Shown here in pieces: positions 1 to 64,000 of a stretch of DNA of 64,000 nt. Position numbers and translations under genes: made by a program. Within the stretch, counting starts at the first letter, position 1, and the number at the start of each line of letters is the position of its first letter. The stretch is from positions 1 to 64,000 of the IMG/VR virus record IMGVR_UViG_3300017971_000035; one strand, 5' to 3'. Origin of the DNA: a virus. A model generated the notes under the pieces. The model made no database searches and was not told the origin of the DNA. It saw nothing but the letters and a program-made list of their open reading frames with translations.

Positions 1-3000
1 GACTTTGGTTACAGGGCCATATGGAAGCTCATCTATTCTACTATCTTCAATGGAAGCCTGACCTGGGTTCTGATTACGCCAGATATCAACGGCCTCTTTC
101 TTTTTGGCCTTTAATTTTGCCTCGGTCTCCGGGGATTTCTTCTGCTCAAGGAGTGATTCGATTTCTTTTGTTATACCAGATAGTTTATCTATGTCCTTTG
201 TATCCAAGTCTGAATCCTGGGGATGACCATTAATGGTCCGATGGATCCTTTTGGACATATCAGTGACAGCTTTTTCGGCGGCTTCTTTAAAAGGTCCTTT
301 GACTTTCTTTACAATATCTTTGGTGCGGTCACGTTCAGCCTTCAGTTTATTTGCAGCTTTCTGTTCGGCCTTTGTCTTAGCTTCCTTGACTTTTTCCTGT
401 TCCTTCAGGGCTTTGGCTCGGAGTTTACGTTCCCTGGTTTGAGAGGAATCTTCATTAAGGAGATCGGCCGGCTGTTTTTCAACTTCAATTTCCTGCTTGG
501 CCTCTTCAATTAATTCATCAATTTTTGCAATTTCTTCTGGCTTAGTAAGTCCTTTTCTTTCAGCGCGGAGCTTTCTCAGTTTCTGTTTTGGAGTTTCCTC
601 TTTTTCTCTTTCGATTTTAGGTGTGATTTCACCTTCTATTTCCACACCCTCTTTTTCAGTGACATCACGACCACCTACTTTTTTAACCTTAGCTTCACCA
701 GGGCGAATTTTTTTCTCAATTTTTCGTGGTATTTCTTTGGGCCATTTATACCCAGGAAGAAAGCGCTTTGCTTTTTTCTTAAAAGGTTGTGATTTTATAA
801 AGCCGCCAAATTTATCAATGAGCCTTTCCATTTCTTCCAATTCTGACTCAATGAGTTCTCGTTCACTACCTTCTTTTACGAGCTGCTGAAGTCTGGTGGG
901 ACTTTCATCTTCAGTTGCTTTTGCAAGCATATCTTCTTTCTCAGCTCGACTCATACCATCAAGCATTTTCAAATCTTCATCTTTGGATTCGAGTGCTTTC
1001 AATTCTTCCGTTGTTGGAAGTTTGGCTTCAGGTTCCTCTGGTTCTTTTTTAACAGGTTCCTGAATATCTTTCAGTTCACCTTTTCTTTGAAGTCTTCTTA
1101 AACCATTTAACTCATTCTGTTCTTCGAATTGAAGTGTCTTACCAAGTACCTCTAATCCTTCGAGATAGTTGAGTCGTTCGATTGATTCTTCCCCTTTCGG
1201 AGGAACATCAAGACTCTTTGCTGGCTTAGGTTCGGCAACTGGTTTTGGTTCTGCTGGGAATTTTGGTTCGGGGATTGGTCCGGCTTCGATTTCTTCTCCT
1301 GGGGGGAGTTTCCCTGTGCGGACGCTATCGTACTCGTCATTTTTAAATCCCTCCGCTGGTTTAAGATTTTCTGCTGCTGGTAATTCTCCAAAGATTTTAT
1401 TGGCTTCTTCACGTTTACCTATTCTGATAAGTGCCACATGATTCATGGTGTTCTCAAGAGTGGCATCATTCTTTGGAAGATTTGATCTGAAGTCAACATG
1501 TCCATATTCATGAGCATGGATAAAATCAAACCATTCTTTTTCTGTATTAAAAATATCTTCGGGAAGTGCGGTAACACCTTCCCTTTTAGGTTTGGTCCAG
1601 GCTTTATCTTTGAATCCTTGTTCAGCAATATCAAGGTCTACAAAAATGACACCTGTTGTCTGATCAGTATATGATGTCCAGCCTCCACGTTCTCTAATAT
1701 TGACAGGTTGGTTCTCAGGATTATTAAGAATCTGAACACCCCTGTTTTGGATTAAGGGAGCATCAGGTATTTCCTCAGTATCCGTGGGCTTTACAGTAAT
1801 CGCTTCGGTTTCACCCTGTTCATTTTGAATGGGTGTCTGTTCAGTCTGGATGATCTCGCCTTTGGCTTCAACCGCACCCTCATCAACAGTTGCCAATTCT
1901 TCCTGTTCCTGACGACCGACATCCTCCGCGGTTACCATATCCTCAAGTTGCTGAACTTCTTCAATTTTTGTCTGTTTATCCAGTTCGAGCTGTCGGTATT
2001 CAAGGGAATTGGTGTCTTCAATTTCAGCCATTTCTTCTTCAATGGAAAGAACCTCATTCTGGCGGCGGTGCAGGAGTTGGCGTGGATCCTTTTCCATGAG
2101 GATTTCATCGGTGGGTCGGATATTTACGGATCTGGTACCATCGGCATTGATAAAACCTCCGCTGGTTGGCTCAAATCCTTCAGGAATAACAGGGACCTGA
2201 CCTTCCTCCACAGTGATTGTCTGGCTTCTGATATCCGTAACGTCAACTTCCCGGGCAAGAGTCTCGGTCTGTTTTATGGCGTTATCAAGCATCGTATTGG
2301 CCTCTGGAAGGGCATTCATGGTGTCTTCCATCTTTTCCGTCTTGGTTTCAGTACCCTCAACCACTTTTTCAACTGGCGTAGGAGGCTCAACGGCGCGGTT
2401 CTGAGCCATCATCTTTCCTGTACCACTCACAACACCCTTTGTGACAAGAGAGACCAGGAAACCGTTTATTCCGGCCTCCAGGAGGGAATCTGGCTCGAAG
2501 CTCTCAGCAAATGCTTTTTCTCCATATTTTTCACGGACATTTTTAATTGCCACGGCTGCGAAAATATTGCTTAAAAGGGACTGCGTGACCTCTTCTCCCA
2601 TCTCAGTACCGGCGCCGGCCAAGAAGTCAATGGCATCTTTGACATGTCCGAAACTCTTGGAATCCATCATTTTCTTCATTTTTGGGAGTTGTTTCGTGAG
2701 AGTCCCAACCATTTTATCAATCGCTTTTTGCCGAGCCTTTCCGGTTAATTTGCCAATTTTGCCCATTCCGAAAGCCAGGGTATTGCCTCCCCATTCAGCG
2801 GTACCACTGAGGATCCCATAAGGAAGTGCGACGCTTTCCCATTCATGCTGCAGGTCCAGTATCATTTCCAGTTCTTTCGGGTCAATCGGGCCCTCCTGCG
2901 CGGCCGCGGCTCTGAGTTGATTCCCGAACATTTTCCCGTGTTCGGTGAAGGATCCACCTTCTACGGTCATGAGGAATCCGGCCGATACCACAGGAGTAAG

Positions 3001-4431
3001 GGCGTTTAATCCCCAGGTTGCAGCGATTAAAGGGGCCTGTTGAAAAACAGTATTGGTAAGGGCAGCACCTCGTTCGGCCAAAGAGCCCTCCATGATATTC
3101 ACTTTGGCCAAGTCCTTTTCCCATTCGTCATCCAGCTCGGACATCCATCCGGCCCAGTTCTCTATGAAATTTGGTTCAGATTTTTCGAGTTTCTGATTGA
3201 CATCGTATTTATCCCATTCGATTACATGTTCTTTCCGGATTTTCTGGAACTCATGGAAGAAAACAGCCGGATGAGTGTATTGACGTTCGAGAAGTTCTTT
3301 TGTTTTGGCCTCTCCTTCTGGAGTAAGTTCTTCGGCCTCAATTTTTCTGGTAGCAGTTCCCACTGCATGGAGTACACCGGTTATCAGGCGGTTTGTTCCT
3401 ACGCCCAGGGACTTGAGGATCTGGACATTACTATCTGTTTCGGTGGGATAGATAGTCCGGTGTCCCATACTGTAAGCACGGAAATCCATGGTAGCAGGTG
3501 CATCAAATTCTTTGCTGGCTTCTTCTTCAAGTTTCTCCTGAGTTGGAGGGGTGCCTGGTTCATCTTCAAATAAGGATGAAAAGAAATTATCCTTTTTTGT
3601 GCGCTTCTCTGATATCTTGGGTGCTGATTCATCGACCTCGCCGCCTAAGAATTTTTCAATATTAAATAATGCACGTTTGGCTTCTTTGGCTACAGTTTTC
3701 GGGTCTCTTTCGGTGCTTGGAATTTCAGTAAATTTCCCCGCTTCAGCATTAGCTCTTCCAACTTTTTTAATAAGTTTTTTCGTATCGCCTATTCCAGCAA
3801 CATGAGCAATTGCTGCGAGCTTATCACTACCACCAAGACCTTCTTTATTTTCATTGAATAATCTTATTCCTATGTAAATATTCTGGTCACGATTATAAGG
3901 ATTGAACTTTGTACGGCGCGGGAAATCTCCATCTTCAACTGCCTTTTTAATAATATCATTACCAGTTTTCTTTACGACCTGGAAATATCCTGCAGCAGAT
4001 GAAGCTCTCTTTCCTGTCTCGGGATTCCTTACCCCAGTTCTTATGTTCCTAAATTGACTTTCAGATCCGATAAGACCAAGCATCCTATTAGGATCAATTT
4101 CAAATTTTTCTGAATATTTTCTTACTGATTCAAGATCATCAGATCGAAGTGATTTCTTTTTTTCTAATAATCCATGTTTCTTAAGTTGACTTTCAGCATC
4201 TTCCCTGATTGCAGGTACTTTAGGTTCAGTAATTTCTAATTCTTCTGTAATTGATTTTGCCGTTGGTTCGGTTACAGTAGGTTCAGTCACCTCCTCTTCC
4301 TCTCCTTCAAAGAGGTCTGATAGAATATTTGTTTTTGGTTGGAGGGTTTCTGTAGGCTCAATAGTCTGAGTAGGCTGAATCGTATCTTCAGTTTCTTCTT
4401 CCTCAAATAGTGAGCCAAATAAAGATGCCAT
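1..4431 (-). CDS. giant virion protein, transglycosylase-like and HExxH motifs (3' end outside window)
   Basis: One open frame of 1,477 codons runs leftward from an ATG at 4431 to the window edge without a stop, so the C-terminus is missing. Residues about 100-200 resemble a soluble lytic transglycosylase: a Glu-Ser pair in LGLIGSESQFRN, followed by SAAGYFQV. This would cut peptidoglycan during DNA ejection. Around residue 974 sits HEYGH, an HExxH zinc-metallopeptidase motif. A hydrophobic stretch near residues 460-490 could touch a membrane. The rest is charged, Lys/Glu-rich and largely coiled coil. The start codon overlaps the stop of the upstream gene as TAATG, so translation is coupled. 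Size, domain mix and position fit a podovirus ejection protein or a large polyvalent protein carried in the capsid. The enzyme assignments rest on short motifs only. Confidence 0.75.
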   Translation of the reverse strand, partial: MASLFGSLFEEEETEDTIQPTQTIEPTETLQPKTNILSDLFEGEEEEVTEPTVTEPTAKSITEELEITEPKVPAIREDAESQLKKHGLLEKKKSLRSDDLESVRKYSEKFEIDPNRMLGLIGSESQFRNIRTGVRNPETGKRASSAAGYFQVVKKTGNDIIKKAVEDGDFPRRTKFNPYNRDQNIYIGIRLFNENKEGLGGSDKLAAIAHVAGIGDTKKLIKKVGRANAEAGKFTEIPSTERDPKTVAKEAKRALFNIEKFLGGEVDESAPKISEKRTKKDNFFSSLFEDEPGTPPTQEKLEEEASKEFDAPATMDFRAYSMGHRTIYPTETDSNVQILKSLGVGTNRLITGVLHAVGTATRKIEAEELTPEGEAKTKELLERQYTHPAVFFHEFQKIRKEHVIEWDKYDVNQKLEKSEPNFIENWAGWMSELDDEWEKDLAKVNIMEGSLAERGAALTNTVFQQAPLIAATWGLNALTPVVSAGFLMTVEGGSFTEHGKMFGNQLRAAAAQEGPIDPKELEMILDLQHEWESVALPYGILSGTAEWGGNTLAFGMGKIGKLTGKARQKAIDKMVGTLTKQLPKMKKMMDSKSFGHVKDAIDFLAGAGTEMGEEVTQSLLSNIFAAVAIKNVREKYGEKAFAESFEPDSLLEAGINGFLVSLVTKGVVSGTGKMMAQNRAVEPPTPVEKVVEGTETKTEKMEDTMNALPEANTMLDNAIKQTETLAREVDVTDIRSQTITVEEGQVPVIPEGFEPTSGGFINADGTRSVNIRPTDEILMEKDPRQLLHRRQNEVLSIEEEMAEIEDTNSLEYRQLELDKQTKIEEVQQLEDMVTAEDVGRQEQEELATVDEGAVEAKGEIIQTEQTPIQNEQGETEAITVKPTDTEEIPDAPLIQNRGVQILNNPENQPVNIRERGGWTSYTDQTTGVIFVDLDIAEQGFKDKAWTKPKREGVTALPEDIFNTEKEWFDFIHAHEYGHVDFRSNLPKNDATLENTMNHVALIRIGKREEANKIFGELPAAENLKPAEGFKNDEYDSVRTGKLPPGEEIEAGPIPEPKFPAEPKPVAEPKPAKSLDVPPKGEESIERLNYLEGLEVLGKTLQFEEQNELNGLRRLQRKGELKDIQEPVKKEPEEPEAKLPTTEELKALESKDEDLKMLDGMSRAEKEDMLAKATEDESPTRLQQLVKEGSERELIESELEEMERLIDKFGGFIKSQPFKKKAKRFLPGYKWPKEIPRKIEKKIRPGEAKVKKVGGRDVTEKEGVEIEGEITPKIEREKEETPKQKLRKLRAERKGLTKPEEIAKIDELIEEAKQEIEVEKQPADLLNEDSSQTRERKLRAKALKEQEKVKEAKTKAEQKAANKLKAERDRTKDIVKKVKGPFKEAAEKAVTDMSKRIHRTINGHPQDSDLDTKDIDKLSGITKEIESLLEQKKSPETEAKLKAKKKEAVDIWRNQNPGQASIEDSRIDELPYGPVTKV

Positions 4432-6128
4432 TATTCAGTAGGTGGTTTTTTCTTAGAAAGCATTTTAAAAAGGTCTGGGAATCTTTTTCTCATAATCATT
4501 GTATCTGGAGCATCCCATTCGATTGTCGGTTTATTCTGAGATTTCATTTTTTTGTCAAACATTTCTTTTATCTCAGCTACAGTTTTGGTCACTCCGGTAT
4601 CTGCATTAATGACAATAAGATCTTCATCTTTAATAGATGATATGAAATAAATCTTTTCATCATCTTCCAAACCAGCAAGATTATAAGTAGTTACTGTTTT
4701 TCCCTTTGTATCTACTGTCTCATTGACAACAGTTGCTCCCTTATCTTGTAATTCTTCCACAGTCGGAGGAAGAACAATATCATCGGCATGATTATCATTA
4801 TAAAGATCAATAACAGCAGAAATATTAGAGTCTCCATTATACATATGCCTCAATTCTTCAAAGTTACCATCCCTTACATTTTGCATAATGTCATGTGCGA
4901 TTTTTTTATTTCCACCTGGGGTTTTAATAAGGTTGGCTTCCATTTTATCCATTCTAGCTCTTTGCCTGAGTTTAAGAGCTGTTGCACTGTGTTTTTCTTC
5001 TGCCGCTTCCCTCTGACTTTCAGTTTTTCCTTTAGCTATTTTTCCTTCCCATTCAATTGCTCTTTTTTCTGCGGCATTTGCATTTTTAATGAGGGCATCA
5101 AATGCTTTTTCATCTGCTTTATCAAGTTCTTCCTCAATTTTCTTTTCTTCTTTTTCTCCCTTCTCTTCAGCTTTTTGTTTAGCAGCAAATACATCGGTGA
5201 TAGAAGTATCATAAATACTTTTCATAAGATTCACAGATTTAGCATCACCAAAAGCTCTCATAAGTTTATTATTTGAAGCTCCCTTTTCAGGATCATTGAT
5301 GGGTTGTCCATCGGTTCCAAGTATTGGAAGGTTTATCCCTTTATTTTCAATAGCCCACAATGAAAATTCATTATAAGCCGGCATTGCTCCTTCACCTTTT
5401 TTTGCGGCTTCAATTCTTTCTGCTATTCCAGGTTGTTTATTGAATTCACTTATAAGGCCCTGAACGTAATCTTGCATTCCAACTTCTTCGAATTTTTTGA
5501 TCTGTTCTTTTATAACACTATTGTCCGGATCAGCGAGGACTTCATTAACAGATGGAGCTTTAAAGGTAAGTGACTCGGATCCCCAATCTGCTTTATGATT
5601 TGATGTTAATACTCTCCAATCAGCATAGCCTCCCATATAAGTAAGAAGTTCTTTTTTCGAAAGGCCCTTCAGTTCTGAAGTAAGCCTTTTCCTTAACCTT
5701 GATTCTTCCGGTGTAATAACTGTCTGATGTGCTTTAGGTCCTGTACCTTTTGCCATTCTTGTAAAGTCTTCTTTAGATACCATTTGAACACCAGTAGTAT
5801 CCACACCTTCTTCAAGTTGAGCGGCAGGTACACCTTCAGGTGGGGGCGGTTGCTTAAAAATAGGTTCTGGTTCCTTGCTCCTGAATATTCCTTGGGACTC
5901 ACGCTGTTCCTGAACTTGTGTTTCAATGATATAATTTCTCATTGAATTTTCAGACATTTTATTTTCTTCGATAAGCCTCATTTTTTCTTGATGAAGTTCT
6001 TGTTCTGGAAGTGCTCTAACAGCAGAACCAAATGCAGAACCAATTTGAGCAACACCAGTTGCGACACTCTGTCCCATTGCCCTAGTATATGGTGATGGAT
6101 CGAAGGGTTGTATTCTCGGTATAGCCAT
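4431..6128 (-). CDS. virion-associated coiled-coil protein, function unknown
   Basis: A 565-residue protein that I do not recognise. The N-terminus (about residues 20-40) is Gly/Ala/Val-rich. The rest is charged, with a long Lys/Glu/Ala-rich coiled coil around residues 320-400 (runs such as EKGEKEEKKIEEELDK). No enzyme motif is visible. It lies between two other candidate internal proteins in the virion operon. It starts at the ATG sharing bases with the upstream stop and ends in TAATG with the giant protein downstream. An internal-core or ejection protein is the natural inference from position and composition. Confidence 0.7.
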   Translation of the reverse strand: MAIPRIQPFDPSPYTRAMGQSVATGVAQIGSAFGSAVRALPEQELHQEKMRLIEENKMSENSMRNYIIETQVQEQRESQGIFRSKEPEPIFKQPPPPEGVPAAQLEEGVDTTGVQMVSKEDFTRMAKGTGPKAHQTVITPEESRLRKRLTSELKGLSKKELLTYMGGYADWRVLTSNHKADWGSESLTFKAPSVNEVLADPDNSVIKEQIKKFEEVGMQDYVQGLISEFNKQPGIAERIEAAKKGEGAMPAYNEFSLWAIENKGINLPILGTDGQPINDPEKGASNNKLMRAFGDAKSVNLMKSIYDTSITDVFAAKQKAEEKGEKEEKKIEEELDKADEKAFDALIKNANAAEKRAIEWEGKIAKGKTESQREAAEEKHSATALKLRQRARMDKMEANLIKTPGGNKKIAHDIMQNVRDGNFEELRHMYNGDSNISAVIDLYNDNHADDIVLPPTVEELQDKGATVVNETVDTKGKTVTTYNLAGLEDDEKIYFISSIKDEDLIVINADTGVTKTVAEIKEMFDKKMKSQNKPTIEWDAPDTMIMRKRFPDLFKMLSKKKPPTE

Positions 6129-6460
6129 TATGCCCTCTGTTTTTGTAACTGCATAAAAGTATTTCTTGCAGCTCGGTTACTATTAAGCATGTTAGTTAAG
6201 TTACCTAAGATAGTTTGGGTTTGATTAAACCTCTGTCCTGCTTGTTGAGTTTCAAGAGCTTCTTCTTCAAGTTTCATTGTTCTTGCGAACCGTCTTTCCT
6301 CACGTACAGATTCTTCCTCTGCAAATTTAATATTAAGTCTTTCAGTTCTTTTGGCTTCTTTCTGAGCTTGCTTAAGGGCCCTTGATTGAGACCAAATAGA
6401 AACACCAGTACCTATTAAGGCAGCAGCTGCGGTTATACCTGCTCCAATTAAAACAGCCAT
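6128..6460 (-). CDS. small virion protein with N-terminal membrane segment
   Basis: A 110-residue protein. Residues 2-24 form a Gly/Ala/Ile-rich hydrophobic helix (VLIGAGITAAAALIGTGVSI). A long charged coiled coil rich in Lys, Glu and Arg follows. The layout resembles the small internal or ejection proteins that precede the large ejection proteins in podoviruses. It overlaps the next gene by a single base at 6128. No catalytic motif is seen; the role is inferred from architecture and neighbours. Confidence 0.65.
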   Translation of the reverse strand: MAVLIGAGITAAAALIGTGVSIWSQSRALKQAQKEAKRTERLNIKFAEEESVREERRFARTMKLEEEALETQQAGQRFNQTQTILGNLTNMLNSNRAARNTFMQLQKQRA

Positions 6461-6461
6461 A

Positions 6462-7016
6462 TTAGACTCCCATTATCTGTCGTACGTTTTCCTTATTTAG
6501 ATTATCAAGAAATTTCTTTTTCTCAGGTTGAATATTCATGCGGTTTATCATTGTATACCTGTCTGGATCAAAATGAAGACCTGGAATTAAATGATACCAT
6601 AGGTGTTCAATTTCTGTGATGTTGTCCAGGTCTTCATATTTTATGATATGAGGATCATATCGATTCTTCAGGATTTCAAGTTTCTCAAGTGACATGTCAA
6701 AGAATTTTTTTTGTTCATCATTAAGAGTTCCGAAAAATGCTGTGAGACTGTTAAATACATCTATTGGATCTCTTTCGACTATGGCAAGTCTCCAAAGCTC
6801 GCTTAATTGGACAATATCATCAAAGTAAAATGGTACTCCGCAGTCAGCGGTTCCTATATAGGACTCAGCCCTATTGGCCATTACATGATGAAGTTCCATA
6901 TAATTACTTCCATAATTAATAAGTTCATGAAAGCAATACGAATCTTTGTAAGTAAAGAAATTTGACAGCCATGCTGTCCTTGACCTCGGTAGGCCTGTGA
7001 TGAAAAATCTGTTCAT
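6462..7016 (-). CDS. sulfotransferase-like protein
   Basis: A 184-residue protein. The N-terminus has the 5'-phosphosulfate (PAPS) loop signature of sulfotransferases, GLPRSRTAWLS at residues 8-18, compared with the family form GxPRSGTTWL. A later segment VERDPIDVFNSL resembles the 3'-phosphate binding motif. Sulfotransferases move sulfate from PAPS to a hydroxyl or amine on a sugar, lipid or protein; the acceptor here is unknown. It is unusual to find one between tail and internal virion genes. A second, different family member is encoded at 32511-33074. It is shorter than typical bacterial homologues, so the C-terminal part may be reduced. Confidence 0.7.
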   Translation of the reverse strand: MNRFFITGLPRSRTAWLSNFFTYKDSYCFHELINYGSNYMELHHVMANRAESYIGTADCGVPFYFDDIVQLSELWRLAIVERDPIDVFNSLTAFFGTLNDEQKKFFDMSLEKLEILKNRYDPHIIKYEDLDNITEIEHLWYHLIPGLHFDPDRYTMINRMNIQPEKKKFLDNLNKENVRQIMGV

Positions 7017-7027
7017 CGATCTATCTC

Positions 7028-9844
7028 CTAAACGTTGTGATCTCCTGTATGAAATACTGTTTCTTCACCTATTCTGTTTCCGTCTGCGTCAACTTCCCAT
7101 CCTAACATATGACCAGCTCTATGCCAATTATTTATTCCAAGTGGGGCATTATAGATATATTCAAAATCATGAATATAGTCCAATTCATACCTTTTATCTC
7201 CTATAAGTATTATTGGACCTCTTGAATCTGGATCATTAACATCACGATAAGATCTAATATGAGCATCACGATTTGATCCAAGATTAAGAGTTCTATTTAA
7301 CGTGGTTGTGTCAGTAGAAACGGGTACAATTCCTTGGTCTCTTAACCATGCCTCAACTTCATGTCCCATGTCTGGAGTGGGTATATCAGAAAGTACCCTG
7401 GCATTTGCATCTAGGTATCCAGCGTCCCTTAGTTGTCCCAAGACATCAGGGTTATCATGGACATTCATCAGATCGGTTGATGTAAAGTTACTAAGAGTAA
7501 TTTGATTTTCTCCTGGTGTTTCTCCTACGTTGACAAGATTATCACCTAACATTTCAAGTCTTGTAAGAGGATCTTCTTCACCTTCTATCATTTCGGGAGT
7601 AGGTTGCGTTGGGGTTGTTAAATTAAACAGTTCCCAAAGAGGATTTTCGACATCAACGTCTATATCACCAGAATCATTGACATATAATCCGCCAGTTGTT
7701 TGAAGGTTTGCAAGAGCAAGACGTACAGCTTCAGAACCATTCTTACCGGCATATGTGAATGAATCAAGGGTCGGATATTTTGTGGATCCATCTTCATTCG
7801 TTATACCACTTACCATACCCCATAATTCTGTTTCGGACATTCCGGATGTAGATGCCCATGCCTCGGACTGCATAGCCCTTCTTGCATTGATGGTATTAAC
7901 AATCCATTTTTCTGCATCAGTTCCTTGAACGTTATCTTTGGTAACTTGTTGGTCAGGGTGCATTGCATTCCAGGCACGAATACCATCTGAGACCACATCA
8001 GTATTTAAAGCATCATCGTTAAGGCTCCATATCCCGTTGGCTCCAAGTGTGGCAAATTCGAAATCAGGAGAGACAAGATTGAAGTCTGCATCCATATTTG
8101 CTATGGAATCTCCGAATATTCCTTGCTGTCTGGAATCAATCATATTTGAATAATCGACATTTATTCCGAAGTGGTCACTCCATATTTGACCAGCAGCTTC
8201 ATAGTTTTCGGTGAGAAGAAGAGTCTCAATTTCAGCCATTTTCATACCATGATTATTAATCAGATTTTCCATAGCATAGTTTAAATCAAATCTGCGAACA
8301 TCCTCACGGAACTGATCAAGGGCGAGGCCAAATTCGCTGTCCCATCTTCTTATACCCTCATCGAAAGTTGCCCAAAACTGTTCATCCATTTTCTGAACTT
8401 TATCATATTCGAGTCTGATGTTTTCCCAGTCAAGACGCAGGTTCTTTGAAAACTGTTCCTTCATTTCATTAAACTGTGCGACATCAAGTCCATAATTAGC
8501 TACAGCAAGATTGAACTGATCTCCGTATTGACGTTTCATTTCTTCAAATTGAGTTCCGGATTCGGCAAGACTTGCGAGTTGAAGGACTGCAGTTTCAGCA
8601 CGTTCGACAGCAGCCAAGGCTAATTGTCCTTGAAGACCGGTTTTGGCTAATTCTGCATCTCTTTTGCGTGTTGCAATATTAGCCGCCAAGGATCCACCGG
8701 TTAAACCAATTTGAGCTGCAGCCTGGGCCGCGGCCATATTACCTGCGGCCAATTGTCCAGAAAGTTTTTGCATCGCAATTTCACTTGCAACTTTAGAAGC
8801 TGTTCCTTCGCCTTTTGCGATAAGTTGAAGTTCTGCAATCTGGTCATCCAAAAGTTTCTCAAACATTTTGGATCGTTCGGTTTGAGGCATCTGCCTTAGA
8901 TTTGCAGGAACGAATGGTTCAAAATCAAATTCTCCAGGAGGAGGTTTTGGCTTATCAGGATCATAATCTTCGGAATATTCAATGCTGGTCTGTACTTTCT
9001 CACCTTCTTCAGGAACTATTGGTTCACCTTCATATCCGATTGCCTGAAAAGTTTTTGGATCAACTTCTTCACCAAATTCATTCCTCATTACGGTTCTGGT
9101 GGTTGTGACTCCACCCTCTGTTACTGATTCATCATTGATAGAATAACCAGCAGGCATAACTTGAGTATAAAGTTGTTTGGCTAATTCAGAAGCCGTATTA
9201 TCCACAAACTCATGACTCTCTGCTGTTTCAGGAGCATCAGGAGTGATAACAGGCTGTTGAGTATCAATTACACTTGTTTGTGCTGTTTGCTTTGAAGCCG
9301 GAGTAATTGTCTGTTCTGGGGTAGTTATTGTCGAGCTTTGTTGTATAGTAACAGGATCATCCGGTTTTATAGGTTCAGCAGGTTTTTTTATTCCAAACAT
9401 TTTTTCAAATGCTGAAACTCCGGCATCCGTAACAGTTGGAGTTCCAAATTGAGCTCCTTTTCCTTGCATCTTGGTTCCAAAATTACCACGAGGGAGAAGG
9501 GGTTCCTGACCTAATTTCTGGTCTGATGGGAGAGGTTTTGCTGGTTGATTTATATTCCCGGCAGCCTTCATTTCAACAGCATTCTGAACGGCTGAGGGGC
9601 CTCCTGCAGCTCGTACCAGGGGAGCGGGGGTCACATGTTCATTCTCATGATAGACACCGGCAGGCTCCGCATCCTGGGCCCTATTATCCGGACCACGCCC
9701 TGTAAAGCCATTGGATAGACGAGGCTTCATGGTATTACTTAACATACTCTGTGGAGCAGGTTGACCGGATGGTTGAAGGAAGCCACGATACTTCCTTTGC
9801 ATAGACCTTATAAAGGCCTGGTTTTCTTCAGTGACCTTCGGCAT
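7028..9844 (-). CDS. large virion structural protein, function unknown
   Basis: A 938-residue protein that I do not recognise. The first 150 residues are Pro/Gln/Gly-rich and low in complexity. Residues about 180-290 look like disordered Thr/Pro/Glu linker. Residues about 330-560 form an Ala/Gln/Leu-rich helical region resembling coiled coil (LIAKGEGTASKVASEIAM and following). The C-terminal 300 residues are mixed and globular. No enzyme motif is visible. Operon position between the small beta-rich proteins and the internal proteins suggests an internal or tail-tip protein. Confidence 0.65.
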   Translation of the reverse strand: MPKVTEENQAFIRSMQRKYRGFLQPSGQPAPQSMLSNTMKPRLSNGFTGRGPDNRAQDAEPAGVYHENEHVTPAPLVRAAGGPSAVQNAVEMKAAGNINQPAKPLPSDQKLGQEPLLPRGNFGTKMQGKGAQFGTPTVTDAGVSAFEKMFGIKKPAEPIKPDDPVTIQQSSTITTPEQTITPASKQTAQTSVIDTQQPVITPDAPETAESHEFVDNTASELAKQLYTQVMPAGYSINDESVTEGGVTTTRTVMRNEFGEEVDPKTFQAIGYEGEPIVPEEGEKVQTSIEYSEDYDPDKPKPPPGEFDFEPFVPANLRQMPQTERSKMFEKLLDDQIAELQLIAKGEGTASKVASEIAMQKLSGQLAAGNMAAAQAAAQIGLTGGSLAANIATRKRDAELAKTGLQGQLALAAVERAETAVLQLASLAESGTQFEEMKRQYGDQFNLAVANYGLDVAQFNEMKEQFSKNLRLDWENIRLEYDKVQKMDEQFWATFDEGIRRWDSEFGLALDQFREDVRRFDLNYAMENLINNHGMKMAEIETLLLTENYEAAGQIWSDHFGINVDYSNMIDSRQQGIFGDSIANMDADFNLVSPDFEFATLGANGIWSLNDDALNTDVVSDGIRAWNAMHPDQQVTKDNVQGTDAEKWIVNTINARRAMQSEAWASTSGMSETELWGMVSGITNEDGSTKYPTLDSFTYAGKNGSEAVRLALANLQTTGGLYVNDSGDIDVDVENPLWELFNLTTPTQPTPEMIEGEEDPLTRLEMLGDNLVNVGETPGENQITLSNFTSTDLMNVHDNPDVLGQLRDAGYLDANARVLSDIPTPDMGHEVEAWLRDQGIVPVSTDTTTLNRTLNLGSNRDAHIRSYRDVNDPDSRGPIILIGDKRYELDYIHDFEYIYNAPLGINNWHRAGHMLGWEVDADGNRIGEETVFHTGDHNV

Positions 9845-9853
9845 AGTAAACTC

Positions 9854-10150
9854 CTAGCTGTAATGATCTCCTAAAATAAGAATTGTTTCGGTGGTGGTTC
9901 CTGATTTGATGATTTCTTCGACACCGATTTCATATATCCTATTTGTTTCAAGTTTCAAAGTAACCTGGTTTCCATTAAAATCTTTGGCAACTACGTCTTC
10001 AACTGAAGATGCAGCGGCCATGATCATAATGGCTTGAGGAATCAGGTTATAATCATTGGAACCGGATTCATTATTCCTTTGAGTGGTGAGGTTTAAGTCA
10101 CCGCTTGCCACGGCACTTGTGACATCAATAAATCTTCTGTAACCTTTCAT
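9854..10150 (-). CDS. small structural protein, unknown
   Basis: A 98-residue protein, rich in Thr, Asn and Ile, that reads as mostly beta strand. There are no membrane segments, Cys pairs or catalytic motifs. The start follows a purine-rich site (GGAGGC). It sits 9 bases upstream of the 938-residue protein within the virion operon. Probably a minor virion or head-completion component, by position only. Confidence 0.6.
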   Translation of the reverse strand: MKGYRRFIDVTSAVASGDLNLTTQRNNESGSNDYNLIPQAIMIMAAASSVEDVVAKDFNGNQVTLKLETNRIYEIGVEEIIKSGTTTETILILGDHYS

Positions 10151-10159
10151 CTTAGCCTC

Positions 10160-10459
10160 CTAATCCATTAAAAAATCTGTGCTTTCTCCCTGATTTTTAA
10201 GCAGTAAAACCATTCCCTTTTCGATACGTTGAATCGCTTTGCCGTTATCATCAGACTCTTTGCCAATTCTTTCCTTGAAACGCTGAATGTTGTCATGCCT
10301 TTCTTTGCAATCGACATTATTTACTTTTTCATCCAGAATTTCTTTCATGGCCTGTTTGCTGTTATTCTTAACATTGCTTCTATGATTGAAGTATGTTATT
10401 GCTACTCCAAAAATAGTTGCAACGGTTCCAATTGTTACAGCATCAACTGAAATGTTCAA
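10160..10459 (-). CDS. single-pass membrane protein, holin-like or lysis accessory candidate
   Basis: A 99-residue protein. Residues about 5-24 form one hydrophobic segment (VDAVTIGTVATIFGVAITYF). A charged helical tail with a single Cys and coiled-coil periodicity follows. Phage proteins with one N-terminal membrane helix and a charged tail include holins and haemolysin-type accessory proteins, but no family signature proves this here. It lies between two small structural genes. An alternative is a virion membrane-contact protein. Confidence 0.6.
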   Translation of the reverse strand: MNISVDAVTIGTVATIFGVAITYFNHRSNVKNNSKQAMKEILDEKVNNVDCKERHDNIQRFKERIGKESDDNGKAIQRIEKGMVLLLKNQGESTDFLMD

Positions 10460-10460
10460 A

Positions 10461-10850
10461 TCAAACTCCTATCATCAGAACGTTATCAGGAAGAGTGGCA
10501 TGGCTGCTGGTTTTCCAAATTTCTCCTGTAGCAGCTCCAGCTCCAACCTGGGTGGCTCCGGATTTGATGGTTAGAATATAATGATTTCCGACCGTCTGTA
10601 CATGGCCTCCTTCAATTAATCTGTGGGCCTCAACATCAAGGACAATGAATTTCCATTGTTTTGCAGTAGGATCCCATGTAAAATAGGTACGGCCGGCAAC
10701 AACCAGGGAAATACCCGAATATCCATAAAGCAATTGAGACCTGTCTGGTGCGGTAAAAAAGCCATCCGGAGTCGGGGCCGTAGTACGGCGCCAGGGCAAT
10801 TTAAAATGAATTGCCGACCGGCGTTTTTGTCTGGTATCCATGTTTGCCAT
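10461..10850 (-). CDS. small conserved virion-cassette protein
   Basis: A 129-residue protein. The N-terminus is basic (MDTRQKRRSAIHFKLPWR), followed by a Pro-rich turn and a beta-rich body containing Gly, Thr and Tyr. Basic N-termini of this kind (RSAIHxxLPWR) recur in small proteins of phage tail cassettes whose role is unknown. The start overlaps the stop of the fibre gene by one base, so it is coupled to fibre expression. No catalytic residues are apparent. Confidence 0.65.
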   Translation of the reverse strand: MANMDTRQKRRSAIHFKLPWRRTTAPTPDGFFTAPDRSQLLYGYSGISLVVAGRTYFTWDPTAKQWKFIVLDVEAHRLIEGGHVQTVGNHYILTIKSGATQVGAGAATGEIWKTSSHATLPDNVLMIGV

Positions 10851-13800
10851 TATGGTCCAGTTACCACCTTTCCAAGAGTTGCGACAGATCCATTATCGGT
10901 ATCTGAAGATTTCTGGTCAACGACAGAACCAGCATCATTGTAAAGTTGGTGTGTAGTTCCATCGTGGTCTTTTTTGTTTCGCCAAGCCTTATAGAGGTAT
11001 CCGATTTTGGTAGTAAGAGATACCGTTGCTCCTGGAGTTCCTTGACCTGGTTCAGCATAGGTATCTGTATTCAAGGCATCAACGATTTCATCATTAACAT
11101 CGGTTTTACCCTGGGAATTAAGCTGAACCTCCTGACCGGCATTAAGATCAACTGCTGGGTGTGAACCATTGACATTATTATAATCAATTCCAGCTTCACC
11201 TGTTGTTGCGATATCAAGAGTCCGACCGGCAACTGTAGGTTTAAGAGCCCCATAATCAGAAAGGGCTGTGTCTGCTTGAGCATTAATATTTGGAAGATTT
11301 ACATTGTCAAGTTCATTCGGAGTAATGCTTCCATTTCCAACATAGGTCCATGCTCCATTAAGATAAAGTGAACCGGCAGAAGGAGAATCCATTGAAAGCC
11401 TACCATATCCACCATTGAAATATGCAGTCGCATTTGCATTCATACCATTGAGAGTAAGAAGGTCAATACTGGTATTTGAAAAGACAAGGTTCTGAGCTGC
11501 GGACGGAGAATTCATATTTATGAGGAATTGTCCATCTTCAAATGTACATTCATGCAGAACAATAGAACCAGCTTCAGATCCATTTAATATGAATTGATTA
11601 TGAAGCACACATCTTACAAATCTTTCATTATTCACATTTGTAATAGCATCAATTCGACAATCATAAAATGTATTGCTATTAGAATCTGAGTGTCTGGTTC
11701 CTGTAATATTAAGACCTCTGACAACACAGTCTGCTAAGTAATATGAACCTGCACCAAAATCAACTTCTACGTTTGACTCTCTCACGCCAAAAAGTTCAAC
11801 GCTTGATATGTTTGCATTTACAGCCGGAGGATTGAGGACATATATTTTTCCGAATCCCGTACTATCAGCAAGTGTTTGAGCATCAGACCAATTATCGACA
11901 GGATTGTCTGGTGTTCCATGAGTACCGATAGTGGTTCCATTTAATCCAGAAGAATCAAGCCAAATACCTCCATTATACACTGAAAGTTTGGTATCATTTT
12001 GAATGGCAGTTACTTCTGCAGAGCTGGCTACATTTCCACCAATGTTCAGATAATCCATATATCCAGCTCTTGCAGCGGAAAGCCTGGAAAGTAGAGTATC
12101 CACATCAGCAGGTATGTTTGTAGGTCCAAGTTCATCCAGATAACCAGCACGAACAGCGGTAAGGCGAGTTTCAAGTTCATCGACATAGGCTTTTATCTGA
12201 GCAAGGCCGTAGGTCCCATCGGTGACCTCTGCGTATGAATCTCCTGTTTGTGGTGTGTGGCCATTCAGATTATCTAAATAGCCGGCACGTGCGGCCGTAA
12301 GGCGTGATTCGAGTTCGTCCACAAGACCCTCAAGGACCGATAGCCCATAGGTCCCTGAAGTTACTTCAGCATAGGAATCTCCGGTCTGAGGTGTATGACC
12401 GTTCAGATTATCAAGGTACCCTGCCCTGGCCGCGGTCAAGCGAGTTTCGAGCTCATCAACCAGTGTCTCTATAGCGGCCAGGCCGTAGGTTCCATCACCG
12501 AGTTCAGAAATGACAGTATCAATTTTGGTCTCATTGGCATTAATTTCAGTTTCAAGATCATCTTGAACAGAACTGGCTTCTGGAGATGCGGTTGCACCAG
12601 GAATATTTTCTCTCATCGCATTGACGATAACTTTCTTATTGGCATCAGTATCAGCAAGACTTGCGCTGCCCGGGGCTGCATCATATCTTGCGCTTCCACG
12701 CATTTCATAAAGGGCAACAGAACCCTCTTCCCATCCAAACTTAAAATTAAGTGCCTCTTCATTATCACCTGAACTGAGTTTAAGCCACATGTGATAAAGA
12801 CCGGTTCCATCTTTGACAAGTTTGGAAGTTACTCCTGAAACACCGGAGGCATCAAGAGCTGCACCACCATCTGTTTTGAAAAGGCGGCTGGTAATTTCGC
12901 CATCGTCACCGGTAATCTTGACACCAAGATCATCACTATCAGGATCTTCCATGTTTCCATCAGAATCCTTAAGAGCAACTTCTATGAGGTAATATTCATC
13001 ACCGGCATCTGGAATAAGATAATGACCTGCGACAGATGCTGAGAGCCTGGTTACATTGGATACCCCATTTATTGAAGTTTGCAAGGCAGTCAATGTTGTT
13101 TGGAGGTCAAAATCCAGCTCGTCCAGGTAACCAGCACGTACCGCAGACAATCGAGAAAGGAGTGTATCGATATCAGCTGGAATATTCGGAGCATTGAGCT
13201 CATCCAAGTAACCGGCTCGGGCAGCGGTGAGTCGTGAAAGAAGTGTATCAATATCGGCCGGAATATTAGCGGCCTGAAGTTCATCCAGGTACCCTGCTCT
13301 AGCAGAAGTAAGTCTTGATAATAAGGTATCAATGTCAGCAGGGATATTTGCAGCGGCTAATTCATCCAAATATCCGGCTCTGGTTGTTGTATAATTATCA
13401 TCCAGAGTTTTAAGGCGCTCATTAATTGAGTCAGCAGTGGGTGAACCAGGAATTGCAGTATCAAGTGCATTGTCAACTTCTGCATTGACATTGGTTTTAT
13501 TAACGTTTCCTTCTTCATCTGGAACAATTGCACCACTATCAGTAACTTTAAAGTTTCCAGATACTACCGCAGTACCGGCTGAACAAGTTGCCTCAAAAAT
13601 AACTTCCCCCGCACCTGAAAGATTGAGATATGAGTTCGCATTCATATTCCTCACTCTAAGAACACCGTGGAAATTACTCATCTGGACATAACTTGCCGCT
13701 GCTGGACTTGAAAAATCCAATAGAGCTTCTAATGATGGATTTTGTCTTGAACTATAGCAGCTATCAAAATGAACTTTTCCTCCATCATTAACACCTGCAA

Positions 13801-15238
13801 TTTCATGTATTTGGCATCTTTTATATGTTCCATTTGGATTGGCCACATTAAGTGAACAATCCTCGGCCATAATTGATCCTTTATCTGTACTTGAATCCAT
13901 GTAGACGTTTCTGAATAGGGCACCAGTGACAGTAGCTGAATTATCCCAAGCACCAGCGGCACCACCTTCATCTATAGTATGAGAACCGACTCCTATAATT
14001 TCCCAATTGGAAAAATCAGCACCAAGAACTAAGCTGCTTGCTTTTGTAACATATATGCGATGGATACCGAGAGCAAGACCTATTGTCCTACAAGCATCAT
14101 CAGATGAAACTGGATTATCCGGTGTACCATCAGTTCCGAGAACAGTATTTGTATTTGCGGCACCTTCATCAAACCAAACACCACCTTGATATATTGATAT
14201 TTTTGTGTCACCCTTTATTTGATCTATATCAGCCGGTAAGTTTGCGGCGGCAAGTTCATCAAGGTAACCAGCTCTGGCAGATGATAATCTGGATAACAAT
14301 GTATCAATATCAGTTGGAATATTTTCCGCAGACAATTCATCAAGATTGGATGCCCTGGCTGCTGTTAATCTGGAAAGGAGAGTATCAATGTCTGCTGGTA
14401 TGTTGGCTGCACCCAGTTCATCAAGATAGCCGGCCCTGGCTGCTGTAAGCCTGGTTTCCAATTCATCAACGTAGGCTTTGATGACAGATAAACCATAGGT
14501 TCCAGAAGTGAGTTCAGCATAATTATCACCAGTTTGAGCAGTATGGCCATTGAGGTTATCCAGGTAACCAGCACGAGCCGCTGTGAGCCTTCCTTCCAGT
14601 GTACTCACATCGGCTTTATAATCATTGAGAGTTTCTGAAGGAACGCCTTTTTGGTTCTTACCGCCAAAAGTGGTTCCCGTACTGTGGTCTGCAATAGGCT
14701 CTTCCCACACACCATCGGCAATTTCATTAACTGCATCAGTAGCCAGAGCTGCTGCATTAATTGCATTGGATCCGAATTTAGCAGCCGTGATTGCTCCATC
14801 CTGAATAGCAGAAGCAGTGATAAGATTATTGGTAATTTCATCAGCGTGGACCTGAAGTTTATCGGTCCCTTTAACCATAGAATTATAAACTTGAGTAGGA
14901 ATCATATCATAGGAAACAGATCGAAAAGGAAGAACACCTGTGCAAAATCCAACTACTGTAAGAATACCTTCTTCGGTATTATTAAACGATGCTCCACCTG
15001 AAGCAGGGAGTTCAAGTTCATAATATCCTTGATCAGTATGGGCCCAGTCATAATCTCCACCGGTTGTTGGAGTAATTGCAGTTGTTACAATAGTTCCATC
15101 ATGCTTTTCAAGAATAGCATCAATTTCCATACCGGCTTGATCATAAGTAAGAGCTTCTTCACGAGATTTAAAATCGGTATCATCGATACAAGGACCGAGG
15201 ATAACTTTGATTGCGGTATCTACTGGTTTGTAAGGCAT
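10850..15238 (-). CDS. repeat-rich tail fibre / receptor-binding protein
   Basis: A 1,462-residue protein. Residues 1-140 form a beta-rich N-terminal domain resembling baseplate-attachment regions of fibres. The remainder alternates two kinds of module. One is a heptad-like coiled coil built from a repeat close to LTAARAGYLDELxAANIPAD with DTLLSRL. The other is a beta-helix-like domain of about 200 residues, present twice, around residues 340-560 and 1080-1320. Both copies begin with a matched DTKISIYQGG/DTKLSVYNGG motif and a GTDGTPDNPV/GTHGTPDNPV motif. This is typical of trimeric fibres that bind or degrade surface glycans. It is translationally coupled to the next small gene. Confidence 0.8.
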   Translation of the reverse strand: MPYKPVDTAIKVILGPCIDDTDFKSREEALTYDQAGMEIDAILEKHDGTIVTTAITPTTGGDYDWAHTDQGYYELELPASGGASFNNTEEGILTVVGFCTGVLPFRSVSYDMIPTQVYNSMVKGTDKLQVHADEITNNLITASAIQDGAITAAKFGSNAINAAALATDAVNEIADGVWEEPIADHSTGTTFGGKNQKGVPSETLNDYKADVSTLEGRLTAARAGYLDNLNGHTAQTGDNYAELTSGTYGLSVIKAYVDELETRLTAARAGYLDELGAANIPADIDTLLSRLTAARASNLDELSAENIPTDIDTLLSRLSSARAGYLDELAAANLPADIDQIKGDTKISIYQGGVWFDEGAANTNTVLGTDGTPDNPVSSDDACRTIGLALGIHRIYVTKASSLVLGADFSNWEIIGVGSHTIDEGGAAGAWDNSATVTGALFRNVYMDSSTDKGSIMAEDCSLNVANPNGTYKRCQIHEIAGVNDGGKVHFDSCYSSRQNPSLEALLDFSSPAAASYVQMSNFHGVLRVRNMNANSYLNLSGAGEVIFEATCSAGTAVVSGNFKVTDSGAIVPDEEGNVNKTNVNAEVDNALDTAIPGSPTADSINERLKTLDDNYTTTRAGYLDELAAANIPADIDTLLSRLTSARAGYLDELQAANIPADIDTLLSRLTAARAGYLDELNAPNIPADIDTLLSRLSAVRAGYLDELDFDLQTTLTALQTSINGVSNVTRLSASVAGHYLIPDAGDEYYLIEVALKDSDGNMEDPDSDDLGVKITGDDGEITSRLFKTDGGAALDASGVSGVTSKLVKDGTGLYHMWLKLSSGDNEEALNFKFGWEEGSVALYEMRGSARYDAAPGSASLADTDANKKVIVNAMRENIPGATASPEASSVQDDLETEINANETKIDTVISELGDGTYGLAAIETLVDELETRLTAARAGYLDNLNGHTPQTGDSYAEVTSGTYGLSVLEGLVDELESRLTAARAGYLDNLNGHTPQTGDSYAEVTDGTYGLAQIKAYVDELETRLTAVRAGYLDELGPTNIPADVDTLLSRLSAARAGYMDYLNIGGNVASSAEVTAIQNDTKLSVYNGGIWLDSSGLNGTTIGTHGTPDNPVDNWSDAQTLADSTGFGKIYVLNPPAVNANISSVELFGVRESNVEVDFGAGSYYLADCVVRGLNITGTRHSDSNSNTFYDCRIDAITNVNNERFVRCVLHNQFILNGSEAGSIVLHECTFEDGQFLINMNSPSAAQNLVFSNTSIDLLTLNGMNANATAYFNGGYGRLSMDSPSAGSLYLNGAWTYVGNGSITPNELDNVNLPNINAQADTALSDYGALKPTVAGRTLDIATTGEAGIDYNNVNGSHPAVDLNAGQEVQLNSQGKTDVNDEIVDALNTDTYAEPGQGTPGATVSLTTKIGYLYKAWRNKKDHDGTTHQLYNDAGSVVDQKSSDTDNGSVATLGKVVTGP
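12060..12490 (-). repeat. tandem coding repeats in the fibre gene, C-proximal cluster
   Basis: Roughly four imperfect copies of a 60-140 bp unit encode LETRLTAARAGYLDNLNGHT or its LLSRL variant. Several copies are joined by a TPQTGDSYAEVTxGTYGL linker. Third-codon positions differ between copies while the protein pattern is kept, so the array is old and under selection. Confidence 0.75.
13095..13395 (-). repeat. tandem coding repeats in the fibre gene, central cluster
   Basis: Four consecutive copies of a roughly 75-bp unit encode the pattern IPADIDTLLSRLTxARAGYLDEL. Protein identity between copies is very high while the DNA differs at many silent sites, so this is coiled-coil shaft and not a recent slippage product. 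Confidence 0.8.
14220..14620 (-). repeat. tandem coding repeats in the fibre gene, N-proximal cluster
   Basis: About five copies of the same 20-25 residue unit, ending with a TAQTGDNYAELTSGTYGL linker. This shaft segment lies before the first beta-helix-like domain. Confidence 0.75.
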
Positions 15239-15247
15239 CGTTTTCCC

Positions 15248-16396
15248 CTATTGACTATTTATTCCTGTCCTAAAGAACCATGGATGTTTTGTAGAAACTG
15301 CTGGTGATTGTGGTGTTCCTACACTAATAAAATTATACGGGTCATCCCATGAACTGTAATATGTCGCCCAATAATTATCGCCTTTGTTGTAATCAATCAT
15401 TATCATTACTTCATCGAATAAAGCATTGGCTTCATCCGAAAAAAGGTCTTGGCCGATGTCACAGATTTCCTGAAGCCTTAAAGCATACATGGCATCCCAT
15501 GTCAATGTACCAAGTGAAACGCCGTTTCGATATAATTCAGACTGTCCCGTGTCTACGTTATATCTTAAAGCTATGTGATACTCTACGCCATCAGCAAAAG
15601 TGCCGGTTTCTACATGTTCATCGCCACCTTCACCGTCATCGTTTCCAACAACAGTTATTCCTAATTCATCAAATTCATTGTCGATGAATAAATTAAAGTC
15701 ACCATTATTGGTATCACCAGCACTACTGAAAATCGGTATATATATGTCAGCATCGTCAGGTTCGACCCACATTGAGAAGACTACGATGTCTTCGGCAGTA
15801 GTGGATAGGCGATTAGTGTTAAAATCTATGAAGTCACCCGCACCGTCTAAGTCCTGGCGATAAGTAGAAACAGTACCTGTTCTTTGATCTGGAAGTCCGC
15901 CATTTTCTTCGGCATCCGTACCATTTCCAGACCTATCATCGTAAATAATTCCTGTACCGCTAGATACATCAAGTTCATTTGCATAAAGACATGAACTGTA
16001 TACATCATTAATACCACCAGTTGCAGCTTCTCCTGGTTGAGTCTTGCTGCCTCCAGCATTGTACCAGACATAAACAGTTTGATTTGAACCTGTGGTATCT
16101 ATTCCAAGAGCTATTTCACAATCAGCGTTGGCAGGATTATTATCAGTAGTAATGTAACGGATATGAATTGGTAGAAGATTTTCTCCAGCTTCATCGGAAG
16201 TAACCCGAATGTCACCGCCATTTGCCTGGCATGGATAACTACCATCAGCATCGAACATTTCTTGAGGAAGATTAGAATTAAGGACAACCCCATCCCACCA
16301 TAGTTTTGCAACGAAGTCAGATGGTGAACCTGAAACTTCTGTACCCTGTATAGTTATAGGGCAGTATCTATTCCATCCTTCGTCTGGTAAGGCCAT
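15248..16396 (-). CDS. LamG/concanavalin-A-like tail protein
   Basis: A 382-residue protein. Residues 1-130 resemble a DUF2341-type beta sandwich (WNRYCPITI near the start, TVYVWYNAGG about residue 105). Residues about 175-350 read as a LamG-like jelly roll: YRQDLDGAGDFIDF, then FSMWVEPDDADIYIPIF, YHIALRYNVDTGQSELYRNG and a terminal FDEVMIMI. Such domains bind carbohydrate, so this is probably an adhesin or minor fibre acting outside the virion. It lies immediately upstream of the fibre gene. No catalytic residues are apparent. Confidence 0.75.
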   Translation of the reverse strand: MALPDEGWNRYCPITIQGTEVSGSPSDFVAKLWWDGVVLNSNLPQEMFDADGSYPCQANGGDIRVTSDEAGENLLPIHIRYITTDNNPANADCEIALGIDTTGSNQTVYVWYNAGGSKTQPGEAATGGINDVYSSCLYANELDVSSGTGIIYDDRSGNGTDAEENGGLPDQRTGTVSTYRQDLDGAGDFIDFNTNRLSTTAEDIVVFSMWVEPDDADIYIPIFSSAGDTNNGDFNLFIDNEFDELGITVVGNDDGEGGDEHVETGTFADGVEYHIALRYNVDTGQSELYRNGVSLGTLTWDAMYALRLQEICDIGQDLFSDEANALFDEVMIMIDYNKGDNYWATYYSSWDDPYNFISVGTPQSPAVSTKHPWFFRTGINSQ

Positions 16397-16647
16397 TATT
16401 CAATTTGATTCTGATCTACCACATTCTTAATGGTGTTAAGTTTTGCTTGGATATCTGAAACCTCGGTTCTTATAGCGTTACCGAAATATTGAGGATCATC
16501 ATTCATACTTTCAGCCGCATTTGTAACATCAGTAAGAGCACTATCTACTGTGCCTTTTATCTTTGAAAGTATATTTTGAATGACAGTAAGTTGCCGAGCT
16601 GAGTTTGCTCTATATGCTACTTTGCTGATTTCACTTTTCTTCGGCAT
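16396..16647 (-). CDS. small helical virion-cassette protein
   Basis: An 83-residue protein, almost entirely helical. The N-terminus is basic (MPKKSEISK) and the body is amphipathic (IQNILSKIKGTVDSALTDV). The stop overlaps the start of the LamG-like gene by one base. The ribosome site AAAGGAGTGA precedes the ATG. Function is unknown; it could be a chaperone or a small connector for the fibre proteins. Confidence 0.6.
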   Translation of the reverse strand: MPKKSEISKVAYRANSARQLTVIQNILSKIKGTVDSALTDVTNAAESMNDDPQYFGNAIRTEVSDIQAKLNTIKNVVDQNQIE

Positions 16648-16662
16648 TATTCACTCCTTTTT

Positions 16663-17142
16663 TTAACCATCCACATAAAATTTCTGATTTGATTTAAGAT
16701 AAAAATCCGCGCCAGCTCTTACATCGCCATTTGCGGCAAGTTGTAAATTCTGTTTATCTGTTTCTGAACCGATGAAACCATCATCCTGAGATTCGAAATT
16801 CGGAGCATGAAGAGTTTCAGTTGGGGTTTTATAATTCAAATTTGGATTATCCTCAACCAGGTCGCCATCTGCATCGGCAAACGGAACTGAATGCTCTTCA
16901 AAAGTCGGTAAACTCGGACCCGGGGTTCCCCCTCCTGGGGTCGTCGCTTCGCCCGTACTAGTTGGTGGAGTATAAACAGTTTGGCCTGCAGATTGGCCGA
17001 CCGGAGTTGAGAGAACAGATCTGAGCCTATTCCAAATTGTTGCAATATCATCTTGGATCGCCTGAAATTTATCCTTATCATCCGTAAGCATATTAAGCCT
17101 AGTCGGATGATCCGGCATTAATTTTGTGAGGGCATTAGACAT
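16663..17142 (-). CDS. virion-cassette protein, unknown
   Basis: I start this 159-residue protein at the ATG at 17142 (MSNALTKLMPDHPTR). There the sequence GAGGGAAT gives a good ribosome site and the gene overlaps the upstream stop by 8 bases. A longer in-frame version would lie wholly inside the nozzle-like gene. Residues 1-55 are helical, residues 60-100 are a Pro/Gly/Thr linker, and the C-terminus ends in DFYLKSNQKFYVDG. It resembles a small tail adaptor or fibre-attachment protein. Function is unknown. Confidence 0.65.
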   Translation of the reverse strand: MSNALTKLMPDHPTRLNMLTDDKDKFQAIQDDIATIWNRLRSVLSTPVGQSAGQTVYTPPTSTGEATTPGGGTPGPSLPTFEEHSVPFADADGDLVEDNPNLNYKTPTETLHAPNFESQDDGFIGSETDKQNLQLAANGDVRAGADFYLKSNQKFYVDG

Positions 17143-20100
17143 ATTCCCTCGCAGGTATAAGTGAAGCGCCATCATGGCTAAATACATCACGTTGATAATA
17201 CTCGGCTGCTTCATCAGTGATTTTCTTGTTGTATAGCCGAAAATCAAACATTGATAAAACGAGGTCGTTCCATGTTCCTACGTAAACTTGATTGCTTGTT
17301 GAAGCTGGTAAATCAAAAGTTCCTATATCATATGATGTGACAAGACCATCTTCATCCCAAAGTTGTATTGACCCGTATATTTCTTCAACCAGTGTCGATT
17401 GGATTTTAATGATATACCATTTACTGATTTCAATATCATATTCCCAGATTAAATTTGTATTATCGTAGACTTTTATTTTTCTATCCCATGGAGGATAATC
17501 AGCATAGATATATACATGAAGTCTTTTGCCTCCTGAGATGATTTCTTTGTAGATATCAGATGTGGCATTACTTGATGAACCACCACCATATCTAAAGCCT
17601 GTGATGATTGTTCTTCCATTAACGAGATTCAGATTATTGAATACCAGTCCTTCGCCTTGGACATCTGGTCTCCATGCTGTCCTATAAACTCCGGAGAAAT
17701 CAGGACCAAAATCATCATCAAGTACCGGATTCGTATCTGCGTAAAGACCTGTGGCTCTATTTCTTCCTTTTGGAGGCTGTCTTGAAAGCCATATAGATAA
17801 ATCACTCGAAAGTGCGCTTTGATAATCTGTTTCTTTTATTACGATTTCAGGTGCTATACGGCGGCGAAGAGTATCATAATAATTTTTAATACCAACACAG
17901 CGAAGCTCTGATGCAGTACCAGATATCTCTGTCTGGATCCTGTAATCCTCAATTTGATAAGGATGTACTATCGTGGCTTTTGGTTCGGTCGTATCAACTT
18001 GTGATTCTGCAACTGAATTGCCATTAATGTATTTCTTACAAGTTATAATCTGGGCATCACGGAAACCATAACTATCATATCCTGAACCATCCTTGTTCGC
18101 CTCGTCTTGAGGTCTTAAATTCAGGTGTTCTTCTGTAAATCTAAGTTTAAATTCATGGTCTTTATCAGCATGTTCTCGTAATTTAATTGACCATGTAATT
18201 TCTGTTCCATCAGTGTCTGTATACTTATCAGTCCATCTGACAGGAAGGCTTTCTACTGAAGGAGTTTTTCTGGTGCAGATGAGCCAGGGTAAACCTTTTT
18301 CATTATCGAATGCTATTGTAATCGATGTTCCTTTTTCAGTTATGACTCTGAGATAGTTGGCCTGCAGTTCAGGAAATATCCAATCTGCTCCGGTTATCTC
18401 GGTGAATGAATATCCCTGTTGTCTTTCAATTGCTAATCTCCAGCATTTTGTTGACCTGGTTAAAGATTCGTTTACCAGATCATCTGTAGTTGTGGTTGCA
18501 AAAATAAGCAGGCCATAGAGGTTTGGTTCATAATATGCTGTAATTTCATATCTGAATTGTTCAAACTCAGTATTGATGTGGGATCTTCCTTGTTCATCAT
18601 ATAAAAGATTCGGACCATACCTGGCGCCATCGAATATTCTTATTCCAGGTTCGCTTGTAATGACCAATTTCTTACCTGTCGCAAAATCAGTTACACCCTG
18701 TTTATCCATGATTCCGACATAACTGTCAACCAGGCTTAATCCTGAAAGAATTGAAATGGCTTCTCCGACACGTTCATCTGTTATGACCTGGCTACTGTTT
18801 GTCTGTTCACGCCATGTTGAATTACTACAGTAGATAATGAGCTGATCCGGCATTTCCTGTAATTTTTTAATCGTATCTTTCACGATTTCAAATTGATAAT
18901 CAGCTCTATGATGGCCGGCCAAGTACCGATACTCTGCATTCAAATTGCAATAATGAAATTGTGTTCCATCTATTTCTGCAGTTACTAAAAAACCAGGTAC
19001 TGTTGCACCTAATTGACCAGAGGGCATTCCTGTCCAAAATCTACTGAGAACAGGGAAATCGGCAGAACGAGCCTCAAGATCCGTATCTGTTACATTATCG
19101 TTGAAATTTCTTCCAATGAGGTCAATTACAAGCGCCCGATCAGTTCCATCACCGCCAGTGCCATCGACTTCAAAAGTTGTGGAAGTCAGATATTTTCTGA
19201 TAATATTTACATGGCCACTATCCCAGTAACATGATTTACCTTCATCGGAACTGGATATTGTTCCATTGGAAAGAGTTACAATATTTCCGGAACGTGTACC
19301 TGTAAGAATGGTACTCGCACCTATTGCGCATTCATTGGATCCGGAGGGTAATACATCTGCAACATTAATTGATGTTGTGCTGTTTACCTTTACAATTTGA
19401 GTATAACTATAAGCTCCGGCTGGTGTTCTAAAATAAAGCCAACTTCCTAAATCATCAAGAGAAAATTCACCCTGGGATGCTGTGACTGCAACACCAGCAT
19501 AACTCACTTTCATGCAGGCTGCTACACGGACATCCTTGAGCCATATGAAATATTGATTATTCCTAACTGCATTTCCACCTATTCGCCAAGCAGGTCCTAA
19601 TGTCAAAGTAGCGTAAACTGAAAAATGCGTTTGTCCACGTGTGGAATTATTAACGAGTGCTGGTGTGCTTCTGTTACCTAATACACCCCATATAGTAACA
19701 GCAACATATGATATTGAATCTAATTTTCCTGTGGTAGTAAAATCAGCTCCAGCATCAGGAGCTGTAGGGGAGCTAATGGCACTTACATCAACATCAGGTT
19801 CTCCTGAAGAAATTACGAGATAACCATCTGTATCAAAATTAACCTGGATATATTCATACTCAGGAAAAGAGGCTTTTAATTCAGTTTCCATATAGGCGGC
19901 AATATCTTCCCAGGTATTCATGCCTTTCTTATAGGCAGAATAGTGAACATCACGAGTCTCAGTACCTATAGTAATACTAAAATCGGCATCACTATATCGC
20001 AGCCATGATTTAAGATAATGTCCAGTGGATTCTCTTACATCACATTTTGCAACAAGGTCTACATATGTTGAACCAAAGGTATAGGCAGAATCATTACCCC

Positions 20101-21007
20101 AGTACATCGGGCGCCACATTTCAATATAATCAATATAGTCTGTTGATTCATCAGCACGATTACTTCCTGATTCTTTGATAATCCGTGAAGTTCCATCAGC
20201 GCGGTTTCCTGTGAGAAGACCATCCATCCAGGTATGAGTATAAATATACCTGCGGCCAAAACGATTCATTGTCGTTTCTTCATCTGTGGGCCCATAATTG
20301 GTCTCTGTGGTAATATTATTAATAGTATTTGCAACAACACTGCAATTAATCCTGAATATCCTTATTGGATCAAGACGAGTATCGATTTTATACATTCTTC
20401 TATCGTTAAATAGAAAAACATCTTCGTCAAATTCTGCAAATGAAGATTCAGTGCTGAATGGTGTATCACCAAAACCAGTATAAATCCTGGTCATAGAAGA
20501 AAAAGTCAAATCGGTATGATAAACTTCTCTTCCACAAAGCATAAATATTTTCTGAGATTTCTGATGCCAGTATAAAGCATTAATTCTTCCACGGAAATAT
20601 CCAGTTGAAGCCCCTCCATTGGCCTGGTCACTTGCAACATCGAATTCAGTTGAACTGACGTAATTGGTTATCCAATCGCATATTCCACTATCCCATACGA
20701 AAACACCATGTTCCATATGACTTCCATTTGGAACAGTCGTAGATGAAAGTGTAATTCTATTGCCGACTTTTGTCGCAGCATGGGCTGAGTCACCACCCTG
20801 GGCAAGGATCCCGTTGGTACTGAGTCTGGCATTACCAGGTCTTATAAAGAATTGGTCACCAAAGAGAAGTGCGTTTATAGCTTCAGCTACACCACCCTTT
20901 GGTAATTCTGTTGCGGGAATATCTTTATAAAGTGAAGTAAATACTTCCTGTTCCCATGGAGTAATGGGATCGGCCCTTTTGGGTACTGGCTTTTTTAAGA
21001 ACTTCAT
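17135..21007 (-). CDS. large tail nozzle-like / tail-tube protein with LamG-like C-terminus
   Basis: A 1,290-residue protein encoded directly after the adaptor-like gene, where podoviruses usually carry the nozzle (tail tubular B) protein. The N-terminal 900 residues are beta-rich with repeated short VxLSxGxI-type hairpins, consistent with a beta-propeller-like tube. The segment GRINALYWHQKSQKIFMLCGR sits near residue 140. The C-terminal 250 residues (from about 1070) resemble a LamG jelly roll (LVNGRTIITGFRYGG, then SIQLWDEDG), a carbohydrate-binding fold. The start overlaps the adaptor gene stop by 4 bases (ATGA). The nozzle assignment rests on order and size, not on a family signature. Confidence 0.7.
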   Translation of the reverse strand: MKFLKKPVPKRADPITPWEQEVFTSLYKDIPATELPKGGVAEAINALLFGDQFFIRPGNARLSTNGILAQGGDSAHAATKVGNRITLSSTTVPNGSHMEHGVFVWDSGICDWITNYVSSTEFDVASDQANGGASTGYFRGRINALYWHQKSQKIFMLCGREVYHTDLTFSSMTRIYTGFGDTPFSTESSFAEFDEDVFLFNDRRMYKIDTRLDPIRIFRINCSVVANTINNITTETNYGPTDEETTMNRFGRRYIYTHTWMDGLLTGNRADGTSRIIKESGSNRADESTDYIDYIEMWRPMYWGNDSAYTFGSTYVDLVAKCDVRESTGHYLKSWLRYSDADFSITIGTETRDVHYSAYKKGMNTWEDIAAYMETELKASFPEYEYIQVNFDTDGYLVISSGEPDVDVSAISSPTAPDAGADFTTTGKLDSISYVAVTIWGVLGNRSTPALVNNSTRGQTHFSVYATLTLGPAWRIGGNAVRNNQYFIWLKDVRVAACMKVSYAGVAVTASQGEFSLDDLGSWLYFRTPAGAYSYTQIVKVNSTTSINVADVLPSGSNECAIGASTILTGTRSGNIVTLSNGTISSSDEGKSCYWDSGHVNIIRKYLTSTTFEVDGTGGDGTDRALVIDLIGRNFNDNVTDTDLEARSADFPVLSRFWTGMPSGQLGATVPGFLVTAEIDGTQFHYCNLNAEYRYLAGHHRADYQFEIVKDTIKKLQEMPDQLIIYCSNSTWREQTNSSQVITDERVGEAISILSGLSLVDSYVGIMDKQGVTDFATGKKLVITSEPGIRIFDGARYGPNLLYDEQGRSHINTEFEQFRYEITAYYEPNLYGLLIFATTTTDDLVNESLTRSTKCWRLAIERQQGYSFTEITGADWIFPELQANYLRVITEKGTSITIAFDNEKGLPWLICTRKTPSVESLPVRWTDKYTDTDGTEITWSIKLREHADKDHEFKLRFTEEHLNLRPQDEANKDGSGYDSYGFRDAQIITCKKYINGNSVAESQVDTTEPKATIVHPYQIEDYRIQTEISGTASELRCVGIKNYYDTLRRRIAPEIVIKETDYQSALSSDLSIWLSRQPPKGRNRATGLYADTNPVLDDDFGPDFSGVYRTAWRPDVQGEGLVFNNLNLVNGRTIITGFRYGGGSSSNATSDIYKEIISGGKRLHVYIYADYPPWDRKIKVYDNTNLIWEYDIEISKWYIIKIQSTLVEEIYGSIQLWDEDGLVTSYDIGTFDLPASTSNQVYVGTWNDLVLSMFDFRLYNKKITDEAAEYYQRDVFSHDGASLIPAREYV

Positions 21008-21711
21008 TCTTCATTTCTGGTAATCGTATAGGTGAGCCCTTGCTCCCCTTCATTCATCTCAGCCTGAAACTGCTTCTGATAATTTTCTTTGATGAAGGCG
21101 AGGGCTTCTATCCAATTCCCATTCTGATGTGCTTCGAGCAGTTTAAGGGCTGTTGGAATTAAAATAGTGAGATGATGTTGTTCAGGAATTTGAGTTTCGA
21201 TTCCTTCTGAAAGCAATTCCGCTGGTTTCTTATAAGCCAGTATGTGATAAACATCAGTTGTGTCTCCTGGATTTAAAGTAAACCTAACTTTTGGATGGAT
21301 ACCACGAATCGCATCTTCCGTATGGATTTGATAGAATCTATAATATTCGATTCCATTATATTCCATAAGTTGATGAGGCTGTCTGAGATTAGGCTGCAAA
21401 TTATATTCAACTTGCAAAGCCTGTCTTAAAGTATTGGCAAATGGAGCCCTTACCAGAACCTGGGCCACACGCCAGACATCAACAGATAATCCGGTAGTGG
21501 CCTGGTTCATGGTATATTCATATATACTATCAGAGGTTGAAAATTTTGGGAGATATCCATCAGAGCCAAAAACCATTGACTGTTCATTTTCCTGTAACAA
21601 TAATAGATTCTGAGCATCTTCAAGAATCTGAATAAGACTCTTATCACCAGTCCGATCCCAGGACTGAGCGTTCATTTTCAGAATATCTATTAATCGTTTG
21701 GTACTAGGCAT
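21004..21711 (-). CDS. tail adaptor / head-tail connector-like protein
   Basis: A 235-residue protein lying between the capsid genes and the nozzle-like gene, where podoviruses place the tail tubular A / gp11-type adaptor. The N-terminus is helical (TKRLIDILKMNAQSWDRTGD, then LIQILEDAQNLLLLQENEQS), typical of connector proteins that dock under the portal. A central beta-rich part and a helical C-terminus follow. The start overlaps the upstream gene stop by 8 bases and the stop overlaps the next start by 4. Confidence 0.6.
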   Translation of the reverse strand: MPSTKRLIDILKMNAQSWDRTGDKSLIQILEDAQNLLLLQENEQSMVFGSDGYLPKFSTSDSIYEYTMNQATTGLSVDVWRVAQVLVRAPFANTLRQALQVEYNLQPNLRQPHQLMEYNGIEYYRFYQIHTEDAIRGIHPKVRFTLNPGDTTDVYHILAYKKPAELLSEGIETQIPEQHHLTILIPTALKLLEAHQNGNWIEALAFIKENYQKQFQAEMNEGEQGLTYTITRNEE

Positions 21712-22474
21712 TTATCAGTTCCGGTGCTCCTGTGGTTTCCTTTTTGATTGTTTCTACTGAACCAATCGGAGCTGGTTCTTCACCAGCATCAGTTTTCTCA
21801 GGTTCAGTTTCAGATTTCTCGGCTGTACTTACCATTTCAGCCTTCATTTCCTCTGGACCAGGATCTTCTTTGGATTCAATGGCTGCAACAGCTTCCTGAA
21901 TTTCATTTTCCTTTTTGATTTCTTCGGCCTTTACTTCCACCAGTTTATCCTTTTGGGCCTGGAGGAATGCCATCTGTGCATCAATATCCTGGATACTGTC
22001 ATCGGTTGTAATCTTATCAACAACAGGACCTTTTTTCTGAACTGTCTTTGTCGGATTTGCCTTGTGGTATTTATACCTGGCATGGATATCGGCATAGAGT
22101 TCAGGATCCTGGATGATGAAGAAATTCTCTTCCCAATGAGAAGCCAGGAGATCACGATTGTAACCTGTTTTTGAGAAGTACCCAGGCCCGGGATCATCAT
22201 AGAGCCAGCAAATAAATTCTCTTTCGCTGTAATCAAATTCAAATACCATTGATTCGCCGCGGACTTCCCTGAAGTCAAATTTGGGCAGGCCCATTCCGTC
22301 CACACCCTTCTTATATCCTATGAGGGTTACAGCTCCGCAGATACTTATTTTTCTCTGCATTTGGCCGATCCTGTCACGATGAAGATAAATCTTCATAAAC
22401 TTGTGACCGGCCCTTCTAGCTTCAATGAGTTGATTAAAGCTAGGGTCGTTTACATTCTGAATCATACTCTGCAT
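21704..22474 (-). CDS. capsid-cassette protein with acidic C-terminus
   Basis: I start this 256-residue protein at the ATG at 22474 because AAAGGAGATAAAA lies immediately upstream. A longer frame exists but has no ribosome site. The first 150 residues are globular (YLHRDRIGQMQRKISICG, ICWLYDDPGPGYFSKTGY). The last 90 are strongly acidic and low-complexity with Glu/Lys/Pro, probably disordered. It directly follows the major capsid gene. A head decoration or completion role is possible; I do not recognise the family. Confidence 0.7.
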   Translation of the reverse strand: MQSMIQNVNDPSFNQLIEARRAGHKFMKIYLHRDRIGQMQRKISICGAVTLIGYKKGVDGMGLPKFDFREVRGESMVFEFDYSEREFICWLYDDPGPGYFSKTGYNRDLLASHWEENFFIIQDPELYADIHARYKYHKANPTKTVQKKGPVVDKITTDDSIQDIDAQMAFLQAQKDKLVEVKAEEIKKENEIQEAVAAIESKEDPGPEEMKAEMVSTAEKSETEPEKTDAGEEPAPIGSVETIKKETTGAPELINA

Positions 22475-22539
22475 TTTTATCTCCTTTATGGTTATATGGA
22501 GGGGGATTTTACCCCCCCTCCACAATTATACGGCGCGGA

Positions 22540-23781
22540 CTAATAAGCCCATCTGTTCATGATACAGACCATCGAGCCGTAATATTCGATGGAAGTATCA
22601 GTCGGTGATGTCTGATCATAAGTAAGCATCTGAATGCCCCTTACGCCAGCATAACCAGTTCCCAGGATCCGGCCATAGTCATCCTCGTGTTTGACCATGT
22701 GCATTTTTTCAGGCTCCCACTTTACGAGGGCTCCCTTTCCATGCAGGATACCAGCATCCCTGGTATTGGCATTGGAATAGTTCCTGTTGTCCACATCACC
22801 GGCAACCACATACCCCGGTGTCAGAGTATAAGGATTGGTACCGGCCGGAAGCAGCGTTGACAGCTTCGGGTCAACAGTAACATAAATGCAAACACCGATG
22901 GAGGTCATGAACTTGCCAATTACTCCATACCAGTTCTGAATCTTCTCGGAGAGCTGGGCAATTGATGTCCAGACTGCACCGTGAGATGCAGTAAGATTCG
23001 GATCGGTATAAATCGATGCGTTCAAAGGGCTGATTGTCAGGATATAGGCATCTTCCCCGCCGATTTGCAGAGGTTTCAGCTTTTTATCCAGGGCCCTCAG
23101 TGCGATTTTGTTCAGCATCCTGAACGTGGCCGCACCAGCCTGGGTCTGTGTCAGGGAGCCTCCGACAGAAACGATGGAAGTAACAATGTTATTCACAAAG
23201 TCACTGGCGGTCGAATCATATGCCGGCTGATTGGTTGTAGTGGCACCTTGAACGAAGAAATGGGGATTCCAATGCTGAGTGATGACGCCCGAAAGGTCGC
23301 CAGCAATCATATCAGAAGGGTAACGTCTGAGCAGGGCTTCACGAATTTCGTATCCCTCCTGCTGCCGCGCATGGTCGCCGAGCTCTTTGATGTGAGCATC
23401 AAAAAGTCCGTACGGCTTCTGATCCAGGGCTCTGGTATTATAAGTCTCAGTGCGAACCGCAAACTTATAGTTGTTCCGATAGATGGTACCAGCGATGGTA
23501 TCCGGTTCTACTTCGTTTCCGAGTAGTCGGTCGTTACCGGTAACAACAGAACCAGCGAGAGGCCTTTTGAACGTAACGGTAATCTGACGATTTCCGACAT
23601 TCTCAGTTCCCTCAACCTGAGCATAGATTGCATTGGGTAGTGCCTGTTCGGTCTTGTTATACAAGCCCTGAACATTCACATAAATATCCTTCAGCTTGGC
23701 ACGAAAACGAAGCCTCTTCGCATAGCCTTGAACTCGTGACGCTGCAGGAAGCTGTGTTACAGCCGCAATTGTTGCAGTCAT
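22540..23781 (-). CDS. major capsid protein
   Basis: A 413-residue protein encoded between the scaffold-like gene and head-completion genes, the usual place of the major capsid protein. Features of the N4 gp56-like / HK97-fold class include an N-terminal arm, a segment rich in beta structure (RQITVTFKRPLAGSVVTGND), HIKELGDHARQQEGYEIREA as the spine helix at about residue 130, and a C-terminal GTGYAGVRGIQMLTYD. It forms the shell of the head. The ribosome site AAGGAGCAT is strong, as expected for the most abundant protein. Confidence 0.85.
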   Translation of the reverse strand: MTATIAAVTQLPAASRVQGYAKRLRFRAKLKDIYVNVQGLYNKTEQALPNAIYAQVEGTENVGNRQITVTFKRPLAGSVVTGNDRLLGNEVEPDTIAGTIYRNNYKFAVRTETYNTRALDQKPYGLFDAHIKELGDHARQQEGYEIREALLRRYPSDMIAGDLSGVITQHWNPHFFVQGATTTNQPAYDSTASDFVNNIVTSIVSVGGSLTQTQAGAATFRMLNKIALRALDKKLKPLQIGGEDAYILTISPLNASIYTDPNLTASHGAVWTSIAQLSEKIQNWYGVIGKFMTSIGVCIYVTVDPKLSTLLPAGTNPYTLTPGYVVAGDVDNRNYSNANTRDAGILHGKGALVKWEPEKMHMVKHEDDYGRILGTGYAGVRGIQMLTYDQTSPTDTSIEYYGSMVCIMNRWAY

Positions 23782-23833
23782 AGTATGCTCCTTAATTTAA
23801 GTTCACGCTTCTTGCGTTAGGCCATTTCGGCAA

Positions 23834-25216
23834 TCATTCACCAGTAACATCAGACTCTTGAATTGGGGAATGTCCCAATTTAACAAGAGCTTTGTTATAC
23901 TCGGTAACGAGAGGGTCTTTGAAATTTTTCTTGGCCCTATCGTAAATTTCATCTTCTGAAAATTGTCTGAGAACTTCATCTGCCCTTTCTTTAGGCATAT
24001 CGCCAACGTCATCTTTCCGGTGACCGTCTTCAAGTTCAACCGGATTCTGGCGGCGGTTCATAGCATCAAGCATTTCTTTGGTGGCTATTTTCTGAGCTTT
24101 CAAAATTTCTTCAGCTCTCATTCCACGTTCATCCTGAATATGAGCCCACGCTGAAGACATGCTTGGAAATCTGACTTCCTTACCCTGAGAGTCCTTCATT
24201 ATTTCCCACTCTCCGGTAGTTTTATTAAGGACATATCCCATCTTCACAGCATTAATTTCGCTGAGGAGGACAAATTTACGAAGCCATTCCGGTTCTTGTA
24301 AACCTTTGGCCTGGACTGTTTCAGATAGATGAGGACTGCCTGCGAGGTACTTCTGCATGGCGATCTCAGTATCTTCAGGAGTGACATCATTCAAGTTTTT
24401 TGAGAAATATATAGAAGCAATCTCGCAGGCAAAATCAGTATACTGTGTATCCATTTCGCTGTATTTGGGGCCCTCAAATTCCGGTTTGTCTTCACGGAAC
24501 TTGTCAATCATTTCGAACATTTTGTTTTGCTCGGTTTCTTTGGCAGCGCTTTTGCGTTCGAGTTCCTGTTCCTGTTTCATCTGATTGAGCTGGGCATCTT
24601 GTTTCTTCAGAATCTCTGCACTTCTGGCATTAACCAGGGAAGTCAGTTTCAAAGAATAAGAGTTCAACGTGCGCAGACTTTTCATGTACTTATCCTGGTC
24701 GATTTCCAGGTCGATGCCATTCATTTCGGCTTCGAGAGATTTGATTTCATTCTGCACTTTTTCGATTTCTTTGTCTGCCTGGGTAACAGTTTCCTGTTGA
24801 TCATCATTGGACTTACCCTGTTTTAATTCCTCAATCTGGGCCTGCAGATCCTGCATCTTCTGATTGGTGTCTGTAATGACACGATCCCTCTGTTCGATAA
24901 GGGTGTCAATACGATTCTGCATTATCTGTTTTTCATCGGGAGGTTCTTTCTTTCCTGAATCGGCACTCTGGTTTCCGGCACCCTGGTTTCCTTCCTGACC
25001 GACCGGTGGCTCCTGATTTCCGTTCTGGTCATCTTGACCATCTCCATCACCTTCCTTATACTCAGGATCGATATCAGCTTCCATGATATCTATGAGTTTT
25101 TGCTCATTTTCTTTTTCCCACTCCTCAAGGTTTACACCGGTAGGAGCCTCTTCAGGTTCAGGAACCGCAGCGATGGCAGCTTGCCTGTCCTCTTCTGATT
25201 TGAATTTTAATGGCAT
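23834..25216 (-). CDS. scaffold / capsid assembly protein
   Basis: A 460-residue protein lying between portal and capsid genes, the standard scaffold position. Residues 50-95 are a Gly/Gln/Asn/Asp-rich disordered stretch. Residues about 95-230 form a long coiled coil (IDTLIEQRDRVITDTNQK, LDLEIDQDKYMKSL-like heptads). The C-terminus is charged. Scaffolds are helical and direct procapsid assembly with portal and coat protein. No protease motif is visible, so cleavage would need another protein. Confidence 0.8.
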   Translation of the reverse strand: MPLKFKSEEDRQAAIAAVPEPEEAPTGVNLEEWEKENEQKLIDIMEADIDPEYKEGDGDGQDDQNGNQEPPVGQEGNQGAGNQSADSGKKEPPDEKQIMQNRIDTLIEQRDRVITDTNQKMQDLQAQIEELKQGKSNDDQQETVTQADKEIEKVQNEIKSLEAEMNGIDLEIDQDKYMKSLRTLNSYSLKLTSLVNARSAEILKKQDAQLNQMKQEQELERKSAAKETEQNKMFEMIDKFREDKPEFEGPKYSEMDTQYTDFACEIASIYFSKNLNDVTPEDTEIAMQKYLAGSPHLSETVQAKGLQEPEWLRKFVLLSEINAVKMGYVLNKTTGEWEIMKDSQGKEVRFPSMSSAWAHIQDERGMRAEEILKAQKIATKEMLDAMNRRQNPVELEDGHRKDDVGDMPKERADEVLRQFSEDEIYDRAKKNFKDPLVTEYNKALVKLGHSPIQESDVTGE

Positions 25217-25233
25217 GACTTTCTCCTTTATGG

Positions 25234-27315
25234 TTATACCCTATCAGCAGGCATTGGAAGTTCCAATATTTCCTGTCCTTGGGGCAAAGAGGCCTCTTCA
25301 ACTGGAAGCTCCTGGGGAACTTCATCTTCCGGAACCTGCTGAGTCGGAACTTCAGGCTGTTGGCCTAATTGAGCCATAAGCTGTTGAAGTCCGACCTGGG
25401 CCTGGGCGCCGGCAAAATCGGCCTGTTTTGACTGTGAAATAAGATTGGCAATCTCAGTCTGAATCTTGGTCTTGTCTCTTATTTTCTGCAGCGCAGAGAT
25501 TTCTTTAAGCCGTTGTTTGTGTTCCTCATCCAGATCCATTGTCTCAAGCAGCAATTCAAAAAAGAAAGAAGCATATTCTGGATTGGTCTGAGTGGATAAA
25601 TTGTAAAGTTCTGAGAAAATGGCCCTGTCTCTTATTTTCCTGTTTGGAGCTGATCTGGACTCAGTAGCTATGACATGACACCTGGGCATCATATCAGGCC
25701 GATTCTGGATGTAAACCTTCCCATTTGAAGGATTATAGACCCTCTTATTAAGAACAGTTTCACGGCTACCATCAGATGTTGACATTGTACGTTCAGGTCC
25801 ATTATACGCCAGTTGGAATTGATGATAATAGGCTTCAGCACATTTCTTCATAAAATCTCGAATCCTGTTTACCAGGGTGATTGTGTTTACCCGGGCAACC
25901 TGTAACTTCCTTTCAAAAAGGACACCAGACTCATTCGGATTATCTGAAATGGCCTCAAGCGCGGCCGGTACCTTCGAAACTCTGTCAACGATATCCCACA
26001 TTCTCATAAGCTGATTGATGATCTCAGCCGGGTACTGAGCAGAATTGATATATTCAATTGTTTTCCCTTTTACCATTTCATCACCATTAACAAATTCCGT
26101 ATAGGAAGGATCATTGGCCCTTTCCAGGAATCGTTTCATGGCTTTCGGATCGAGGAAGAGATCCTTGTTGACCAATTTGCCGCCGCCTGTAGCGACTGAA
26201 ATGAGGTCGGTGAGTTTAGATTCTCTTTTGTTGATAGTTTGCTGAATATCAACGAGGTCATCGACAATGCCTTTGTTTTGACCAAAAGCTCGATTAGCGG
26301 TGAGCTGGATGTAAGGCAGCCGCCGTATCTGAGTTTTTGAGGTTCCTTTTTCAAGGCATTTGTCATGAACGATATCCGGTGCAATTGTTTTGAGTTTATG
26401 GATTCTGTCAGTATAGGGTGTCTCAAGTATCGTGAATGGGTCAATATGATTGGTCAGCATGTAATGTTCTTTGGCCGCTTTATCAGTTGTTATCGGAAAA
26501 GTTATGTACCTCGTTGAATCAAGCCGCTGTCCTATGAGTCTTGTAGTTTCCAGGTTCTCCATATAGTGATGTTCAATAACCCTGTGGAGATGACCTTTTC
26601 TCATTAGAAGAACGAGTTCATTTGGATTCCTGGTTTGCTCGTAATAGCGGAAACCTGTCTTCCTGTGCTCAAGAACCTCCTGTTCCAATAAAGGGTTGGA
26701 AATATCATATCGACGCATGATTTCTTCTGCTGATAGATGAAAGATTTCATAAGCATTTTCACATTCATCATCTTCATCTGATATCCAGTATGGATCAAAA
26801 ACAACAAATCCTGGTTCCATCCGACGCATTACGATATTGAATAATGGATCATGCCGGTCACTCATTTGGACTTTCAGGACACCCAGATAAATCAAAGCAT
26901 CCCTGATGACAGCTTCAAAATTCTTCGGGTAATTAGCTATTTCACTGTCAACATAATATCCGGTTTTCAAAGATTCAGTTAAAGAGTTCCTTATACCGTC
27001 CATTGGCTTCCAATCCAAGTCCGTTTCCTCTTGCATGAGGGATCCAGCCATTGCATCCACCTTGGGCCCGATAATATTGAATTGAGCTGCATGACGATTT
27101 TGGCCAATTAATTTGTTCCTGGTCAAATCCTTCCATTGAGTACCATCTACAGCGAAATAATTTTTCCAGTTCCAGTAACATCGTTCTCTATTTTTCTCAT
27201 CAGCTCGGATTGCAAATTCACAATCAGAAAGAGTAATGAGAACTTCTTCCTGGGAAGTGGTAACTATTTGTGGAAGGATACTAGGCAACCTTTTTCCTCC
27301 TACTAATAAAGTCAC
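25234..27315 (-). CDS. portal protein (P22-like)
   Basis: A 693-residue protein with the hallmarks of the P22-type portal family: FNIIGPKVDAMAGSLMQEET at about residues 78-97, then a conserved helical wing with RRMEPGFVVFDPYWISDED near residue 165. Further on come QLTANRAFGQNKGIVDDLVD near 340 and SGVLFERKLQVARVNT around 470. The C-terminal part is Gln-rich and helical, resembling the barrel. The portal is the 12-mer ring through which DNA enters and leaves. The start lies 35 bases inside the preceding small gene. Confidence 0.9.
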   Translation of the reverse strand: MTLLVGGKRLPSILPQIVTTSQEEVLITLSDCEFAIRADEKNRERCYWNWKNYFAVDGTQWKDLTRNKLIGQNRHAAQFNIIGPKVDAMAGSLMQEETDLDWKPMDGIRNSLTESLKTGYYVDSEIANYPKNFEAVIRDALIYLGVLKVQMSDRHDPLFNIVMRRMEPGFVVFDPYWISDEDDECENAYEIFHLSAEEIMRRYDISNPLLEQEVLEHRKTGFRYYEQTRNPNELVLLMRKGHLHRVIEHHYMENLETTRLIGQRLDSTRYITFPITTDKAAKEHYMLTNHIDPFTILETPYTDRIHKLKTIAPDIVHDKCLEKGTSKTQIRRLPYIQLTANRAFGQNKGIVDDLVDIQQTINKRESKLTDLISVATGGGKLVNKDLFLDPKAMKRFLERANDPSYTEFVNGDEMVKGKTIEYINSAQYPAEIINQLMRMWDIVDRVSKVPAALEAISDNPNESGVLFERKLQVARVNTITLVNRIRDFMKKCAEAYYHQFQLAYNGPERTMSTSDGSRETVLNKRVYNPSNGKVYIQNRPDMMPRCHVIATESRSAPNRKIRDRAIFSELYNLSTQTNPEYASFFFELLLETMDLDEEHKQRLKEISALQKIRDKTKIQTEIANLISQSKQADFAGAQAQVGLQQLMAQLGQQPEVPTQQVPEDEVPQELPVEEASLPQGQEILELPMPADRV

Positions 27316-27556
27316 CTATAGCAATACCAGGTACCGGTTCGAGATTAAAGTTGGTATCAATATCTATCTCAGTGACTTTTGATCTGACATTGTTGAAATA
27401 GATTGGCTTTTTGCCCCTAAAAAGTTCAATCCTTAACCACCTGTGTTCGCCACAGAAAATATCAATTTCCTTGTTTCCAAGTAGTAGTAGTATTTTTTTG
27501 TGGGGGTGGTCCGAAGATTTGGGGCAGTAAATGGCTCTTCGGTTTAGATTACCCAT
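27281..27556 (-). CDS. small protein with Cys/His cluster, upstream of portal
   Basis: A 91-residue protein that I do not recognise. A Cys/His set near the N-terminus (YCPKSSDHPHKK, then FCGEHRW) could bind zinc. The rest is basic. It overlaps the portal start by 35 bases and is the first gene of the head cassette. No Shine-Dalgarno site lies ahead of its ATG. Instead a TATAAT-rich stretch immediately upstream suggests a near-leaderless transcript. A regulatory role is a guess. Confidence 0.55.
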   Translation of the reverse strand: MGNLNRRAIYCPKSSDHPHKKILLLLGNKEIDIFCGEHRWLRIELFRGKKPIYFNNVRSKVTEIDIDTNFNLEPVPGIAIGDFISRRKKVA

Positions 27557-27561
27557 TGATT

Positions 27562-27593
27562 ATTATATTATATTCATTCGTCCTGGATATCAA
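27562..27593 (-). promoter_or_regulatory. possible sigma70-like promoter for the head cassette
   Basis: Reading leftward, TTGATA (27593-27588) is followed by the tandem -10-like stretch TATAATATAAT (27572-27562). Spacing to the first TATAAT is 15 and to the second 20, so neither is ideal; an intermediate register gives 17. It lies in the end of the nucleotidyltransferase gene and just before the gene that precedes portal. Confidence 0.4.
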
Positions 27594-27945
27594 GTATTTT
27601 CGATGCAGCATATGGAAAAGACCTGTCAATATAATAAACTAATATACCTAGTTTCTCAATATGATCCAGCACTTTCAGGTTTCCACCAGCATAAATATCA
27701 CAATTGTGCGAATTCCATTCTTTTTCCGTAAGTTTCCCGAAATGAGTTTTATTTACCTGCACTGACATATTTTCATTGCAGACACATTTCTCAATGACTC
27801 TGCAACAAAAGGACAGGGGGAAACGCCTTTCAGGATAATCAAGCATCATCACCACAACCTTTTCAAACTTATGAAGGAGTTTTTGAATACTGGCTATATG
27901 ACCTGGGTGAGGCGGGTCAAATCTACCTGAAAATAAACATTTCAT
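27574..27945 (-). CDS. cytidylyltransferase-like nucleotidyltransferase
   Basis: A 123-residue protein. SGRFDPPHPGHIASIQKLL at residues 6-24 is the HxGH signature of the nucleotidyltransferase superfamily (glycerol-3-phosphate, choline or nicotinamide nucleotide type). These enzymes activate a small alcohol or phosphate compound with CTP or ATP. The C-terminal ISSTxxR loop is not clear; YAASKIL stands in its place. It opens a cassette of LicD-like, glycosyltransferase, sulfotransferase and methyltransferase genes, which suggests it makes a CDP-linked substituent. It overlaps the LicD-like gene by 4 bases (ATGA). Confidence 0.75.
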   Translation of the reverse strand: MKCLFSGRFDPPHPGHIASIQKLLHKFEKVVVMMLDYPERRFPLSFCCRVIEKCVCNENMSVQVNKTHFGKLTEKEWNSHNCDIYAGGNLKVLDHIEKLGILVYYIDRSFPYAASKILDIQDE

Positions 27946-28541
27946 AAAAATTCCCAGGTCTCCTGATTATACCATCTTTGGATTCTGCAGACAAGCTGAA
28001 AATTTGAAGTGCATCCTTCAAGTGGGAAATACCAATTTGGATACCAGAAATCAAGAAGTTCCCCGGCCGCGGAGGGAACCTGCCATTTCTGTGATAAGAA
28101 GTCAATTTCAGTAAATTTGCGGAATAATCTTGCTGGGGCTCCTTTCATAATAGCTTCATCATCCAAAGCATAATTATAATTGTGATAGCTAAAAATCCCG
28201 GGATCCACCCAGAGCCTTCCTTTGGTGTGCCAAAGAACATTCTTCCATTCCAGGAAGAACCAATTACAGCATTTTATTGATTTTGGGCGTTTTTTACATG
28301 AGAACCAAAGCAGCTCGCCTGTAGGTTTGCTGGCAATACGCTGCTCGAGCTGCGGCCAGCCGGCCATGAGGCCTTTATTCTTACATCGATGAAAATAATC
28401 TTCCTTTTCTTCGATGGTCAGAGGGAGGAAAGCAATATCCAAATCCAGATCATGAGGAATAATCCCCCGTTCTCGGACTGCACCAAGAAGCGTACCAAAC
28501 GCCAGAAAGGCCTTTGAGAGAATACCAGCTCTCTTCGCCAC
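27942..28541 (-). CDS. LicD-family phosphotransferase-like protein
   Basis: A 199-residue protein. FGTLLGAVRERGIIPHDLDLDIAF at about residues 14-37 is the LicD / fukutin-type core: FGTLLG, then the acidic DLDLDI metal site. These proteins move phosphocholine or a related CDP-activated group onto a surface glycan. The first usable start in frame is GTG at 28541 and no strong ribosome site precedes it. Coding-like sequence (AEEVLYEIQE) continues upstream without an ATG, so the true start may be a rare codon or a lost one. A weak paralogue lies at 34133-34750. The nucleotidyltransferase next door would supply its donor. Confidence 0.75.
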   Translation of the reverse strand: MAKRAGILSKAFLAFGTLLGAVRERGIIPHDLDLDIAFLPLTIEEKEDYFHRCKNKGLMAGWPQLEQRIASKPTGELLWFSCKKRPKSIKCCNWFFLEWKNVLWHTKGRLWVDPGIFSYHNYNYALDDEAIMKGAPARLFRKFTEIDFLSQKWQVPSAAGELLDFWYPNWYFPLEGCTSNFQLVCRIQRWYNQETWEFL

Positions 28542-28576
28542 TTCCTGGATTTCATAAAGGACCTCTTCGGCCGATT

Positions 28577-28753
28577 CTATGCCCCTGGCACCCTCTTTAA
28601 TCTCGGGTTCCTCCGCTTGGCCGCAGGGCTGGCTTTTCGAGTGGATGATGCCAGTATTGCACCAGCTCTATTTTTCGATATGCCTTGTTTTCTGGCAATC
28701 ATGGATTGAGCTCTGGCGAATCCTGGATGTGCAGTTTTCTTGCCTTTTGCCAT
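28577..28753 (-). CDS. small basic phage protein (58 aa)
   Basis: The ATG at 28753 follows TAGGAGGTCGA, an excellent ribosome site. The 58-residue product is strongly basic: MAKGKKTAHPGFARAQSM at the start, then KQGISKNRAGAILASSTR, then AAKRRNPRLKRVPGA. The pattern of AILASSTRxASPAAKxxNPRLKRV recurs in small phage proteins of unknown role and would suit binding DNA or RNA. It overlaps the upstream part of the LicD-like frame and starts divergently from the plus-strand gene at 28775. Confidence 0.8.
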   Translation of the reverse strand: MAKGKKTAHPGFARAQSMIARKQGISKNRAGAILASSTRKASPAAKRRNPRLKRVPGA

Positions 28754-28768
28754 TCGACCTCCTATACT
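28740..28768 (+). promoter_or_regulatory. sigma70-like promoter giving a leaderless message
   Basis: TTGCCT (28740-28745), a 17-base spacer, then TATACT (28763-28768). Transcription starting about 7 bases further would begin on or next to the ATG at 28775. No Shine-Dalgarno site is present ahead of that ATG apart from a weak GAAG. It lies inside the start of the minus-strand small basic gene, which suggests that the two promoters or genes interfere. Confidence 0.6.
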
Positions 28769-28774
28769 TGAAGT

Positions 28775-29446
28775 ATGATCTTCACTTGTGCATCAGGAAA
28801 ATACAGAGAGCTTGAACCACTATATAGGTACTGTATAAAACGAGTGTACCCCACAGAAAAAGTTGTGGTTTTAAAAACGGACCTCTTTCCTTCCTGCATG
28901 CGATTCTTATTCAATCCTGGTAATAGTGAAGTTTATGTTACGGACATCGATATTTTAATTCTACCACATAAGATATCTCATTTCGAGTACTTTTCAAAAT
29001 ACAAAGTTTATGGGGCCTCATATATGCGCGGCTGTGATTGGTCATCTGAGGGTGAATGGAAAGGTGAAAATTCGAGGATTTGTGGAGGATTTGCGCTTCT
29101 TGGGCCTGAATATTATGAACGAACAGCAAAAGCGAGAAATAAATATTTTGATGTTAATGAAATTGAAGACTATCGTGCATTTGATGAAATTATGTTCTGT
29201 CGGATTCTCAAATCTTCCGGTTACCCGATTCCGATTACACCATATACTTTTCCCAACGGTGAAGCGTGGGATCCATCTTATAGGGATCTTCATCTTCATG
29301 ATTTTAGGAATAGAAAATTTGAGAAGTGGAAACCAGATAAAATGAAATTGGCAACGCTTTTTAAAGACCTAAACTTTATTTCACTCGTTAAAGGACTTTC
29401 TCAATACTGGTATGATTTAATAGGGGATGTTGAAGATTATATTTAA
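28775..29446 (+). CDS. GT-A glycosyltransferase-like protein
   Basis: A 223-residue protein on the opposite strand to the rest of its cassette. VYVTDIDILILP (about residues 53-64) holds a DxD-type metal motif used by GT-A glycosyltransferases to bind a nucleotide sugar. Later SRICGGFALLGPEYY and DYRAFDEIMFCRIL resemble the acceptor side of GT-A folds. There is no signal peptide, so it acts in the cytoplasm. It ends tail-to-tail with the methyltransferase, the two TAA stops sharing bases. Its own promoter sits at 28740-28768. Confidence 0.65.
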   Translation: MIFTCASGKYRELEPLYRYCIKRVYPTEKVVVLKTDLFPSCMRFLFNPGNSEVYVTDIDILILPHKISHFEYFSKYKVYGASYMRGCDWSSEGEWKGENSRICGGFALLGPEYYERTAKARNKYFDVNEIEDYRAFDEIMFCRILKSSGYPIPITPYTFPNGEAWDPSYRDLHLHDFRNRKFEKWKPDKMKLATLFKDLNFISLVKGLSQYWYDLIGDVEDYI

Positions 29447-29991
29447 TGATCAGAAATATATTCCATAAATGCGGCTCTTTTTATGAACTTATTTCCAATT
29501 TTCCTTATGGCACAGTGCATCTGCCATCCGTCTTTTACATTATTTTCCGCAGCTGATGCCATCCATTCAAGACCTTCATATTTTGATTTATTCACGAGGA
29601 CTTTAAAAAATTCCTTTTTGAAATAATGGATTCCATGACCAGGCCAATTACCTGTAACTGGTACCACATGAAGCATGATGCCGCCAACTTTACAGGCATT
29701 GTGGATATTCAAAAAACAATTATAAACATCGACAACATGTTCAGATGTTCCGAAATTGGTTACCACATCAAATTGACCAAGATTAACAGGATGATTAAGG
29801 TCAACTCTTTCTGAACCAAGACACCCTGAAATATCAATTGAAAGGCATTTAAAGCCTATTGAATCCCAATACTTTTTTGCCACAGCTCTTCCTGGGTAGA
29901 GTTCCTGACAGCCCAATTCAAGCATAGACATACCGCCAGGAGCATGAATATTTCTTTCGACAAATTTAAGAGTTTCCTTTGTTATTCCCAT
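29443..29991 (-). CDS. class I SAM-dependent methyltransferase
   Basis: I start this 182-residue protein at the ATG at 29991, because GAAGGAATT precedes it and it overlaps the upstream stop by 10 bases. MLELGCQELYPGRAVA is motif I for SAM binding. CLSIDISGC resembles motif II and FDVVTNFGTSEHVVDV motif III/IV, with a typical acidic residue. HGIHYFKKEFFKVL follows. It would methylate a sugar, or less likely DNA; no NPPY-type DNA motif is present. It lies in the glycan cassette next to an FkbM methyltransferase. Confidence 0.75.
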   Translation of the reverse strand: MGITKETLKFVERNIHAPGGMSMLELGCQELYPGRAVAKKYWDSIGFKCLSIDISGCLGSERVDLNHPVNLGQFDVVTNFGTSEHVVDVYNCFLNIHNACKVGGIMLHVVPVTGNWPGHGIHYFKKEFFKVLVNKSKYEGLEWMASAAENNVKDGWQMHCAIRKIGNKFIKRAAFMEYISDH

Positions 29992-30623
29992 AATTCCTTC
30001 CTTACGAATATATCGTCCCATTCAAGCTGAATGAATTCATATCCTTTATTTTTTAAATAGTCTCTTAGTTCTTGGTCGTTAAAGTTATTTTCTACTGATA
30101 TTACATTAATGCGCCAACTATCAAAATCTATTCCATGGATTATTTCTCTTTCAGAACCTTCTGTATCAATGCTCATATAATCTATTACACTTACTCCACA
30201 GCCAATTAATAATTGATTTATTGTTATGGCCTTGAGTCTTTTTACACTTTGGCCAATCCCTTTGGTCTGCAAGTCTATTCTCGAAATATGCCGTGGATCC
30301 ATAGCTTTTTTTATTCCGCTTAACATGGGGGCCTCTTTATCCTCACATTCTGAACTGATTTCTATGAAATCGATTTCACCGGATTTACTCCAAATCGGAT
30401 ATTCAAGACATACGCATTTTCTTGCTGCCTTGAGCTTTTGGAATGGTTCAGATGCCGGTTCTACGCAGCAACCCTTCCAACCTAGTTGCTCAAAAAAAAG
30501 AGTATTACTAAAGGTAACGCCATCGTAAGCACCGATATCAAGAAAATAACCATCCTTTTTATTGGACTTATATACATTTTCGTATACATATTTATCCTGT
30601 CCTATCTGGCTGTAATAAGTCAT
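29982..30623 (-). CDS. FkbM-family methyltransferase
   Basis: A 213-residue protein starting at 30623 (ATG within ATGA, overlapping the upstream stop). SQIGQDKYVYENVY and GYFLDIGAYDGVTFSNTLFF at about residues 5-45 carry the FkbM signature with the SAM motif DIGAYDG. LGWKGCCVEPAS continues the fold, and VIDYMSIDTEGSEREIIHG (about 145-165) is the family's conserved D-TEGxE motif. FkbM proteins O-methylate sugars or lipid-linked products. Confidence 0.85.
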   Translation of the reverse strand: MTYYSQIGQDKYVYENVYKSNKKDGYFLDIGAYDGVTFSNTLFFEQLGWKGCCVEPASEPFQKLKAARKCVCLEYPIWSKSGEIDFIEISSECEDKEAPMLSGIKKAMDPRHISRIDLQTKGIGQSVKRLKAITINQLLIGCGVSVIDYMSIDTEGSEREIIHGIDFDSWRINVISVENNFNDQELRDYLKNKGYEFIQLEWDDIFVRKELWE

Positions 30624-31315
30624 CTTGGATCCCTGCTGTGGTGTATATATGAGTCTTCCTTCATTCCCCATTGCGAAAGGTCTAATTCTGGTTGTATCTT
30701 GTGTTTTATGGCCATGAGGCTAAGTACCGATTGATCATGTCTATGGTCTTCAAATTCAAAATAATTATCCTTTCCGCATTCATTCGGATTATCAGATATT
30801 ATTCTTTCATCCTGGCACCATTTGAGATATTCTGAAATAAAGTCAACACTTTCCTTACATTTTTTAAATATCATAAAGGCACCATTCCAATGAGAACCTT
30901 CTGAATATTCTTTGTTATCACAATCCATAAGGACAAAAGCATCACGTTTAACCCATTGATTATTCGTGAAGTATGGCATGTCAAAAAGGACTATGTTCCT
31001 TTCTCTTGTTTTATGGAAATATGGACTTAAATCCTTTTCAAAATAAGCTCCTGCATCAGAATAAAAAATTGTATCTCCCTCAAGTATTTCTTCATTCATA
31101 ATTGTCTTGTAAAGAAAATACGGTTTCCAAAGCCAGTAACCAGCTCCCCTGGGACAATCAAGTATCTTATGATTTTTGTTATAAAATGCAGAATCAATTT
31201 GAGCCCTATTATAACAATAGACAAAATCAAAACCAGCGATATTATAACCAGTTTTAGTATTGAGCATTTGGCTTCGAAAGTAACGTTGGTCTGAATAATT
31301 AATCAGATAATTCAT
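30620..31315 (-). CDS. glycosyltransferase-like protein
   Basis: A 231-residue protein. PRGAGYWLWKPYFLYKTI (about residues 55-72) and GDTIFYSDAGAYFEKDLSP (about 80-98) resemble capsule or O-antigen glycosyltransferase proteins in which YSDAG takes the place of the DxD metal site. HWNGAFMIFKK and FEDHRHDQSVLSLM follow. A cytoplasmic transferase acting on a surface glycan is the best reading, but the family assignment is tentative. It couples on both sides by ATGA overlaps. Confidence 0.6.
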   Translation of the reverse strand: MNYLINYSDQRYFRSQMLNTKTGYNIAGFDFVYCYNRAQIDSAFYNKNHKILDCPRGAGYWLWKPYFLYKTIMNEEILEGDTIFYSDAGAYFEKDLSPYFHKTRERNIVLFDMPYFTNNQWVKRDAFVLMDCDNKEYSEGSHWNGAFMIFKKCKESVDFISEYLKWCQDERIISDNPNECGKDNYFEFEDHRHDQSVLSLMAIKHKIQPELDLSQWGMKEDSYIHHSRDPR

Positions 31316-32514
31316 TTTTTCACCATTACACAGGTATTTGAATAAAAATGGATTGAGGATATTGGACCTTCCTGACCATCAATTTGTTTAAGCAGCTTAA
31401 GAAAAAATATTTCCATATCCACTCGAACATTCTTAAAACTTTCTTTGCTATCATTGAATTTCATACCAGGCCATTGATTCCTCACATCCTCTTTGTCAAG
31501 ATCTATATAGGAACAATGAAGGTCTTCGATTATATAAATGCCGCCTGGATTAAGATGATTAATTAGATATTCAAAAGTCTTCATGGTCATCTTATTAACA
31601 TGACTCCCATCATCAAGGATAAAATCAAAAGAACCAGCTTCATTTATAATTTCATCAAGAGTTGTTTCACTGTCCTGGCTCCCTATAAAAATTTTAATAT
31701 TCTCTTCTTCGTGTGTTTTGCAATCCGGATTTATATCCAGACCATAGATATTTGATTCCTTGAAATATCTTTTCCAGGTTCTTAAGGAGGCCCCATTATA
31801 AACCCCTATTTCCAGTATATTATTATTGTTATACCTCATCCTGATAAGATATTTCTCATAGACCTGAAGGAAACTCTTGCCATTATAAATATGATGGGCC
31901 TTGTCAGTCTTGCAGAGTTTACCTATGGAATGGAGTGAGGGAGCTATGATTTCTTTTTTAGTATTGAAATTATATATGTAAAGTTCCTCGTCTATTATCA
32001 TTTCTTTCTTGAGGTACTTCTTAAGACCATAACTATAATCTCTGTCTTCGCCGGAATCCTTATCTTCGAAACCGACTTGAATGGCATATTCACGTTTCAC
32101 AGGTGTAATATGATTCGGACACCTATAAAAGATTCTCAAGCCCTGGTTGTTAGGATCTGTTTCAGTAAACCATTTGTCATATTTGATTGAAAGTCTCGCA
32201 CGTTCCCTGGTCTTATTATCTGTGACCATGAGGACATTGAAACAGATGACATCAGGATCCATAGGGATGCAGTTCATTATCATAGGAAGGTATTTATCAG
32301 ATATTGAATCATCATCATCTATGAAAACAACGTAACGTCCCTGGGACTTTTCAAGAAGTTCATTTCTTTTTTCACCAACGGACTTTTCACCATTATCAAC
32401 ATTAATGATAACTTCCACATTTTTTGTTCTTTTTTCATTTATTTTATCAAGAAGTACTTTTAAACTTCTTTGACGTTTCTCAAGCGAGCAAATTAATATG
32501 GAAAGATCAATCAT
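31312..32514 (-). CDS. fused GT2-like glycosyltransferase and SAM methyltransferase
   Basis: A 400-residue two-domain protein. Residues 1-190 are GT2-like: LSILICSLEKRQRSLKVLLD at the start, then GRYVVFIDDDDSISDKYLP (about 60-78), whose DDDD supplies the metal site. Residues 210-400 form a class I methyltransferase of the MycE/CmcI type: ILEIGVYNGASLRTWKRYF, GLDINPDC, FDFILDDGSHVNKMTMKTFE and NPGGIYIIEDLHCSY. The join implies that addition of a sugar and its methylation are linked on one polypeptide. Both neighbours overlap it by 4 bases. Confidence 0.85.
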   Translation of the reverse strand: MIDLSILICSLEKRQRSLKVLLDKINEKRTKNVEVIINVDNGEKSVGEKRNELLEKSQGRYVVFIDDDDSISDKYLPMIMNCIPMDPDVICFNVLMVTDNKTRERARLSIKYDKWFTETDPNNQGLRIFYRCPNHITPVKREYAIQVGFEDKDSGEDRDYSYGLKKYLKKEMIIDEELYIYNFNTKKEIIAPSLHSIGKLCKTDKAHHIYNGKSFLQVYEKYLIRMRYNNNNILEIGVYNGASLRTWKRYFKESNIYGLDINPDCKTHEEENIKIFIGSQDSETTLDEIINEAGSFDFILDDGSHVNKMTMKTFEYLINHLNPGGIYIIEDLHCSYIDLDKEDVRNQWPGMKFNDSKESFKNVRVDMEIFFLKLLKQIDGQEGPISSIHFYSNTCVMVKK

Positions 32515-33074
32515 ATGTGATGCCCTTTATATACAAATCTATTTTCATGGACTTTATCATAAAGACTGAAATCCAATGGAAACATGTCTTGAATTGCTTT
32601 CCTCATTTTCCTGGTTACTACGACATCAGGTTTTCCACTTCTATGAAGTTTTGGCACTCCATTTAATTTATAACCAAATTTGTCAGCTATGTAACCTATA
32701 AGTTCTTTGAGATAAATATAATCATATAATAAATCGATTGTTGTTACCGTTCCGTCAGAGACAAATTCATATTGATTAAGCGGATTCTTAAATCCTGAAT
32801 ACAGGCATTTTATATCTGACCAATGATGCTTACAACCTTCGAACACCCATTCTTCAAAAGTCAATGGATACAGCTCTTTAGAGCTGTCATAATTGACACA
32901 CCAGTAATACCAGCTTATAAGCCTGTCTATTGGTTCACGAATAACTGCGAAGGAAAATTTGGATTTATCAGGAAAATCTTTGTATGCCGAATGATTCAGG
33001 AACTTACCAGTATTAAATACCTCATGGATGGTTCCACTACCGGTTCTTGGTATGGATACAAAATTAAAATTCAT
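32511..33074 (-). CDS. sulfotransferase-family protein
   Basis: A 187-residue protein. FVSIPRTGSGTIHEVF at residues 5-20 is the P-loop-like PAPS binding site of sulfotransferase family 2. FSFAVIREPIDRLISWYYW at about 42-60 carries the REPxxRxxSxY 3'-phosphate motif. It would sulfate a carbohydrate made by the neighbouring transferases. A GGCHY-type signal or membrane anchor is absent, unlike Golgi enzymes, so it is cytoplasmic. It is coupled by ATGA overlap to both neighbours. It is unrelated in detail to the one at 6462-7016 beyond the shared family fold. Confidence 0.8.
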   Translation of the reverse strand: MNFNFVSIPRTGSGTIHEVFNTGKFLNHSAYKDFPDKSKFSFAVIREPIDRLISWYYWCVNYDSSKELYPLTFEEWVFEGCKHHWSDIKCLYSGFKNPLNQYEFVSDGTVTTIDLLYDYIYLKELIGYIADKFGYKLNGVPKLHRSGKPDVVVTRKMRKAIQDMFPLDFSLYDKVHENRFVYKGHHI

Positions 33075-33730
33075 ACAATTAGTTTATTCTCAACGGACAT
33101 ATTTAATCTGGCTTCATAGATTTTCTTATTAACATGGTATCCTGGTTCCACTTTTTCATCAACTTCATCCTTATCCCTTTTACCATAACAATGATGTTTA
33201 TGTTCAAAAATGTATTTATCATTTTTACAATCTTTTATTAAATCCAGTTCCTTAAGAACATCGAATAATTCCTGGTCTGAGAACATATGATTATAGACAG
33301 GATGGTAGATAATTCTATTAAGCCTGAGTAAGCATCTATAGGTCATTATGGGCAAGGGAATTATATCCTGGATATGATCATCATTAATTCTAAGGGCCCA
33401 TTCCCAATCATCGAAAGTTCGAAGCAGATAATTATCCCATCCTTCAGGTGGATAAAAATCATCAGATGGAACCACTATGATATCATGTTCATTTGCATTA
33501 AGATTTTTTGTGAGTTCGTAAAGTGGAGTTGTTATCCCGCCACGAGGGTTTTCACAGAGAATTATGTCTTTATATTCTGATAAGGAATCATAATGTTCTT
33601 TTGAATCAACTGCAATTTCAGTAAAGATTATATTTTTATTTCTTGCACGATCCATCCAGACTTTGTGCATTTTCTTAAATACTTCAGGTCTGGCTGTGGG
33701 CCAAAGGAGTATTATGATAATTTCAGGCAT
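33071..33730 (-). CDS. GT-A glycosyltransferase-like protein
   Basis: A 219-residue protein started at the ATG at 33730, which overlaps the upstream stop by 8 bases. IIIILLWPTARPEVFKKM opens a nucleotide-binding fold. CENPRGGITTPLYELTKN and DIIVVPSDDFYPPEGWDNY (about residues 85-103) carry an Asp-Asp pair where GT-A enzymes have DxD. HPVYNHMFSDQELFDVLKEL follows. It is probably a sugar transferase of the same cassette; there is no direct family evidence beyond these patterns. Confidence 0.6.
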   Translation of the reverse strand: MPEIIIILLWPTARPEVFKKMHKVWMDRARNKNIIFTEIAVDSKEHYDSLSEYKDIILCENPRGGITTPLYELTKNLNANEHDIIVVPSDDFYPPEGWDNYLLRTFDDWEWALRINDDHIQDIIPLPIMTYRCLLRLNRIIYHPVYNHMFSDQELFDVLKELDLIKDCKNDKYIFEHKHHCYGKRDKDEVDEKVEPGYHVNKKIYEARLNMSVENKLIV

Positions 33731-34142
33731 CTTTGACCGCCTGTTCTTCCAGTTGCTCAACTATTTCTTTTAACATACTGAGAGGAAGAGGAACATCAAC
33801 AAGATGTCTTTTATAATAATCATGAAGTCTTACTAGGAGGCACCATTCTCCATTATATTTTTGATATGGAAATGTTGCGTCGAGCTTGCTGAATCGTTTC
33901 AAAAGGTCTTCATATTTCGCTTCGGCGACAGTTTTGGACATTGGAGGCGGCTCCATCTGAGCAAATCTTTCTTTTTCAGCTCTTGCTTTTTCCTGAAAAT
34001 CATTAACCTTTTCTGGTGTGGATCCAGGGGAAGCAAGGATGATACAGTCTGTACAGACCTTGAATTCAGTCGGCGCGTCCTGGTCGCCTTTTCTCAAAAC
34101 TCTCTGACAATTCCCGCATACTATTCTTGTTACTACACCCAT
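33723..34142 (-). CDS. zinc-ribbon protein, unknown
   Basis: A 139-residue protein. CGNCQRVLRKGDQ and later CTDC (about residues 9-35) form a four-Cys zinc ribbon. Residues 50-139 are helical. The ribosome site CTGGAG precedes its ATG. It overlaps the LicD-like gene upstream by 10 bases and the transferase downstream by 8. It may bind nucleic acid or serve as a structural helper; the family is not recognised. Confidence 0.65.
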   Translation of the reverse strand: MGVVTRIVCGNCQRVLRKGDQDAPTEFKVCTDCIILASPGSTPEKVNDFQEKARAEKERFAQMEPPPMSKTVAEAKYEDLLKRFSKLDATFPYQKYNGEWCLLVRLHDYYKRHLVDVPLPLSMLKEIVEQLEEQAVKDA

Positions 34143-34750
34143 AATTTTTTCTCCAGATCAGCACATGAATCAACTTCTTTTATTATCCCAAGGGATACTC
34201 CGAAATCAGGATTTGGAATAAACCAATCCGGATACCAATAATCAAGAAGCGTTCCATATTTAATTGGTACTTTTAATTTAGGCTCTCCATCAAGCCAGTT
34301 GAAATCTTTTATTCCACCTTCGAACATCCATTTTGGAGTTCCTTTGAAATGATATTTGGAAGGCCGGCCATCTGATGGTTTCTCCATCAAATAATCATAG
34401 GTATGCCATAATAAATCACCCACCTGGAACCAGAAGAACAAATCGAGAGAAAGGCCATTGGGCGATTCGTACTCGGCATAAAGAATATCGTCTGTGAAAT
34501 CATTTCTGATTTCTCGAATACGATTCCAACCGCCATTCTCAAGATTTTTTCTGGTTCTTTCGTACCGGTGTCTACCAGTAATTGAGATGTCCATATCGGT
34601 TTCAAATGGTACTCCATGTTTAAAATCTCGGATGAGATAAAGAAGTGATCCGAAGGATACAAACCACTTCTGCCTAGTTATCTCATCCTGTGTAAAAATA
34701 TTAAGAGAACTGGCAATAGTGGAAAAATCTTTTCTTAAAGATTCATTCAC
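34133..34750 (-). CDS. LicD-like transferase, second copy
   Basis: A 205-residue protein starting with GTG at 34750, where the upstream stop overlaps. FGSLLYLIRDFKHGVPFETD with DMDISI at about residues 32-57 parallels the FGTLLG and DLDLDI blocks of the other LicD-like protein. LLDYWYPDWFIPN near the C-terminus matches LLDFWYPNWYFP in that protein. The two are therefore distant paralogues. It probably transfers a phosphate-linked group to a glycan. The essential acidic pair is kept. Confidence 0.65.
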   Translation of the reverse strand: MNESLRKDFSTIASSLNIFTQDEITRQKWFVSFGSLLYLIRDFKHGVPFETDMDISITGRHRYERTRKNLENGGWNRIREIRNDFTDDILYAEYESPNGLSLDLFFWFQVGDLLWHTYDYLMEKPSDGRPSKYHFKGTPKWMFEGGIKDFNWLDGEPKLKVPIKYGTLLDYWYPDWFIPNPDFGVSLGIIKEVDSCADLEKKLWV

Positions 34751-34950
34751 TTTTTGCCCATCTTGGCGACTCTCGTAAACGCCCTGGCTTTCTCCTGTTG
34801 CTCCTGTTTCATCTGAGATGCAGCCATCGCAGCCATCTTTAACTTCTTAGGATCCTTCTTGATGGCTTCGGCCTCAGTAAGCGTATGTGCATATTGACGA
34901 GCTTCCCAGTCCTTGTCACTGTTCGGTGAAACTGCATTAAGTTTTGCCAT
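34747..34950 (-). CDS. small charged phage protein
   Basis: A 67-residue, highly charged and helical protein (KKDPKKLKMAAMAASQMKQE, ending KMGKK). AAGGAGGAAACC precedes the ATG. It lies between terminase and the LicD-like gene; 4-base overlap with the latter. Small basic proteins here sometimes assist packaging, but nothing proves that. Confidence 0.65.
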   Translation of the reverse strand: MAKLNAVSPNSDKDWEARQYAHTLTEAEAIKKDPKKLKMAAMAASQMKQEQQEKARAFTRVAKMGKK

Positions 34951-34963
34951 GGTTTCCTCCTTA

Positions 34964-37249
34964 TTAAACGCCCATAGGGTCGCCGGTTTCAGGTTTAGGT
35001 TTTCGACTGTCTCCTATTCTCATTGAATATTCTTTGATTTTCATGACCTTTGTTTTGAACGGTTGGTATGACATCAGCTCGGAGATAATCATTAAAATAG
35101 CTTCTCTCATTCCGGTCTGTTCAAATTTTCCCTTTTCAAGCCGCCATGATATAAATTGACGATACGCTTCTTTGCACCGCTTGTCAATCATCATCCTTTT
35201 CATTTTGGCCAAATTCATCAATACAGAAGCGGATCCGATGGGATCATATCTTGAGGCTTCCCTTATTTTCATAAATTGAGTGCTTCCGATTTTTCGCCAG
35301 AAATGAGCATCCATTTCCTTTTTAAAGGTTCTTTTGAAATCTTCGAACATGACCTTATTTCCATAGAGTTTGTCCACACGGACCTTACTCATCTGCATCT
35401 TTCGGACAAGCAGACTGCTTAGGAGATCGGTATTAATCATTTCCATTGAAACCTCGTCATAGACAGACAGGAAATTTTTCTCCTCGTCCCATACGGCAAA
35501 TAGGCCATTGACCGACAGGTCCTGGTTGAGGACAAGGGCCCCATAATGCCGGTTCCTGAAGTCAGGAGCTGACCAATCAATCTGAGTGGATCCCATGTGC
35601 ATGTAACCCAGAGAATCGATAATCTGTTTGCGGCCCCCGGACTTCGGAAGGAAAGCCATGACCATCGCATCAGCTTCATCAGGGGAGGCGATTCCCCTTT
35701 TCATCATCTGAGATTTGGATTCACATTTTATCTTTCCAGACTCAGTAATCAGCATTTTCGGGGAAGCGAGCTGGGCAATGAGGTTTCCCTGGTTTGGGAT
35801 ACTGATGAGTTCAGACTCATCGTATTTACGGATTCCATTGACATGTTCGAAGGTCTTTTCGAACCGGCGCCGCATCCTGTACCACCACTCGGCCCGGGCA
35901 TTGACAAAGGCATCTTTGGCCTTTTTTTCCAATTCATCATAAAATATGTCAGATGGCGGATCACCCGCATCCAGGGGGTAATGCGGAAATTTGATAACCC
36001 GTTCCGTCCTGTTTATCGTAGAATAGACCGCATGGCCCACTCCGATTTTATCATAGTGGAAAAAATCAACAAGAGCCTTATTGCACAAATCAATGGCCGT
36101 ATGGGCCAAGTCTGTCCCATTTTCAATGTTGAATGACTGAACCAGGGCCACAGGTCCATAATGGATAGCCAGGGACGATTTATTGGTGCCTCCGGCTGCA
36201 ACATCCAATCCGGATCCTTTCTCGCCTACGGGCTTTAAATCGAGGTCTACAGCAGCCGAAATCCATTCAGGCTTGATAAACAGGCCTTCGACAGAAGCAT
36301 GGTAATTTACTTCTATTTCCTGGGCTACAACCACAGGGTCGAGAACGGCCAATTGTTCCTCATGCCATTGGTCATCTTTCCTGGGATCCTCTTTCCAATG
36401 AAAGGTAAACACCGAAACCTTTCCGGAATGACGTTTTTGGCCGAAATGATTCATTCCTTTGGGCGTAGAAAGGTCCATTTGACAATTCGTATTGGCAGAA
36501 AGAGCTGCATCCACCTTCAGCGGGAACTCCAGGGAGGCCGCTTCATCAACAAGGTAAATGGAACGCCGGCCACCGCGGCCGATATCCGGTCCACCTTGGC
36601 CAACGATATTTGAACCCATCTCAGGATTGATTAAATTACCCCATTTGTCGTGTTTTCGCTTATCATAGCCGTGGGGCATCCAGAAAGGCGGCATAAATTT
36701 GATATAAGTGCGGATTTTCTCAAAAATACAGTCCGGATTGTCCTTCTGGTCCACGTTATCCAGCTTATTTGACCCAATTCCACCGGCAAACCCCTCAGTC
36801 CAACGCCATTCGTGCGTCATCATGAGGATAAAAAACCAGGTTGCACCGGCATCACGGGATTTTTCTACTAATCCGCGCTTCTGACGGAGGTAGTGTTCGT
36901 ACAACCACTCTAAAAATTCGATTTGCCGGGGAAATGGGATGATTGGAAGGAGGGTAGGAAGGCCGAGGGTCGCATTTCGTGGATCATAAGTCCACCCCCA
37001 GTCCATTATTCCATCAATAAGGTGTTCCCTTTGGGAAATATGAGTCAGAATGGAACGCATGTTCCAATCATTCTTTTCAGTTTCTATAAGTAATTCAGTC
37101 CTTCGGGCTATTTCCTGGTTAAAAAAATCATTCAATATTTCAATGTAGCCATCAGGATCATTGTACCTATGGGGGTTGGCTAATTTATAAGTGTCTACAG
37201 CGCGGATTACCAGCTCTTCATGCTCTGGCTCAGTCTTAAATTTAAACAT
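34964..37249 (-). CDS. terL: large terminase subunit, with extra C-terminal domain
   Basis: A 761-residue packaging motor. EKSRDAGATW (about residues 129-138) is the ATP-binding Walker A variant. IYLVDEAASLE (231-241) is Walker B with its catalytic Glu, and STPKG (261-265) is the coupling motif. The nuclease domain begins with GLDVAAGGTNKS (about 347), has further acidic residues downstream, and ends with SPDEADAMVMAF (522-533). It translocates DNA into the procapsid and cuts it. The protein continues about 200 residues beyond this, with RHYGALVLNQDLS and FLSVYDEVSM, which read like a second RNase H-type start. The small subunit is 11 kb away. Confidence 0.92.
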   Translation of the reverse strand: MFKFKTEPEHEELVIRAVDTYKLANPHRYNDPDGYIEILNDFFNQEIARRTELLIETEKNDWNMRSILTHISQREHLIDGIMDWGWTYDPRNATLGLPTLLPIIPFPRQIEFLEWLYEHYLRQKRGLVEKSRDAGATWFFILMMTHEWRWTEGFAGGIGSNKLDNVDQKDNPDCIFEKIRTYIKFMPPFWMPHGYDKRKHDKWGNLINPEMGSNIVGQGGPDIGRGGRRSIYLVDEAASLEFPLKVDAALSANTNCQMDLSTPKGMNHFGQKRHSGKVSVFTFHWKEDPRKDDQWHEEQLAVLDPVVVAQEIEVNYHASVEGLFIKPEWISAAVDLDLKPVGEKGSGLDVAAGGTNKSSLAIHYGPVALVQSFNIENGTDLAHTAIDLCNKALVDFFHYDKIGVGHAVYSTINRTERVIKFPHYPLDAGDPPSDIFYDELEKKAKDAFVNARAEWWYRMRRRFEKTFEHVNGIRKYDESELISIPNQGNLIAQLASPKMLITESGKIKCESKSQMMKRGIASPDEADAMVMAFLPKSGGRKQIIDSLGYMHMGSTQIDWSAPDFRNRHYGALVLNQDLSVNGLFAVWDEEKNFLSVYDEVSMEMINTDLLSSLLVRKMQMSKVRVDKLYGNKVMFEDFKRTFKKEMDAHFWRKIGSTQFMKIREASRYDPIGSASVLMNLAKMKRMMIDKRCKEAYRQFISWRLEKGKFEQTGMREAILMIISELMSYQPFKTKVMKIKEYSMRIGDSRKPKPETGDPMGV

Positions 37250-37442
37250 TTTCCCAATCGGATATAATTCTCTCTATCTTTATTTTAACCTTTTCAGGCA
37301 TGATTCGTCTACCGCTGAGATAATGCTGCAGAGTATCATAGCTGATTTGAAGTTTTAAAGCCAAGTCCGTTTGCGTCTTCCTTACTGAACGCAAACGTCC
37401 TTTGATCTCCGTATAGGATCTGAACTTTTTTTTGGGTGTCAT
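37242..37442 (-). CDS. Cro/CI-like HTH regulator
   Basis: A 66-residue protein. KTQTDLALKLQISYDTLQHY (about residues 22-41) is a helix-turn-helix of the Cro/CI or XRE type, followed by LSGRRIMPEKVKIKI. AAAGGAGTATTTAGC precedes its ATG. It overlaps the terminase start by 8 bases and faces the divergent plus-strand genes. It probably binds near 37443-37540 to control the leftward or rightward unit. It lacks any oligomerisation domain. Confidence 0.75.
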   Translation of the reverse strand: MTPKKKFRSYTEIKGRLRSVRKTQTDLALKLQISYDTLQHYLSGRRIMPEKVKIKIERIISDWENV

Positions 37443-37497
37443 GCTAAATACTCCTTTTACTACTACAAATAAATTTATATATTTCTATTTGCAAGGC

Positions 37498-37529
37498 AAA
37501 AAGCCCGGTTCTCTGTGAACGGGCTTTTT
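37498..37529. terminator. bidirectional intrinsic terminator-like hairpin
   Basis: Inverted repeat AGCCCG(g)TTC / GAACGGGCT with AAAAA before and TTTTT after, so it could stop transcription in either direction. It lies between divergent genes, only 13 bases before the plus-strand ATG, an odd place for a plain terminator. Confidence 0.75.
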
Positions 37530-37542
37530 ACCAAGGAATCAT

Positions 37543-37716
37543 ATGGCCGAGAAACCACTTCAACAGCAATTTTCTGATGAAATACGGGAAGTTCTGGATA
37601 AATTCAAGGATTCTGGTCTTACAAACGGTGAAGCCATCGGAGTATTGGACATGCACAAATTTAATCTAAATTTCACAATTGCTATGGACGAGTACAGAAG
37701 GAAGAAACCGTTTTGA
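37543..37716 (+). CDS. small protein at the head of the rightward operon (57 aa)
   Basis: Starts at ATG 37543 after AAGGAATCAT. The 57-residue product (MAEKPLQQQFSDEIREV, NGEAIGVLDMHKF, AMDEYRRKKPF) is charged and helical. No family is recognised. The TGA overlaps the TTG start of the next gene. It is the first rightward gene and would be the first translated after the hairpin at 37498. Confidence 0.7.
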   Translation: MAEKPLQQQFSDEIREVLDKFKDSGLTNGEAIGVLDMHKFNLNFTIAMDEYRRKKPF

Positions 37717-38036
37717 ATAAGAATAAATTCGATTACCTATTTCATATAAGGGTCACAGATGGTGGCTCAATTCTCCCCACTGGTGGCTGCACATTAGCTG
37801 CGATAGTGACCGGTGATAAACTCAAATGGGGCGTGTCAAGATGTTCTGAAAAGGACAATTTTTGTAAGAAAGTCGGCCGCGCCATCGCATCAACCAGGGC
37901 CCAAGGAACACAGGCCATGGAGACAAGAAAGATGGATATTCCAGCTCTTCGGATATTCGCCGATCTCCTTGGTGCTCATATTAACCAGAAGAGTTCGGTA
38001 ACGGAGATTGCAGAAGTCATCGGACAATACCGTTGA
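37713..38036 (+). CDS. conserved small protein, unknown
   Basis: A 107-residue protein, best started with TTG at 37713, which overlaps the preceding TGA; AAGGAAGAAACC lies ahead. TDGGSILPTGGCTLAAIVTG and KLKWGVSRCSEKDNFCKK contain three Cys. The C-terminus is helical. Not recognised. It belongs to a tight run of small early genes. Confidence 0.65.
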   Translation: MNKNKFDYLFHIRVTDGGSILPTGGCTLAAIVTGDKLKWGVSRCSEKDNFCKKVGRAIASTRAQGTQAMETRKMDIPALRIFADLLGAHINQKSSVTEIAEVIGQYR

Positions 38037-38190
38037 ATCTTATGAGGTTCCAAAGGACCAGTTGCCCAAAGGGGTAACGTACCGAAAAATTTATGGTCAG
38101 AAAAAACCACCCAAAGAGAATAAGCTCGGTCAGGCGCCAGGTGTTCTCAAACTTTTACCGGAGTTAGAATGGTACCCAGACCGCCCTTAG
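38008..38190 (+). CDS. small overlapping protein (TTG start)
   Basis: A frame of 60 residues starting at TTG 38008 inside the end of the preceding gene. The later part, GVTYRKIYGQKKPPKENK then GVLKLLPELEWYPDRP, reads as real protein and the stop overlaps the next gene's start. The start codon choice is weak, because the ribosome site is too close. Confidence 0.5.
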   Translation: MQKSSDNTVESYEVPKDQLPKGVTYRKIYGQKKPPKENKLGQAPGVLKLLPELEWYPDRP

Positions 38191-38411
38191 AAACACTTCC
38201 CTGCAGAGACCTCAAAGTTGAAGGTGCCTGCGCAAAGGATATTTGTCCTTATGTAATTCAGAACTGGGATGGTATCATCCGGATTGCCAGATATGAACAT
38301 GAGTATGAAATGCAGCGCCGGAGTATTGACGCTTTCAAGGAAAAAATTCGTAAGAAAAAACCTTTTTTACATAAGATTTTCCCATTTAAAATCACCATTG
38401 AAAGGAGATAA
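38169..38411 (+). CDS. small Cys-containing protein
   Basis: An 80-residue protein with GGAGTTAGA before its ATG. LPCRDLKVEGACAKDICPYV (residues 9-28) has three spaced Cys and could bind zinc. The C-terminus is very basic. Unknown function in the early operon. Confidence 0.65.
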   Translation: MVPRPPLETLPCRDLKVEGACAKDICPYVIQNWDGIIRIARYEHEYEMQRRSIDAFKEKIRKKKPFLHKIFPFKITIERR

Positions 38412-38413
38412 TC

Positions 38414-38611
38414 ATGGTAGACATCGAAACCGTAAAGGCCAAGGCCAAAGAAGAAGTTGACAAGGAGCGGAGTGAAGCCGCGGTGGAAGCTCTGAAAGAC
38501 AAGTACAACGAATTGGCCGATGCAGAGCAAATGGTCAAGAACGTCAAGAAAGAAATTGAAGACCTGGAAGCATCTATTGCCGATGGCTCATTCGCTGAAC
38601 AGTCCTGCTGA
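38414..38611 (+). CDS. small coiled-coil protein
   Basis: A 65-residue protein composed almost wholly of charged helix (KAKAKEEVDKERSEAAVEAL). AAAGGAGATAATC precedes the ATG, a strong site. It overlaps the next gene by 29 bases. A DNA-associated or structural accessory is possible; no family is recognised. Confidence 0.7.
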   Translation: MVDIETVKAKAKEEVDKERSEAAVEALKDKYNELADAEQMVKNVKKEIEDLEASIADGSFAEQSC

Positions 38612-39572
38612 ACAATGGGACGAGAGTGCGCTTGAGAAATTAAAGCGCAGTGCTGAAAAGGAAGCAGCCAGTTTTAATAAAATCCGTCCTAAAATTACAA
38701 TTGACCATGAATACATAAAAAAAAAGCAAGAAACTGCTGCAAAAATAATGCAGGAAAAAGATCGATATGAACGCAGAGAAAAATTCAGAAAATATCTTGA
38801 CCTTGCAAACAGTATTCCTTCTGCGGCACCAATGCTTACAAAGAAAATTCTTAATGAAGTCCAAAAAGACCTGATTGGAATCTCAACTCCTAAAGGGCAA
38901 AACAGTTTTTATGAAGAAATACAAAAAACTTTTAATCAAAGGGAATCTCATTTGGCAGATGCTCTAGCGTACGGTAGGGCCGGCGGCATGTATTCCATGA
39001 GAGAAATGAATCCCAGTCTTCATGTTTTTTGGGATGGCTGGCGTACAACAACTTTTGAACTTGGGCAGAATGGATGGAAACTTGCAGCCGATCAGGATGC
39101 TTATGGCAGACGACTCCAACTTGTCTTCAGTAAAGATAATATCGTCATGATAGGGCAACCATTGGAATTTGATTATATGCGATATGCCCAAAATCCTACC
39201 ATGATGGATTTGAAGGAAGTGAGAATCAGACCAATTGCGCTGGATAAAAATATAACATTTCAATACATGGACAAATTAAACATATATGGTCTAAAGTCAG
39301 TAAAACACATACCAGAGATTTCCAATAGCGAGGTCACCTCTTTCGCCGACCTCGCTATTTTTCAAGAGAAAGAGGAAAGAGAAGTAATTATTGAAAATAA
39401 AGACGTACAATCCCTCATGAAGGAAATTCTTAAAATCCAATCAGAGAAACAAAAGGAACTCAGGGAAAAAGAAAGACTTGCCAGGCGGCGTGATGTATAC
39501 AAAGCTGAGAAAGGAGAAGGCCTGGTTGAAACAGTCCATGCAAAAATTATAACACTTGACCAAGTTTCATGA
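38583..39572 (+). CDS. phage protein of unknown function with STPKG motif
   Basis: Started at ATG 38583 (MAHSLNSPAEQWDES), within the end of the previous gene; 329 residues. A central stretch LIGISTPKGQNSFYEEI and, further on, HLADALAYGRAG echo terminase motif III and the final acidic motif, but no Walker A or B is present, so it is not a motor. Residues 140-250 are globular with Trp and Tyr. The C-terminal 80 residues are a charged coiled coil. It ends at an inverted repeat that includes its own stop codon. Function unknown. Confidence 0.6.
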   Translation: MAHSLNSPAEQWDESALEKLKRSAEKEAASFNKIRPKITIDHEYIKKKQETAAKIMQEKDRYERREKFRKYLDLANSIPSAAPMLTKKILNEVQKDLIGISTPKGQNSFYEEIQKTFNQRESHLADALAYGRAGGMYSMREMNPSLHVFWDGWRTTTFELGQNGWKLAADQDAYGRRLQLVFSKDNIVMIGQPLEFDYMRYAQNPTMMDLKEVRIRPIALDKNITFQYMDKLNIYGLKSVKHIPEISNSEVTSFADLAIFQEKEEREVIIENKDVQSLMKEILKIQSEKQKELREKERLARRRDVYKAEKGEGLVETVHAKIITLDQVS

Positions 39573-39704
39573 CAAAATGTCCTCCAAATATTTTGTCATC
39601 GGAGGGTGGAAAGGTACGCCGTTCCATCCTCCACCGCTCCCGAGAAAAGTTGCAAGCACACCCTATAAAATGGATGCAAGCACTTTTTTCGGGGCACAAA
39701 AAAA
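39570..39704 (+). promoter_or_regulatory. structured leader before the TGT/DpdA-like gene
   Basis: A 10-base perfect inverted repeat ATGACAAAAT / ATTTTGTCAT (39570-39600) includes the previous stop. A second stem GGAGGGTGGAA / TTCCATCCTCC (39600-39633) follows, with one G-U pair. Then TGCAAGCAC occurs twice, at about 39651 and 39674. No clear ribosome site precedes ATG 39705 except GGGGCAC. It looks like a regulatory or attenuator leader; no known riboswitch class is established. Confidence 0.5.
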
Positions 39705-40592
39705 ATGAAAGAACCGATAGCATACAACAGCGGAAATATCCGTTCAATAAACGAAACCAAGGCCAGCATTGAAATTGGAGCTCCCATTGGTATTACTGTT
39801 CATTCACAACAAAGTATTATCGAGCTGGCCATGGGTTACGCCTTCGTCGGAGGCAAAGTATTCGTTGATAATGGCGCTTTTACTGAGTACTCAAAGGGAA
39901 CAAACCTTGATATTGAAACCCTGTCCGGAAGATGCTATTGGGACAGTGTATTCGCAGTCTATCGTGAAATTGCAAGTATACCGTACGGAGCTGACAATCT
40001 GGTATTTGTAGCACCGGATCAGGTAGGAAATCCTGATGTAACTTTGAAAAATCTTGAATGGTTAATGTATGAAGTCCATGAGATTCGCAGCACTGGAGCT
40101 CAAATCATCCAGCCCATTCAAAAAGGAAAAAAGCCAGATTATGATATATCAGTCCATATTGCAGATTTATCAAATTGGTACTACGACTTTGAAAATACTA
40201 TCCTCGGATTCCCCTCAAAGCGAGAGGCTTGGCATGTATCAGAAGTTCTTGATTATCTGATGTATAAGACTTTATGGGAGAAGAGGCTTTCAACTACTGA
40301 ACCGGTTTGGTGTATTCATCCGGATTTGAAAATTCACTTCCTGGGGATTGGCGATCCCTTGAGGTTAAGCAAGATTCAAAAGTATATTGATAAAATCAGA
40401 CCGAATGTATTTGTCTCAGGCGACAGTGTACCGACCGGAGGAATTGTCGGCAAAGGCCGCAAGCTCACAGAAACTATGAACTCATACCTTAAACTTCATC
40501 CAAACTTGACCAGAGAAGAAAGAGGCGAGCTTCGCTGTAAAATCCTCTCGGGAATTGAATGGACGAAACGTCAACAACACACTTTAGCATAG
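39705..40592 (+). CDS. TGT/DpdA-like base transglycosylase
   Basis: A 295-residue protein resembling the tRNA-guanine transglycosylase superfamily, in the form used by phages (DpdA). VFVDNGAFTEYSKG (about residues 52-65) matches the VDSGGFQ catalytic region with its Asp. NLVFVAPDQVGNPDVTLKN (about 105) and AQIIQPIQKGKK (about 135) resemble the barrel strands. HFLGIGDPLRLSKI (about 208) corresponds to the family's LMGVGxPxDL. DpdA-type enzymes exchange guanine in DNA for a 7-deazaguanine, which protects phage DNA from restriction; tRNA is the alternative target. No partner preQ0 genes are in this window, so the base would come from the host or from outside the window. A structured leader precedes it. 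Confidence 0.65.
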   Translation: MKEPIAYNSGNIRSINETKASIEIGAPIGITVHSQQSIIELAMGYAFVGGKVFVDNGAFTEYSKGTNLDIETLSGRCYWDSVFAVYREIASIPYGADNLVFVAPDQVGNPDVTLKNLEWLMYEVHEIRSTGAQIIQPIQKGKKPDYDISVHIADLSNWYYDFENTILGFPSKREAWHVSEVLDYLMYKTLWEKRLSTTEPVWCIHPDLKIHFLGIGDPLRLSKIQKYIDKIRPNVFVSGDSVPTGGIVGKGRKLTETMNSYLKLHPNLTREERGELRCKILSGIEWTKRQQHTLA

Positions 40593-40601
40593 GAGGAATC
40601 C

Positions 40602-40865
40602 ATGGAAATGGATATGAAAATCCAGGTGGAAGCAAAGGTTCTGATACCCGATGTCCCGAAGGAAATTAAGTTTACCAATGGTCAGAGCATGCCGATTGAA
40701 TCTCTGTCCGAAAATGCCCTGATGAAAATCGGTAAGCAGTGGACCAAGAATCTCGTATTGGCCGCGCATCCTGATTCAACAATCGGTCAGGAAAAACCGG
40801 CACCTGAAAAGCCTGAAAATCCGGAACCGGTCGAAGGTAAAAAACCCAACGGAAAGAAAAAATAG
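40602..40865 (+). CDS. small protein with Pro/Lys-rich tail
   Basis: An 87-residue protein with AGGAGGAATCC before its ATG. Residues 1-60 are beta-like (QVEAKVLIPDVPKEIKFTN). The C-terminus is Glu/Pro/Lys-rich and disordered. Unknown; 9 bases after the transglycosylase-like gene. Confidence 0.65.
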   Translation: MEMDMKIQVEAKVLIPDVPKEIKFTNGQSMPIESLSENALMKIGKQWTKNLVLAAHPDSTIGQEKPAPEKPENPEPVEGKKPNGKKK

Positions 40866-40880
40866 GGGCATCACGGAGCA

Positions 40881-40919
40881 AGGCTTTAAGGGGGGTATAA
40901 CGCCCCGCCCCCCGCCTTT
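40881..40919 (+). terminator. GC-rich hairpin before the ASCH gene
   Basis: AAGGC(tttaa)GGGGGG pairs with CCCCCC(g)GCCTT, about 11 pairs, followed by a short T run. It sits 9 bases before the next ATG, so it may act as terminator, attenuator or translation block. Confidence 0.55.
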
Positions 40920-40927
40920 CAATCATT

Positions 40928-41278
40928 ATGCCATTACTTAACTTCCAGCAGCAGTTTGCCGATAAAGTCGAGAAAAAGATAAAACGTCAAACCATTCGTG
41001 CTTGGAGAAAATATCCAATTCGAACAGGCCAAATACTTTATCTCTATACAAGACTGAGAACAAAATTAGCCAGACGTATTGGAATGTACGTCTGTTTCAG
41101 TGCGCAGTCTATTGTCATTAATGAAGACTCTTTCACAATTGATGGTCTTTTAATAACCAATAAAAAAAGACTGAATTTATTTGCTGTTAAAGACGGTTTT
41201 GAATCATGGAATGATATGATATCATGGTTCAAGAAAACACATGGACTCCCATTCAGAGGACAATTGATAAAATGGTAA
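40928..41278 (+). CDS. ASCH/PUA-like domain protein
   Basis: A 116-residue protein. FQQQFADKVEKKIKRQTIRA followed by WRKYPIRTGQILYLYTRLRT (about residues 6-45) fits the ASCH fold: a KxxRxxI surface, then a Gly turn and beta strands. ASCH domains bind RNA or modified bases. VKDGFESWNDMISWFKKTH near the C-terminus is typical of phage ASCH proteins. It lies beside the base transglycosylase and DUF5131 genes, which suggests RNA or base-modification work. Confidence 0.65.
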   Translation: MPLLNFQQQFADKVEKKIKRQTIRAWRKYPIRTGQILYLYTRLRTKLARRIGMYVCFSAQSIVINEDSFTIDGLLITNKKRLNLFAVKDGFESWNDMISWFKKTHGLPFRGQLIKW

Positions 41279-41520
41279 AAAGAGAAATTAAAGTAATAAT
41301 TAACATGGAATCAGATGAACCTGTTATCATCCAGGCTGATGATGTTAATCCCATAAAGGACATGGCCTGCTTATGTGAAGCCCTTTGTACTTTGATTCAT
41401 GCAGCTCATAAAAATGGAATCCGCAAAGACCACGAATCCCTCAAGCTCTGTATCGGCCATCTTGAATCAGGATTTGCTGATGAAAATTATAAAGTAAGGT
41501 TACCTGGTGAACAAGACTAA
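41275..41520 (+). CDS. small acidic protein
   Basis: Started at ATG 41275 (MVKREIKVIINMESDEP), overlapping the ASCH stop; 81 residues. Cys-rich helix ACLCEALCTLIHAAHKN at about 35-51. Unknown. Its end overlaps the DUF5131 start by 14 bases. Confidence 0.6.
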   Translation, partial: VKREIKVIINMESDEPVIIQADDVNPIKDMACLCEALCTLIHAAHKNGIRKDHESLKLCIGHLESGFADENYKVRLPGEQD

Positions 41521-42124
41521 AATAGAATGGTGTGATTACACCTGGAATCCTGTGGTGGGCTGTAAACATGCCTGTTATTACTGCTATGCACAGCGCATAA
41601 ACCAACGGTTCAAAATGATTCCAAACTGGACAAAACCGAAATTTTTTCCTGAAAGACTTACTGAACCTGCGAAAGTACAAAAGTCCTCAAAAATATTCAT
41701 AGGATCCATGTGTGACTTATTTGGTAACTGGGTCCCTAAGAAATGGATTGATAGTGTTCTGGAAGTATGTCAAGCACTTCCGAGACATGAATTCATGTTT
41801 CTCACAAAGAATCCAAAAAGATATCTTGATTATGAGGTTTATCCTGGTAATGTCTGGCTCGGGATGACATTATCCGAAGGAAATACCAAGGAACTTAGAA
41901 ATTATGTATGGCATGTACACCATACGCACTGGAAAAAATTTGTATCCATTGAACCTTTGAGAGGCGACTTCAGCAAATTTAATTTCTACCCGATGACAAA
42001 AATAATCGTTGGAGCCATGACAGGTCCGAATCCTGTGGTGCCGAGGAAACAATGGATTGATTCAATCATATCACATAACACTTTTTATAAAAATAACATG
42101 AAGGAGTATCTTGGCAGAAGATAA
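41507..42124 (+). CDS. DUF5131 / phage Gp37-Gp68 family radical-SAM-like protein
   Basis: A 205-residue protein that begins with GTG. IEWCDYTWNPVVGCKHACYYCYA (about residues 5-27) holds the CxxxCxxC iron-sulfur motif (CKHACYYC) of radical-SAM enzymes, in the form typical of the DUF5131 family. IFIGSMCDLFGNWVP, HEFMFLTKNPKRY and NVWLGMTLSE are further family blocks. KKFVSIEPLRGDF and KIIVGAMTGPNPVVPRKQWI follow. The family occurs widely in phages; its substrate is unknown, but it lies near proteins that handle bases or RNA. Confidence 0.88.
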   Translation: MNKTKIEWCDYTWNPVVGCKHACYYCYAQRINQRFKMIPNWTKPKFFPERLTEPAKVQKSSKIFIGSMCDLFGNWVPKKWIDSVLEVCQALPRHEFMFLTKNPKRYLDYEVYPGNVWLGMTLSEGNTKELRNYVWHVHHTHWKKFVSIEPLRGDFSKFNFYPMTKIIVGAMTGPNPVVPRKQWIDSIISHNTFYKNNMKEYLGRR

Positions 42125-42407
42125 AAAATCAGGGATTTACAGTGAGCTGAAACGGTATGAAATATTAACCGGCCTGGTCTGCATATGCCAGGCGGATCCG
42201 TCCGAAGAAATCAGCTCAGAATTTGAAGTGGGCTGTCGGTACAGATTTGACTTGATGGGCCTGGGTATAACTAAGTATGTTAAAGTATATTCTGAAGGAT
42301 CATCAGATAGTTTCGAAATATGCTCAACTGCAATATTCAATAAATATTTCAAACCCGTGGAGGTAAACAATGTGGAAAATACTGACCCTATGGAGAAAGA
42401 TTCCTAA
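42111..42407 (+). CDS. small phage protein, unknown
   Basis: A 98-residue protein from a TTG at 42111 behind AAGGAGTATC, overlapping the DUF5131 stop. LVCICQADPSEEISSEFEVG and GCRYRFDLMGLGITKY read as beta structure. Unknown role. Confidence 0.6.
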   Translation: MAEDKKSGIYSELKRYEILTGLVCICQADPSEEISSEFEVGCRYRFDLMGLGITKYVKVYSEGSSDSFEICSTAIFNKYFKPVEVNNVENTDPMEKDS

Positions 42408-42693
42408 AGAACTGAAGACCACTATTCTGTGGTTGGTCATGGAAATCGTTGATCGCATCAAAAATAAAAAGAAAAAGGAATACGACAAACTTCTCCATAA
42501 GCTCATTGACCAGGCAAATCTGAATAATCCGCAAAAATCCTTTCTTAAGACCTTCGTGTCTTATTATTACAATGACGGAAAAATCACTATCAACGAGGCC
42601 CTGGATTTAGCAAATCTGCTTTTCAGAATAATTGGGAAAGAGGTTCATATCAGCCAGGATAACAAGAACTGGCTGGTAAGAGTAAAGAAATAA
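42370..42693 (+). CDS. small basic protein
   Basis: A 107-residue protein after GGAGGTAAACA. Helical and basic (IVDRIKNKKKKEYDKLLHKL). A hydrophobic stretch near the N-terminus (TTILWLVMEIV) may contact a membrane. Unknown. Confidence 0.65.
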   Translation: MWKILTLWRKIPKELKTTILWLVMEIVDRIKNKKKKEYDKLLHKLIDQANLNNPQKSFLKTFVSYYYNDGKITINEALDLANLLFRIIGKEVHISQDNKNWLVRVKK

Positions 42694-42698
42694 TTTCG

Positions 42699-42760
42699 GG
42701 GGCCCTTCGGGTCGGCTTTAAGACAGTTAGCTCTAACTTAACCAAATCCTGAAGGGTCCC
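42699..42760 (+). promoter_or_regulatory. structured 5' leader of the 42774 gene
   Basis: GGGGCCCTTC (42699-42708) pairs with GAAGGGTCCC (42751-42760) over 10 bases with one G-U. Inside, TTAAG / CTTAA and AGTTA / TAACT make a second helix. The ribosome site GCAGGGAG follows at once, so folding could control initiation. It may be an RNA switch or a protein-binding leader. Confidence 0.55.
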
Positions 42761-42773
42761 TGCAGGGAGTTTT

Positions 42774-42968
42774 ATGACATTGACAAAAGAAGAAATTCGT
42801 ATATTAGTCGAGGATGAGCTTCAGGGCATCCAGGCAAAGGAACCTCATGAACGCCTTGTTGCTATAAAATTGATTCTTGAACCTTACCTGGATCCACAGG
42901 TAAACATACCCAGTGCTCTTTACAAGGACATTTATGGCTGTGTATTTTTAGCAAATACCATCTTATGA
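42774..42968 (+). CDS. small acidic protein
   Basis: A 64-residue protein (LTKEEIRILVEDELQGIQ at the start). Helical, no family recognised. It lies directly behind a structured leader and overlaps the next gene by 4 bases. Confidence 0.6.
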   Translation: MTLTKEEIRILVEDELQGIQAKEPHERLVAIKLILEPYLDPQVNIPSALYKDIYGCVFLANTIL

Positions 42969-43219
42969 AATTCAGATTCATAAATCATTGGCTTCATGCT
43001 CATGGAATCATATTAGGCTGGGATTACGGCCAGGATTTTGAATATAATTATTTTGAATTGACTATTTTAAATTTTGGCCTGGGAATAAAATGGCTGAGAT
43101 ATAAAATGCAAAAAGGTATTTGGGATTGGCCGGAATGGAAATTCCTTTGCTTTTGCCGGTCAGCCTTTCTCTTTGTGAAAAGGCTTCCCGGCCGTATCCG
43201 TAAATTCTTAACTATATGA
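42965..43219 (+). CDS. Trp/Tyr-rich small protein
   Basis: An 84-residue protein, unusually rich in Trp, Phe and Tyr (NYFELTILNFGLGIKWLRY, KFLCFCRSAFLFVKRL), with a basic C-terminus. It is possibly membrane-associated. It overlaps the neighbours at both ends by 4 bases. Unknown. Confidence 0.6.
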   Translation: MKFRFINHWLHAHGIILGWDYGQDFEYNYFELTILNFGLGIKWLRYKMQKGIWDWPEWKFLCFCRSAFLFVKRLPGRIRKFLTI

Positions 43220-43416
43220 ATAAGAAATTCAAAATCGGTGAAGTCGTGCAGCTCCGTTCAGGAGGCTGCGATATGACAATAAGCGCTACCGGTACCCAGG
43301 ATGGAAAACCATTCGTAAAATGCCAATGGCATGACAGCGGTTTAAGTGCAGAAGGAGATACTTATCATCCGGATATGCTAAGGAAGGTCGAAAGGAAAAA
43401 TTGTGGTCTGGTATAA
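43216..43416 (+). CDS. DUF2158 (YodC-like) protein
   Basis: A 66-residue protein. FKIGEVVQLRSGGCDMTIS at the start, FVKCQWHDSGL in the middle and YHPDMLRKVE at the end match the DUF2158 pattern (KxGDxVxLKSGGPxMTV ... VxCQWF ... L). Its role is unknown; it is widely found in phages and in proteobacteria. Confidence 0.85.
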   Translation: MNKKFKIGEVVQLRSGGCDMTISATGTQDGKPFVKCQWHDSGLSAEGDTYHPDMLRKVERKNCGLV

Positions 43417-43570
43417 TGTCCTCATAGACAACGGTGTACTCCGCGGGAAGTCCGAGCATGAAAAACAGGAAATCCTCGCCGAGTACGCCGATTACCTTCG
43501 GGACTGTAGAAAGGATGAACAACTTGAAAAAAAAGCGGAAAAAGAAGCCGGCAATAATCAAGGAACCTGA
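43403..43570 (+). CDS. small overlapping protein (GTG start)
   Basis: 55 residues from a GTG at 43403 behind AAAGGAAAAATT: VVWYNVLIDNGVLRGKSEHE, then a charged helix. The whole gene is squeezed between overlapping neighbours; its end overlaps the next gene by 56 bases. Protein-like composition supports it, no family is recognised. Confidence 0.55.
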   Translation: MVWYNVLIDNGVLRGKSEHEKQEILAEYADYLRDCRKDEQLEKKAEKEAGNNQGT

Positions 43571-43802
43571 AAAACCAGAGGAAATTTTTAAACCTTCAGT
43601 GGATGATATTGTCCGTAATATCAGCGTAAAAGTCTATGCTGATAAAGTGGTTTGGATAGGTAAACGTGAGGGAAAATCAGTATTCGTTTGTCAAAATTCA
43701 GGATTATGGTATGGAACCTCCAAGGGTTGGGAAATCCGCAAAAGAGCAAAGGATGATCTGCACGTGGATAAAGGACAAGTGGCCTCTGGAGAAAAAACTT
43801 GA
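43515..43802 (+). CDS. small basic protein
   Basis: I start it at ATG 43515 (MNNLKKKRKKKPAIIKE) because AGAAAGG lies ahead. 95 residues, Lys-rich N-terminus, then SVKVYADKVVWIGKREGKSV, which reads as beta strands. It may bind nucleic acid. Unknown family. Confidence 0.6.
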   Translation: MNNLKKKRKKKPAIIKEPEKPEEIFKPSVDDIVRNISVKVYADKVVWIGKREGKSVFVCQNSGLWYGTSKGWEIRKRAKDDLHVDKGQVASGEKT

Positions 43803-44013
43803 AGTATACATAAACAATCTTCAACTTGAATGGGCCCATCGTCAAGATCATATGAAGATGAAGTTCACGCCTCTGCATAGTTTTGATACTCATTGTGGAT
43901 ACGATTGGCGATTTACACGGGAACTTATAACCAATCACATTTATTATTATATAAGGAAAATAAGATGCTTAAAATCTCAACTTTCATCACAGCCGCAGCA
44001 ATCCTTATTTTAA
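43753..44013 (+). CDS. small protein, unknown
   Basis: Started at ATG 43753 after AAAGAGCAAAGG; 86 residues (MICTWIKDKWPLEKKLEVY). Overlaps both neighbours by about 50 bases. It looks helical and basic; unknown. Confidence 0.5.
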   Translation: MICTWIKDKWPLEKKLEVYINNLQLEWAHRQDHMKMKFTPLHSFDTHCGYDWRFTRELITNHIYYYIRKIRCLKSQLSSQPQQSLF

Positions 44014-44201
44014 TTGGATGCAGAAGACCAGAAGAAAAAAGGGTTGAAATGGAAGTCATCGAAGTGGATAACTGTCAGTACATTGTGTGGTTCGGTATAT
44101 ATCATGATGCCATTATTCATAAGGCCGACTGTCATAATCCGGTTCATTCTCATAATTGGTTCCAGACCCTGGTTGATTCAGCGAAAATTAAACATGACTG
44201 A
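43965..44201 (+). CDS. small lipoprotein
   Basis: A 78-residue protein from ATG 43965 behind AGGAAAATAAG. Residues 1-19 are a lipoprotein signal with lipobox LIGC (MLKISTFITAAAILILIGC). The mature part carries Cys and His (NCQYIVWFGIYHDAIIHKAD, HSHNWF). A membrane-anchored phage protein of this kind could block superinfection or assist lysis. It overlaps the next gene by ATGACTGA. Confidence 0.8.
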   Translation: MLKISTFITAAAILILIGCRRPEEKRVEMEVIEVDNCQYIVWFGIYHDAIIHKADCHNPVHSHNWFQTLVDSAKIKHD

Positions 44202-44448
44202 TATTAACGAGTACTGGTGCATTCAATGCCATGTCGATGATGAAGATCCTTGTATCCTTCTGATGAGAGGAACTGAGTTCAGGCCAATCCATTGCCCCTT
44301 AAATTTAGAACGCAGAGCTTTATGGAAAAAAGTCACTCATGAAATGACCCATATCAGTGTGACTGTCGCTGATGTCATGAAAAAAGTAATAGAGGACCAG
44401 AATGCACGAAACCGACTCGGACATGACAATCCAGCCCCCGGGGCGTGA
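44194..44448 (+). CDS. small Cys-containing protein
   Basis: An 84-residue protein from ATG 44194, overlapping the lipoprotein stop. YWCIQCHVDDEDPCILL has CxxC plus a further Cys; FRPIHCPLN adds one, possibly a zinc ribbon. The C-terminus is helical. Unknown. Confidence 0.6.
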   Translation: MTDINEYWCIQCHVDDEDPCILLMRGTEFRPIHCPLNLERRALWKKVTHEMTHISVTVADVMKKVIEDQNARNRLGHDNPAPGA

Positions 44449-44632
44449 GGACCGGAAGAACCGGCGCCATGTGACCGAAGGAGAGGTCCTGGCAGCAGTC
44501 CTCGAATTGATCCGGCAAATTGATGCAAAGGAGGCTCAAAAACACCTGATGAAAAAACGACACCCACAGTCCCGCCGCAGCTACTTTTTTGCGGGACCCT
44601 CACAACGTCTGCAGAGGTACCACGATGGGTGA
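44402..44632 (+). CDS. small basic protein
   Basis: A 76-residue protein after GAGGACCAGA. VTEGEVLAAVLELIRQIDAK is helical, and a basic tail (KKRHPQSRRSYF) follows. It overlaps its upstream neighbour by 47 bases. Unknown. Confidence 0.55.
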   Translation: MHETDSDMTIQPPGREDRKNRRHVTEGEVLAAVLELIRQIDAKEAQKHLMKKRHPQSRRSYFFAGPSQRLQRYHDG

Positions 44633-45230
44633 CCCTAAACGAGATTATCTGACGACCGACGAGGTTTACAAACAGATCCAGTATGACAATCCTGAAATCC
44701 ATGTGGCTTATTATCCCAGGTCTTCGCCGGTTGCCTATAAGGACCGGCCGGAAAAAATCGGCTGTATTGCCTGTGGGAAATCCTACATGGATACCGGGGA
44801 ACGGCAGGATTGGGATTACGATGGTCTTACAAAACAGAGGTGGGAATGCCCGAGCTGTCATAACTTCATAACTGTCAGTCACCGGAAACCGAAGTCCATC
44901 AATGAAATCAAGGCTTTCTCGGAAATTGCCGTTGAATCGACTCATGCCTGGGCGGCAGCCAATAAAAAATCTGTACTTAAATATGCCCACACGGATACCG
45001 GTTTCTGCAGGGTCTATTACACCTGGAAGAACAGCCAGGGCCAAAAAGTCTGGTATTGCGCACAGGAGGGCCGGCCGGGCTGTGATGTGGAGTTCCTGCG
45101 GTGCTGCGGCGACCTGGAACCGGAATATGAGGTCCACCCCAAGGATCCCCCGCCCCTCTCCCCCGGCAGCACTTCGACGGATAAAATCGTGAATGCCTGG
45201 ATTAAAAAGAAATGGGGAAAAGATGGGTGA
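44625..45230 (+). CDS. zinc-ribbon protein
   Basis: Started at ATG 44625, overlapping the previous stop; 201 residues. CIACGK and CPSCHN (about residues 48-80) make a zinc ribbon, and a second Cys cluster (WYCAQEGRPGC, CC) lies near 150. A Ser/Pro-rich tail follows. No enzyme motif; perhaps a nucleic-acid-binding accessory. Confidence 0.65.
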   Translation: MGDPKRDYLTTDEVYKQIQYDNPEIHVAYYPRSSPVAYKDRPEKIGCIACGKSYMDTGERQDWDYDGLTKQRWECPSCHNFITVSHRKPKSINEIKAFSEIAVESTHAWAAANKKSVLKYAHTDTGFCRVYYTWKNSQGQKVWYCAQEGRPGCDVEFLRCCGDLEPEYEVHPKDPPPLSPGSTSTDKIVNAWIKKKWGKDG

Positions 45231-45474
45231 GATTGCCGAGGCCATAGTGAATGGCGACTTATGCGAACAATGCGGCTCCTGGATAGGCCCCGGGGATGGC
45301 TACCCCAGGAACTGCGGGTGCGACTCCGGCGCCCGGGCAGCAGCTCCCGCGCCGAAACCGTTCAAATGCCCTAAATGCGGCAAATCATTCGAAAAGAAAG
45401 TGGGCCGGACAGACCATTTCATCAATCACCACCGGTCCGAGGTCAATAAACTCGTGGAGGGATATTTGGAATGA
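45223..45474 (+). CDS. C2H2/CxxC zinc-finger protein
   Basis: An 83-residue protein from ATG 45223 (MGEIAEAIVNGDLCEQCG). CEQCG with CGCD and then CPKCGKSFEKK with HFINHH give two zinc sites, the second a C2H2-like finger. Related small phage proteins start with the same EIAEAI-x-G-xxCEQCG pattern; their role is not settled. It overlaps its neighbours at both ends. Confidence 0.75.
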   Translation: MGEIAEAIVNGDLCEQCGSWIGPGDGYPRNCGCDSGARAAAPAPKPFKCPKCGKSFEKKVGRTDHFINHHRSEVNKLVEGYLE

Positions 45475-45632
45475 AATATGACATCGTGAAAGCCAAAACA
45501 GTTGATGACTTGATATCCCGGGTCCAGCAAAAAATGAACGAAGGGTGGATGGTCCAGGGTGGGGTAACAATTCTCCAGAACGATTACCAGCCAATAATAC
45601 TCCAGGCAATCAAATATATAAGGAAAAAATGA
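45471..45632 (+). CDS. DUF1737-like small protein
   Basis: 53 residues from ATG 45471, sharing ATGA with the previous stop. YDIVKAKTVDDLISRVQQKM, then NEGWMVQGGVTIL, matches the DUF1737 pattern (YxVV ... LxxxVNxxIxxGWxPxGG). Unknown function; these single-domain proteins are common in phages. Confidence 0.75.
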   Translation: MKYDIVKAKTVDDLISRVQQKMNEGWMVQGGVTILQNDYQPIILQAIKYIRKK

Positions 45633-45844
45633 CCATCTTCGTATTAACCGGACCTGACCAATGGAGGCATTGGTGCCATGAAAATTACTGGAATCGGAAA
45701 GACACTCGCATCGTCCCCCTCCAACGGGCCGAGCAGCTACACGGCCATGAAAATCCTATTGTCCTAAAATGGGGAACCTGGTATACCAGGCCAAGTGAAG
45801 AGCTTGACCTGATTGACCAGACCATAGAAGCCCTCACCCGATGA
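45629..45844 (+). CDS. small protein, unknown
   Basis: Begins at ATG 45629, overlapping the previous stop; 71 residues. TIFVLTGPDQWRHWCHENYW at the start, then Arg/Trp-rich sequence. Possibly a small accessory; no family is recognised. Confidence 0.6.
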   Translation: MTIFVLTGPDQWRHWCHENYWNRKDTRIVPLQRAEQLHGHENPIVLKWGTWYTRPSEELDLIDQTIEALTR

Positions 45845-46125
45845 GCCCCCTGGCAGCAGCCCTCCGCGCCATAGCAGCAATTTTTAAGCGGCGGGGTAGC
45901 CACTGCAGCGGTGACCCCACCCCCCCGAGCAGCATTCTCCGGCCATGCCCCTGTGGCAAAGACCCCCTCATCCGAAAAAACATTGGTGCCTCTGAACTGC
46001 ACTTCGGATATGCAGAATCCGAGTATGCTGTCTTCTGTGACTGTGGCAAAGCCGGACCTATAGGAATCACCCCTGAAAAAGCCGCTGAATACTGGAATTT
46101 CCTCGTGGAATATGACCGGATATAA
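45841..46125 (+). CDS. Lar-family restriction alleviation-like protein
   Basis: A 94-residue protein. CPCGKDPLIRKN (about residues 36-47) and VFCDCGKAGPIGITPEKAAEYWN (about 64-86) match the small zinc proteins called Lar/restriction alleviation: two Cys pairs, then GP and a helix ending AAEYWN. Phage and prophage members protect DNA from host type I restriction, at least in Rac prophage. The first 30 residues are unusual and may be an added arm. It ends the early small-gene run. Confidence 0.7.
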   Translation: MSPLAAALRAIAAIFKRRGSHCSGDPTPPSSILRPCPCGKDPLIRKNIGASELHFGYAESEYAVFCDCGKAGPIGITPEKAAEYWNFLVEYDRI

Positions 46126-46353
46126 TATATATATAGAGGTTTTTTTGAAAAAATGATATAAAATCTCCTGGACCGAATAAGATTCTCCTGTACTTTACAC
46201 TCTCTCTATGCTCACCCCCTGATTGAAAGAAGGAATAGGGGGGGCGGGTTCGGGGTATTGAGATAGTGGATAAGTAGGAAGAGAACCACACGGCCTTGTC
46301 GCTTCGCTCCTGGGAGCCGCGCGGCTCTCATCCACCTCAACCAGGAGTACACC
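46126..46353 (+). other. 228-base gene-free region
   Basis: Starts with an AT-rich tract (TATAATATATATATAG) that could be a -10 region. Next come CCCCCT / AGGGGGG (about 46216-46247) and then GAGCCGC / GCGGCTC (about 46316) as inverted repeats. It contains no good open frame. It leads into the small genes at 46354 and 46528, so it is probably a leader or promoter region. Confidence 0.5.
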
Positions 46354-46509
46354 ATGACCTGTATACTACGTCAGTTCTGTATCATCAATGAGTTCGGTGA
46401 GTGTGATGGTGAGATACCATGCAACATGCAGCTGGACAGAGAAGAAGATGATAAGATTCTGAGTGCCGTTGCCCCTTCTAACGAGGGCAACGTCCCTCAT
46501 TCATCATAA
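46354..46509 (+). CDS. small Cys-rich protein (51 aa)
   Basis: From ATG 46354 behind ACCAGGAGTACACC: MTCILRQFCIINEFGECDGE, with four Cys within about 30 residues, then an acidic stretch. Unknown. The end overlaps an inverted repeat GTTGCCC / GGGCAAC. Confidence 0.6.
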   Translation: MTCILRQFCIINEFGECDGEIPCNMQLDREEDDKILSAVAPSNEGNVPHSS

Positions 46510-46527
46510 ACCAAATTGGAGGACATT

Positions 46528-46602
46528 ATGTATCACAAGGCATTACAGGTTGCCATGACCTTAAATGTGGCATTCGCTCTCTCCCTGGCTCTGTTGGCCT
46601 AG
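46528..46602 (+). CDS. tiny hydrophobic peptide (24 aa)
   Basis: ATG 46528 behind TTGGAGGACATT, identical in style to the next genes' ribosome sites. The 24-residue product (MYHKALQVAMTLNVAFALSL, ending ALLA) is one hydrophobic helix. It may be a membrane micropeptide or a leader peptide for the SpoVG-like gene downstream. Confidence 0.5.
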   Translation: MYHKALQVAMTLNVAFALSLALLA

Positions 46603-46691
46603 AGAGATCATTCGTTGAAGGTCGGCTCCCCTCTCCATGAGGGCGCCGCCCTTCTTTATTAATAACCAATCACTTAACAAGGAGGACATTT

Positions 46692-47000
46692 ATGTCTTTA
46701 CAAATTACTGCAGTCAGAGCAATTAAAGGTGCCGGAAACCTGGTGGCTGGATGCTCAGTCGTTATCAACGAAGTACAGCGTGTGAATGGAATCAAGCTGT
46801 TCCATGATGAGACACGTGGTTACAACGTTGGCATGCCTGCCCAGCAGGGAGCTGACAAGCGCTGGTATCCCCAGTTCAGGTATCTGGACAGGAAAATCCA
46901 GGCTGATTTCGAGGAACAGATTCTCAGCCAGTTGCTGGCCCATGAGGATCTGAGCCATCTCAAGTCACCTGAGAAGAAGAAGCTCGAACCTCAGTTCTAA
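46692..47000 (+). CDS. SpoVG-like protein, copy 1
   Basis: A 102-residue protein. VAGCSVVINEVQRVNGIKLF followed by RGYNVGMPAQQ and a C-terminal amphipathic helix ILSQLL is the SpoVG layout: a beta sheet with a xGIxV core and an xVxMPxx motif. SpoVG binds DNA and RNA and regulates genes in Gram-positive bacteria; phage members are not well studied. GGAGGACATTT gives a strong start. Two relatives lie at 52183 and 53865. A clear terminator follows at 47019. Confidence 0.8.
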   Translation: MSLQITAVRAIKGAGNLVAGCSVVINEVQRVNGIKLFHDETRGYNVGMPAQQGADKRWYPQFRYLDRKIQADFEEQILSQLLAHEDLSHLKSPEKKKLEPQF

Positions 47001-47018
47001 GCTGATTCTCAAATCCAT

Positions 47019-47052
47019 AGCCCGGGGTCGAAAGGCCTCGGGCTTTTTTTTT
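47019..47052 (+). terminator. intrinsic terminator
   Basis: AGCCCGGGG (47019-47027) pairs with CCTCGGGCT (47036-47044), 9 pairs with one G-U, loop TCGAAAGG, then nine T. It ends the SpoVG-like unit, yet sits 22 bases ahead of the next ATG. Confidence 0.9.
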
Positions 47053-47074
47053 GACAATTTACCAGGAGGACATC

Positions 47075-47611
47075 ATGAGAATAATTGACAGAGCCAAGCT
47101 CTATTCAGCATATGGGTTGAACGCAGAAGGTTATCAGCGTTTGGCCAATCGGATGAACCATGAGGCCAGTGAGTCGAATTGGGACGATTTCATCCTCATC
47201 ACAGCACAGGACATCTATTCGATAGTCAGGTGCATGCGGCACTCGGACAGACGCCGGCTTATCCAACTGTTCCCGGCACTGCACTACTCCTTCAAAATAG
47301 CCAAGAAGATTAATGTGGTTCTGGTTTATCTGAATGACCAGGTGAAGCGTGACATCATTACGGCTATTGAGGCCTTCGGAGAGCATAAAGAGGAATTTGA
47401 GTTTCTGAAGGAATTTGTCAGATGGTATGGCATCAGAAGGATTCAGTATAAGGTCTTCAATAATTGGATACCTGCGGATCCCAGGCCTGGCTATCTCTCA
47501 AATGAGTATGATGGCACAAATATCCACAATTTCACATACGAGGATATCCATCTTGATACCGAGGATGAGGAAGCCAAGGAAGAATGGTTGGCACAACAGT
47601 GCTGCCCATAA
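47075..47611 (+). CDS. phage protein, unknown, helical
   Basis: Started at ATG 47075, as CCAGGAGGACATC precedes it; 178 residues. MRIIDRAKLYSAYGLNAEGY, WDDFILITAQDIYSIVRCMR, then helical sequence and an acidic C-terminus with two Cys. No family is recognised. It lies between two terminators, so it is a single-gene unit. Confidence 0.65.
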   Translation: MRIIDRAKLYSAYGLNAEGYQRLANRMNHEASESNWDDFILITAQDIYSIVRCMRHSDRRRLIQLFPALHYSFKIAKKINVVLVYLNDQVKRDIITAIEAFGEHKEEFEFLKEFVRWYGIRRIQYKVFNNWIPADPRPGYLSNEYDGTNIHNFTYEDIHLDTEDEEAKEEWLAQQCCP

Positions 47612-47621
47612 TAGGAGTATC

Positions 47622-47664
47622 GAAAGCCCTTTGCCTCGTGCAAGGGCTTTCTCACCTTTTTTTT
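47622..47664 (+). terminator. intrinsic terminator-like hairpin
   Basis: GAAAGCCCTT(t)G pairs with CAAGGGCTTTC around loop CCTCGTG, then five bases and eight T. It lies between the 178-residue gene and the next start at 47680. Confidence 0.75.
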
Positions 47665-47679
47665 GTCAAGGAGCATAAG

Positions 47680-48096
47680 ATGAGTGATTTTTTAGCCATG
47701 GCCGAACGATTAGGCGGCATTGACCAGGAGCACATAGACCCCCAGGTCTACAATCATGCCTCAAAGCCACTAGGAAACGGCCATGAGACCCAGGCCGCGG
47801 CCGCATTGTCCGAATTGATGCAGGAGCACCAGTTCACTGATGAAGACGAGTGCATGGAATTCATGGGCTCAATATCCAATGAGAGCCATGTCCGGCAATC
47901 CATTTTCATCAAATACGGAGCTGAAGCAGCCGAGGAATATGAGCCATGCGTCCAGGTGAAGCCGAAGACCGAGTGGCTGAGGAATGGCTATGTCATCCGA
48001 GAGGGTGAGCAGAGGCTGTGCGGAATTATTACATATCATCATGGTCAGCAGCAAGAGGTTGACATGTGGCACATCAACCAGGTGGAGAGGAAATAA
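47680..48096 (+). CDS. phage protein, unknown
   Basis: Started at ATG 47680 behind CAAGGAGCATAAG; 138 residues. Acidic, Gln/Glu-rich first half (QAAAALSELMQEHQFTDEDE), then a mixed C-terminus (LCGIITYHHGQQQEVDMWHI). Not recognised. Its stop is 3 bases from the convergent small terminase gene. Confidence 0.65.
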   Translation: MSDFLAMAERLGGIDQEHIDPQVYNHASKPLGNGHETQAAAALSELMQEHQFTDEDECMEFMGSISNESHVRQSIFIKYGAEAAEEYEPCVQVKPKTEWLRNGYVIREGEQRLCGIITYHHGQQQEVDMWHINQVERK

Positions 48097-48099
48097 CCA

Positions 48100-48681
48100 C
48101 TAATTGAAGGACTTCTGGACGAGCCTTTGGTAATTGGCAGCAAGCTCCTGGGCTGTCTTACCCTTCATATCCTCTTTGGATAAGTGGAGATGGAGATGTT
48201 TTTCTCCCCCGCCTCCAGAGAGCCTGTTCAGAAGCTCCTTCAGTGCCTCGACCTTGTTGTAGGGCTTGACCACGATGTAAGGAATGCCTTGAGCATTGAG
48301 CTTCACAGTCATTTCCTGGATGACAGAGGTGTCCATATCCTCGAATTCCTCGAAAGTAAGGCCCAATTCACCATCCTGGAGCTTGTGCTTAAAGTCAGTG
48401 GCAATATCCTTAAAGTCAAAAAAGGCTATTTTGCCAAGTTCATTCAGACACTCATCGAGGGTAATATCGCATCGTTGTTTGGCACTTTGGATACGATTCT
48501 GAATTTCCCTCTTAACATTTGGCTCTTTTAGCCAGTTTTTGGCAGTTGATATCGAAATTCCTGTTTTTTGAGCAGCCATTTTCCTGTTATTACTCAGGAG
48601 CAGGCAGTTAATAAACGCATTTTGCTCTGGTTTTAGAGGGATGTCCTCGTCACGGGTGATGAGTTGCTTTGATTCGTCCAT
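48100..48681 (-). CDS. terS: small terminase subunit
   Basis: A 193-residue protein. KPEQNAFINCLLLSNNRKMA, then KTGISISTAKNWLKEPNVKR (about residues 40-59), form a helix-turn-helix typical of small terminase subunits, used to recognise the packaging site. A central oligomerisation region and a basic C-terminus that meets the large subunit follow. Unusually, it is not next to the large subunit but 11 kb away, on the minus strand, surrounded by rightward early genes. Confidence 0.8.
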   Translation of the reverse strand: MDESKQLITRDEDIPLKPEQNAFINCLLLSNNRKMAAQKTGISISTAKNWLKEPNVKREIQNRIQSAKQRCDITLDECLNELGKIAFFDFKDIATDFKHKLQDGELGLTFEEFEDMDTSVIQEMTVKLNAQGIPYIVVKPYNKVEALKELLNRLSGGGGEKHLHLHLSKEDMKGKTAQELAANYQRLVQKSFN

Positions 48682-48860
48682 GTCTCTTTATTATACTCTT
48701 TTTTGAAGGAAAGGTAAATAAATAAGTTGTCATTTTTTCTTTGTACAGAAAATAACTGGGTGGCTTTGTTCCCCGAAGGGTGGCTCTGTTTCCTTATGAC
48801 TCTCTATGGAGGTTGGCATTAATTAGGACTTAGCCGCCCCTTAAAAATTGGAAGGATATC
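48682..48860 (+). promoter_or_regulatory. leader of the cold-shock/SpoVG region with direct repeats
   Basis: Gene-free. GGGTGGCTTTGTTCC and GGGTGGCTCTGTTTCC form an imperfect direct repeat. TTGTCA (48727-48732) and AAATAA 17 bases on could be a weak promoter. TTAGGACTTAGCCG (48823-48836) recurs exactly at 49373-49386. A tiny frame of 8 codons (MTLYGGWH) begins at about 48796. Confidence 0.5.
48823..48836 (+). repeat. shared leader box, copy 1
   Basis: TTAGGACTTAGCCG, 25 bases before the start at 48861. Followed by a CCC-rich and then AT-rich stretch and GGAAGGATATC. Confidence 0.6.
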
Positions 48861-49163
48861 ATGTCGGATGAGAAATTAGATGAGCAAAAAGTAAGCGTTG
48901 ATTATGTCGATGCAGTAGCCATGTTGGCCGAGGACGAGTTCATCCATACCTTCATGAATCCATGGGCTAATATGCTCATGGGTGCCGATAAGTCCCGTGA
49001 ATCCATCATAAATGAAATGCAGGATGCTGACATTCAGATTGGCGGCAAAATGTGCCGAGCTATGGGCCATGGCCTGGTCATGAAGACCAATGAGAAAACA
49101 TTATTCATACAAGTGGACGATAAGAAGATTGAGGAATATTTACAAAATAGAAATTGTGACTGA
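48861..49163 (+). CDS. small phage protein
   Basis: A 100-residue acidic helical protein (SVDYVDAVAMLAEDEFIHTF) with GGAAGGATATC before its ATG. A shared leader box lies 25 bases upstream. No family is recognised. It overlaps the next gene by 1 base. Confidence 0.6.
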   Translation: MSDEKLDEQKVSVDYVDAVAMLAEDEFIHTFMNPWANMLMGADKSRESIINEMQDADIQIGGKMCRAMGHGLVMKTNEKTLFIQVDDKKIEEYLQNRNCD

Positions 49164-49363
49164 TGCCATCATTTGACCTGGAATTTGAAGTCTACTGCTC
49201 GTGTGGTGGCGGTCTCTGTAATCAATCAGACACCAATAAGAATGGTCATTCCCATTATGTCACAGTTGAGCCCTGTGAGTCCTGTATCGATGATGCCAAG
49301 GAAGAAGGAAAAGAAACGGTTTTGAATAATCCTGATGAATATGATTTACAAGAGAAGGAGTAA
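49163..49363 (+). CDS. small Cys-rich protein
   Basis: A 66-residue protein. EVYCSCGGGLCNQSD and EPCESCIDDAKEEG give five Cys, arranged as a zinc-binding pattern. Acidic. It is translated after the preceding gene by a one-base overlap. Unknown. Confidence 0.65.
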   Translation: MPSFDLEFEVYCSCGGGLCNQSDTNKNGHSHYVTVEPCESCIDDAKEEGKETVLNNPDEYDLQEKE

Positions 49364-49372
49364 TATTTTTAT

Positions 49373-49386
49373 TTAGGACTTAGCCG
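49373..49386 (+). repeat. shared leader box, copy 2
   Basis: The same TTAGGACTTAGCCG as at 48823, now 28 bases before the cold-shock gene. After the box both leaders run through an AT-rich stretch into GGAAG or GAAAGG. Probably a shared regulatory or RNA-folding element. Confidence 0.6.
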
Positions 49387-49413
49387 ACCTCTAATTTTTT
49401 GAAAGGAAATAGC

Positions 49414-49623
49414 ATGCCCACAGGAAAAGTAAAGTTTTTTCAGGCCGACAAGGGATACGGTTTCATAGTCCCTGATAATGGTGACAAAGACATATTTGTC
49501 CACGCTTCCGGCCTCAATGGAATCAATAAACTGGATCCCGATGACTTGGTAGAATACGAGGTTGGCGAGGGCAAAAAGGGCCCTGTTGCCAAGAATGTCC
49601 AGATTATTCATGAAGATGCCTGA
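49414..49623 (+). CDS. csp: cold-shock domain protein
   Basis: A 69-residue protein from ATG 49414. TGKVKFFQADKGYGFIVPDN (residues 3-22) contains the RNA-binding RNP1 motif KGYGFI, and DIFVHASGL is RNP2. These are the two hallmarks of CspA-type RNA chaperones. GVVKWFN, the usual start, is here GKVKFFQ. Phage Csp proteins melt RNA structure; in this region, full of hairpins, it could act on terminators as an antiterminator. The leader carries the TTAGGACTTAGCCG box. Confidence 0.92.
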   Translation: MPTGKVKFFQADKGYGFIVPDNGDKDIFVHASGLNGINKLDPDDLVEYEVGEGKKGPVAKNVQIIHEDA

Positions 49624-49625
49624 AG

Positions 49626-49901
49626 GTGATATCTGCCATAGTGATGCAGATCCCGGGTTATAGAATGAGTCGATATCCTATGAAAATAGTCATGAGGATA
49701 TTACCATCATCCAAGGATTATCAAAGAAAACCGGTTCCACCACTCGTACCTGGGCATTCTGCAGGTATGGTTCTGGTAACCAGGTATGGAATTGGAAATG
49801 ATCGAGAATTTGATATGATAAGTACTTCCCGGCCTCGAAATATTATCACCCTGTTAACCATAGAATCCATTCACGGAGTATCCAGGAGGATTTCAGCATG
49901 A
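49626..49901 (+). CDS. possible small protein overlapping the SLOG gene start
   Basis: A 91-codon frame from GTG 49626 that ends as ATGA with the next gene. The composition (Arg, Pro, Ser-rich) is not convincingly protein-like. A shorter alternative from ATG 49664 is equally possible. The coupling with the next start is the main support. Confidence 0.35.
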   Translation: MISAIVMQIPGYRMSRYPMKIVMRILPSSKDYQRKPVPPLVPGHSAGMVLVTRYGIGNDREFDMISTSRPRNIITLLTIESIHGVSRRISA

Positions 49902-50311
49902 AAGTAATTGTGGCCGGCACCAGGACGATTACGGATACAGCGCTGGTTGCAGAGGCCATACAGGCTTCTCGGTTTCACATCACGGAGCTGGTCTCAGGCC
50001 ACTGCCATGGGGTAGACCAGCTCGGTGAGGCGTGGGCCGCCGAGAACAGGATCCCCGTGAAGCTGTTTCCGTTCCGGAGTGACCTGGGCAAGGCCGGAGG
50101 TCCCATCCGGAATACCCAAATGGCAAAATACGCTGATGCCCTTATTGCTGTTTGGGATGGTAAGTCCCGGGGAACAGCCGATATGGTCAGAAAGGCTTTT
50201 AAATACGGATGTCACGTTTATCAATTAAGGATTACGAATTATGACTTTTCATGTACCGGAAAAATACCGGATTATCAAGGGCTTGTTGGCCAGCTCGCAG
50301 CACGAAGGTAA
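49898..50311 (+). CDS. SLOG/YspA-like (DUF2493) protein
   Basis: A 137-residue protein. KVIVAGTRTITDTALVAEAI, then LVSGHCHGVDQLGEAWA and PIRNTQMAKYADALIAVWDG with KSRGTADMV, is the full SLOG signature. It forms a Rossmann-like nucleotide-binding pocket: GTR, SGHxxGVDxLGE, then GPIRN and WDGKSRGT. Family members sense nucleotide messengers or NAD-related ligands in phage defence or stress. It is the standard length except for a 20-residue extra tail. The 3' end overlaps the next gene by 71 bases. Confidence 0.88.
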   Translation: MKVIVAGTRTITDTALVAEAIQASRFHITELVSGHCHGVDQLGEAWAAENRIPVKLFPFRSDLGKAGGPIRNTQMAKYADALIAVWDGKSRGTADMVRKAFKYGCHVYQLRITNYDFSCTGKIPDYQGLVGQLAARR

Positions 50312-50597
50312 TAATGGCTGCTTCATGTTTAAGCATCATGGGAACTGGGTGAAATGTGTGGTTTCTGATGGTTTTGGATGGGAACATGTGTCAGTCAGCC
50401 TGGAAAAAAAGAAATGTCCAAACTGGGGAATTATGTGCGCGGTCAAAGATCTTTTCTGGGATCCGGAGGACTGTGTTATCCAGTTTCATCCACCGGCCAG
50501 TGCCTATGTCAATGCACACCCATACTGCCTGCATTTATGGCGTAAAATAGGCCATGAATATGAAATTCCTGACTCGATTTTGGTAGGACCTAAATAA
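50241..50597 (+). CDS. DUF7694-like phage protein
   Basis: A 118-residue protein from ATG 50241, well inside the end of the SLOG gene. DGFGWEHVSVSLEKKKCPNW, then MCAVKDLFWDPEDCVIQFHP and NAHPYCLHLW, matches a family common in phages where a Trp/Asp/His set probably binds a small ligand. Its role is unknown. No clear ribosome site precedes the ATG, so it probably relies on the upstream gene's translation. Confidence 0.75.
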   Translation: MTFHVPEKYRIIKGLLASSQHEGNNGCFMFKHHGNWVKCVVSDGFGWEHVSVSLEKKKCPNWGIMCAVKDLFWDPEDCVIQFHPPASAYVNAHPYCLHLWRKIGHEYEIPDSILVGPK

Positions 50598-50632
50598 TTA
50601 TCCTCCATAAGAATGCTGGGGGGTAATTTTTT
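50597..50632 (+). terminator. intrinsic terminator
   Basis: ATTATCCTCC pairs with GGGGGGTAAT (10 pairs, two G-U), then TTTTTT. The 5' arm begins on the last base of the stop codon of the 118-residue gene. Confidence 0.75.
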
Positions 50633-50679
50633 ACTTTTCTTAAAACTAACGTGGATTTTAAACCAAAATCAATGATAAC

Positions 50680-50708
50680 TTGATTTTTGTATCATTTTTG
50701 ATTATAAT
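50680..50708 (+). promoter_or_regulatory. sigma70-like promoter, leaderless transcript
   Basis: TTGATT (50680-50685), a 17-base spacer, TATAAT (50703-50708). A start site about 7 bases further lies only a few bases before the ATG at 50719, which has no ribosome site. It follows directly on the terminator at 50597. Confidence 0.8.
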
Positions 50709-50718
50709 AAATATATAT

Positions 50719-50892
50719 ATGGATATGGCAACAATTATACAGCGGCTGAGAGCCAAAGTAACTCGGTATATTAATTGTGATGCCGAGCCCTGCGACAGTT
50801 GTGGTAATATCCATTCCTACCAGGAGTTGCTAAATGAGATAAGCCAGGAAGCGACTCAGTACGGACTCACTCTGGAAGATATCGGAATATAG
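50719..50892 (+). CDS. small protein with Cys motif (57 aa), probably leaderless
   Basis: I start this at ATG 50719, just after a strong promoter, and not at a longer in-frame start inside the promoter. A second ATG lies two codons on. AEPCDSCGNIHSYQE has a CxxC pair with a His. Helical. Unknown; it heads a new transcription unit that runs to the structured RNA at 51640. Confidence 0.7.
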   Translation: MDMATIIQRLRAKVTRYINCDAEPCDSCGNIHSYQELLNEISQEATQYGLTLEDIGI

Positions 50893-50946
50893 AACCCCGG
50901 GGAGGCGGCTTGCTGATGGGCCCCTCCCCATAATGGGGGGTATTTT

Positions 50947-51120
50947 ATGATTGTGACCCTTAACGACCAGCAATATGATGTCAAATGGCACTTCGACAGA
51001 GACTACCTGTTCATCGATTCCGTTGATGATGTTCCATCTGTAAATTTACAGGTCAAATTTTTGAATATGATTAAAGGCTTTGTGAAAATTCAATTACATG
51101 AAAGGAGTAAGGAGCTATGA
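50947..51120 (+). CDS. small protein (57 aa)
   Basis: Behind GGGGGGTATTTT; ATG 50947. IVTLNDQQYDVKWHFDRDYL, then acidic and hydrophobic residues. Unknown. It overlaps the next gene by 4 bases (ATGA). The 55-base gap upstream holds GGGG/CCCC runs that could pair. Confidence 0.6.
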   Translation: MIVTLNDQQYDVKWHFDRDYLFIDSVDDVPSVNLQVKFLNMIKGFVKIQLHERSKEL

Positions 51121-51632
51121 AAATCATCGAAGCTCTTAAGCAGCTTAAAGACCTGGAGAGAAAGGCCGACGATCTCCAGAAGAAAGTCATGGACCACACG
51201 GCCATCATGGATTTTGAGGATCCGGTTTACAAAGACCAGCATAAGAAAGTACGGTCATGGATTGATGCTTTCCATGGTATCCAGGAAGAAATACTCCGGT
51301 TACATTGTGCCATTCAGGTCACGAATCTACAGACTCCTGTGGAAATCAAAATTTCTGATGCAAAGGCGAAGACCAGGACTATTGCAGAGTGGGTCATCAG
51401 GCGCCGGAAGACTGCCAAAAGGGAATTTAACTTCTGGGCCCATGTGAATGACCGCGGCCTGGTTACCAAACCCATTGTCAAGAAGGGCCAAACCGAACCT
51501 GAGATTGCAAAGGTCATCAGGTTCTATGATCCTGAAGAAAGAGATACCATGGTCGAGAGGTTGAGAGCTGAGGATGCGGCCATCGATGCGGCTCTTGAAA
51601 TTGTCAATGCAAAAACAGATCTTATCGAATAA
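51117..51632 (+). CDS. coiled-coil phage protein (DIP1984-like?)
   Basis: A 171-residue protein. MKIIEALKQLKDLERKADDL, a charged coiled coil to about residue 65, then HCAIQVTNLQTPVEIKISDA resembling the DIP1984 family's conserved 'xINxTNxxT' block. The C-terminal part is helical. Function unknown. It is the last gene before the structured RNA. Confidence 0.6.
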   Translation: MKIIEALKQLKDLERKADDLQKKVMDHTAIMDFEDPVYKDQHKKVRSWIDAFHGIQEEILRLHCAIQVTNLQTPVEIKISDAKAKTRTIAEWVIRRRKTAKREFNFWAHVNDRGLVTKPIVKKGQTEPEIAKVIRFYDPEERDTMVERLRAEDAAIDAALEIVNAKTDLIE

Positions 51633-51847
51633 CTGCCGGTTCAACCCTCGGCCGGGGAGCCACAGTAAGGAAGTATGAATGGCGAGATTGCCCAAGGGCC
51701 TTGGGAACTGGCCAGGCCAGCTTCTTCAGAGGGGAAGAATTTATATTACTGAGGAGTAGTAGCTTTCGCTAGGAAACTCATACACCGTGAACGAAGATAA
51801 AAACTGGAAAAGGAGGCGTTCTCATTTGACGATACTAAATGAAACCA

Positions 51848-51923
51848 TGCAACTTAGCTCAGTTGGTTAGAGCAACAGAGAGTAATCTGTAGGTAGTGCG
51901 TTCGAATCGCACAGATGCAGCCA
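51848..51923 (+). tRNA. tRNA-like element with encoded CCA and odd anticodon loop
   Basis: 76 bases. The 7-base acceptor TGCAACT / AGATGCA has one A-A mismatch. The D arm is GCTC AGTTGGTTA GAGC. The anticodon stem is ACAGA / TCTGT, the T arm GTGCG TTCGAAT CGCAC, then G and CCA. The D and T arms are perfect. The anticodon loop is only GAGTAA, six bases without U33, so no anticodon can be read. It could be a degenerate tRNA or a tRNA mimic inside the structured RNA. Confidence 0.6.
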
Positions 51924-52135
51924 ATCAACGGCTCGCAGGCGTAGTGTCTGCTCAACATCAAGGCTCAAGTCTCAAGAATTAAGTAAGTAAGGTTCAATCG
52001 GTTCAAGTGAAAAAGGTACAAGAACGCAAGGCTAATCGGAAGACGAATGAGCTTCTGAATGTCCTCGGATAAGTTATTTTCCTCATTAACCCAGGTTACT
52101 TCCGAGGCTTCTCGTTTGGGGTGTACCAGAATCAA

Positions 52136-52172
52136 AATCGTGGCTTACTCTGTGAAGCCACGATTTTTTTTT
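52136..52172 (+). terminator. strong intrinsic terminator
   Basis: AATCGTGGCTT pairs with AAGCCACGATT (11 perfect pairs, loop ACTCTGTG), followed by nine T. It ends the structured-RNA transcript. GGAGG of the next gene starts within two bases of the T run. Confidence 0.95.
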
Positions 52173-52182
52173 GGAGGTAAAC

Positions 52183-52476
52183 ATGTCAGTAAATGGAATT
52201 GATATTACAGATGTTATAATCTTTCCTGTGAAAAATAAACCGGAAGATTCATGCCTTGCTGCATTTGCAAGGATAGTTTTTAATGACCAATTCATCGTAT
52301 CTGGTATCAGAGTTTTCGAAGGAGAAAATGGACCTTTTATAAAATTTCCACAAGAATATAACAGGAATGTTGGTAAAGGATATGATGTCTGTTTTCCAAT
52401 CACAGCAGAACTCCGATGTTATATCCATGACCAAGTTCTTAGCCAGTATTCAATCACTATGGAGATAAAATCATAA
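52183..52476 (+). CDS. SpoVG-like protein, copy 2
   Basis: 97 residues from ATG 52183 behind TTGGAGGTAAAC. GIDITDVIIFPVKNKPEDS, then FARIVFNDQFIVSGIRVFEG, GPFIKFPQ and GYDVCFPITAELRCYIHDQVL, is a full SpoVG fold: TDVxxxxV, DxFxVxxIRVxEGxNGxFxxxP and the C-terminal helix. About 60% like copy 3 by eye. It follows directly behind the terminator of the structured RNA. SpoVG proteins bind nucleic acid, so it may act on this RNA or on phage messages. Confidence 0.88.
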   Translation: MSVNGIDITDVIIFPVKNKPEDSCLAAFARIVFNDQFIVSGIRVFEGENGPFIKFPQEYNRNVGKGYDVCFPITAELRCYIHDQVLSQYSITMEIKS

Positions 52477-52724
52477 TGTTAGCATACAGACTTGTACGTT
52501 TATACGGAAGCAAATTAGTGGGTCGTATTGTACACACGATACCTTATGGTTCATGGCCTGGAGGATTTGCAAGAGTCAAGTGGATAAATAAAGATTCAAG
52601 TTGTCCAGAGATATCTTTCTTTGTTGAAGGTAATCAAATTGATCCAGATGAAGAAAAGCCATTTGGTGTGATGGGTGTTTTTGAAAATGAAGAAGTTACC
52701 CTCACGTTAAAAAGGAAATTATGA
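52476..52724 (+). CDS. small phage protein
   Basis: An 82-residue protein, beta-rich (YGSWPGGFARVKWINKD), acidic C-terminus. It overlaps the SpoVG-like gene by 1 base and the next gene by 4. Unknown. Confidence 0.6.
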   Translation: MLAYRLVRLYGSKLVGRIVHTIPYGSWPGGFARVKWINKDSSCPEISFFVEGNQIDPDEEKPFGVMGVFENEEVTLTLKRKL

Positions 52725-53368
52725 AACCAGGTCATATATATTATAATTCAGAAACACCTTTACTTGCAGCTCTTTGTCTGAATACTGAAAGGGCTTTTAA
52801 AAAAGGTCGAATAAACCAACATTATCCTGTCAAAATACATGGTAAGGAATATGCTGATGCTGACCTCGCTTATATAGAAGAGAAGAAAACTTGGCCTCTT
52901 GGTAAAATTAGATATCAACTCATGACAGACATTCTCACTAAGAAACTGCATCAAAATTATTCATTGGTAAATGGATTGACAGAACAGGGTGGCGATGATT
53001 TCCTAAAAAAATGTTTTGCTTATATTGACCTCGCTGAGTGGTGGGGATCCAGGGATTCAGAAGGACAATTTATGCTGGCTTTAAGAACAGCATACAGGCT
53101 GAATCATGCTATCGATGATGGTAGACTCTGGTGTTTATATCTTGAACATGCCAATCCAATAGAATGTATGATTGATAAAGATTTGAGAGGTTACTTGAAA
53201 AGGTATAGCGCATTTGCTTATAATAATAAAGTTACGATTCTGGAACAAAATCCTAATAGGAAAAGTGAATGGGCTGAGAAAGCCAGAGAAGGTAAGAGTG
53301 TTGCTCAATTATTTCTCAATGGCAAATATCATGGAGTTTATGTAGACGGAGAGTTTACGAGGTATTAA
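52721..53368 (+). CDS. NADAR-like protein
   Basis: A 215-residue protein. HYPVKIHGKEYADADLAYIE (about residues 35-54) then RYQLMTDILTKKLHQNYSLV (about 65-84) and LTEQGGDDFLKKCFAYIDLA with WWGSRDSEGQFMLALRTAYR (about 105-125) follow the order of the NADAR/YbiA superfamily: SVExAYQxxK, LMxxVLxxKFxQ, TGxxxLxE, WGxG..xG.N.LGxxLM. NADAR enzymes act on ADP-ribose derivatives and can remove ADP-ribose from guanine in DNA. A phage copy could counter ADP-ribosylating defences. The Glu of SVE is Asp here. Assignment is moderate. Confidence 0.55.
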   Translation: MKPGHIYYNSETPLLAALCLNTERAFKKGRINQHYPVKIHGKEYADADLAYIEEKKTWPLGKIRYQLMTDILTKKLHQNYSLVNGLTEQGGDDFLKKCFAYIDLAEWWGSRDSEGQFMLALRTAYRLNHAIDDGRLWCLYLEHANPIECMIDKDLRGYLKRYSAFAYNNKVTILEQNPNRKSEWAEKAREGKSVAQLFLNGKYHGVYVDGEFTRY

Positions 53369-53607
53369 TGTTATTTGTCGCAGTATATCATGATCCAAGA
53401 ACCCAGGAACAACTCGAAGGTTTTGCCATTCTTAAAGAAAAAATGGAGGATAAACCAGACCATGAGTTTGAATTTGGCGGCAAGATATTTCAATACAGAA
53501 ACGTTAAATTCATTGGTGATGAAGGAACTTATGGCCGATGGATTGAAAAGCCTAATCCTAATAATGCTATGTATATAACAAGAGACCAATGGCCGTGGAG
53601 ACCGTGA
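53368..53607 (+). CDS. small acidic phage protein
   Basis: A 79-residue protein (LFVAVYHDPRTQEQLEGFAI), beta/alpha mix. It starts in the overlap with the previous gene's stop. Unknown. Confidence 0.6.
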   Translation: MLFVAVYHDPRTQEQLEGFAILKEKMEDKPDHEFEFGGKIFQYRNVKFIGDEGTYGRWIEKPNPNNAMYITRDQWPWRP

Positions 53608-53780
53608 TGACATATCCTTATGAAGATATTAAATGCAGTTGCGATGAAGCTCTCAGTCTTAGAAATGATCTTCGTGTACTCATAAAAGAAATGTTTCAAA
53701 TTTGTGAAGTTACTGGTTATATGGATAATATGTCAAATGAGTGCAAAATTGTTCTCAAGAAACATGAATATATTAAATGA
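53607..53780 (+). CDS. small protein (57 aa)
   Basis: Started at ATG 53607 (MTYPYEDIKCSCDEALSLRN), sharing TGATG with the preceding stop. Four Cys; helical. Unknown. A hairpin follows. Confidence 0.55.
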   Translation: MTYPYEDIKCSCDEALSLRNDLRVLIKEMFQICEVTGYMDNMSNECKIVLKKHEYIK

Positions 53781-53788
53781 CTCGCTGC

Positions 53789-53815
53789 CGCTTCTCCCTC
53801 TCTCTGAGAGAAGCG
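53789..53815 (+). terminator. hairpin before SpoVG copy 3
   Basis: CGCTTCTC (53789-53796) pairs with GAGAAGCG (53808-53815), 8 perfect pairs, with no T run. More likely an RNA-stability or regulatory stem than a terminator. Confidence 0.55.
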
Positions 53816-53864
53816 TCTGCTCCTTTCAACCATAGAATAGCTCACTTTAAAAAAGGAGGATAAG

Positions 53865-54188
53865 ATGAGTATTAATGGTATAGAAATCACCGATGTGGTG
53901 ATATTCCCAATCAAAAACAAACAGGAAGGAAGTAACCTTCAATCATTTGCCAAGGTTCTTTTCAATGACACATTCTGTATCACAGGGATACGAATCGTCG
54001 AAGGAAAGAACGGCTTATTTCTCGGTTTCCCTCAACAGTATAAAAAGGAAGAGGGAAAGGGATACGATATTTGCTTCCCGACTACGGCCGACATGCGAGA
54101 GTATATAACCGATCAGGTTCTTGCTCAGTATGAGCTGGCAAAAAACGTTGATGCTGATCCTCAAGAAGGAAATGAAAGCCAGTATTAA
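53865..54188 (+). CDS. SpoVG-like protein, copy 3
   Basis: A 107-residue protein. GIEITDVVIFPIKNKQEGSN, FAKVLFNDTFCITGIRIVEG, GLFLGFPQQYKKEEGKGYDI and CFPTTADMREYITDQVLAQY parallel copy 2 block by block. An acidic tail is added. AAAAAGGAGGATAAG precedes the ATG. It is a clear paralogue of the gene at 52183 from a duplication with four small genes between. Nucleic acid binding is the family activity. Confidence 0.88.
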   Translation: MSINGIEITDVVIFPIKNKQEGSNLQSFAKVLFNDTFCITGIRIVEGKNGLFLGFPQQYKKEEGKGYDICFPTTADMREYITDQVLAQYELAKNVDADPQEGNESQY

Positions 54189-54203
54189 TCCGCATTTTTA
54201 AGT

Positions 54204-54230
54204 CCAGGAGCGTATTTATTGCGTTCCTGG
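54204..54230 (+). terminator. hairpin after SpoVG copy 3
   Basis: CCAGGAGCG pairs with CGTTCCTGG (9 pairs, one G-U) with no T run. Same style as the other stems of this region. Confidence 0.5.
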
Positions 54231-54283
54231 CACCAAAATTCTATAATAGGAATAACCCTTTCACTTCAACCAAAGGAGGCAAA

Positions 54284-54580
54284 TTGAGAAAAATATTATT
54301 CTTTCTGATTTTCTCAGTTTTCATTTCTTTCTCTTCCTCCATGGCTTTTCAGCCGGAAGTGGAGATCACGGCATCGGAGCTAATGATTGATGAACAACCG
54401 ATGGCCGTTTCGCCCGAATGGGCCATTGAAAAAACTTTTATATATCATGAAACCTGGCCGGATAGGGAGGTAACCAGAATAATCAAGGGACCGATACAGG
54501 GCTCCGAGGTATTATTTTGGTATATAGCGCCTCACGTACCGGATTACAATATCCTGCCAGAAGTAATCGAACGTACTTAA
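54284..54580 (+). CDS. secreted or periplasmic small protein
   Basis: A 98-residue protein from TTG 54284 behind AAAGGAGGCAAA. Residues 1-21 are a signal peptide: RK, then FFLIFSVFISFSSSMAF, with a predicted cut after MAF. The mature part is acidic and beta-rich with an amphipathic C-terminus. It may interfere with the host envelope or superinfecting phages. No known family is recognised. Confidence 0.75.
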   Translation: MRKILFFLIFSVFISFSSSMAFQPEVEITASELMIDEQPMAVSPEWAIEKTFIYHETWPDREVTRIIKGPIQGSEVLFWYIAPHVPDYNILPEVIERT

Positions 54581-54602
54581 ATTTATTTGACGAGATTCAA
54601 AA

Positions 54603-54638
54603 CCGTTGCTCTTGTTATGAGAGCAACGGTTTTTTTTT
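54603..54638 (+). terminator. strong intrinsic terminator
   Basis: CCGTTGCTCT pairs with AGAGCAACGG, 10 perfect pairs, loop TGTTATG, nine T. Only 9 bases separate the T run from the ATG at 54648. Confidence 0.95.
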
Positions 54639-54647
54639 GGGGAAGAT

Positions 54648-55919
54648 ATGAGCTATATAAAAATAAAGAATAATGGATTACTCCACATTAAAGCTCTGAC
54701 ATTAGTTGGAGCTTCCACAAAAGTACATGACCGCACTAAAATAGGACAATTCGGTTCAGGGAATAAGTATGCCTTGGCTTATTTACTCCGTAATAATTAT
54801 GAAGTTCAAGTATATTCTGGTCTTGACCAGATGCACATCGCCACAGCTCCACTGGACTTCAGAGGTCATAAATTCCATGTCATATATATCAATGGTCAAC
54901 AGACTTCCATTACTACCGATATGGGTAAGGATTGGAAGTACTGGCAGGCACTGAGAGAAATATACTGCAATGCTCTGGATGAACCGAAATCTGAATTTGA
55001 CATTGTACAAGAAATTGAACCAATGCCCGATGAAACCCATTTTTATATAAAATTTGAAAGAGATGGTCTTGACTTCATAAAGAACTTCGATAACTATTTC
55101 GCATTTAATAAGACAGTAGTATATGAATCTGGTATAGGTAAAATAATGATCCGAACAGGCGATTCAGTTAATATTTATCGAAAAGGAATCAGATGTTATG
55201 AACCTAATAATCAAAGTCTGTATGATTATGATCTGGAACAAATAGATGTCGATGAAAATAGAATTGTCAGATATACCTGGGAAGTTGAAGAACAAATCTG
55301 GCAATTAATATTCAGTTGTACCAATAAGGATGTACTGAGAAATATCTTCCTAAATTTGGACAAATCATTCTATGAAGCCAGATTTTCAAATATATCCAGT
55401 ATCCATGCTAAAAGGATCTCTGATGAGTGTAAGGATGTATTAACAGAAATAAAATTTGTTCCCGCTGAATATTCTGGTATGCTTAAGCCTGATGAGGAAA
55501 TGATGTATGCCAGGATACCAAGTCGCCTCTATGATGCAATTAAACCTTATCTCAAAAATGATAATCTTGCTACTAAATTCAAAATATATACTGATGGCGC
55601 ATACAGAGAAATAGAACCTGATTCGCTTCAACAGAGTGTTATTGATAATGCTCTTGAGTTTTTAAAGAAAGTAGATTTTTTCATTCCATATATTATTAAT
55701 CTCGCAATATTTGTTGAAAAGGATGTGCTCGGTACAAAAAGTGAAGAAGTAATTATACTTTCAGATACATGTCTTGAAAAAGGAATCACCGTAGTTATTA
55801 ATACAATCATCGAAGAATACATACATATCAAATACGGCGTTAAAGATGAAACCAGAGGGTTTCAGGACGCTATTATATCAGAATTCATATCATACATGAA
55901 AAGGAGGAATGAATGTTAA
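54648..55919 (+). CDS. GHKL/HATPase-like phage protein
   Basis: A 423-residue protein behind GGGGAAGAT. RTKIGQFGSGNKYALAYLLR (about residues 28-47) resembles a GHKL (Hsp90-type) ATP-binding N-box plus G-loop, as in phage homologues of the Sacsin/HATPase family. Its Gly/Lys-rich turn would bind the phosphates. A later segment TIIEEYIHIKYGVKDETRGF has an ExxxH-like helix of unknown meaning. Overlaps the DUF932 gene by 7 bases. Confidence 0.6.
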   Translation: MSYIKIKNNGLLHIKALTLVGASTKVHDRTKIGQFGSGNKYALAYLLRNNYEVQVYSGLDQMHIATAPLDFRGHKFHVIYINGQQTSITTDMGKDWKYWQALREIYCNALDEPKSEFDIVQEIEPMPDETHFYIKFERDGLDFIKNFDNYFAFNKTVVYESGIGKIMIRTGDSVNIYRKGIRCYEPNNQSLYDYDLEQIDVDENRIVRYTWEVEEQIWQLIFSCTNKDVLRNIFLNLDKSFYEARFSNISSIHAKRISDECKDVLTEIKFVPAEYSGMLKPDEEMMYARIPSRLYDAIKPYLKNDNLATKFKIYTDGAYREIEPDSLQQSVIDNALEFLKKVDFFIPYIINLAIFVEKDVLGTKSEEVIILSDTCLEKGITVVINTIIEEYIHIKYGVKDETRGFQDAIISEFISYMKRRNEC

Positions 55920-57007
55920 AAGGACAAGATATTATGGATATGGCTGCTGAACTCGTTGAAATTCAGAAGTCAAAAAAGGATCTTATTGTCCCAACTGTAC
56001 AGATGAGAATGTGCAGAACGGATGGTCATTCGCCACTTCAACTCAGGCTCGAAGACGGTCAACTTTTCGATATAAACAATTGGCCACACAGCCAGATAAG
56101 CACCTATACGAATATTCCAAAACAATACTATGACAGAATCAAGGATGAGAAACCAGGCCTATTAACCCTATGTGTTAATCATGGTTTCCAAATGGTCATC
56201 AATCGGCACTTTGCAGAAAAGAAAAAACATGATTGCCGGATGCTTCGTACGATAAATGGAAATGTGAGAGCTTTCCTGAGTGACAGATACTGGCGCCTGG
56301 ATTGTTATGATCTTCTGGATGCAGTGTTTCCTATTCTTGAAGATAACAGATTCAGAGTCATTTCTTCTCAACTCACCGAAACCAGGATGTACATCAAAGC
56401 CATTACTGACACAATTCAGGGTGAATGGAAAAAAGGACACATTGTCCGATATGGAATATGTATAAGCTGTTCCGATGTTGGATGCGGAAGCGTATCAGTT
56501 GAACCACTTCTCTATGAAGTCGAATGTACCAATGGTTGGATAAGCGAACAGGCATTTCGTCGTGCACATATCGGCAAGTCCCAGGCCGGCGATAACATCC
56601 AGGAACTTCTGACTGATGAAACTAAGAATGTTTCGGATAAAGCGTTCTGGATGCAGGTCCGTGATGTTGTTAAAGGAACAATGGAAGATAGAATTTTTCA
56701 GCAGAATCTCAATAAACTGAGGGATGCAGCTGACATCAAAATGGAAAATCTGGATATTCCGAAAGTCGTGGACTTAACCATGAAAGAAGTAGGGATCACT
56801 GGTGAAAAGGTTAAGAATTCAATCGTTGAACACCTGGCTTCCGGAGCTGATGGTAAGGGCATGACGATGCTTGGCCTCGCCAGTTCATTTACCTGGGCAG
56901 CACACAAGGCAGAAGATGTTGATTATGAAACATCGACTGCTTTGGAAAAGGCCGGACCGAAAATTATTGAACTGTCTCAAAAGGACTGGCGTAAAATAGC
57001 TGCTTAA
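55913..57007 (+). CDS. DUF932 phage/plasmid protein
   Basis: A 364-residue protein. VPTVQMRMCRTDGHSPLQLR, then NINNWPHSQISTYTNIPKQY-like sequence and FLSDRYWRLDCYDLLDAV (about 120-137), followed by SVEPLLYEVECTNGWISEQA (about 195-214), match the DUF932 family, found in phages and plasmids. Its role is unknown; it is often close to recombination genes, as here. A helical C-terminus follows. The start is GGAGGAATGA with ATG coupled to the previous gene. Confidence 0.85.
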   Translation: MLKGQDIMDMAAELVEIQKSKKDLIVPTVQMRMCRTDGHSPLQLRLEDGQLFDINNWPHSQISTYTNIPKQYYDRIKDEKPGLLTLCVNHGFQMVINRHFAEKKKHDCRMLRTINGNVRAFLSDRYWRLDCYDLLDAVFPILEDNRFRVISSQLTETRMYIKAITDTIQGEWKKGHIVRYGICISCSDVGCGSVSVEPLLYEVECTNGWISEQAFRRAHIGKSQAGDNIQELLTDETKNVSDKAFWMQVRDVVKGTMEDRIFQQNLNKLRDAADIKMENLDIPKVVDLTMKEVGITGEKVKNSIVEHLASGADGKGMTMLGLASSFTWAAHKAEDVDYETSTALEKAGPKIIELSQKDWRKIAA

Positions 57008-57021
57008 ATTATTTTCTTTGA

Positions 57022-57378
57022 ATGCAGATTCCATCTCAAAAGGATGCCGTACATTTTATGAATAAGCGCCTCGCCCAAATCAAGGGTGGGGCATTTATTT
57101 CCGTCAAAGAAGCCGCGCAGAAGCTCGGATATACCCCCGAATTCATCACCTGGTTGTGCCGGAAGGGAAGGGTCAAGGGGGCCTATCGTGTAGGCCATGC
57201 CTGGGCCATTCCCGAACGCTGGCGTTATGTGAAAAGAAGAAGAGGTGGCAAACACGGGCCTTCTAAAGTGAAGCCCGTGTTCGCCCTGGAGGATCCGTCT
57301 TTGAAGATGGGCCTGCCATCCAGGACGCACCCAAGTGAAGATACCGAAGTAATTGACAATCCAGGTAATATTTATTAG
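57022..57378 (+). CDS. excisionase-like HTH protein
   Basis: A 118-residue protein. FISVKEAAQKLGYTPEFITW then LCRKGRVKGAYRVGHAWAIP (about residues 25-64) is the Xis/MerR-type winged helix-turn-helix. A basic stretch (KRRRGGKHGPSK) follows. The start is uncertain: ATG 57022 and ATG 57058 both lack a good ribosome site. It may regulate the recombination operon, whose promoter lies in its 3' end. No integrase was found, so excision is not implied. Confidence 0.75.
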   Translation: MQIPSQKDAVHFMNKRLAQIKGGAFISVKEAAQKLGYTPEFITWLCRKGRVKGAYRVGHAWAIPERWRYVKRRRGGKHGPSKVKPVFALEDPSLKMGLPSRTHPSEDTEVIDNPGNIY

Positions 57379-57381
57379 TAT
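57353..57381 (+). promoter_or_regulatory. sigma70-like promoter for the recombination operon
   Basis: TTGACA (57353-57358), 17 bases, TAGTAT (57376-57381). The -35 is perfect. It lies at the end of the HTH gene and ahead of AAGGAGGTATAT and the ATG at 57412. Confidence 0.75.
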
Positions 57382-57411
57382 ATTAATATCATATTTATTA
57401 AGGAGGTATAT

Positions 57412-58362
57412 ATGAATGCTGAAAATGTCGATGATGTCCCTGATGATGTTGTCGATCAGATTCTCACAAAACAGGAACAACCCCCCATACAGACCACCAG
57501 CCTCATCACCAATCTCGAAGAACTTGATATCGATGCCATCACTGAACGTGCTGAAAAACACGTTGAGAAAGAGCTGATTTTGCGTAAATTGGCCTTAAAG
57601 GTAACAAATGTCCAGGATTGGATTGACCAGAACGGGAAGCCTTATCTCCAATGGACCGGCGCCTCCCGGGTAGCAAGGATACTCGGAGTGAGTTACACCG
57701 GTCTCCATTTTGACCGAGTGGACCGAACCGACAAACATGGAGAATTTTGCGAAATTGACTGTTTTGGCACAATTCATTGGATGGGCGGTAAAATCGAAGA
57801 AATTGGCAGCTGTTCCTCCAGGGATCCGCTGTTTGGTGTCCGCAAAGATGAAAATGAAAAACCTTTTTTCCTTCCTCTGTCCGAAGTCGATGCCACGGAC
57901 GTAAAAAAGAAATCCCTTACTAATTTCCTGAACCGCGGATTGAAGTCCATGGTAGGTCTGAGTTTCACCTGGGATGAGATATCCGAGATTTCAGGCGGGA
58001 AAATCACCAGGGAGCTCGTTAACGCCGTAAAATACAAGAAGAGGGGTTCCGGCCAGCCGGCCAAGGAAAACCCCGAGGAAAGGGCCGCAGCCTCTAAGAA
58101 TGGAGCTGAAGTCTGGTCCTGGCTCACAGAAATGCACGGCAAGGACGCTACGACAGCGCTGCAGGCCCTGACCACCTGGACAGATAATTCCGGAAGGAAG
58201 GTCGCAGGGAAGAAGAAAATTGATTATGTCTCACCAGCTCAGATGAAAGTTTTATATCCAAAGGCCAAGAAATTGTACAATGAGTGGAAAAAATCAAATA
58301 AATCCAGTGATGGATTTACGGAAGGAGTGAATTTAGATGATAAAGGTTCCAAATCTGATTGA
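57412..58362 (+). CDS. putative recombination/annealing-associated protein
   Basis: A 316-residue protein with AAGGAGGTATAT before its ATG. The N-terminal 30 residues are acidic. Residues 45-170 are beta-rich, containing YLQWTGASRVARILGVSYTG, then FCEIDCFGTIHWMGG and FLNRGLKSMVGLSFTWDEIS. The C-terminal 100 are Lys/Ser-rich. It directly precedes a RecB/Cas4-like nuclease, the common partner of a phage single-strand annealing protein. The pair would do Red-type recombination. I do not recognise the fold, so function is from context. Confidence 0.55.
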   Translation: MNAENVDDVPDDVVDQILTKQEQPPIQTTSLITNLEELDIDAITERAEKHVEKELILRKLALKVTNVQDWIDQNGKPYLQWTGASRVARILGVSYTGLHFDRVDRTDKHGEFCEIDCFGTIHWMGGKIEEIGSCSSRDPLFGVRKDENEKPFFLPLSEVDATDVKKKSLTNFLNRGLKSMVGLSFTWDEISEISGGKITRELVNAVKYKKRGSGQPAKENPEERAAASKNGAEVWSWLTEMHGKDATTALQALTTWTDNSGRKVAGKKKIDYVSPAQMKVLYPKAKKLYNEWKKSNKSSDGFTEGVNLDDKGSKSD

Positions 58363-59308
58363 GGCCGTAGAGGCTCAAAAATCCAAGAAAATCAAACGTT
58401 CTCCATGCCCTAATAATCGGGCAAGTTCAATTGGATATGCGGTTCCCATGCTTAATGGGTGTCTCCGGCGCGGCGTGTATGAACGGACACACTGGCAGGA
58501 AAAAAAGCTATGGGAAGTCCATACCATTCTGATTTTCGAAGAAGGAGACCTGCAGGAAGGGAAGGTCATGGCAGACCTGCAGCAGGCCGGTTACCCTATC
58601 ATTGAACAGCAAACTCCCTACCAATGGGAAGACAAAGAGACCGGAGAAGTCCTGGTTACCGGGCATGTCGATGGTAAATTGATGTGCGAAAAAGAAGGCA
58701 CCGAGGAACACGTTGCTATTCCAGTTGAAATAAAGAGCATGCACCCCAATATCTTCGCCCAAATCCACACCTGGGAAGATTTCAAGAAGAAACCATGGAC
58801 CAGGAGTTACATGGCTCAGATTACTCTGTATATGCTGATGAACAATATCGATATTGGCCTATTCATCCTCAAAAATAAATCCTCTGGCAAGCTGAAGCAG
58901 ATAATCGTCAAACTGGATTACGAGCTGGGCGAGGCTTGCGTGAAAGCAGCGGAAGCCATCAACCAGCATGTCAAGGAAAAAACTCTGCCAGATAGAATTG
59001 ATGACCGTGATGTCTGTAAGGACTGCATGTTCAATCATGTATGCCTGCCAGATATCAATTTTGGTGAAGAAATTCAGATAGGTGAGGATCCTGCCTTTGA
59101 ATCCAAACTCAAAGAATACCTGGAAATCAAAGAAACTGCCAAAAAGGCTGAAAAGATGTGGGATGAAGTTCTCAGACCAAGAATGAAGGCATCGACCGAT
59201 GAAAAAGGTACATTGAATATGGTTCTCGGAAATTACCATCTCAAAGGTAAGACTGCAAGCAACGGAACATTCAGACCAAAAATCGAAATCATTGACCAGG
59301 AGGGATAA
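58337..59308 (+). CDS. PD-(D/E)XK nuclease, Cas4/RecB-like
   Basis: A 323-residue protein. GHVDGKLMCEKE (about residues 112-123) then AIPVEIKSMHPN (about 131-142) give the catalytic Asp and the ExK of the PD-(D/E)XK fold. A single Cys near residue 40 (NGCLRRGVYER) and DVCKDCMFNHVC (about 228-239) form a four-Cys iron-sulfur site as in Cas4 and AddB. It would resect DNA ends to leave a strand for the preceding protein. Start overlaps the previous gene by 26 bases. Confidence 0.88.
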   Translation: MIKVPNLIEAVEAQKSKKIKRSPCPNNRASSIGYAVPMLNGCLRRGVYERTHWQEKKLWEVHTILIFEEGDLQEGKVMADLQQAGYPIIEQQTPYQWEDKETGEVLVTGHVDGKLMCEKEGTEEHVAIPVEIKSMHPNIFAQIHTWEDFKKKPWTRSYMAQITLYMLMNNIDIGLFILKNKSSGKLKQIIVKLDYELGEACVKAAEAINQHVKEKTLPDRIDDRDVCKDCMFNHVCLPDINFGEEIQIGEDPAFESKLKEYLEIKETAKKAEKMWDEVLRPRMKASTDEKGTLNMVLGNYHLKGKTASNGTFRPKIEIIDQEG

Positions 59309-59679
59309 TGCCACCAGAAAAAGCAAAAAGGAAACTTGCTTTCTTCGAAGTTGATAGGGGCCGACTTGGAGAATGTCTTCAAGAAGACTTCGAGGAAGCT
59401 CAGAAAATTGCGGCCGAACGGGGTGTTGAGGTAAAAATCAATGCTCAAATTACTGTGTTCCCGCCCGACCAAAAAGATCCTATGTACGGTTCGGTACAAT
59501 ACAAACATAGTATCTCACAGCCTGCATTTCTTTCACGTAAGTACGATACCGTCCTTAATAATGATGGTATGATTATCAGCGACGCAGAACAGCCTCTTGA
59601 ACAACTCGATCTTGACCTCGAAATTAAAAAGGATCCAAAACTTATACCGCACCCGAGTACGGGTACTGAAAAGGAGTAA
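59308..59679 (+). CDS. small recombination-operon protein
   Basis: A 123-residue protein (KRKLAFFEVDRGRLGECLQE). Beta-rich centre with VEVKINAQITVFPPDQ; no catalytic motif. Reminds of small replication/recombination accessories, but not recognised. Overlaps the nuclease stop by 1 base. Confidence 0.6.
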   Translation: MPPEKAKRKLAFFEVDRGRLGECLQEDFEEAQKIAAERGVEVKINAQITVFPPDQKDPMYGSVQYKHSISQPAFLSRKYDTVLNNDGMIISDAEQPLEQLDLDLEIKKDPKLIPHPSTGTEKE

Positions 59680-59682
59680 GCC

Positions 59683-60453
59683 ATGTCTGGCGACAAAAAG
59701 GTTGTTATCAGCCACCAGGGAGAAATCCTTCGTCTTCTCGAAGGCTGTGACTATGTACAACTGACCGATGGTACAGATGATACATTTGACACAGATAGTA
59801 TTGATTCTTTCGCAGATTATCTCAGCATTAAGGATAATGATTTCAGATTATTTTATGATGAGTCTGTCTGCAGGGCAATTGAAAGCAATGTTAAATATAA
59901 TACGAAATCAATAGCTGTATGTTCATTACAGTTCTCATTGCTCATGCAGAAACTTGTTAATGTAGCAAATCAGAATCTCGGTCTTGATGCTCTCGAAGAA
60001 TTCCTTACAATAATGAAGCCATTCATTGACCAGAGTGGTATTGACCTCTTAAGCTGTTGTAACGATTTTCAGTCTTCCAAGATAACTTCCGTAAAAAGGA
60101 AAAGAGATCAGAAGAAGGGAAACTTTTGTTTCAGCATCAGCCAGGAAGATACAGGTAAAAATGACTTCGATCCTCCTGAATCTGTGAAGTTCGAATTACC
60201 CATATTTGATTTCATAGATGATGCTTCAAAGTTCGAATTCGAAATCCATTTTTCGCATCGTGCTACGGAAGATGACTGCCGTGTCTACTTCAAATTTTAT
60301 AATCCTATGTTCAACAACCTGCTCCGCATGGAACAAAAAAGGATTATAGAATCAAAGCTCGAAAGAATTGATGCACCTAAATTTTGGGGCTCTCTTGAAA
60401 TCAATAACAGAACTGATGAATGGAAATACAAATTCAATAAACCTGTTCATTAA
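59683..60453 (+). CDS. phage protein, unknown (DUF2303-like position)
   Basis: A 256-residue protein after AAAAAGGAGTAAGCC. The centre has ALEEFLTIMKPFIDQSGI, the C-terminal half FCFSISQED and FEIHFSHRATEDDCRVYFKF (about residues 180-220), beta-rich. In other phages a DUF2303-type protein sits in this place beside the recombination genes, but the sequence similarity here is only general. Function unknown. Confidence 0.6.
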   Translation: MSGDKKVVISHQGEILRLLEGCDYVQLTDGTDDTFDTDSIDSFADYLSIKDNDFRLFYDESVCRAIESNVKYNTKSIAVCSLQFSLLMQKLVNVANQNLGLDALEEFLTIMKPFIDQSGIDLLSCCNDFQSSKITSVKRKRDQKKGNFCFSISQEDTGKNDFDPPESVKFELPIFDFIDDASKFEFEIHFSHRATEDDCRVYFKFYNPMFNNLLRMEQKRIIESKLERIDAPKFWGSLEINNRTDEWKYKFNKPVH

Positions 60454-60791
60454 TGCTTTCTAAAAACCTGACCTTGCAAATACGAGGTCTACTGGAACAA
60501 CAACCGCGTCTTAGGGATGATGACCAGTACCTCGTTGCAATGGTATGGAGGCAGGAGATAGGCGAAGCAGCTCATTCCGAGAGCTGCTTCACCTTACTCG
60601 GTAAGATTGCGAAACATGAACTTTCACATTTTGAATCAATTCGTAGAATCAGGCAGATGATTCAGGAGGAAACACCGGAACTGCGCGGTGAGAAATGGCA
60701 GAAAAGACAAGACCATACTGTAAAAGTAAAGCAGGAAATCGAGGAAATAAGGCCTCATGCAGGTCCGCAAGAGAATTTGTTTGACAAATAG
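60453..60791 (+). CDS. small conserved phage protein
   Basis: A 112-residue protein. RDDDQYLVAMVWRQEIGEA, then HFESIRRIRQMIQEETPELR and GEKWQKRQDHTVKVKQEI. The pattern (LIxxVWRxE ... ESIxRxRxxxQExxPELRG) is shared by many phage proteins of unknown role encoded next to DnaB-type replication genes. It is helical and basic. Overlaps the previous gene by 1 base. Confidence 0.75.
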   Translation: MLSKNLTLQIRGLLEQQPRLRDDDQYLVAMVWRQEIGEAAHSESCFTLLGKIAKHELSHFESIRRIRQMIQEETPELRGEKWQKRQDHTVKVKQEIEEIRPHAGPQENLFDK

Positions 60792-60796
60792 GTGTC

Positions 60797-60940
60797 ATTG
60801 AGATATTTTACGAAAAGCCAGAATGGACCCGGGAAGTGGTCGATCCTCCTGGTGAAACCCTTCCCAACTCCATACCTGGCGGGTCTATTAAATCTGGTTC
60901 CCACCAACGGCAACAGATCACTGTCGTAGAATCAAAGTGA
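60797..60940 (+). CDS. possible small protein from an ATT start
   Basis: An open frame of 48 codons: IEIFYEKPEWTREVVDPPGE, then PNSIPGGSIKSGSHQRQQIT and VVESK. It looks like a protein and continues the operon, but the only start candidates are ATT 60797 or rarer codons. AGGTG lies just ahead. It could equally be a decayed gene. Confidence 0.35.
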   Translation: MEIFYEKPEWTREVVDPPGETLPNSIPGGSIKSGSHQRQQITVVESK

Positions 60941-61134
60941 CGTAAACGCTTACCGTATGGCGTGTCTATCTCAGACGCACAGCACCCAGGGATAGAGGAT
61001 ACGGCGGGGTTCATTGCGAGGCGACCGAAGGATTAACCTCCCACCTTTCAGGGAAACCACTGTGTTTTCCTGGGGGGTGTTTTGCTCGGCTCACTCAGAA
61101 TTAAAAGGGAACAACATTAACAGAAAGGAGTAAG
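60941..61134 (+). other. gene-free stretch with hairpin
   Basis: No good frame. At 61049-61072 CAGGGAAAC pairs with GTTTTCCTG (9 pairs, one G-U), followed by GGGGGGTGTTTTGC. It may be a terminator with a weak T run. The region before it is GC-richer than its neighbours; it may hold a further structured RNA, but I cannot show one. Confidence 0.45.
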
Positions 61135-61476
61135 ATGACAGATCAACAACCAATCCAAGGGAAATTTATGGAGTCCCTTGTAAGGAATAATAAACAGATC
61201 CGCAAAGAAAGAGCAGCGGCCATAGGCGAAGATGCGGAACTGATTTACAAGCGTCAAATCGAAGACCTTGAAGTTTCGATAAAGAGACTCGAACGGGAAC
61301 AAGAGAACATGCTCGATATGTCTCCTGATTCGGCAACCAGTCTCAAACTCGCCACCAATTTCGATGCTGTGGAATACTGCAAAACCGATCTTGAGTTGAG
61401 TGTCACAATTTACAAAAAGAAAATCCGGCTTGACCTTGCTAAGAAAAGGTATGCCTATCTGTTTGGAGGTACATGA
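61135..61476 (+). CDS. coiled-coil phage protein
   Basis: A 113-residue protein after AGAAAGGAGTAAG. Highly charged helix throughout (YKRQIEDLEVSIKRLEREQE). It may pair with the vWA protein it overlaps by 4 bases. Unknown. Confidence 0.65.
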   Translation: MTDQQPIQGKFMESLVRNNKQIRKERAAAIGEDAELIYKRQIEDLEVSIKRLEREQENMLDMSPDSATSLKLATNFDAVEYCKTDLELSVTIYKKKIRLDLAKKRYAYLFGGT

Positions 61477-62357
61477 TGGGTAGTGGTGGATATTCTTTTG
61501 CTTCTCGCAGTACCAGGGCAACAAACCTGGGTTTCCATACCAAAAGCATTCATGAAACCTTCTCGGCTCGTGAACTGAATAATGCCATGAATCCAAAAGG
61601 TGTCACTCTTCGTGAGTCTTGTGATTCAGAAGAACATCCGGAATCATTGGCAATTATCCTGGCTCTTGATGTCACTGGATCAATGGGTTCTGTTCCACAC
61701 CACCTGGTCAAAGATGGTCTCCCTCATATAATGAGTAAAATCATCGAACGTGGTTACAAGGATCCCCAACTTCTTTTTATGGGAGTGGGGGATCATAAGA
61801 CTGACCAGGCCCCACTTCAAATAGGCCAATTTGAAAGTAGCGATGAGTTACTGGATAAATGGCTGACAGATATTTGGCTTGAAGGAAATGGTGGTGGCAA
61901 TCAGGGTGAAAGTTATTTTTTACCTTGGTATTTTGCCGGCCATTGCACCAAAATTGACTGTTTCATTAAGCGCCAGAAAAAAGGATATCTTTTCACAGTA
62001 GGTGACGAGGATATTCATACTACCATTTCAAAATCATCAATGACCAGGATCTTTGGTGCTGGTGAATTTAATGATGAGATTTCTGCCATGGAGCTTCTTG
62101 ATAAAGCCAAAGAAATGTATCATGTCTACCATATTCATATCACTGAGACCGGAGCTGGCTCCAGGCCTGAGTGGCAGAATCATTGGAAAGAAATTCTTGG
62201 AGATCATTTTATTCCTGTGAAAAGCAGTAATGATGTCTCAAAGGTCATACCTGATATAATTTATCAGGAAGTGGACCCAGGACGTGAGCCGTACAAACCG
62301 GCCGCACCGCAGTCTGAAACCCAAACTGCGGGTGCGCCCCAAGATGACATCATATAA
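61473..62357 (+). CDS. von Willebrand factor A-domain protein
   Basis: A 294-residue protein. ILALDVTGSMGSVPHHLVKD (about residues 62-81) has a DxTGSMG metal-ion-dependent adhesion site. LFMGVGDHKTDQAPLQIGQF, then GNGGGNQGESYFLPWYFAG and KGYLFTVGDEDIHTT continue the domain. Such proteins assemble complexes, for example with AAA ATPases; no partner ATPase is within sight. The C-terminal 30 residues are Pro-rich. Overlaps the PurA-like gene by 14 bases. Confidence 0.85.
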   Translation: MMGSGGYSFASRSTRATNLGFHTKSIHETFSARELNNAMNPKGVTLRESCDSEEHPESLAIILALDVTGSMGSVPHHLVKDGLPHIMSKIIERGYKDPQLLFMGVGDHKTDQAPLQIGQFESSDELLDKWLTDIWLEGNGGGNQGESYFLPWYFAGHCTKIDCFIKRQKKGYLFTVGDEDIHTTISKSSMTRIFGAGEFNDEISAMELLDKAKEMYHVYHIHITETGAGSRPEWQNHWKEILGDHFIPVKSSNDVSKVIPDIIYQEVDPGREPYKPAAPQSETQTAGAPQDDII

Positions 62358-63471
62358 AGCTGTAATAGGATTAGGATTTGGAGATGAGGGCAAAGGTCTG
62401 GTAACAGATTACCTTTGCTCTGTCTCTGAAAATCCTATTGTTGTTCGCTTCTCAGGAGGCCAACAAGCAGGACATACTGTATGGTTTGAGGACCGTAAGC
62501 ATACCTTTTCAAATTTTGGTTCTGGTACATTCAGAGGGGCAGCCACTGTCTGGATGAATTCATGTACTATTGATCCAATCGGAATTTCAAGAGAATTCAA
62601 AATCTTAAAAGACCTAAATACCACACCTATTTTATATATCCATCCTGAATGTCCAGTTACTACTCCATATGAAATAGAAAAAAATCAACAGGACATAAAT
62701 TATATTCATAATGGCACTTGTGGAGTTGGAGTGGGTTGTACATGGCAAAGAGAAGAAAATAATTATCACTTAAGAGCTAAAGACCTTTATAATTTATCAG
62801 TATTAAAAATAAAATTGGACCTTCTTGCTGAATATTATGGATATACGACTCCAGAAATACAAAGATTTTATGCTGCTGTTCAGTCTATAACAAAAAATCC
62901 GTATATCTATATTCAACAATATACTTTTGGTATACATGATGATGTTATTTTCGAAGGTTCCCAAGGACTACTTCTTGACCAGGAAATAGGTTTTTTTCCT
63001 CATGTAACCAGATCATATACTGGTTCAAAAATGATATGGAACTATGACCCTGAGTATTATCTCGTCACTAGGGCATACCAGACAAGACATGGTGAAGGAC
63101 CAATGACCAATCGTGACATGGATCTAAACTTGACAAATAATGAACACGAAAATAATCAAGAAAATAAATGGCAAGGATGTCTTAGAACATCACCATTGGA
63201 TATGAATCTAATAAAATATGCAATTCAATCTGATGAATATATTTTAAATAGCAGTTATCTGAACCTCATAATAACTTGCCTTGATCAGCTTAAACCTCCA
63301 TATCATTATACCTTGGATCAAAAGGAAGTGAAATTCAATGGGCCATTATCAATGTCTGATGGCATACGATTTATTTTTAATAGAAGCATACGTGGATCAT
63401 TAGTAAACACATACTGTTCTTATTCAAAATATTCGGACGATTTAAAAAAGGCTGATGAAATTGATGTATAA
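62344..63471 (+). CDS. PurA-family adenylosuccinate synthetase-like enzyme (375 aa)
   Basis: Started at ATG 62344 (MTSYKAVIGLGFGDEGKG), inside the vWA gene end. GFGDEGKGLVTDYLCS is the phosphate loop with its catalytic Asp; SGGQQAGHTVWF has the catalytic His. FEGSQGLLLDQEIGFFPHVT, RAYQTRHGEGPMTNRD, GCLRTSPLDMNL and LIITCLDQLKP are the remaining blocks. The family adds aspartate to IMP using GTP; phage PurZ does the same to dGMP to make 2-aminoadenine. Here Asp is kept, which PurZ from phages such as phiVC8 replaces. The Lys of the usual TKxD guanine site is Cys. It is about 55 residues shorter than E. coli PurA. Confidence 0.85.
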   Translation: MTSYKAVIGLGFGDEGKGLVTDYLCSVSENPIVVRFSGGQQAGHTVWFEDRKHTFSNFGSGTFRGAATVWMNSCTIDPIGISREFKILKDLNTTPILYIHPECPVTTPYEIEKNQQDINYIHNGTCGVGVGCTWQREENNYHLRAKDLYNLSVLKIKLDLLAEYYGYTTPEIQRFYAAVQSITKNPYIYIQQYTFGIHDDVIFEGSQGLLLDQEIGFFPHVTRSYTGSKMIWNYDPEYYLVTRAYQTRHGEGPMTNRDMDLNLTNNEHENNQENKWQGCLRTSPLDMNLIKYAIQSDEYILNSSYLNLIITCLDQLKPPYHYTLDQKEVKFNGPLSMSDGIRFIFNRSIRGSLVNTYCSYSKYSDDLKKADEIDV

Positions 63472-63781
63472 TCATTATCATTGCAAAAAATGTATGTTCG
63501 GACCACTCTCCACACCAGACGAGAAACACGAATGTACAGCCAAATCGACCAGATGGAAACCCCCGACTGTCGAAGAAGTCCAGGCTTACATTGATGAGAA
63601 GGGTTACAATATTGATGCGGAGTACTGGTGGAATTTTTATAATTCGAAAAATTGGATGATTGGTAAAAATAAAATGTCCAAATGGAAATCTGCTGTTGCA
63701 ACCTGGGCGCGGGGGAATGGTAATTCCGGTCGAGTCAGCGGATCAAGGCCAAAACTCAAGGAATTGGGAGACATTGGGTAA
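63455..63781 (+). CDS. replication accessory / DNA-binding protein
   Basis: A 108-residue protein. HCKKCMFGPLSTPDEKHEC (about residues 9-27) is a zinc-binding set. PPTVEEVQAYIDEKGYNIDA followed by EYWWNFYNSKNWMIGKNKMS and KWKSAVATWARG is the conserved block found at the C-terminus of many phage replisome organisers and helicase loaders. Fusion to a zinc ribbon is unusual. It overlaps the next gene, a DnaB-type helicase, as expected for a loader. Confidence 0.75.
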   Translation: MKLMYNHYHCKKCMFGPLSTPDEKHECTAKSTRWKPPTVEEVQAYIDEKGYNIDAEYWWNFYNSKNWMIGKNKMSKWKSAVATWARGNGNSGRVSGSRPKLKELGDIG

Positions 63782-64000
63782 GCCAAACGCAGAACGTGAG
63801 GTCATCAAGTGCATGCTGTTCGATGCTGAACGGTGTATGCCGGCGTTCGAGTTGTTAAAACCACAGCATTTCTTTTACGGGGAATACAGGCATTTTTTCG
63901 AGGAAATGTGCCGGATGTCTGAAGAGGGGAAGGAAATAAATCCTGTCACCCTCACGGAAAATGCCCGTTTTAATCAGAATTTATTGGATGAACTGGTTGT
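63774..64000 (+). CDS. DnaB-type replicative helicase, N-terminal part (3' end outside window)
   Basis: A frame from TTG 63774 behind GGGAGACA, overlapping the preceding stop, open to the window end. NAEREVIKCMLFDAERCMPA, then KPQHFFYGEYRHFFEEMCRM and SEEGKEINPVTLTEN, match the DnaB N-terminal domain, which binds primase. The ATPase part is not visible. It would unwind the fork; the upstream accessory gene probably loads it. Confidence 0.8.
   Translation, partial: MGKPNAEREVIKCMLFDAERCMPAFELLKPQHFFYGEYRHFFEEMCRMSEEGKEINPVTLTENARFNQNLLDELV

Follow-up and report, generated by a model that had tools for sequence, protein, structure and literature searches.

Does a phage gene from which single-sequence searches retrieve little encode an enzyme that exchanges guanine in DNA? 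The question is raised by one locus of an IMG/VR virus record (IMGVR_UViG_3300017971_000035; locus label G000), the first 64,000 bases of whose 70,356 bp are referred to here as the window. An initial annotation had placed a DpdA-like transglycosylase with a structured leader at 39570–40592. Position 39570 turns out to be the stop of the upstream gene, while the gene itself starts at 39705, and since the upstream stop comes before that start, positions 39573–39704 constitute a leader of 132 nt (Table 1).

Table 1. Features of the DpdA-like locus, in window coordinates.
Feature	Position	Strand	Remarks
CDS, DpdA-like transglycosylase (putative)	39705..40592	+	295 aa, ATG start, TAG stop
Structured leader	39573..39704	+	three hairpins: 39573-39595, 39601-39632, 39636-39695
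Direct repeat TGCAAGCAC	39651..39683	+	copies at 39651 and 39675, 24 nt apart, in the third hairpin
Candidate 12-codon leader ORF (MDASTFFGAQKK)	39670..39708	+	TGA overlaps the gene ATG (ATGA); from sequence only
DNGAF, residues 55-59	39867..39881	+	counterpart of phage DpdA DSGAF
VAPDQVG, residues 102-108	40008..40028	+	D105 invariant, 97/97
PIQKG, residues 137-141	40113..40127	+	Q139 in 87/97
HFLG, residues 211-214	40335..40346	+	H211 and G214 invariant, 97/97
D240, proposed nucleophile	40422..40424	+	aligned with phage 9g DpdA D215; 96/97

Searched singly, the encoded protein (the window protein) obtained no meaningful family score in Pfam or PADLOC, and its only match to phrog_887 (queuine tRNA-ribosyltransferase) was short, covering 24 residues at E 0.0079. 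Direct searches of viral contigs returned no relative, tblastn gave 0 matches at E <= 1 among 50,697 phage records, and neither TGT nor DpdA was retrieved by sequence among PDB chains. Plasmids were more productive, with 44 records matched, including a Vibrio plasmid DUF6884 protein with 24.7% identity over 97% and Pseudomonas plasmid proteins with up to 34% identity over shorter stretches. Because the single protein retrieves so little, profiles from the plasmid matches were needed. A first alignment of the window protein and four plasmid matches, used as a profile, yielded 7 viral relatives; a wider profile yielded 71 viral loci, and 22 loci were found in bacterial genomes. One of the 71 viral loci, L084, belongs to a canonical DpdA phage with FolE, QueC, QueD and QueE, and was kept out of the family alignment to serve as a control; once exact duplicates were removed, 62 viral family members were left. 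The closest relative found, L015, is 47–50% identical to the window protein and lies in a related phage, 9 of whose ORFs match window ORFs (2 further matches are antisense shadows). There the family gene adjoins the small terminase gene, unlike its site in the window phage. In the Geoalkalibacter plasmid member (L002, 5992-7262), the domain is spread over two overlapping ORFs with an apparent frame change in its middle.

Kinship with phage DpdA was then evident from both directions. Of the record's 389 ORF fragments, a profile of 7 phage DpdA proteins matches the window ORF alone (E 3.3e-4, next best 1.8), and so does a family profile of 61 relatives from which the window protein and L015 had been left out (E 1.7e-42, next 1.0). 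When the family profile was run against DpdA proteins, RHEph06, VspDsh_1, CAjan and 9g (4/7) outscored every one of 5000 shuffled decoys; the DpdA proteins of CRB2, Dp-1 and Typha, as well as E. coli TGT, did not. Alignment-to-alignment comparison with hhalign joined the family to DpdA with Prob 95.6 and E 1.2e-8, and a second family alignment gave Prob 95.9 and E 5.7e-9. The corresponding comparison with a single E. coli TGT is uninformative, as neither the family nor true DpdA found a match to it. At E <= 0.1, phrog_887 is matched by 32/63 viral members, and Pfam TGT is absent among the families listed for the same 63 members; PF01702 had 0 matches in the window record, with control genomes positive in 14/14 cases. 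CP220 matched neither the family nor two PHROG models, so that its DpdA stands outside this comparison. In a maximum-likelihood tree, the 8 DpdA rows and the 91 family rows fall on either side of a split supported at 100/99, and the window protein and L015 form a pair on a deep branch outside DpdA; several long branches make the finer placement unsure. The description as DpdA-like is thus borne out by profile, tree and conserved residues, with the correction that the protein is not a member of the phage DpdA clade known so far. As judged from sequence, it can be firmly assigned to a separate, unnamed DpdA-like clade that has no Pfam model.

The motifs from which the locus was originally recognised (DNGAF, APDQVGNP and LGIGDPL, in TGT/DpdA order) all fall within the 295-aa ORF, and the matching columns are conserved in the relatives. 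Conservation was scored on 97 relative rows, near-copies counted, and besides the residues listed in Table 1 it extends to Asp55 (96/97) and Pro104 (97/97). The DpdA residues of catalytic type (the Asp of DSGAF, the Asp of D-x-IG, H-x-x-G and D-S) occur in order in the window protein and are kept in 96–97 of the 97 relatives. Two positions set the window protein apart: Asn56 departs from the Ser kept in 95/97 relatives, and the Arg found five residues after Asp240 in 54/97 relatives is Gly. The pairing of His211 with 9g His196 was made by eye, since hhalign sets the HxxG stretch two residues off.

The question of which nucleic acid such an enzyme would act on is best approached through the company kept by the relatives. 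Family carriers include plasmids of Pseudomonas, Vibrio, Shewanella and Alteromonas, stand-alone phage genes, and giant "polyvalent" phage proteins in which the family appears as a domain. Among viral loci, near-copies included, the ORF reaches at least 800 aa in 37/69, and an uncut ORF of at most 500 aa is found in 20/69; in plasmid and genome loci, 26/28 ORFs are at most 500 aa long. Polyvalent-type domains were detected in 6/17 phage ORFs scanned, namely LPD38 (L014, L071), ART-PolyVal (L013, L051) and InPase (L063, L067). One phage ORF of 1177 aa (L042:6561-10094) combines a C5-DNA methylase (PF00145, E 3.9e-42), the DpdA-like domain and a Mom-like domain, the Mom-like stretch scoring below the Pfam cut-off (22.7 vs 27.1 bits). 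By phmmer, the methylase fusion recurs in L116, and L056 and L058 match the Mom-like stretch. DUF6884 is fused to the DpdA-like domain in L001, L056 (the same protein as L057) and L059, and a PAPS reductase in L051 and, by phmmer, L050. In PMC11888242, DUF6884 is the domain of dpdC and DndB that of dpdB; PMC12839542 gives the DpdC domain as PF03883, which L001 also matches just under cut-off. In the control phage, a DUF6884 gene lies directly 3' of dpdA. Near the family gene, DndB-type genes occur in 3/28 and PAPS-reductase-type genes in 8/28 plasmid and genome loci. These fusions to DpdC-like DUF6884, C5-DNA methylase, Mom-like and PAPS-reductase domains indicate DNA as the substrate, and from this company DNA is the likely target of the enzyme. 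The earlier suggestion of DNA modification therefore gains support for the family, through its DpdC-like, C5-DNA methylase, Mom-like and DndB company, and receives no direct support within the window phage: neither its record nor that of L015 contains a match to DUF6884, DndB or Mom.

It is against this background that a TGT-like enzyme acting on host or phage tRNA, and thereby altering anticodon modification during infection, has to be weighed. In its favour, the PHROG names of the relatives are those of tRNA-ribosyltransferases, and structural comparison brings up TGT among the leading matches. We nevertheless regard it as unlikely: the fusion partners of the scanned relatives are C5-DNA methylase, Mom-like and DpdC-like domains, none of them RNA-modifying, the kinship is with DpdA rather than with E. 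coli TGT, and the phage record holds no confident tRNA gene. TGT, moreover, carries zinc cysteines, which have no obvious counterpart in the window sequence.

We consider it probable that the product of the gene is an enzyme of DpdA-like type, which exchanges guanine in phage DNA for a modified base supplied by the host. The enzyme activity, the DNA target in the window phage, the identity and source of the base and the protection from restriction that we infer would fit together as follows. The enzyme would bind double-stranded phage DNA and break the glycosidic bond of selected guanines, with Asp240 as nucleophile and Asp55 as acid/base, roles that we take to carry over from TGT chemistry; a 7-deazaguanine-type base, preQ0 or a derivative drawn from the host pool, would be seated in place of guanine, and the modified base would shield the phage DNA from restriction. 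A host origin of the base is proposed because base-synthesis genes were not found in the record, an outcome with which the host queuosine precursors suggested in the initial annotation would be in keeping. As the initial annotation had stated for the stretch in view, preQ0 genes are missing: QueC, QueD and FolE were not found in the whole 70,356-bp record, which may be incomplete, and the recommended search of the remaining genome for folE, queC, queD and queE returned none, queE having been sought by phmmer only. With FolE, QueD, QueE, Gat-QueC and QueF as queries, phmmer had no match at E <= 0.01 in the window record and, among the loci, matched only the control L084, which was also positive in both the QueC and the QueD search. 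Among the whole viral records surveyed for 48 of the 62 relatives, QueC was found in 1/48 (a partial match of 26.9 bits, in the record of L068) and QueD in 0/48. With QueC or QueD in almost none of the records surveyed, a supply of preQ0 is not part of the module. Phages with dpdA alone are described in PMC6884629, where host intermediates are suggested as their supply; by analogy, the window phage could be such a dpdA-only case served by host intermediates.

The same scarcity of QueC and QueD would also fit an enzyme that exchanges another base, or that erases 7-deazaguanine marks from DNA, for example against a host Dpd system, and on mobile elements the relatives do keep company with genes for self-marking or anti-restriction. 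What speaks against removal is the fusion to DUF6884: according to PMC11888242 and PMC12839542, this domain takes effect in dpd islands once preQ0 has been inserted, so that the fusion suits insertion better; we hold either variant to be improbable.

Modification by the DpdA-like enzyme had further been linked to a Lar-like protein as a partner against restriction. This protein (45841-46125, +) remains below threshold for TIGR03655 (20.6 bits vs a cut-off of 39.6) and matches phrog_599 at E 0.0017; nothing ties it to the DpdA-like gene, and the link is weak.

From a structural point of view, the window protein is predicted with confidence by AlphaFold2 to form a barrel (pLDDT 88, pTM 0.87). 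In a Foldseek search with this model, the top rank goes to sugar epimerases and the sixteenth to TGT, and VIA-align scores TGT 1q2r (Z 14.0, rmsd 3.6, 244 aligned), class II aldolase 3qm3 (Z 13.9, rmsd 3.8, 250 aligned) and DpdA 7ui4 (Z 13.7, rmsd 4.3, 240 aligned) nearly alike. For a second member, L011 (pLDDT 92), Foldseek puts TGT first, and VIA-align puts an aldolase first (13.7 vs 12.9 for TGT). Since aldolases tie with TGT and DpdA, the predicted fold agrees with DpdA and does not single it out. A TIM-barrel enzyme functionally unrelated to DpdA, with convergent motifs, might draw on these epimerase and aldolase matches, and is nonetheless very improbable given the motif order, the reciprocal DpdA profile matches above shuffled decoys, and the DUF6884, DndB and DNA methylase that accompany the relatives. 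The predicted viral structure that best matches the window model is that of an ART-PolyVal-like phage protein (TM 0.70, 25% identity), followed by that of an nt-1 protein of 464 aa.

Among the closest known systems is phage DpdA as in Enterobacteria phage 9g and CAjan (PMC6884629). Both proteins are stand-alone and about 300 aa long, and the order DSGAF, D-x-IG-(D/N)P, H-x-x-G and D-S is common to both. They differ in their surroundings: preQ0-synthesising phages of the 9g type carry folE, queD and queC beside dpdA, whereas none were found in the window record. In Vibrio phage nt-1, the family profile's only match in the genome (E 0.014; weak and short) is a 469-aa open frame in the preQ0 cluster, and this place in the cluster suggests that it is the DpdA2 of PMC6884629. 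It shares VHxLGxG and DS with the family; it differs in its greater length, in reading DSGG where the family reads DSGA, and in being accompanied by preQ0 genes. In bacterial Dpd islands (dpdA-C, PMC11888242 and PMC12839542), DUF6884 (dpdC) and DndB (dpdB) are the partners that recur beside plasmid and phage relatives; some relatives have them and the window record has none. Polyvalent proteins (PMC5512222) provide a further comparison, as the relatives are often domains of large ORFs while the window protein is stand-alone; the terms TGT, queu, 7-deaza and DpdA do not occur in the main text of that paper. Finally, PMC12839542 describes BREX-related capture systems in which a TGT homologue, sometimes fused to GNAT, is proposed as a DNA marker, a pair comparable, by its description, to the family's Mom-like fusions.

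What is described here is a variant on DpdA, a clade without base synthesis whose members occur on plasmids, as separate phage genes and within polyvalent proteins. The literature searched, with subscription papers mostly outside it, holds no account of such a clade. A 2023 NAR study reportedly covers further phage 7-deazaguanine derivatives, and overlap with its families is possible. Known phage DpdA genes were found via kinship or neighbouring preQ0 genes, according to PMC6884629. As the clade is diverse and fused to DNA-marking domains, 7-deazaguanine-type DNA modification may be more widely spread, and delivered differently, than described. As a tentative extension, which we find somewhat doubtful, the clade might make up a third class, apart from DpdA and DpdA2, of enzymes that exchange guanine in DNA. 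Mobile elements would deliver or express such an enzyme without base-synthesis genes, as one domain beside DpdC-like, C5-methylase and Mom-like ones in an injected polyvalent protein, and it would feed on the host 7-deazaguanine pool. If true, one polypeptide could set several different marks on incoming DNA, and the window protein would represent the class as a stand-alone protein on a deep branch. Whether a host-made base alone is enough for phage DNA modification, a question that the DpdA-only phages of PMC6884629 pose, could be tested with small stand-alone members.

The leader deserves separate consideration. It folds strongly (MFE -52.5 kcal/mol, z -7.2, with 0/200 shuffles as good), and it ranks 1 of 475 tiles in a scan of 33,001-64,000 on the + strand with 24 shuffles per tile; the second most strongly folded tile is 60561-60690 (+, z -5.7). 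The structured leader is thus real, though without counterpart upstream of the family gene in L015. Two inverted repeats and a direct repeat had been reported: the direct repeat and one perfect inverted repeat (39569-39578 / 39590-39599) were recovered. Rfam holds no family matching the leader at gathering score, and a riboswitch was discarded as an explanation, the best match (STnc410, 21.4 vs 50 bits) being sub-threshold and taken as chance. Paired copies of TGCAAGCAC occur at 70 loci in viral contigs, none of them leader-like at E <= 0.01. The leader contains no intrinsic terminator pattern, and no clear ribosome-binding site precedes the start of the leader ORF or of the gene.

Several other genes of the record may be mentioned. 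A PurA-like protein (62284-63468, +) matched phrog_1211, labelled 2-aminooxy adenylosuccinate synthetase, better than PF00709. A Z-genome (2-aminoadenine) reading was dropped, as the protein keeps the Asp in GDEGKG, a position at which, according to PMC12884076, each of 147 phage PurZ sequences carries Ser; judged by this residue, it is probably not PurZ. Just downstream of the DpdA-like gene lies a DUF5131 radical-SAM-type protein (41507-42124, +; PF07505, E 1.2e-39), which also matches the PADLOC candidate models PDC-M30B and PDC-M41B. The terminase genes, small (48100-48681, -) and large (34964-37249, -), are 11 kb apart, and the - strand small gene sits within a block lying mainly on the + strand. 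At 51848-51923 (+), ARAGORN finds a single tRNA-like gene, without determined anticodon, and 49898-50311 (+) encodes YspA, a cpYpsA-related SLOG protein (PF10686, E 9.3e-12).

Follow-up and report, generated by a model that had tools for sequence, protein, structure and literature searches.

The 76-nt element at positions 51848-51923 of the window, the whole stretch of 64,000 nucleotides analysed here, which is part of a 70,356-bp IMG/VR virus record (metagenomic assembly), is probably a pseudo-tRNA. It would descend from a tRNA-Thr-like (or Asn-like) gene, with decoding lost and the rest of the molecule not yet decayed. The element folds as a cloverleaf, has an anticodon loop of six bases, lacks U33 and resembles phage tRNAs.

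Results

A cloverleaf with a short anticodon loop

On the + strand, the element reads in full TGCAACT-TA-GCTC-AGTTGGTTA-GAGC-A-ACAGA-GAGTAA-TCTGT-AGGTA-GTGCG-TTCGAAT-CGCAC-AGATGCA-G-CCA. The positions of its parts are reported in Table 1. All stems considered, 20 of 21 pairs are intact, and the 7-bp acceptor, the D arm and the T arm of a canonical elongator tRNA are present. The sole unpaired position, A5-A68 (51852/51915), lies in the acceptor TGCAACT/AGATGCA, which has 6 of its 7 pairs. U8 is found as well, and the variable loop is AGGTA. The anticodon loop departs from the seven-base loop with U33 of a canonical elongator tRNA: in its six bases an A replaces U33, a residue present in 999 of the 1021 viral tRNAs parsed. 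Direct reading of the sequence confirmed what the first-pass annotation had reported on the coordinates, the length of 76, the A-A acceptor mismatch, the six-base loop and the missing U33, and likewise the textbook D and T arms (4/4 and 5/5 pairs) and the encoded CCA. Its statement that the loop cannot present an anticodon is well supported. Judging from the structure of this loop, the element should not decode.

Table 1. Features of the tRNA-like element and of the gap around it.
Feature	Positions	Strand	Basis
tRNA-like element (probable pseudo-tRNA), 76 nt	51848..51923	+	ARAGORN tRNA-???; RF00005 48.9 bits
Acceptor stem, 5' strand TGCAACT	51848..51854	+	sequence reading; A5 (51852) opposite A68 (51915), mismatch
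D arm GCTC-AGTTGGTTA-GAGC, 4/4 pairs	51857..51873	+	sequence reading and arm scan
Anticodon arm ACAGA-GAGTAA-TCTGT, 5/5 pairs	51875..51890	+	sequence reading and folding
Six-base loop GAGTAA, without U33	51880..51885	+	sequence reading, ARAGORN
T arm GTGCG-TTCGAAT-CGCAC, 5/5 pairs	51896..51912	+	sequence reading and arm scan
Acceptor 3' strand AGATGCA, then G73 and encoded CCA	51913..51923	+	sequence reading
Non-coding gap (550 nt) holding the element, from the 171-aa ORF to the SpoVG-like gene	51633..52182	+	ORF lists; SpoVG Pfam match 2.4e-19
Intrinsic terminator with 13-bp stem, loop ACTCTGTG and T tract, immediately preceding the SpoVG gene	52134..52167	+	terminator search, inverted-repeat search
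Terminator-head segment TTACTCTGTG, complementary at 9 of 10 positions to 51876-51885 in the anticodon arm	52145..52154	+	loop-specific chance 3e-4 (if both loops are named in advance); flank-wide p 0.07

ARAGORN, proposed as a check in the first-pass annotation, detected the element and no other tRNA or tmRNA in the window, but under the call "tRNA-??? anticodon (gt)", a two-base anticodon that cannot be assigned to an amino acid. With the Rfam tRNA model RF00005, a search limited to 51600-52250 gave 48.9 bits (cut-off 29, E 2e-9), whereas the best-scoring viral tRNAs listed reach about 65-77 bits. Rfam searches of the whole window and of the whole record miss the element, an outcome that the speed filters of the search presumably explain. 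Minimum-energy folding gives the cloverleaf, at -20.0 kcal/mol, and its stability is not unusual (z -1.1).

Other identities were considered for the element. ARAGORN called no tmRNA in the window, and no Rfam tmRNA match was obtained. Between 51600 and 52250, no Rfam covariance model of GOLLD or ROOL matched at E up to 5, and for a T-box or another tRNA-sensing leader, only weak, sub-threshold Rfam matches to unrelated families were seen. A tRNA-type attachment site was also rejected, no tyrosine integrase (PF00589) match being found in the 70.4-kb record, which is possibly incomplete.

Descent and isotype

The element was compared with 1,028 distinct viral tRNAs. The best matches were a tRNA-Thr(TGT), 81% identical over 63 nt, and a tRNA-Asn(GTT), 82% identical over 55 nt; overall, identity to phage tRNA-Thr and tRNA-Asn was 80-82% over 55-63 nt. 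Taken with the 48.9 bits obtained with RF00005, these identities indicate that the element is clearly tRNA-derived, as a pseudo-tRNA would be, a chance fold being excluded. A core, GAGC-A-AC..GA...AGTAA-TC..GT-AGGT, is common to the element and a phage tRNA-Thr(AGT), and the 3' half of the element's loop, (A)GTAA, matches tRNA-Thr. The U1-A72 pair and G73, compared to G1-C72 and A73 in the Thr matches displayed, are not Thr-like, so that the isotype is uncertain. Together with the A5-A68 mismatch, this suggests that identity parts of the molecule have changed, as well as the decoding part.

A decayed tRNA array in the flanks was rejected: the best flank match, to the 3' end of a tRNA-Gln at 51638-51662, was no better than those of shuffled sequence. 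This segment, GGTTCAACCCTCGGCCGGGGAGCCA, looks like the last third of a tRNA (from the T loop to GCCA) and is 88% identical over 26 nt to a phage tRNA-Gln, with an E value of 0.13, within the shuffled range.

Altered anticodon arms in viral tRNA genes

Viral contigs were scanned for elements with exactly the same D arm and T-loop context (n=82). The spacing was 27, the normal value, in 81 of them and 29 in one; a spacing of 26, as in the element, was found in none of the 82. A looser scan, asking for intact acceptor, D and T arms, collected 627 distinct viral elements, among which 595 had a normal anticodon arm. Many of the 32 others were Ser-type tRNAs offset by two bases, or carried single mismatches, and about ten were truly altered when inspected by eye. 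ARAGORN returned tRNA-??? for 3 of its 725 tRNA calls in the fetched viral stretches, one of the three having a six-base loop. In about 1-2% of viral tRNA genes, the anticodon arm is damaged and the acceptor, D and T arms are intact; a given gene rarely shows the feature, but viral collections should contain it many times. Decay alone is therefore an adequate explanation, and no special function is needed. We also compared breakage of the anticodon arm with that of the other arms, and dropped this test as the D and T arm counts were unreliable. The first-pass annotation had argued that arms kept while the decoding part is altered point to a mimic or a repurposed domain. The conclusion is not warranted, as a gene that lost decoding recently looks identical and tRNA finders detect an element only if its arms are intact.

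The loop GAGTAA in a tRNA frame was found in one more viral tRNA-like gene, L237:4318-4390. Its frame is also of six bases, and its acceptor and D loop differ from those of the element. Among the altered genes, a 58-nt one (L063:1501-1558, - strand) combines perfect acceptor, D and T arms with the complete lack of an anticodon arm; the same viral contig also holds a tRNA-Ala of normal form and, as the third tRNA-like gene, L070, whose D region is enlarged. Four viral tRNA-like genes, L049:1501-1607, L050:1501-1588, L064:1501-1591 and L060:1405-1515, carry inserts of 15-28 nt (or longer) in the anticodon arm, followed in L049 and L050 by a normal-looking anticodon loop. In another such gene, L051, the anticodon stem is broken. 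L049, L050, L051 and L063 come from relatives more distant than the nearest syntenic contig, L231. All the odd genes of relatives (L049, L050, L051, L060, L063 and L064) were rejected as orthologues of the element, being of other tRNA types and different in kind.

Relatives of the virus

No orthologue of the element, intact or decayed, was present in any relative available, none of these being close, and searches via the upstream ORF, the terminase and the exact loop sequence found none. The HATPase-like gene (54648-55919) matched 46 viral and two bacterial loci, and the Cas4-like exonuclease gene five loci; the relatives found via these two genes lacked the 51848-51923 element. Best synteny was observed with L231, a contig of 8.6 kb that matches eight ORFs of the window, mostly at 41-55% identity. 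This nearest syntenic contig has no tRNA-like element; a different non-coding stretch, of 285 nt (L231:2977-3263), separates its SpoVG gene from the gene that follows. The first half of that stretch folds better than shuffled sequence (z -2.6), and it has no similarity to the gap of the window.

A probable pseudo-tRNA

Decay into a pseudo-tRNA agrees with the element being the sole tRNA-like gene of the window, with its score, lower than that of the best viral tRNAs, with its absence from L231, and with the comparable damage found elsewhere in viral genomes, including the recurrence of GAGTAA in L237. Decoding would have been abolished when a short segment at the 5' side of the anticodon loop was lost or replaced, leaving a transcript that may still fold as a cloverleaf. 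RNase P and the CCA-trimming enzymes read the acceptor-T half of a tRNA, so that cutting by RNase P and trimming to the encoded CCA could persist, with no adaptor role in translation to be expected. Some observations fit the pseudo-tRNA less well. With 20 of 21 pairs intact, the decay would have to be recent, unless the fold was kept. The element also sits in the largest non-coding gap of the window, and in a compact phage one would expect such a gap to disappear; moreover, the record is a metagenomic assembly for which no intact ancestor was found.

The surrounding gap and its terminator

The gap at 51633-52182 contains no credible gene, and the element is placed mid-way inside it. The 171-aa ORF upstream belongs to no known family; on the other side, the terminator, a strong one, ends 15 nt before the SpoVG start codon. 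The window has two SpoVG-like genes 1.4 kb apart, 52183-52476, which has the Pfam match, and 53865-54188, both of which match a single SpoVG-like gene in L231.

The reading that ranks second, which we consider unlikely, is that the tRNA-like domain is a structural or processing module of a non-coding phage RNA of ~0.5 kb (about 51633-52167) ending at the terminator. There, the role of the cloverleaf would be to bring in RNase P or to shield the RNA, and its altered loop could dock on the terminator apical loop, perhaps adjusting how often transcription continues into the SpoVG-like gene. A gap of this size, which contains the element and is closed by a 13-bp terminator, is consistent with such an RNA, as is the fact that the whole gap folds better than shuffled sequence (z -2.97, and -2.15 without the terminator). 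Precedents exist in tRNA-Other of B. cereus (PMC3399842) and in the tRNAs of the GOLLD linker (PMC12286853). However, the folding of the flank that immediately follows the element, 51924-52040, does not surpass that of random sequence (z +0.53), and the element's flanks have no homologue in 50,697 phage records. No homologue backs any helix in the gap, whether by covariation or by conservation, as a structural role would predict, and Rfam gave no GOLLD, ROOL or leader match. A second terminator of the window, 54599-54633, is also close before a gene, so this layout is not special.

The complementarity between the anticodon arm and the terminator head bears on the same question. The segment CAGAGAGTAA (51876-51885), which spans the six-base loop, is complementary to TTACTCTGTG (52145-52154) at 9 of 10 positions, and this is the only inverted repeat apart from the terminator itself. 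The loop-specific chance of 3e-4, which would favour the larger RNA, holds only if both loops are named in advance, and the complementarity was noticed after inspection of the sequence; when 400 nt of flank are searched, about 7% of shuffles give a match this good (p about 0.07). In L237, 11 of 13 positions of the corresponding arm are complementary to the ribosome-binding region of the gene that follows (p about 0.03), and normal tRNAs submitted to the same test gave p<0.05 in 10% of cases. As a general rule, complementarity of the anticodon arm to the flank was absent in L050, L184 and L186, and weak for the window and L237. We take the pairing of the anticodon arm with the terminator head as a lead, not as evidence. 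The more specific proposal, that the cloverleaf is a fixed domain of the ~0.5-kb RNA and that its loop pairs in cis with the terminator apical loop (AGAGUAA/UUACUCU), the non-decoding tRNA fold serving as a switch for the next gene, appears highly improbable.

Other explanations for the altered loop

That the tRNA gene is in fact normal and only looks altered through an assembly or sequencing error is very improbable. The contig is metagenomic, and the omission of one base is enough to shorten a loop, but an error in the loop leaves the A5-A68 mismatch and the odd identity bases unexplained, and the adjoining reading frames are intact.

We attach very little probability to a decoy, a cleavage-proof tRNA mimic that would titrate a host anticodon nuclease or some other defence directed at tRNAs. 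Phage tRNAs mutated in the anticodon loop have been proposed to resist cleavage by host tRNases while staying active in translation (van den Berg 2023; PMC10264068), and the tRNAs that a phage carries can rescue it from defences such as retrons (PMC11555353). The element resembles the tRNAs of van den Berg in being altered in the anticodon loop, but its loop is shortened and devoid of U33, and the tRNAs in those cases are thought still to decode. Moreover, the lost loop is the part that those nucleases act on, and the element has neither a known defence partner nor a known host. That the tRNA still works but is read in some uncommon way, for instance by frameshifting or as a two-base reader, is hardly credible: the anticodon stem is perfect and the loop keeps G-U then A-A, but six bases without U33, the acceptor mismatch and the non-matching identity bases argue against it.

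Comparison with known tRNA-like RNAs

The mascRNA and menRNA of MALAT1/NEAT1 are eukaryotic cloverleaves with a poor anticodon arm, and their excision by RNase P is established. The element is similar to them in fold and in its poor anticodon arm, whereas its processing by RNase P is only predicted.

For reuse in a longer RNA, tRNA-Other of Bacillus cereus would, by analogy, be the nearest precedent: this pseudo-tRNA was reported to form a tRNA-like segment within a larger RNA, close to a mobile element (PMC3399842). Both have a tRNA fold, tRNA-Other does not work in translation, and the same is predicted of the element. In contrast, tRNA-Other keeps a Trp anticodon and is backed by genetic evidence, whereas the loop of the element is itself broken and the element is known from sequence alone. 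In GOLLD, a tRNA is sometimes located inside the linker, which shows that phage tRNAs can sit in large phage RNAs (PMC12286853). GOLLD, ROOL and the region of the element are all large non-coding phage regions, but the last matches neither Rfam model.

As a pseudo-tRNA, the element represents a small, ordinary case of phage gene decay. It would matter more if its arms were kept on purpose, as the reason why phages carry tRNA genes is still debated. Viral tRNA-like genes whose anticodon arm is altered while the acceptor, D and T arms stay intact (about 1-2% here) form a countable set, in which close genomes could separate decay from reuse.

Other genes of the window

A run of genes at 27942-34750, on the - strand with one on the +, is unusual for a phage; by eye, its products resemble glycosyltransferases, methyltransferases and sulfotransferases. 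Two genes of the run were searched, and one had weak glycosyltransferase matches. The 295-aa protein encoded at 39705-40592, 47% identical to its counterpart in L231, had no Pfam, PHROG or NCBIfam match, and by eye its sequence may recall the transglycosylase-like DpdA proteins. An adenylosuccinate synthetase-like protein is encoded at 62344-63471 (Pfam 1.1e-40); its match to PurZ is only weak, which makes a 2-aminoadenine genome a possibility.
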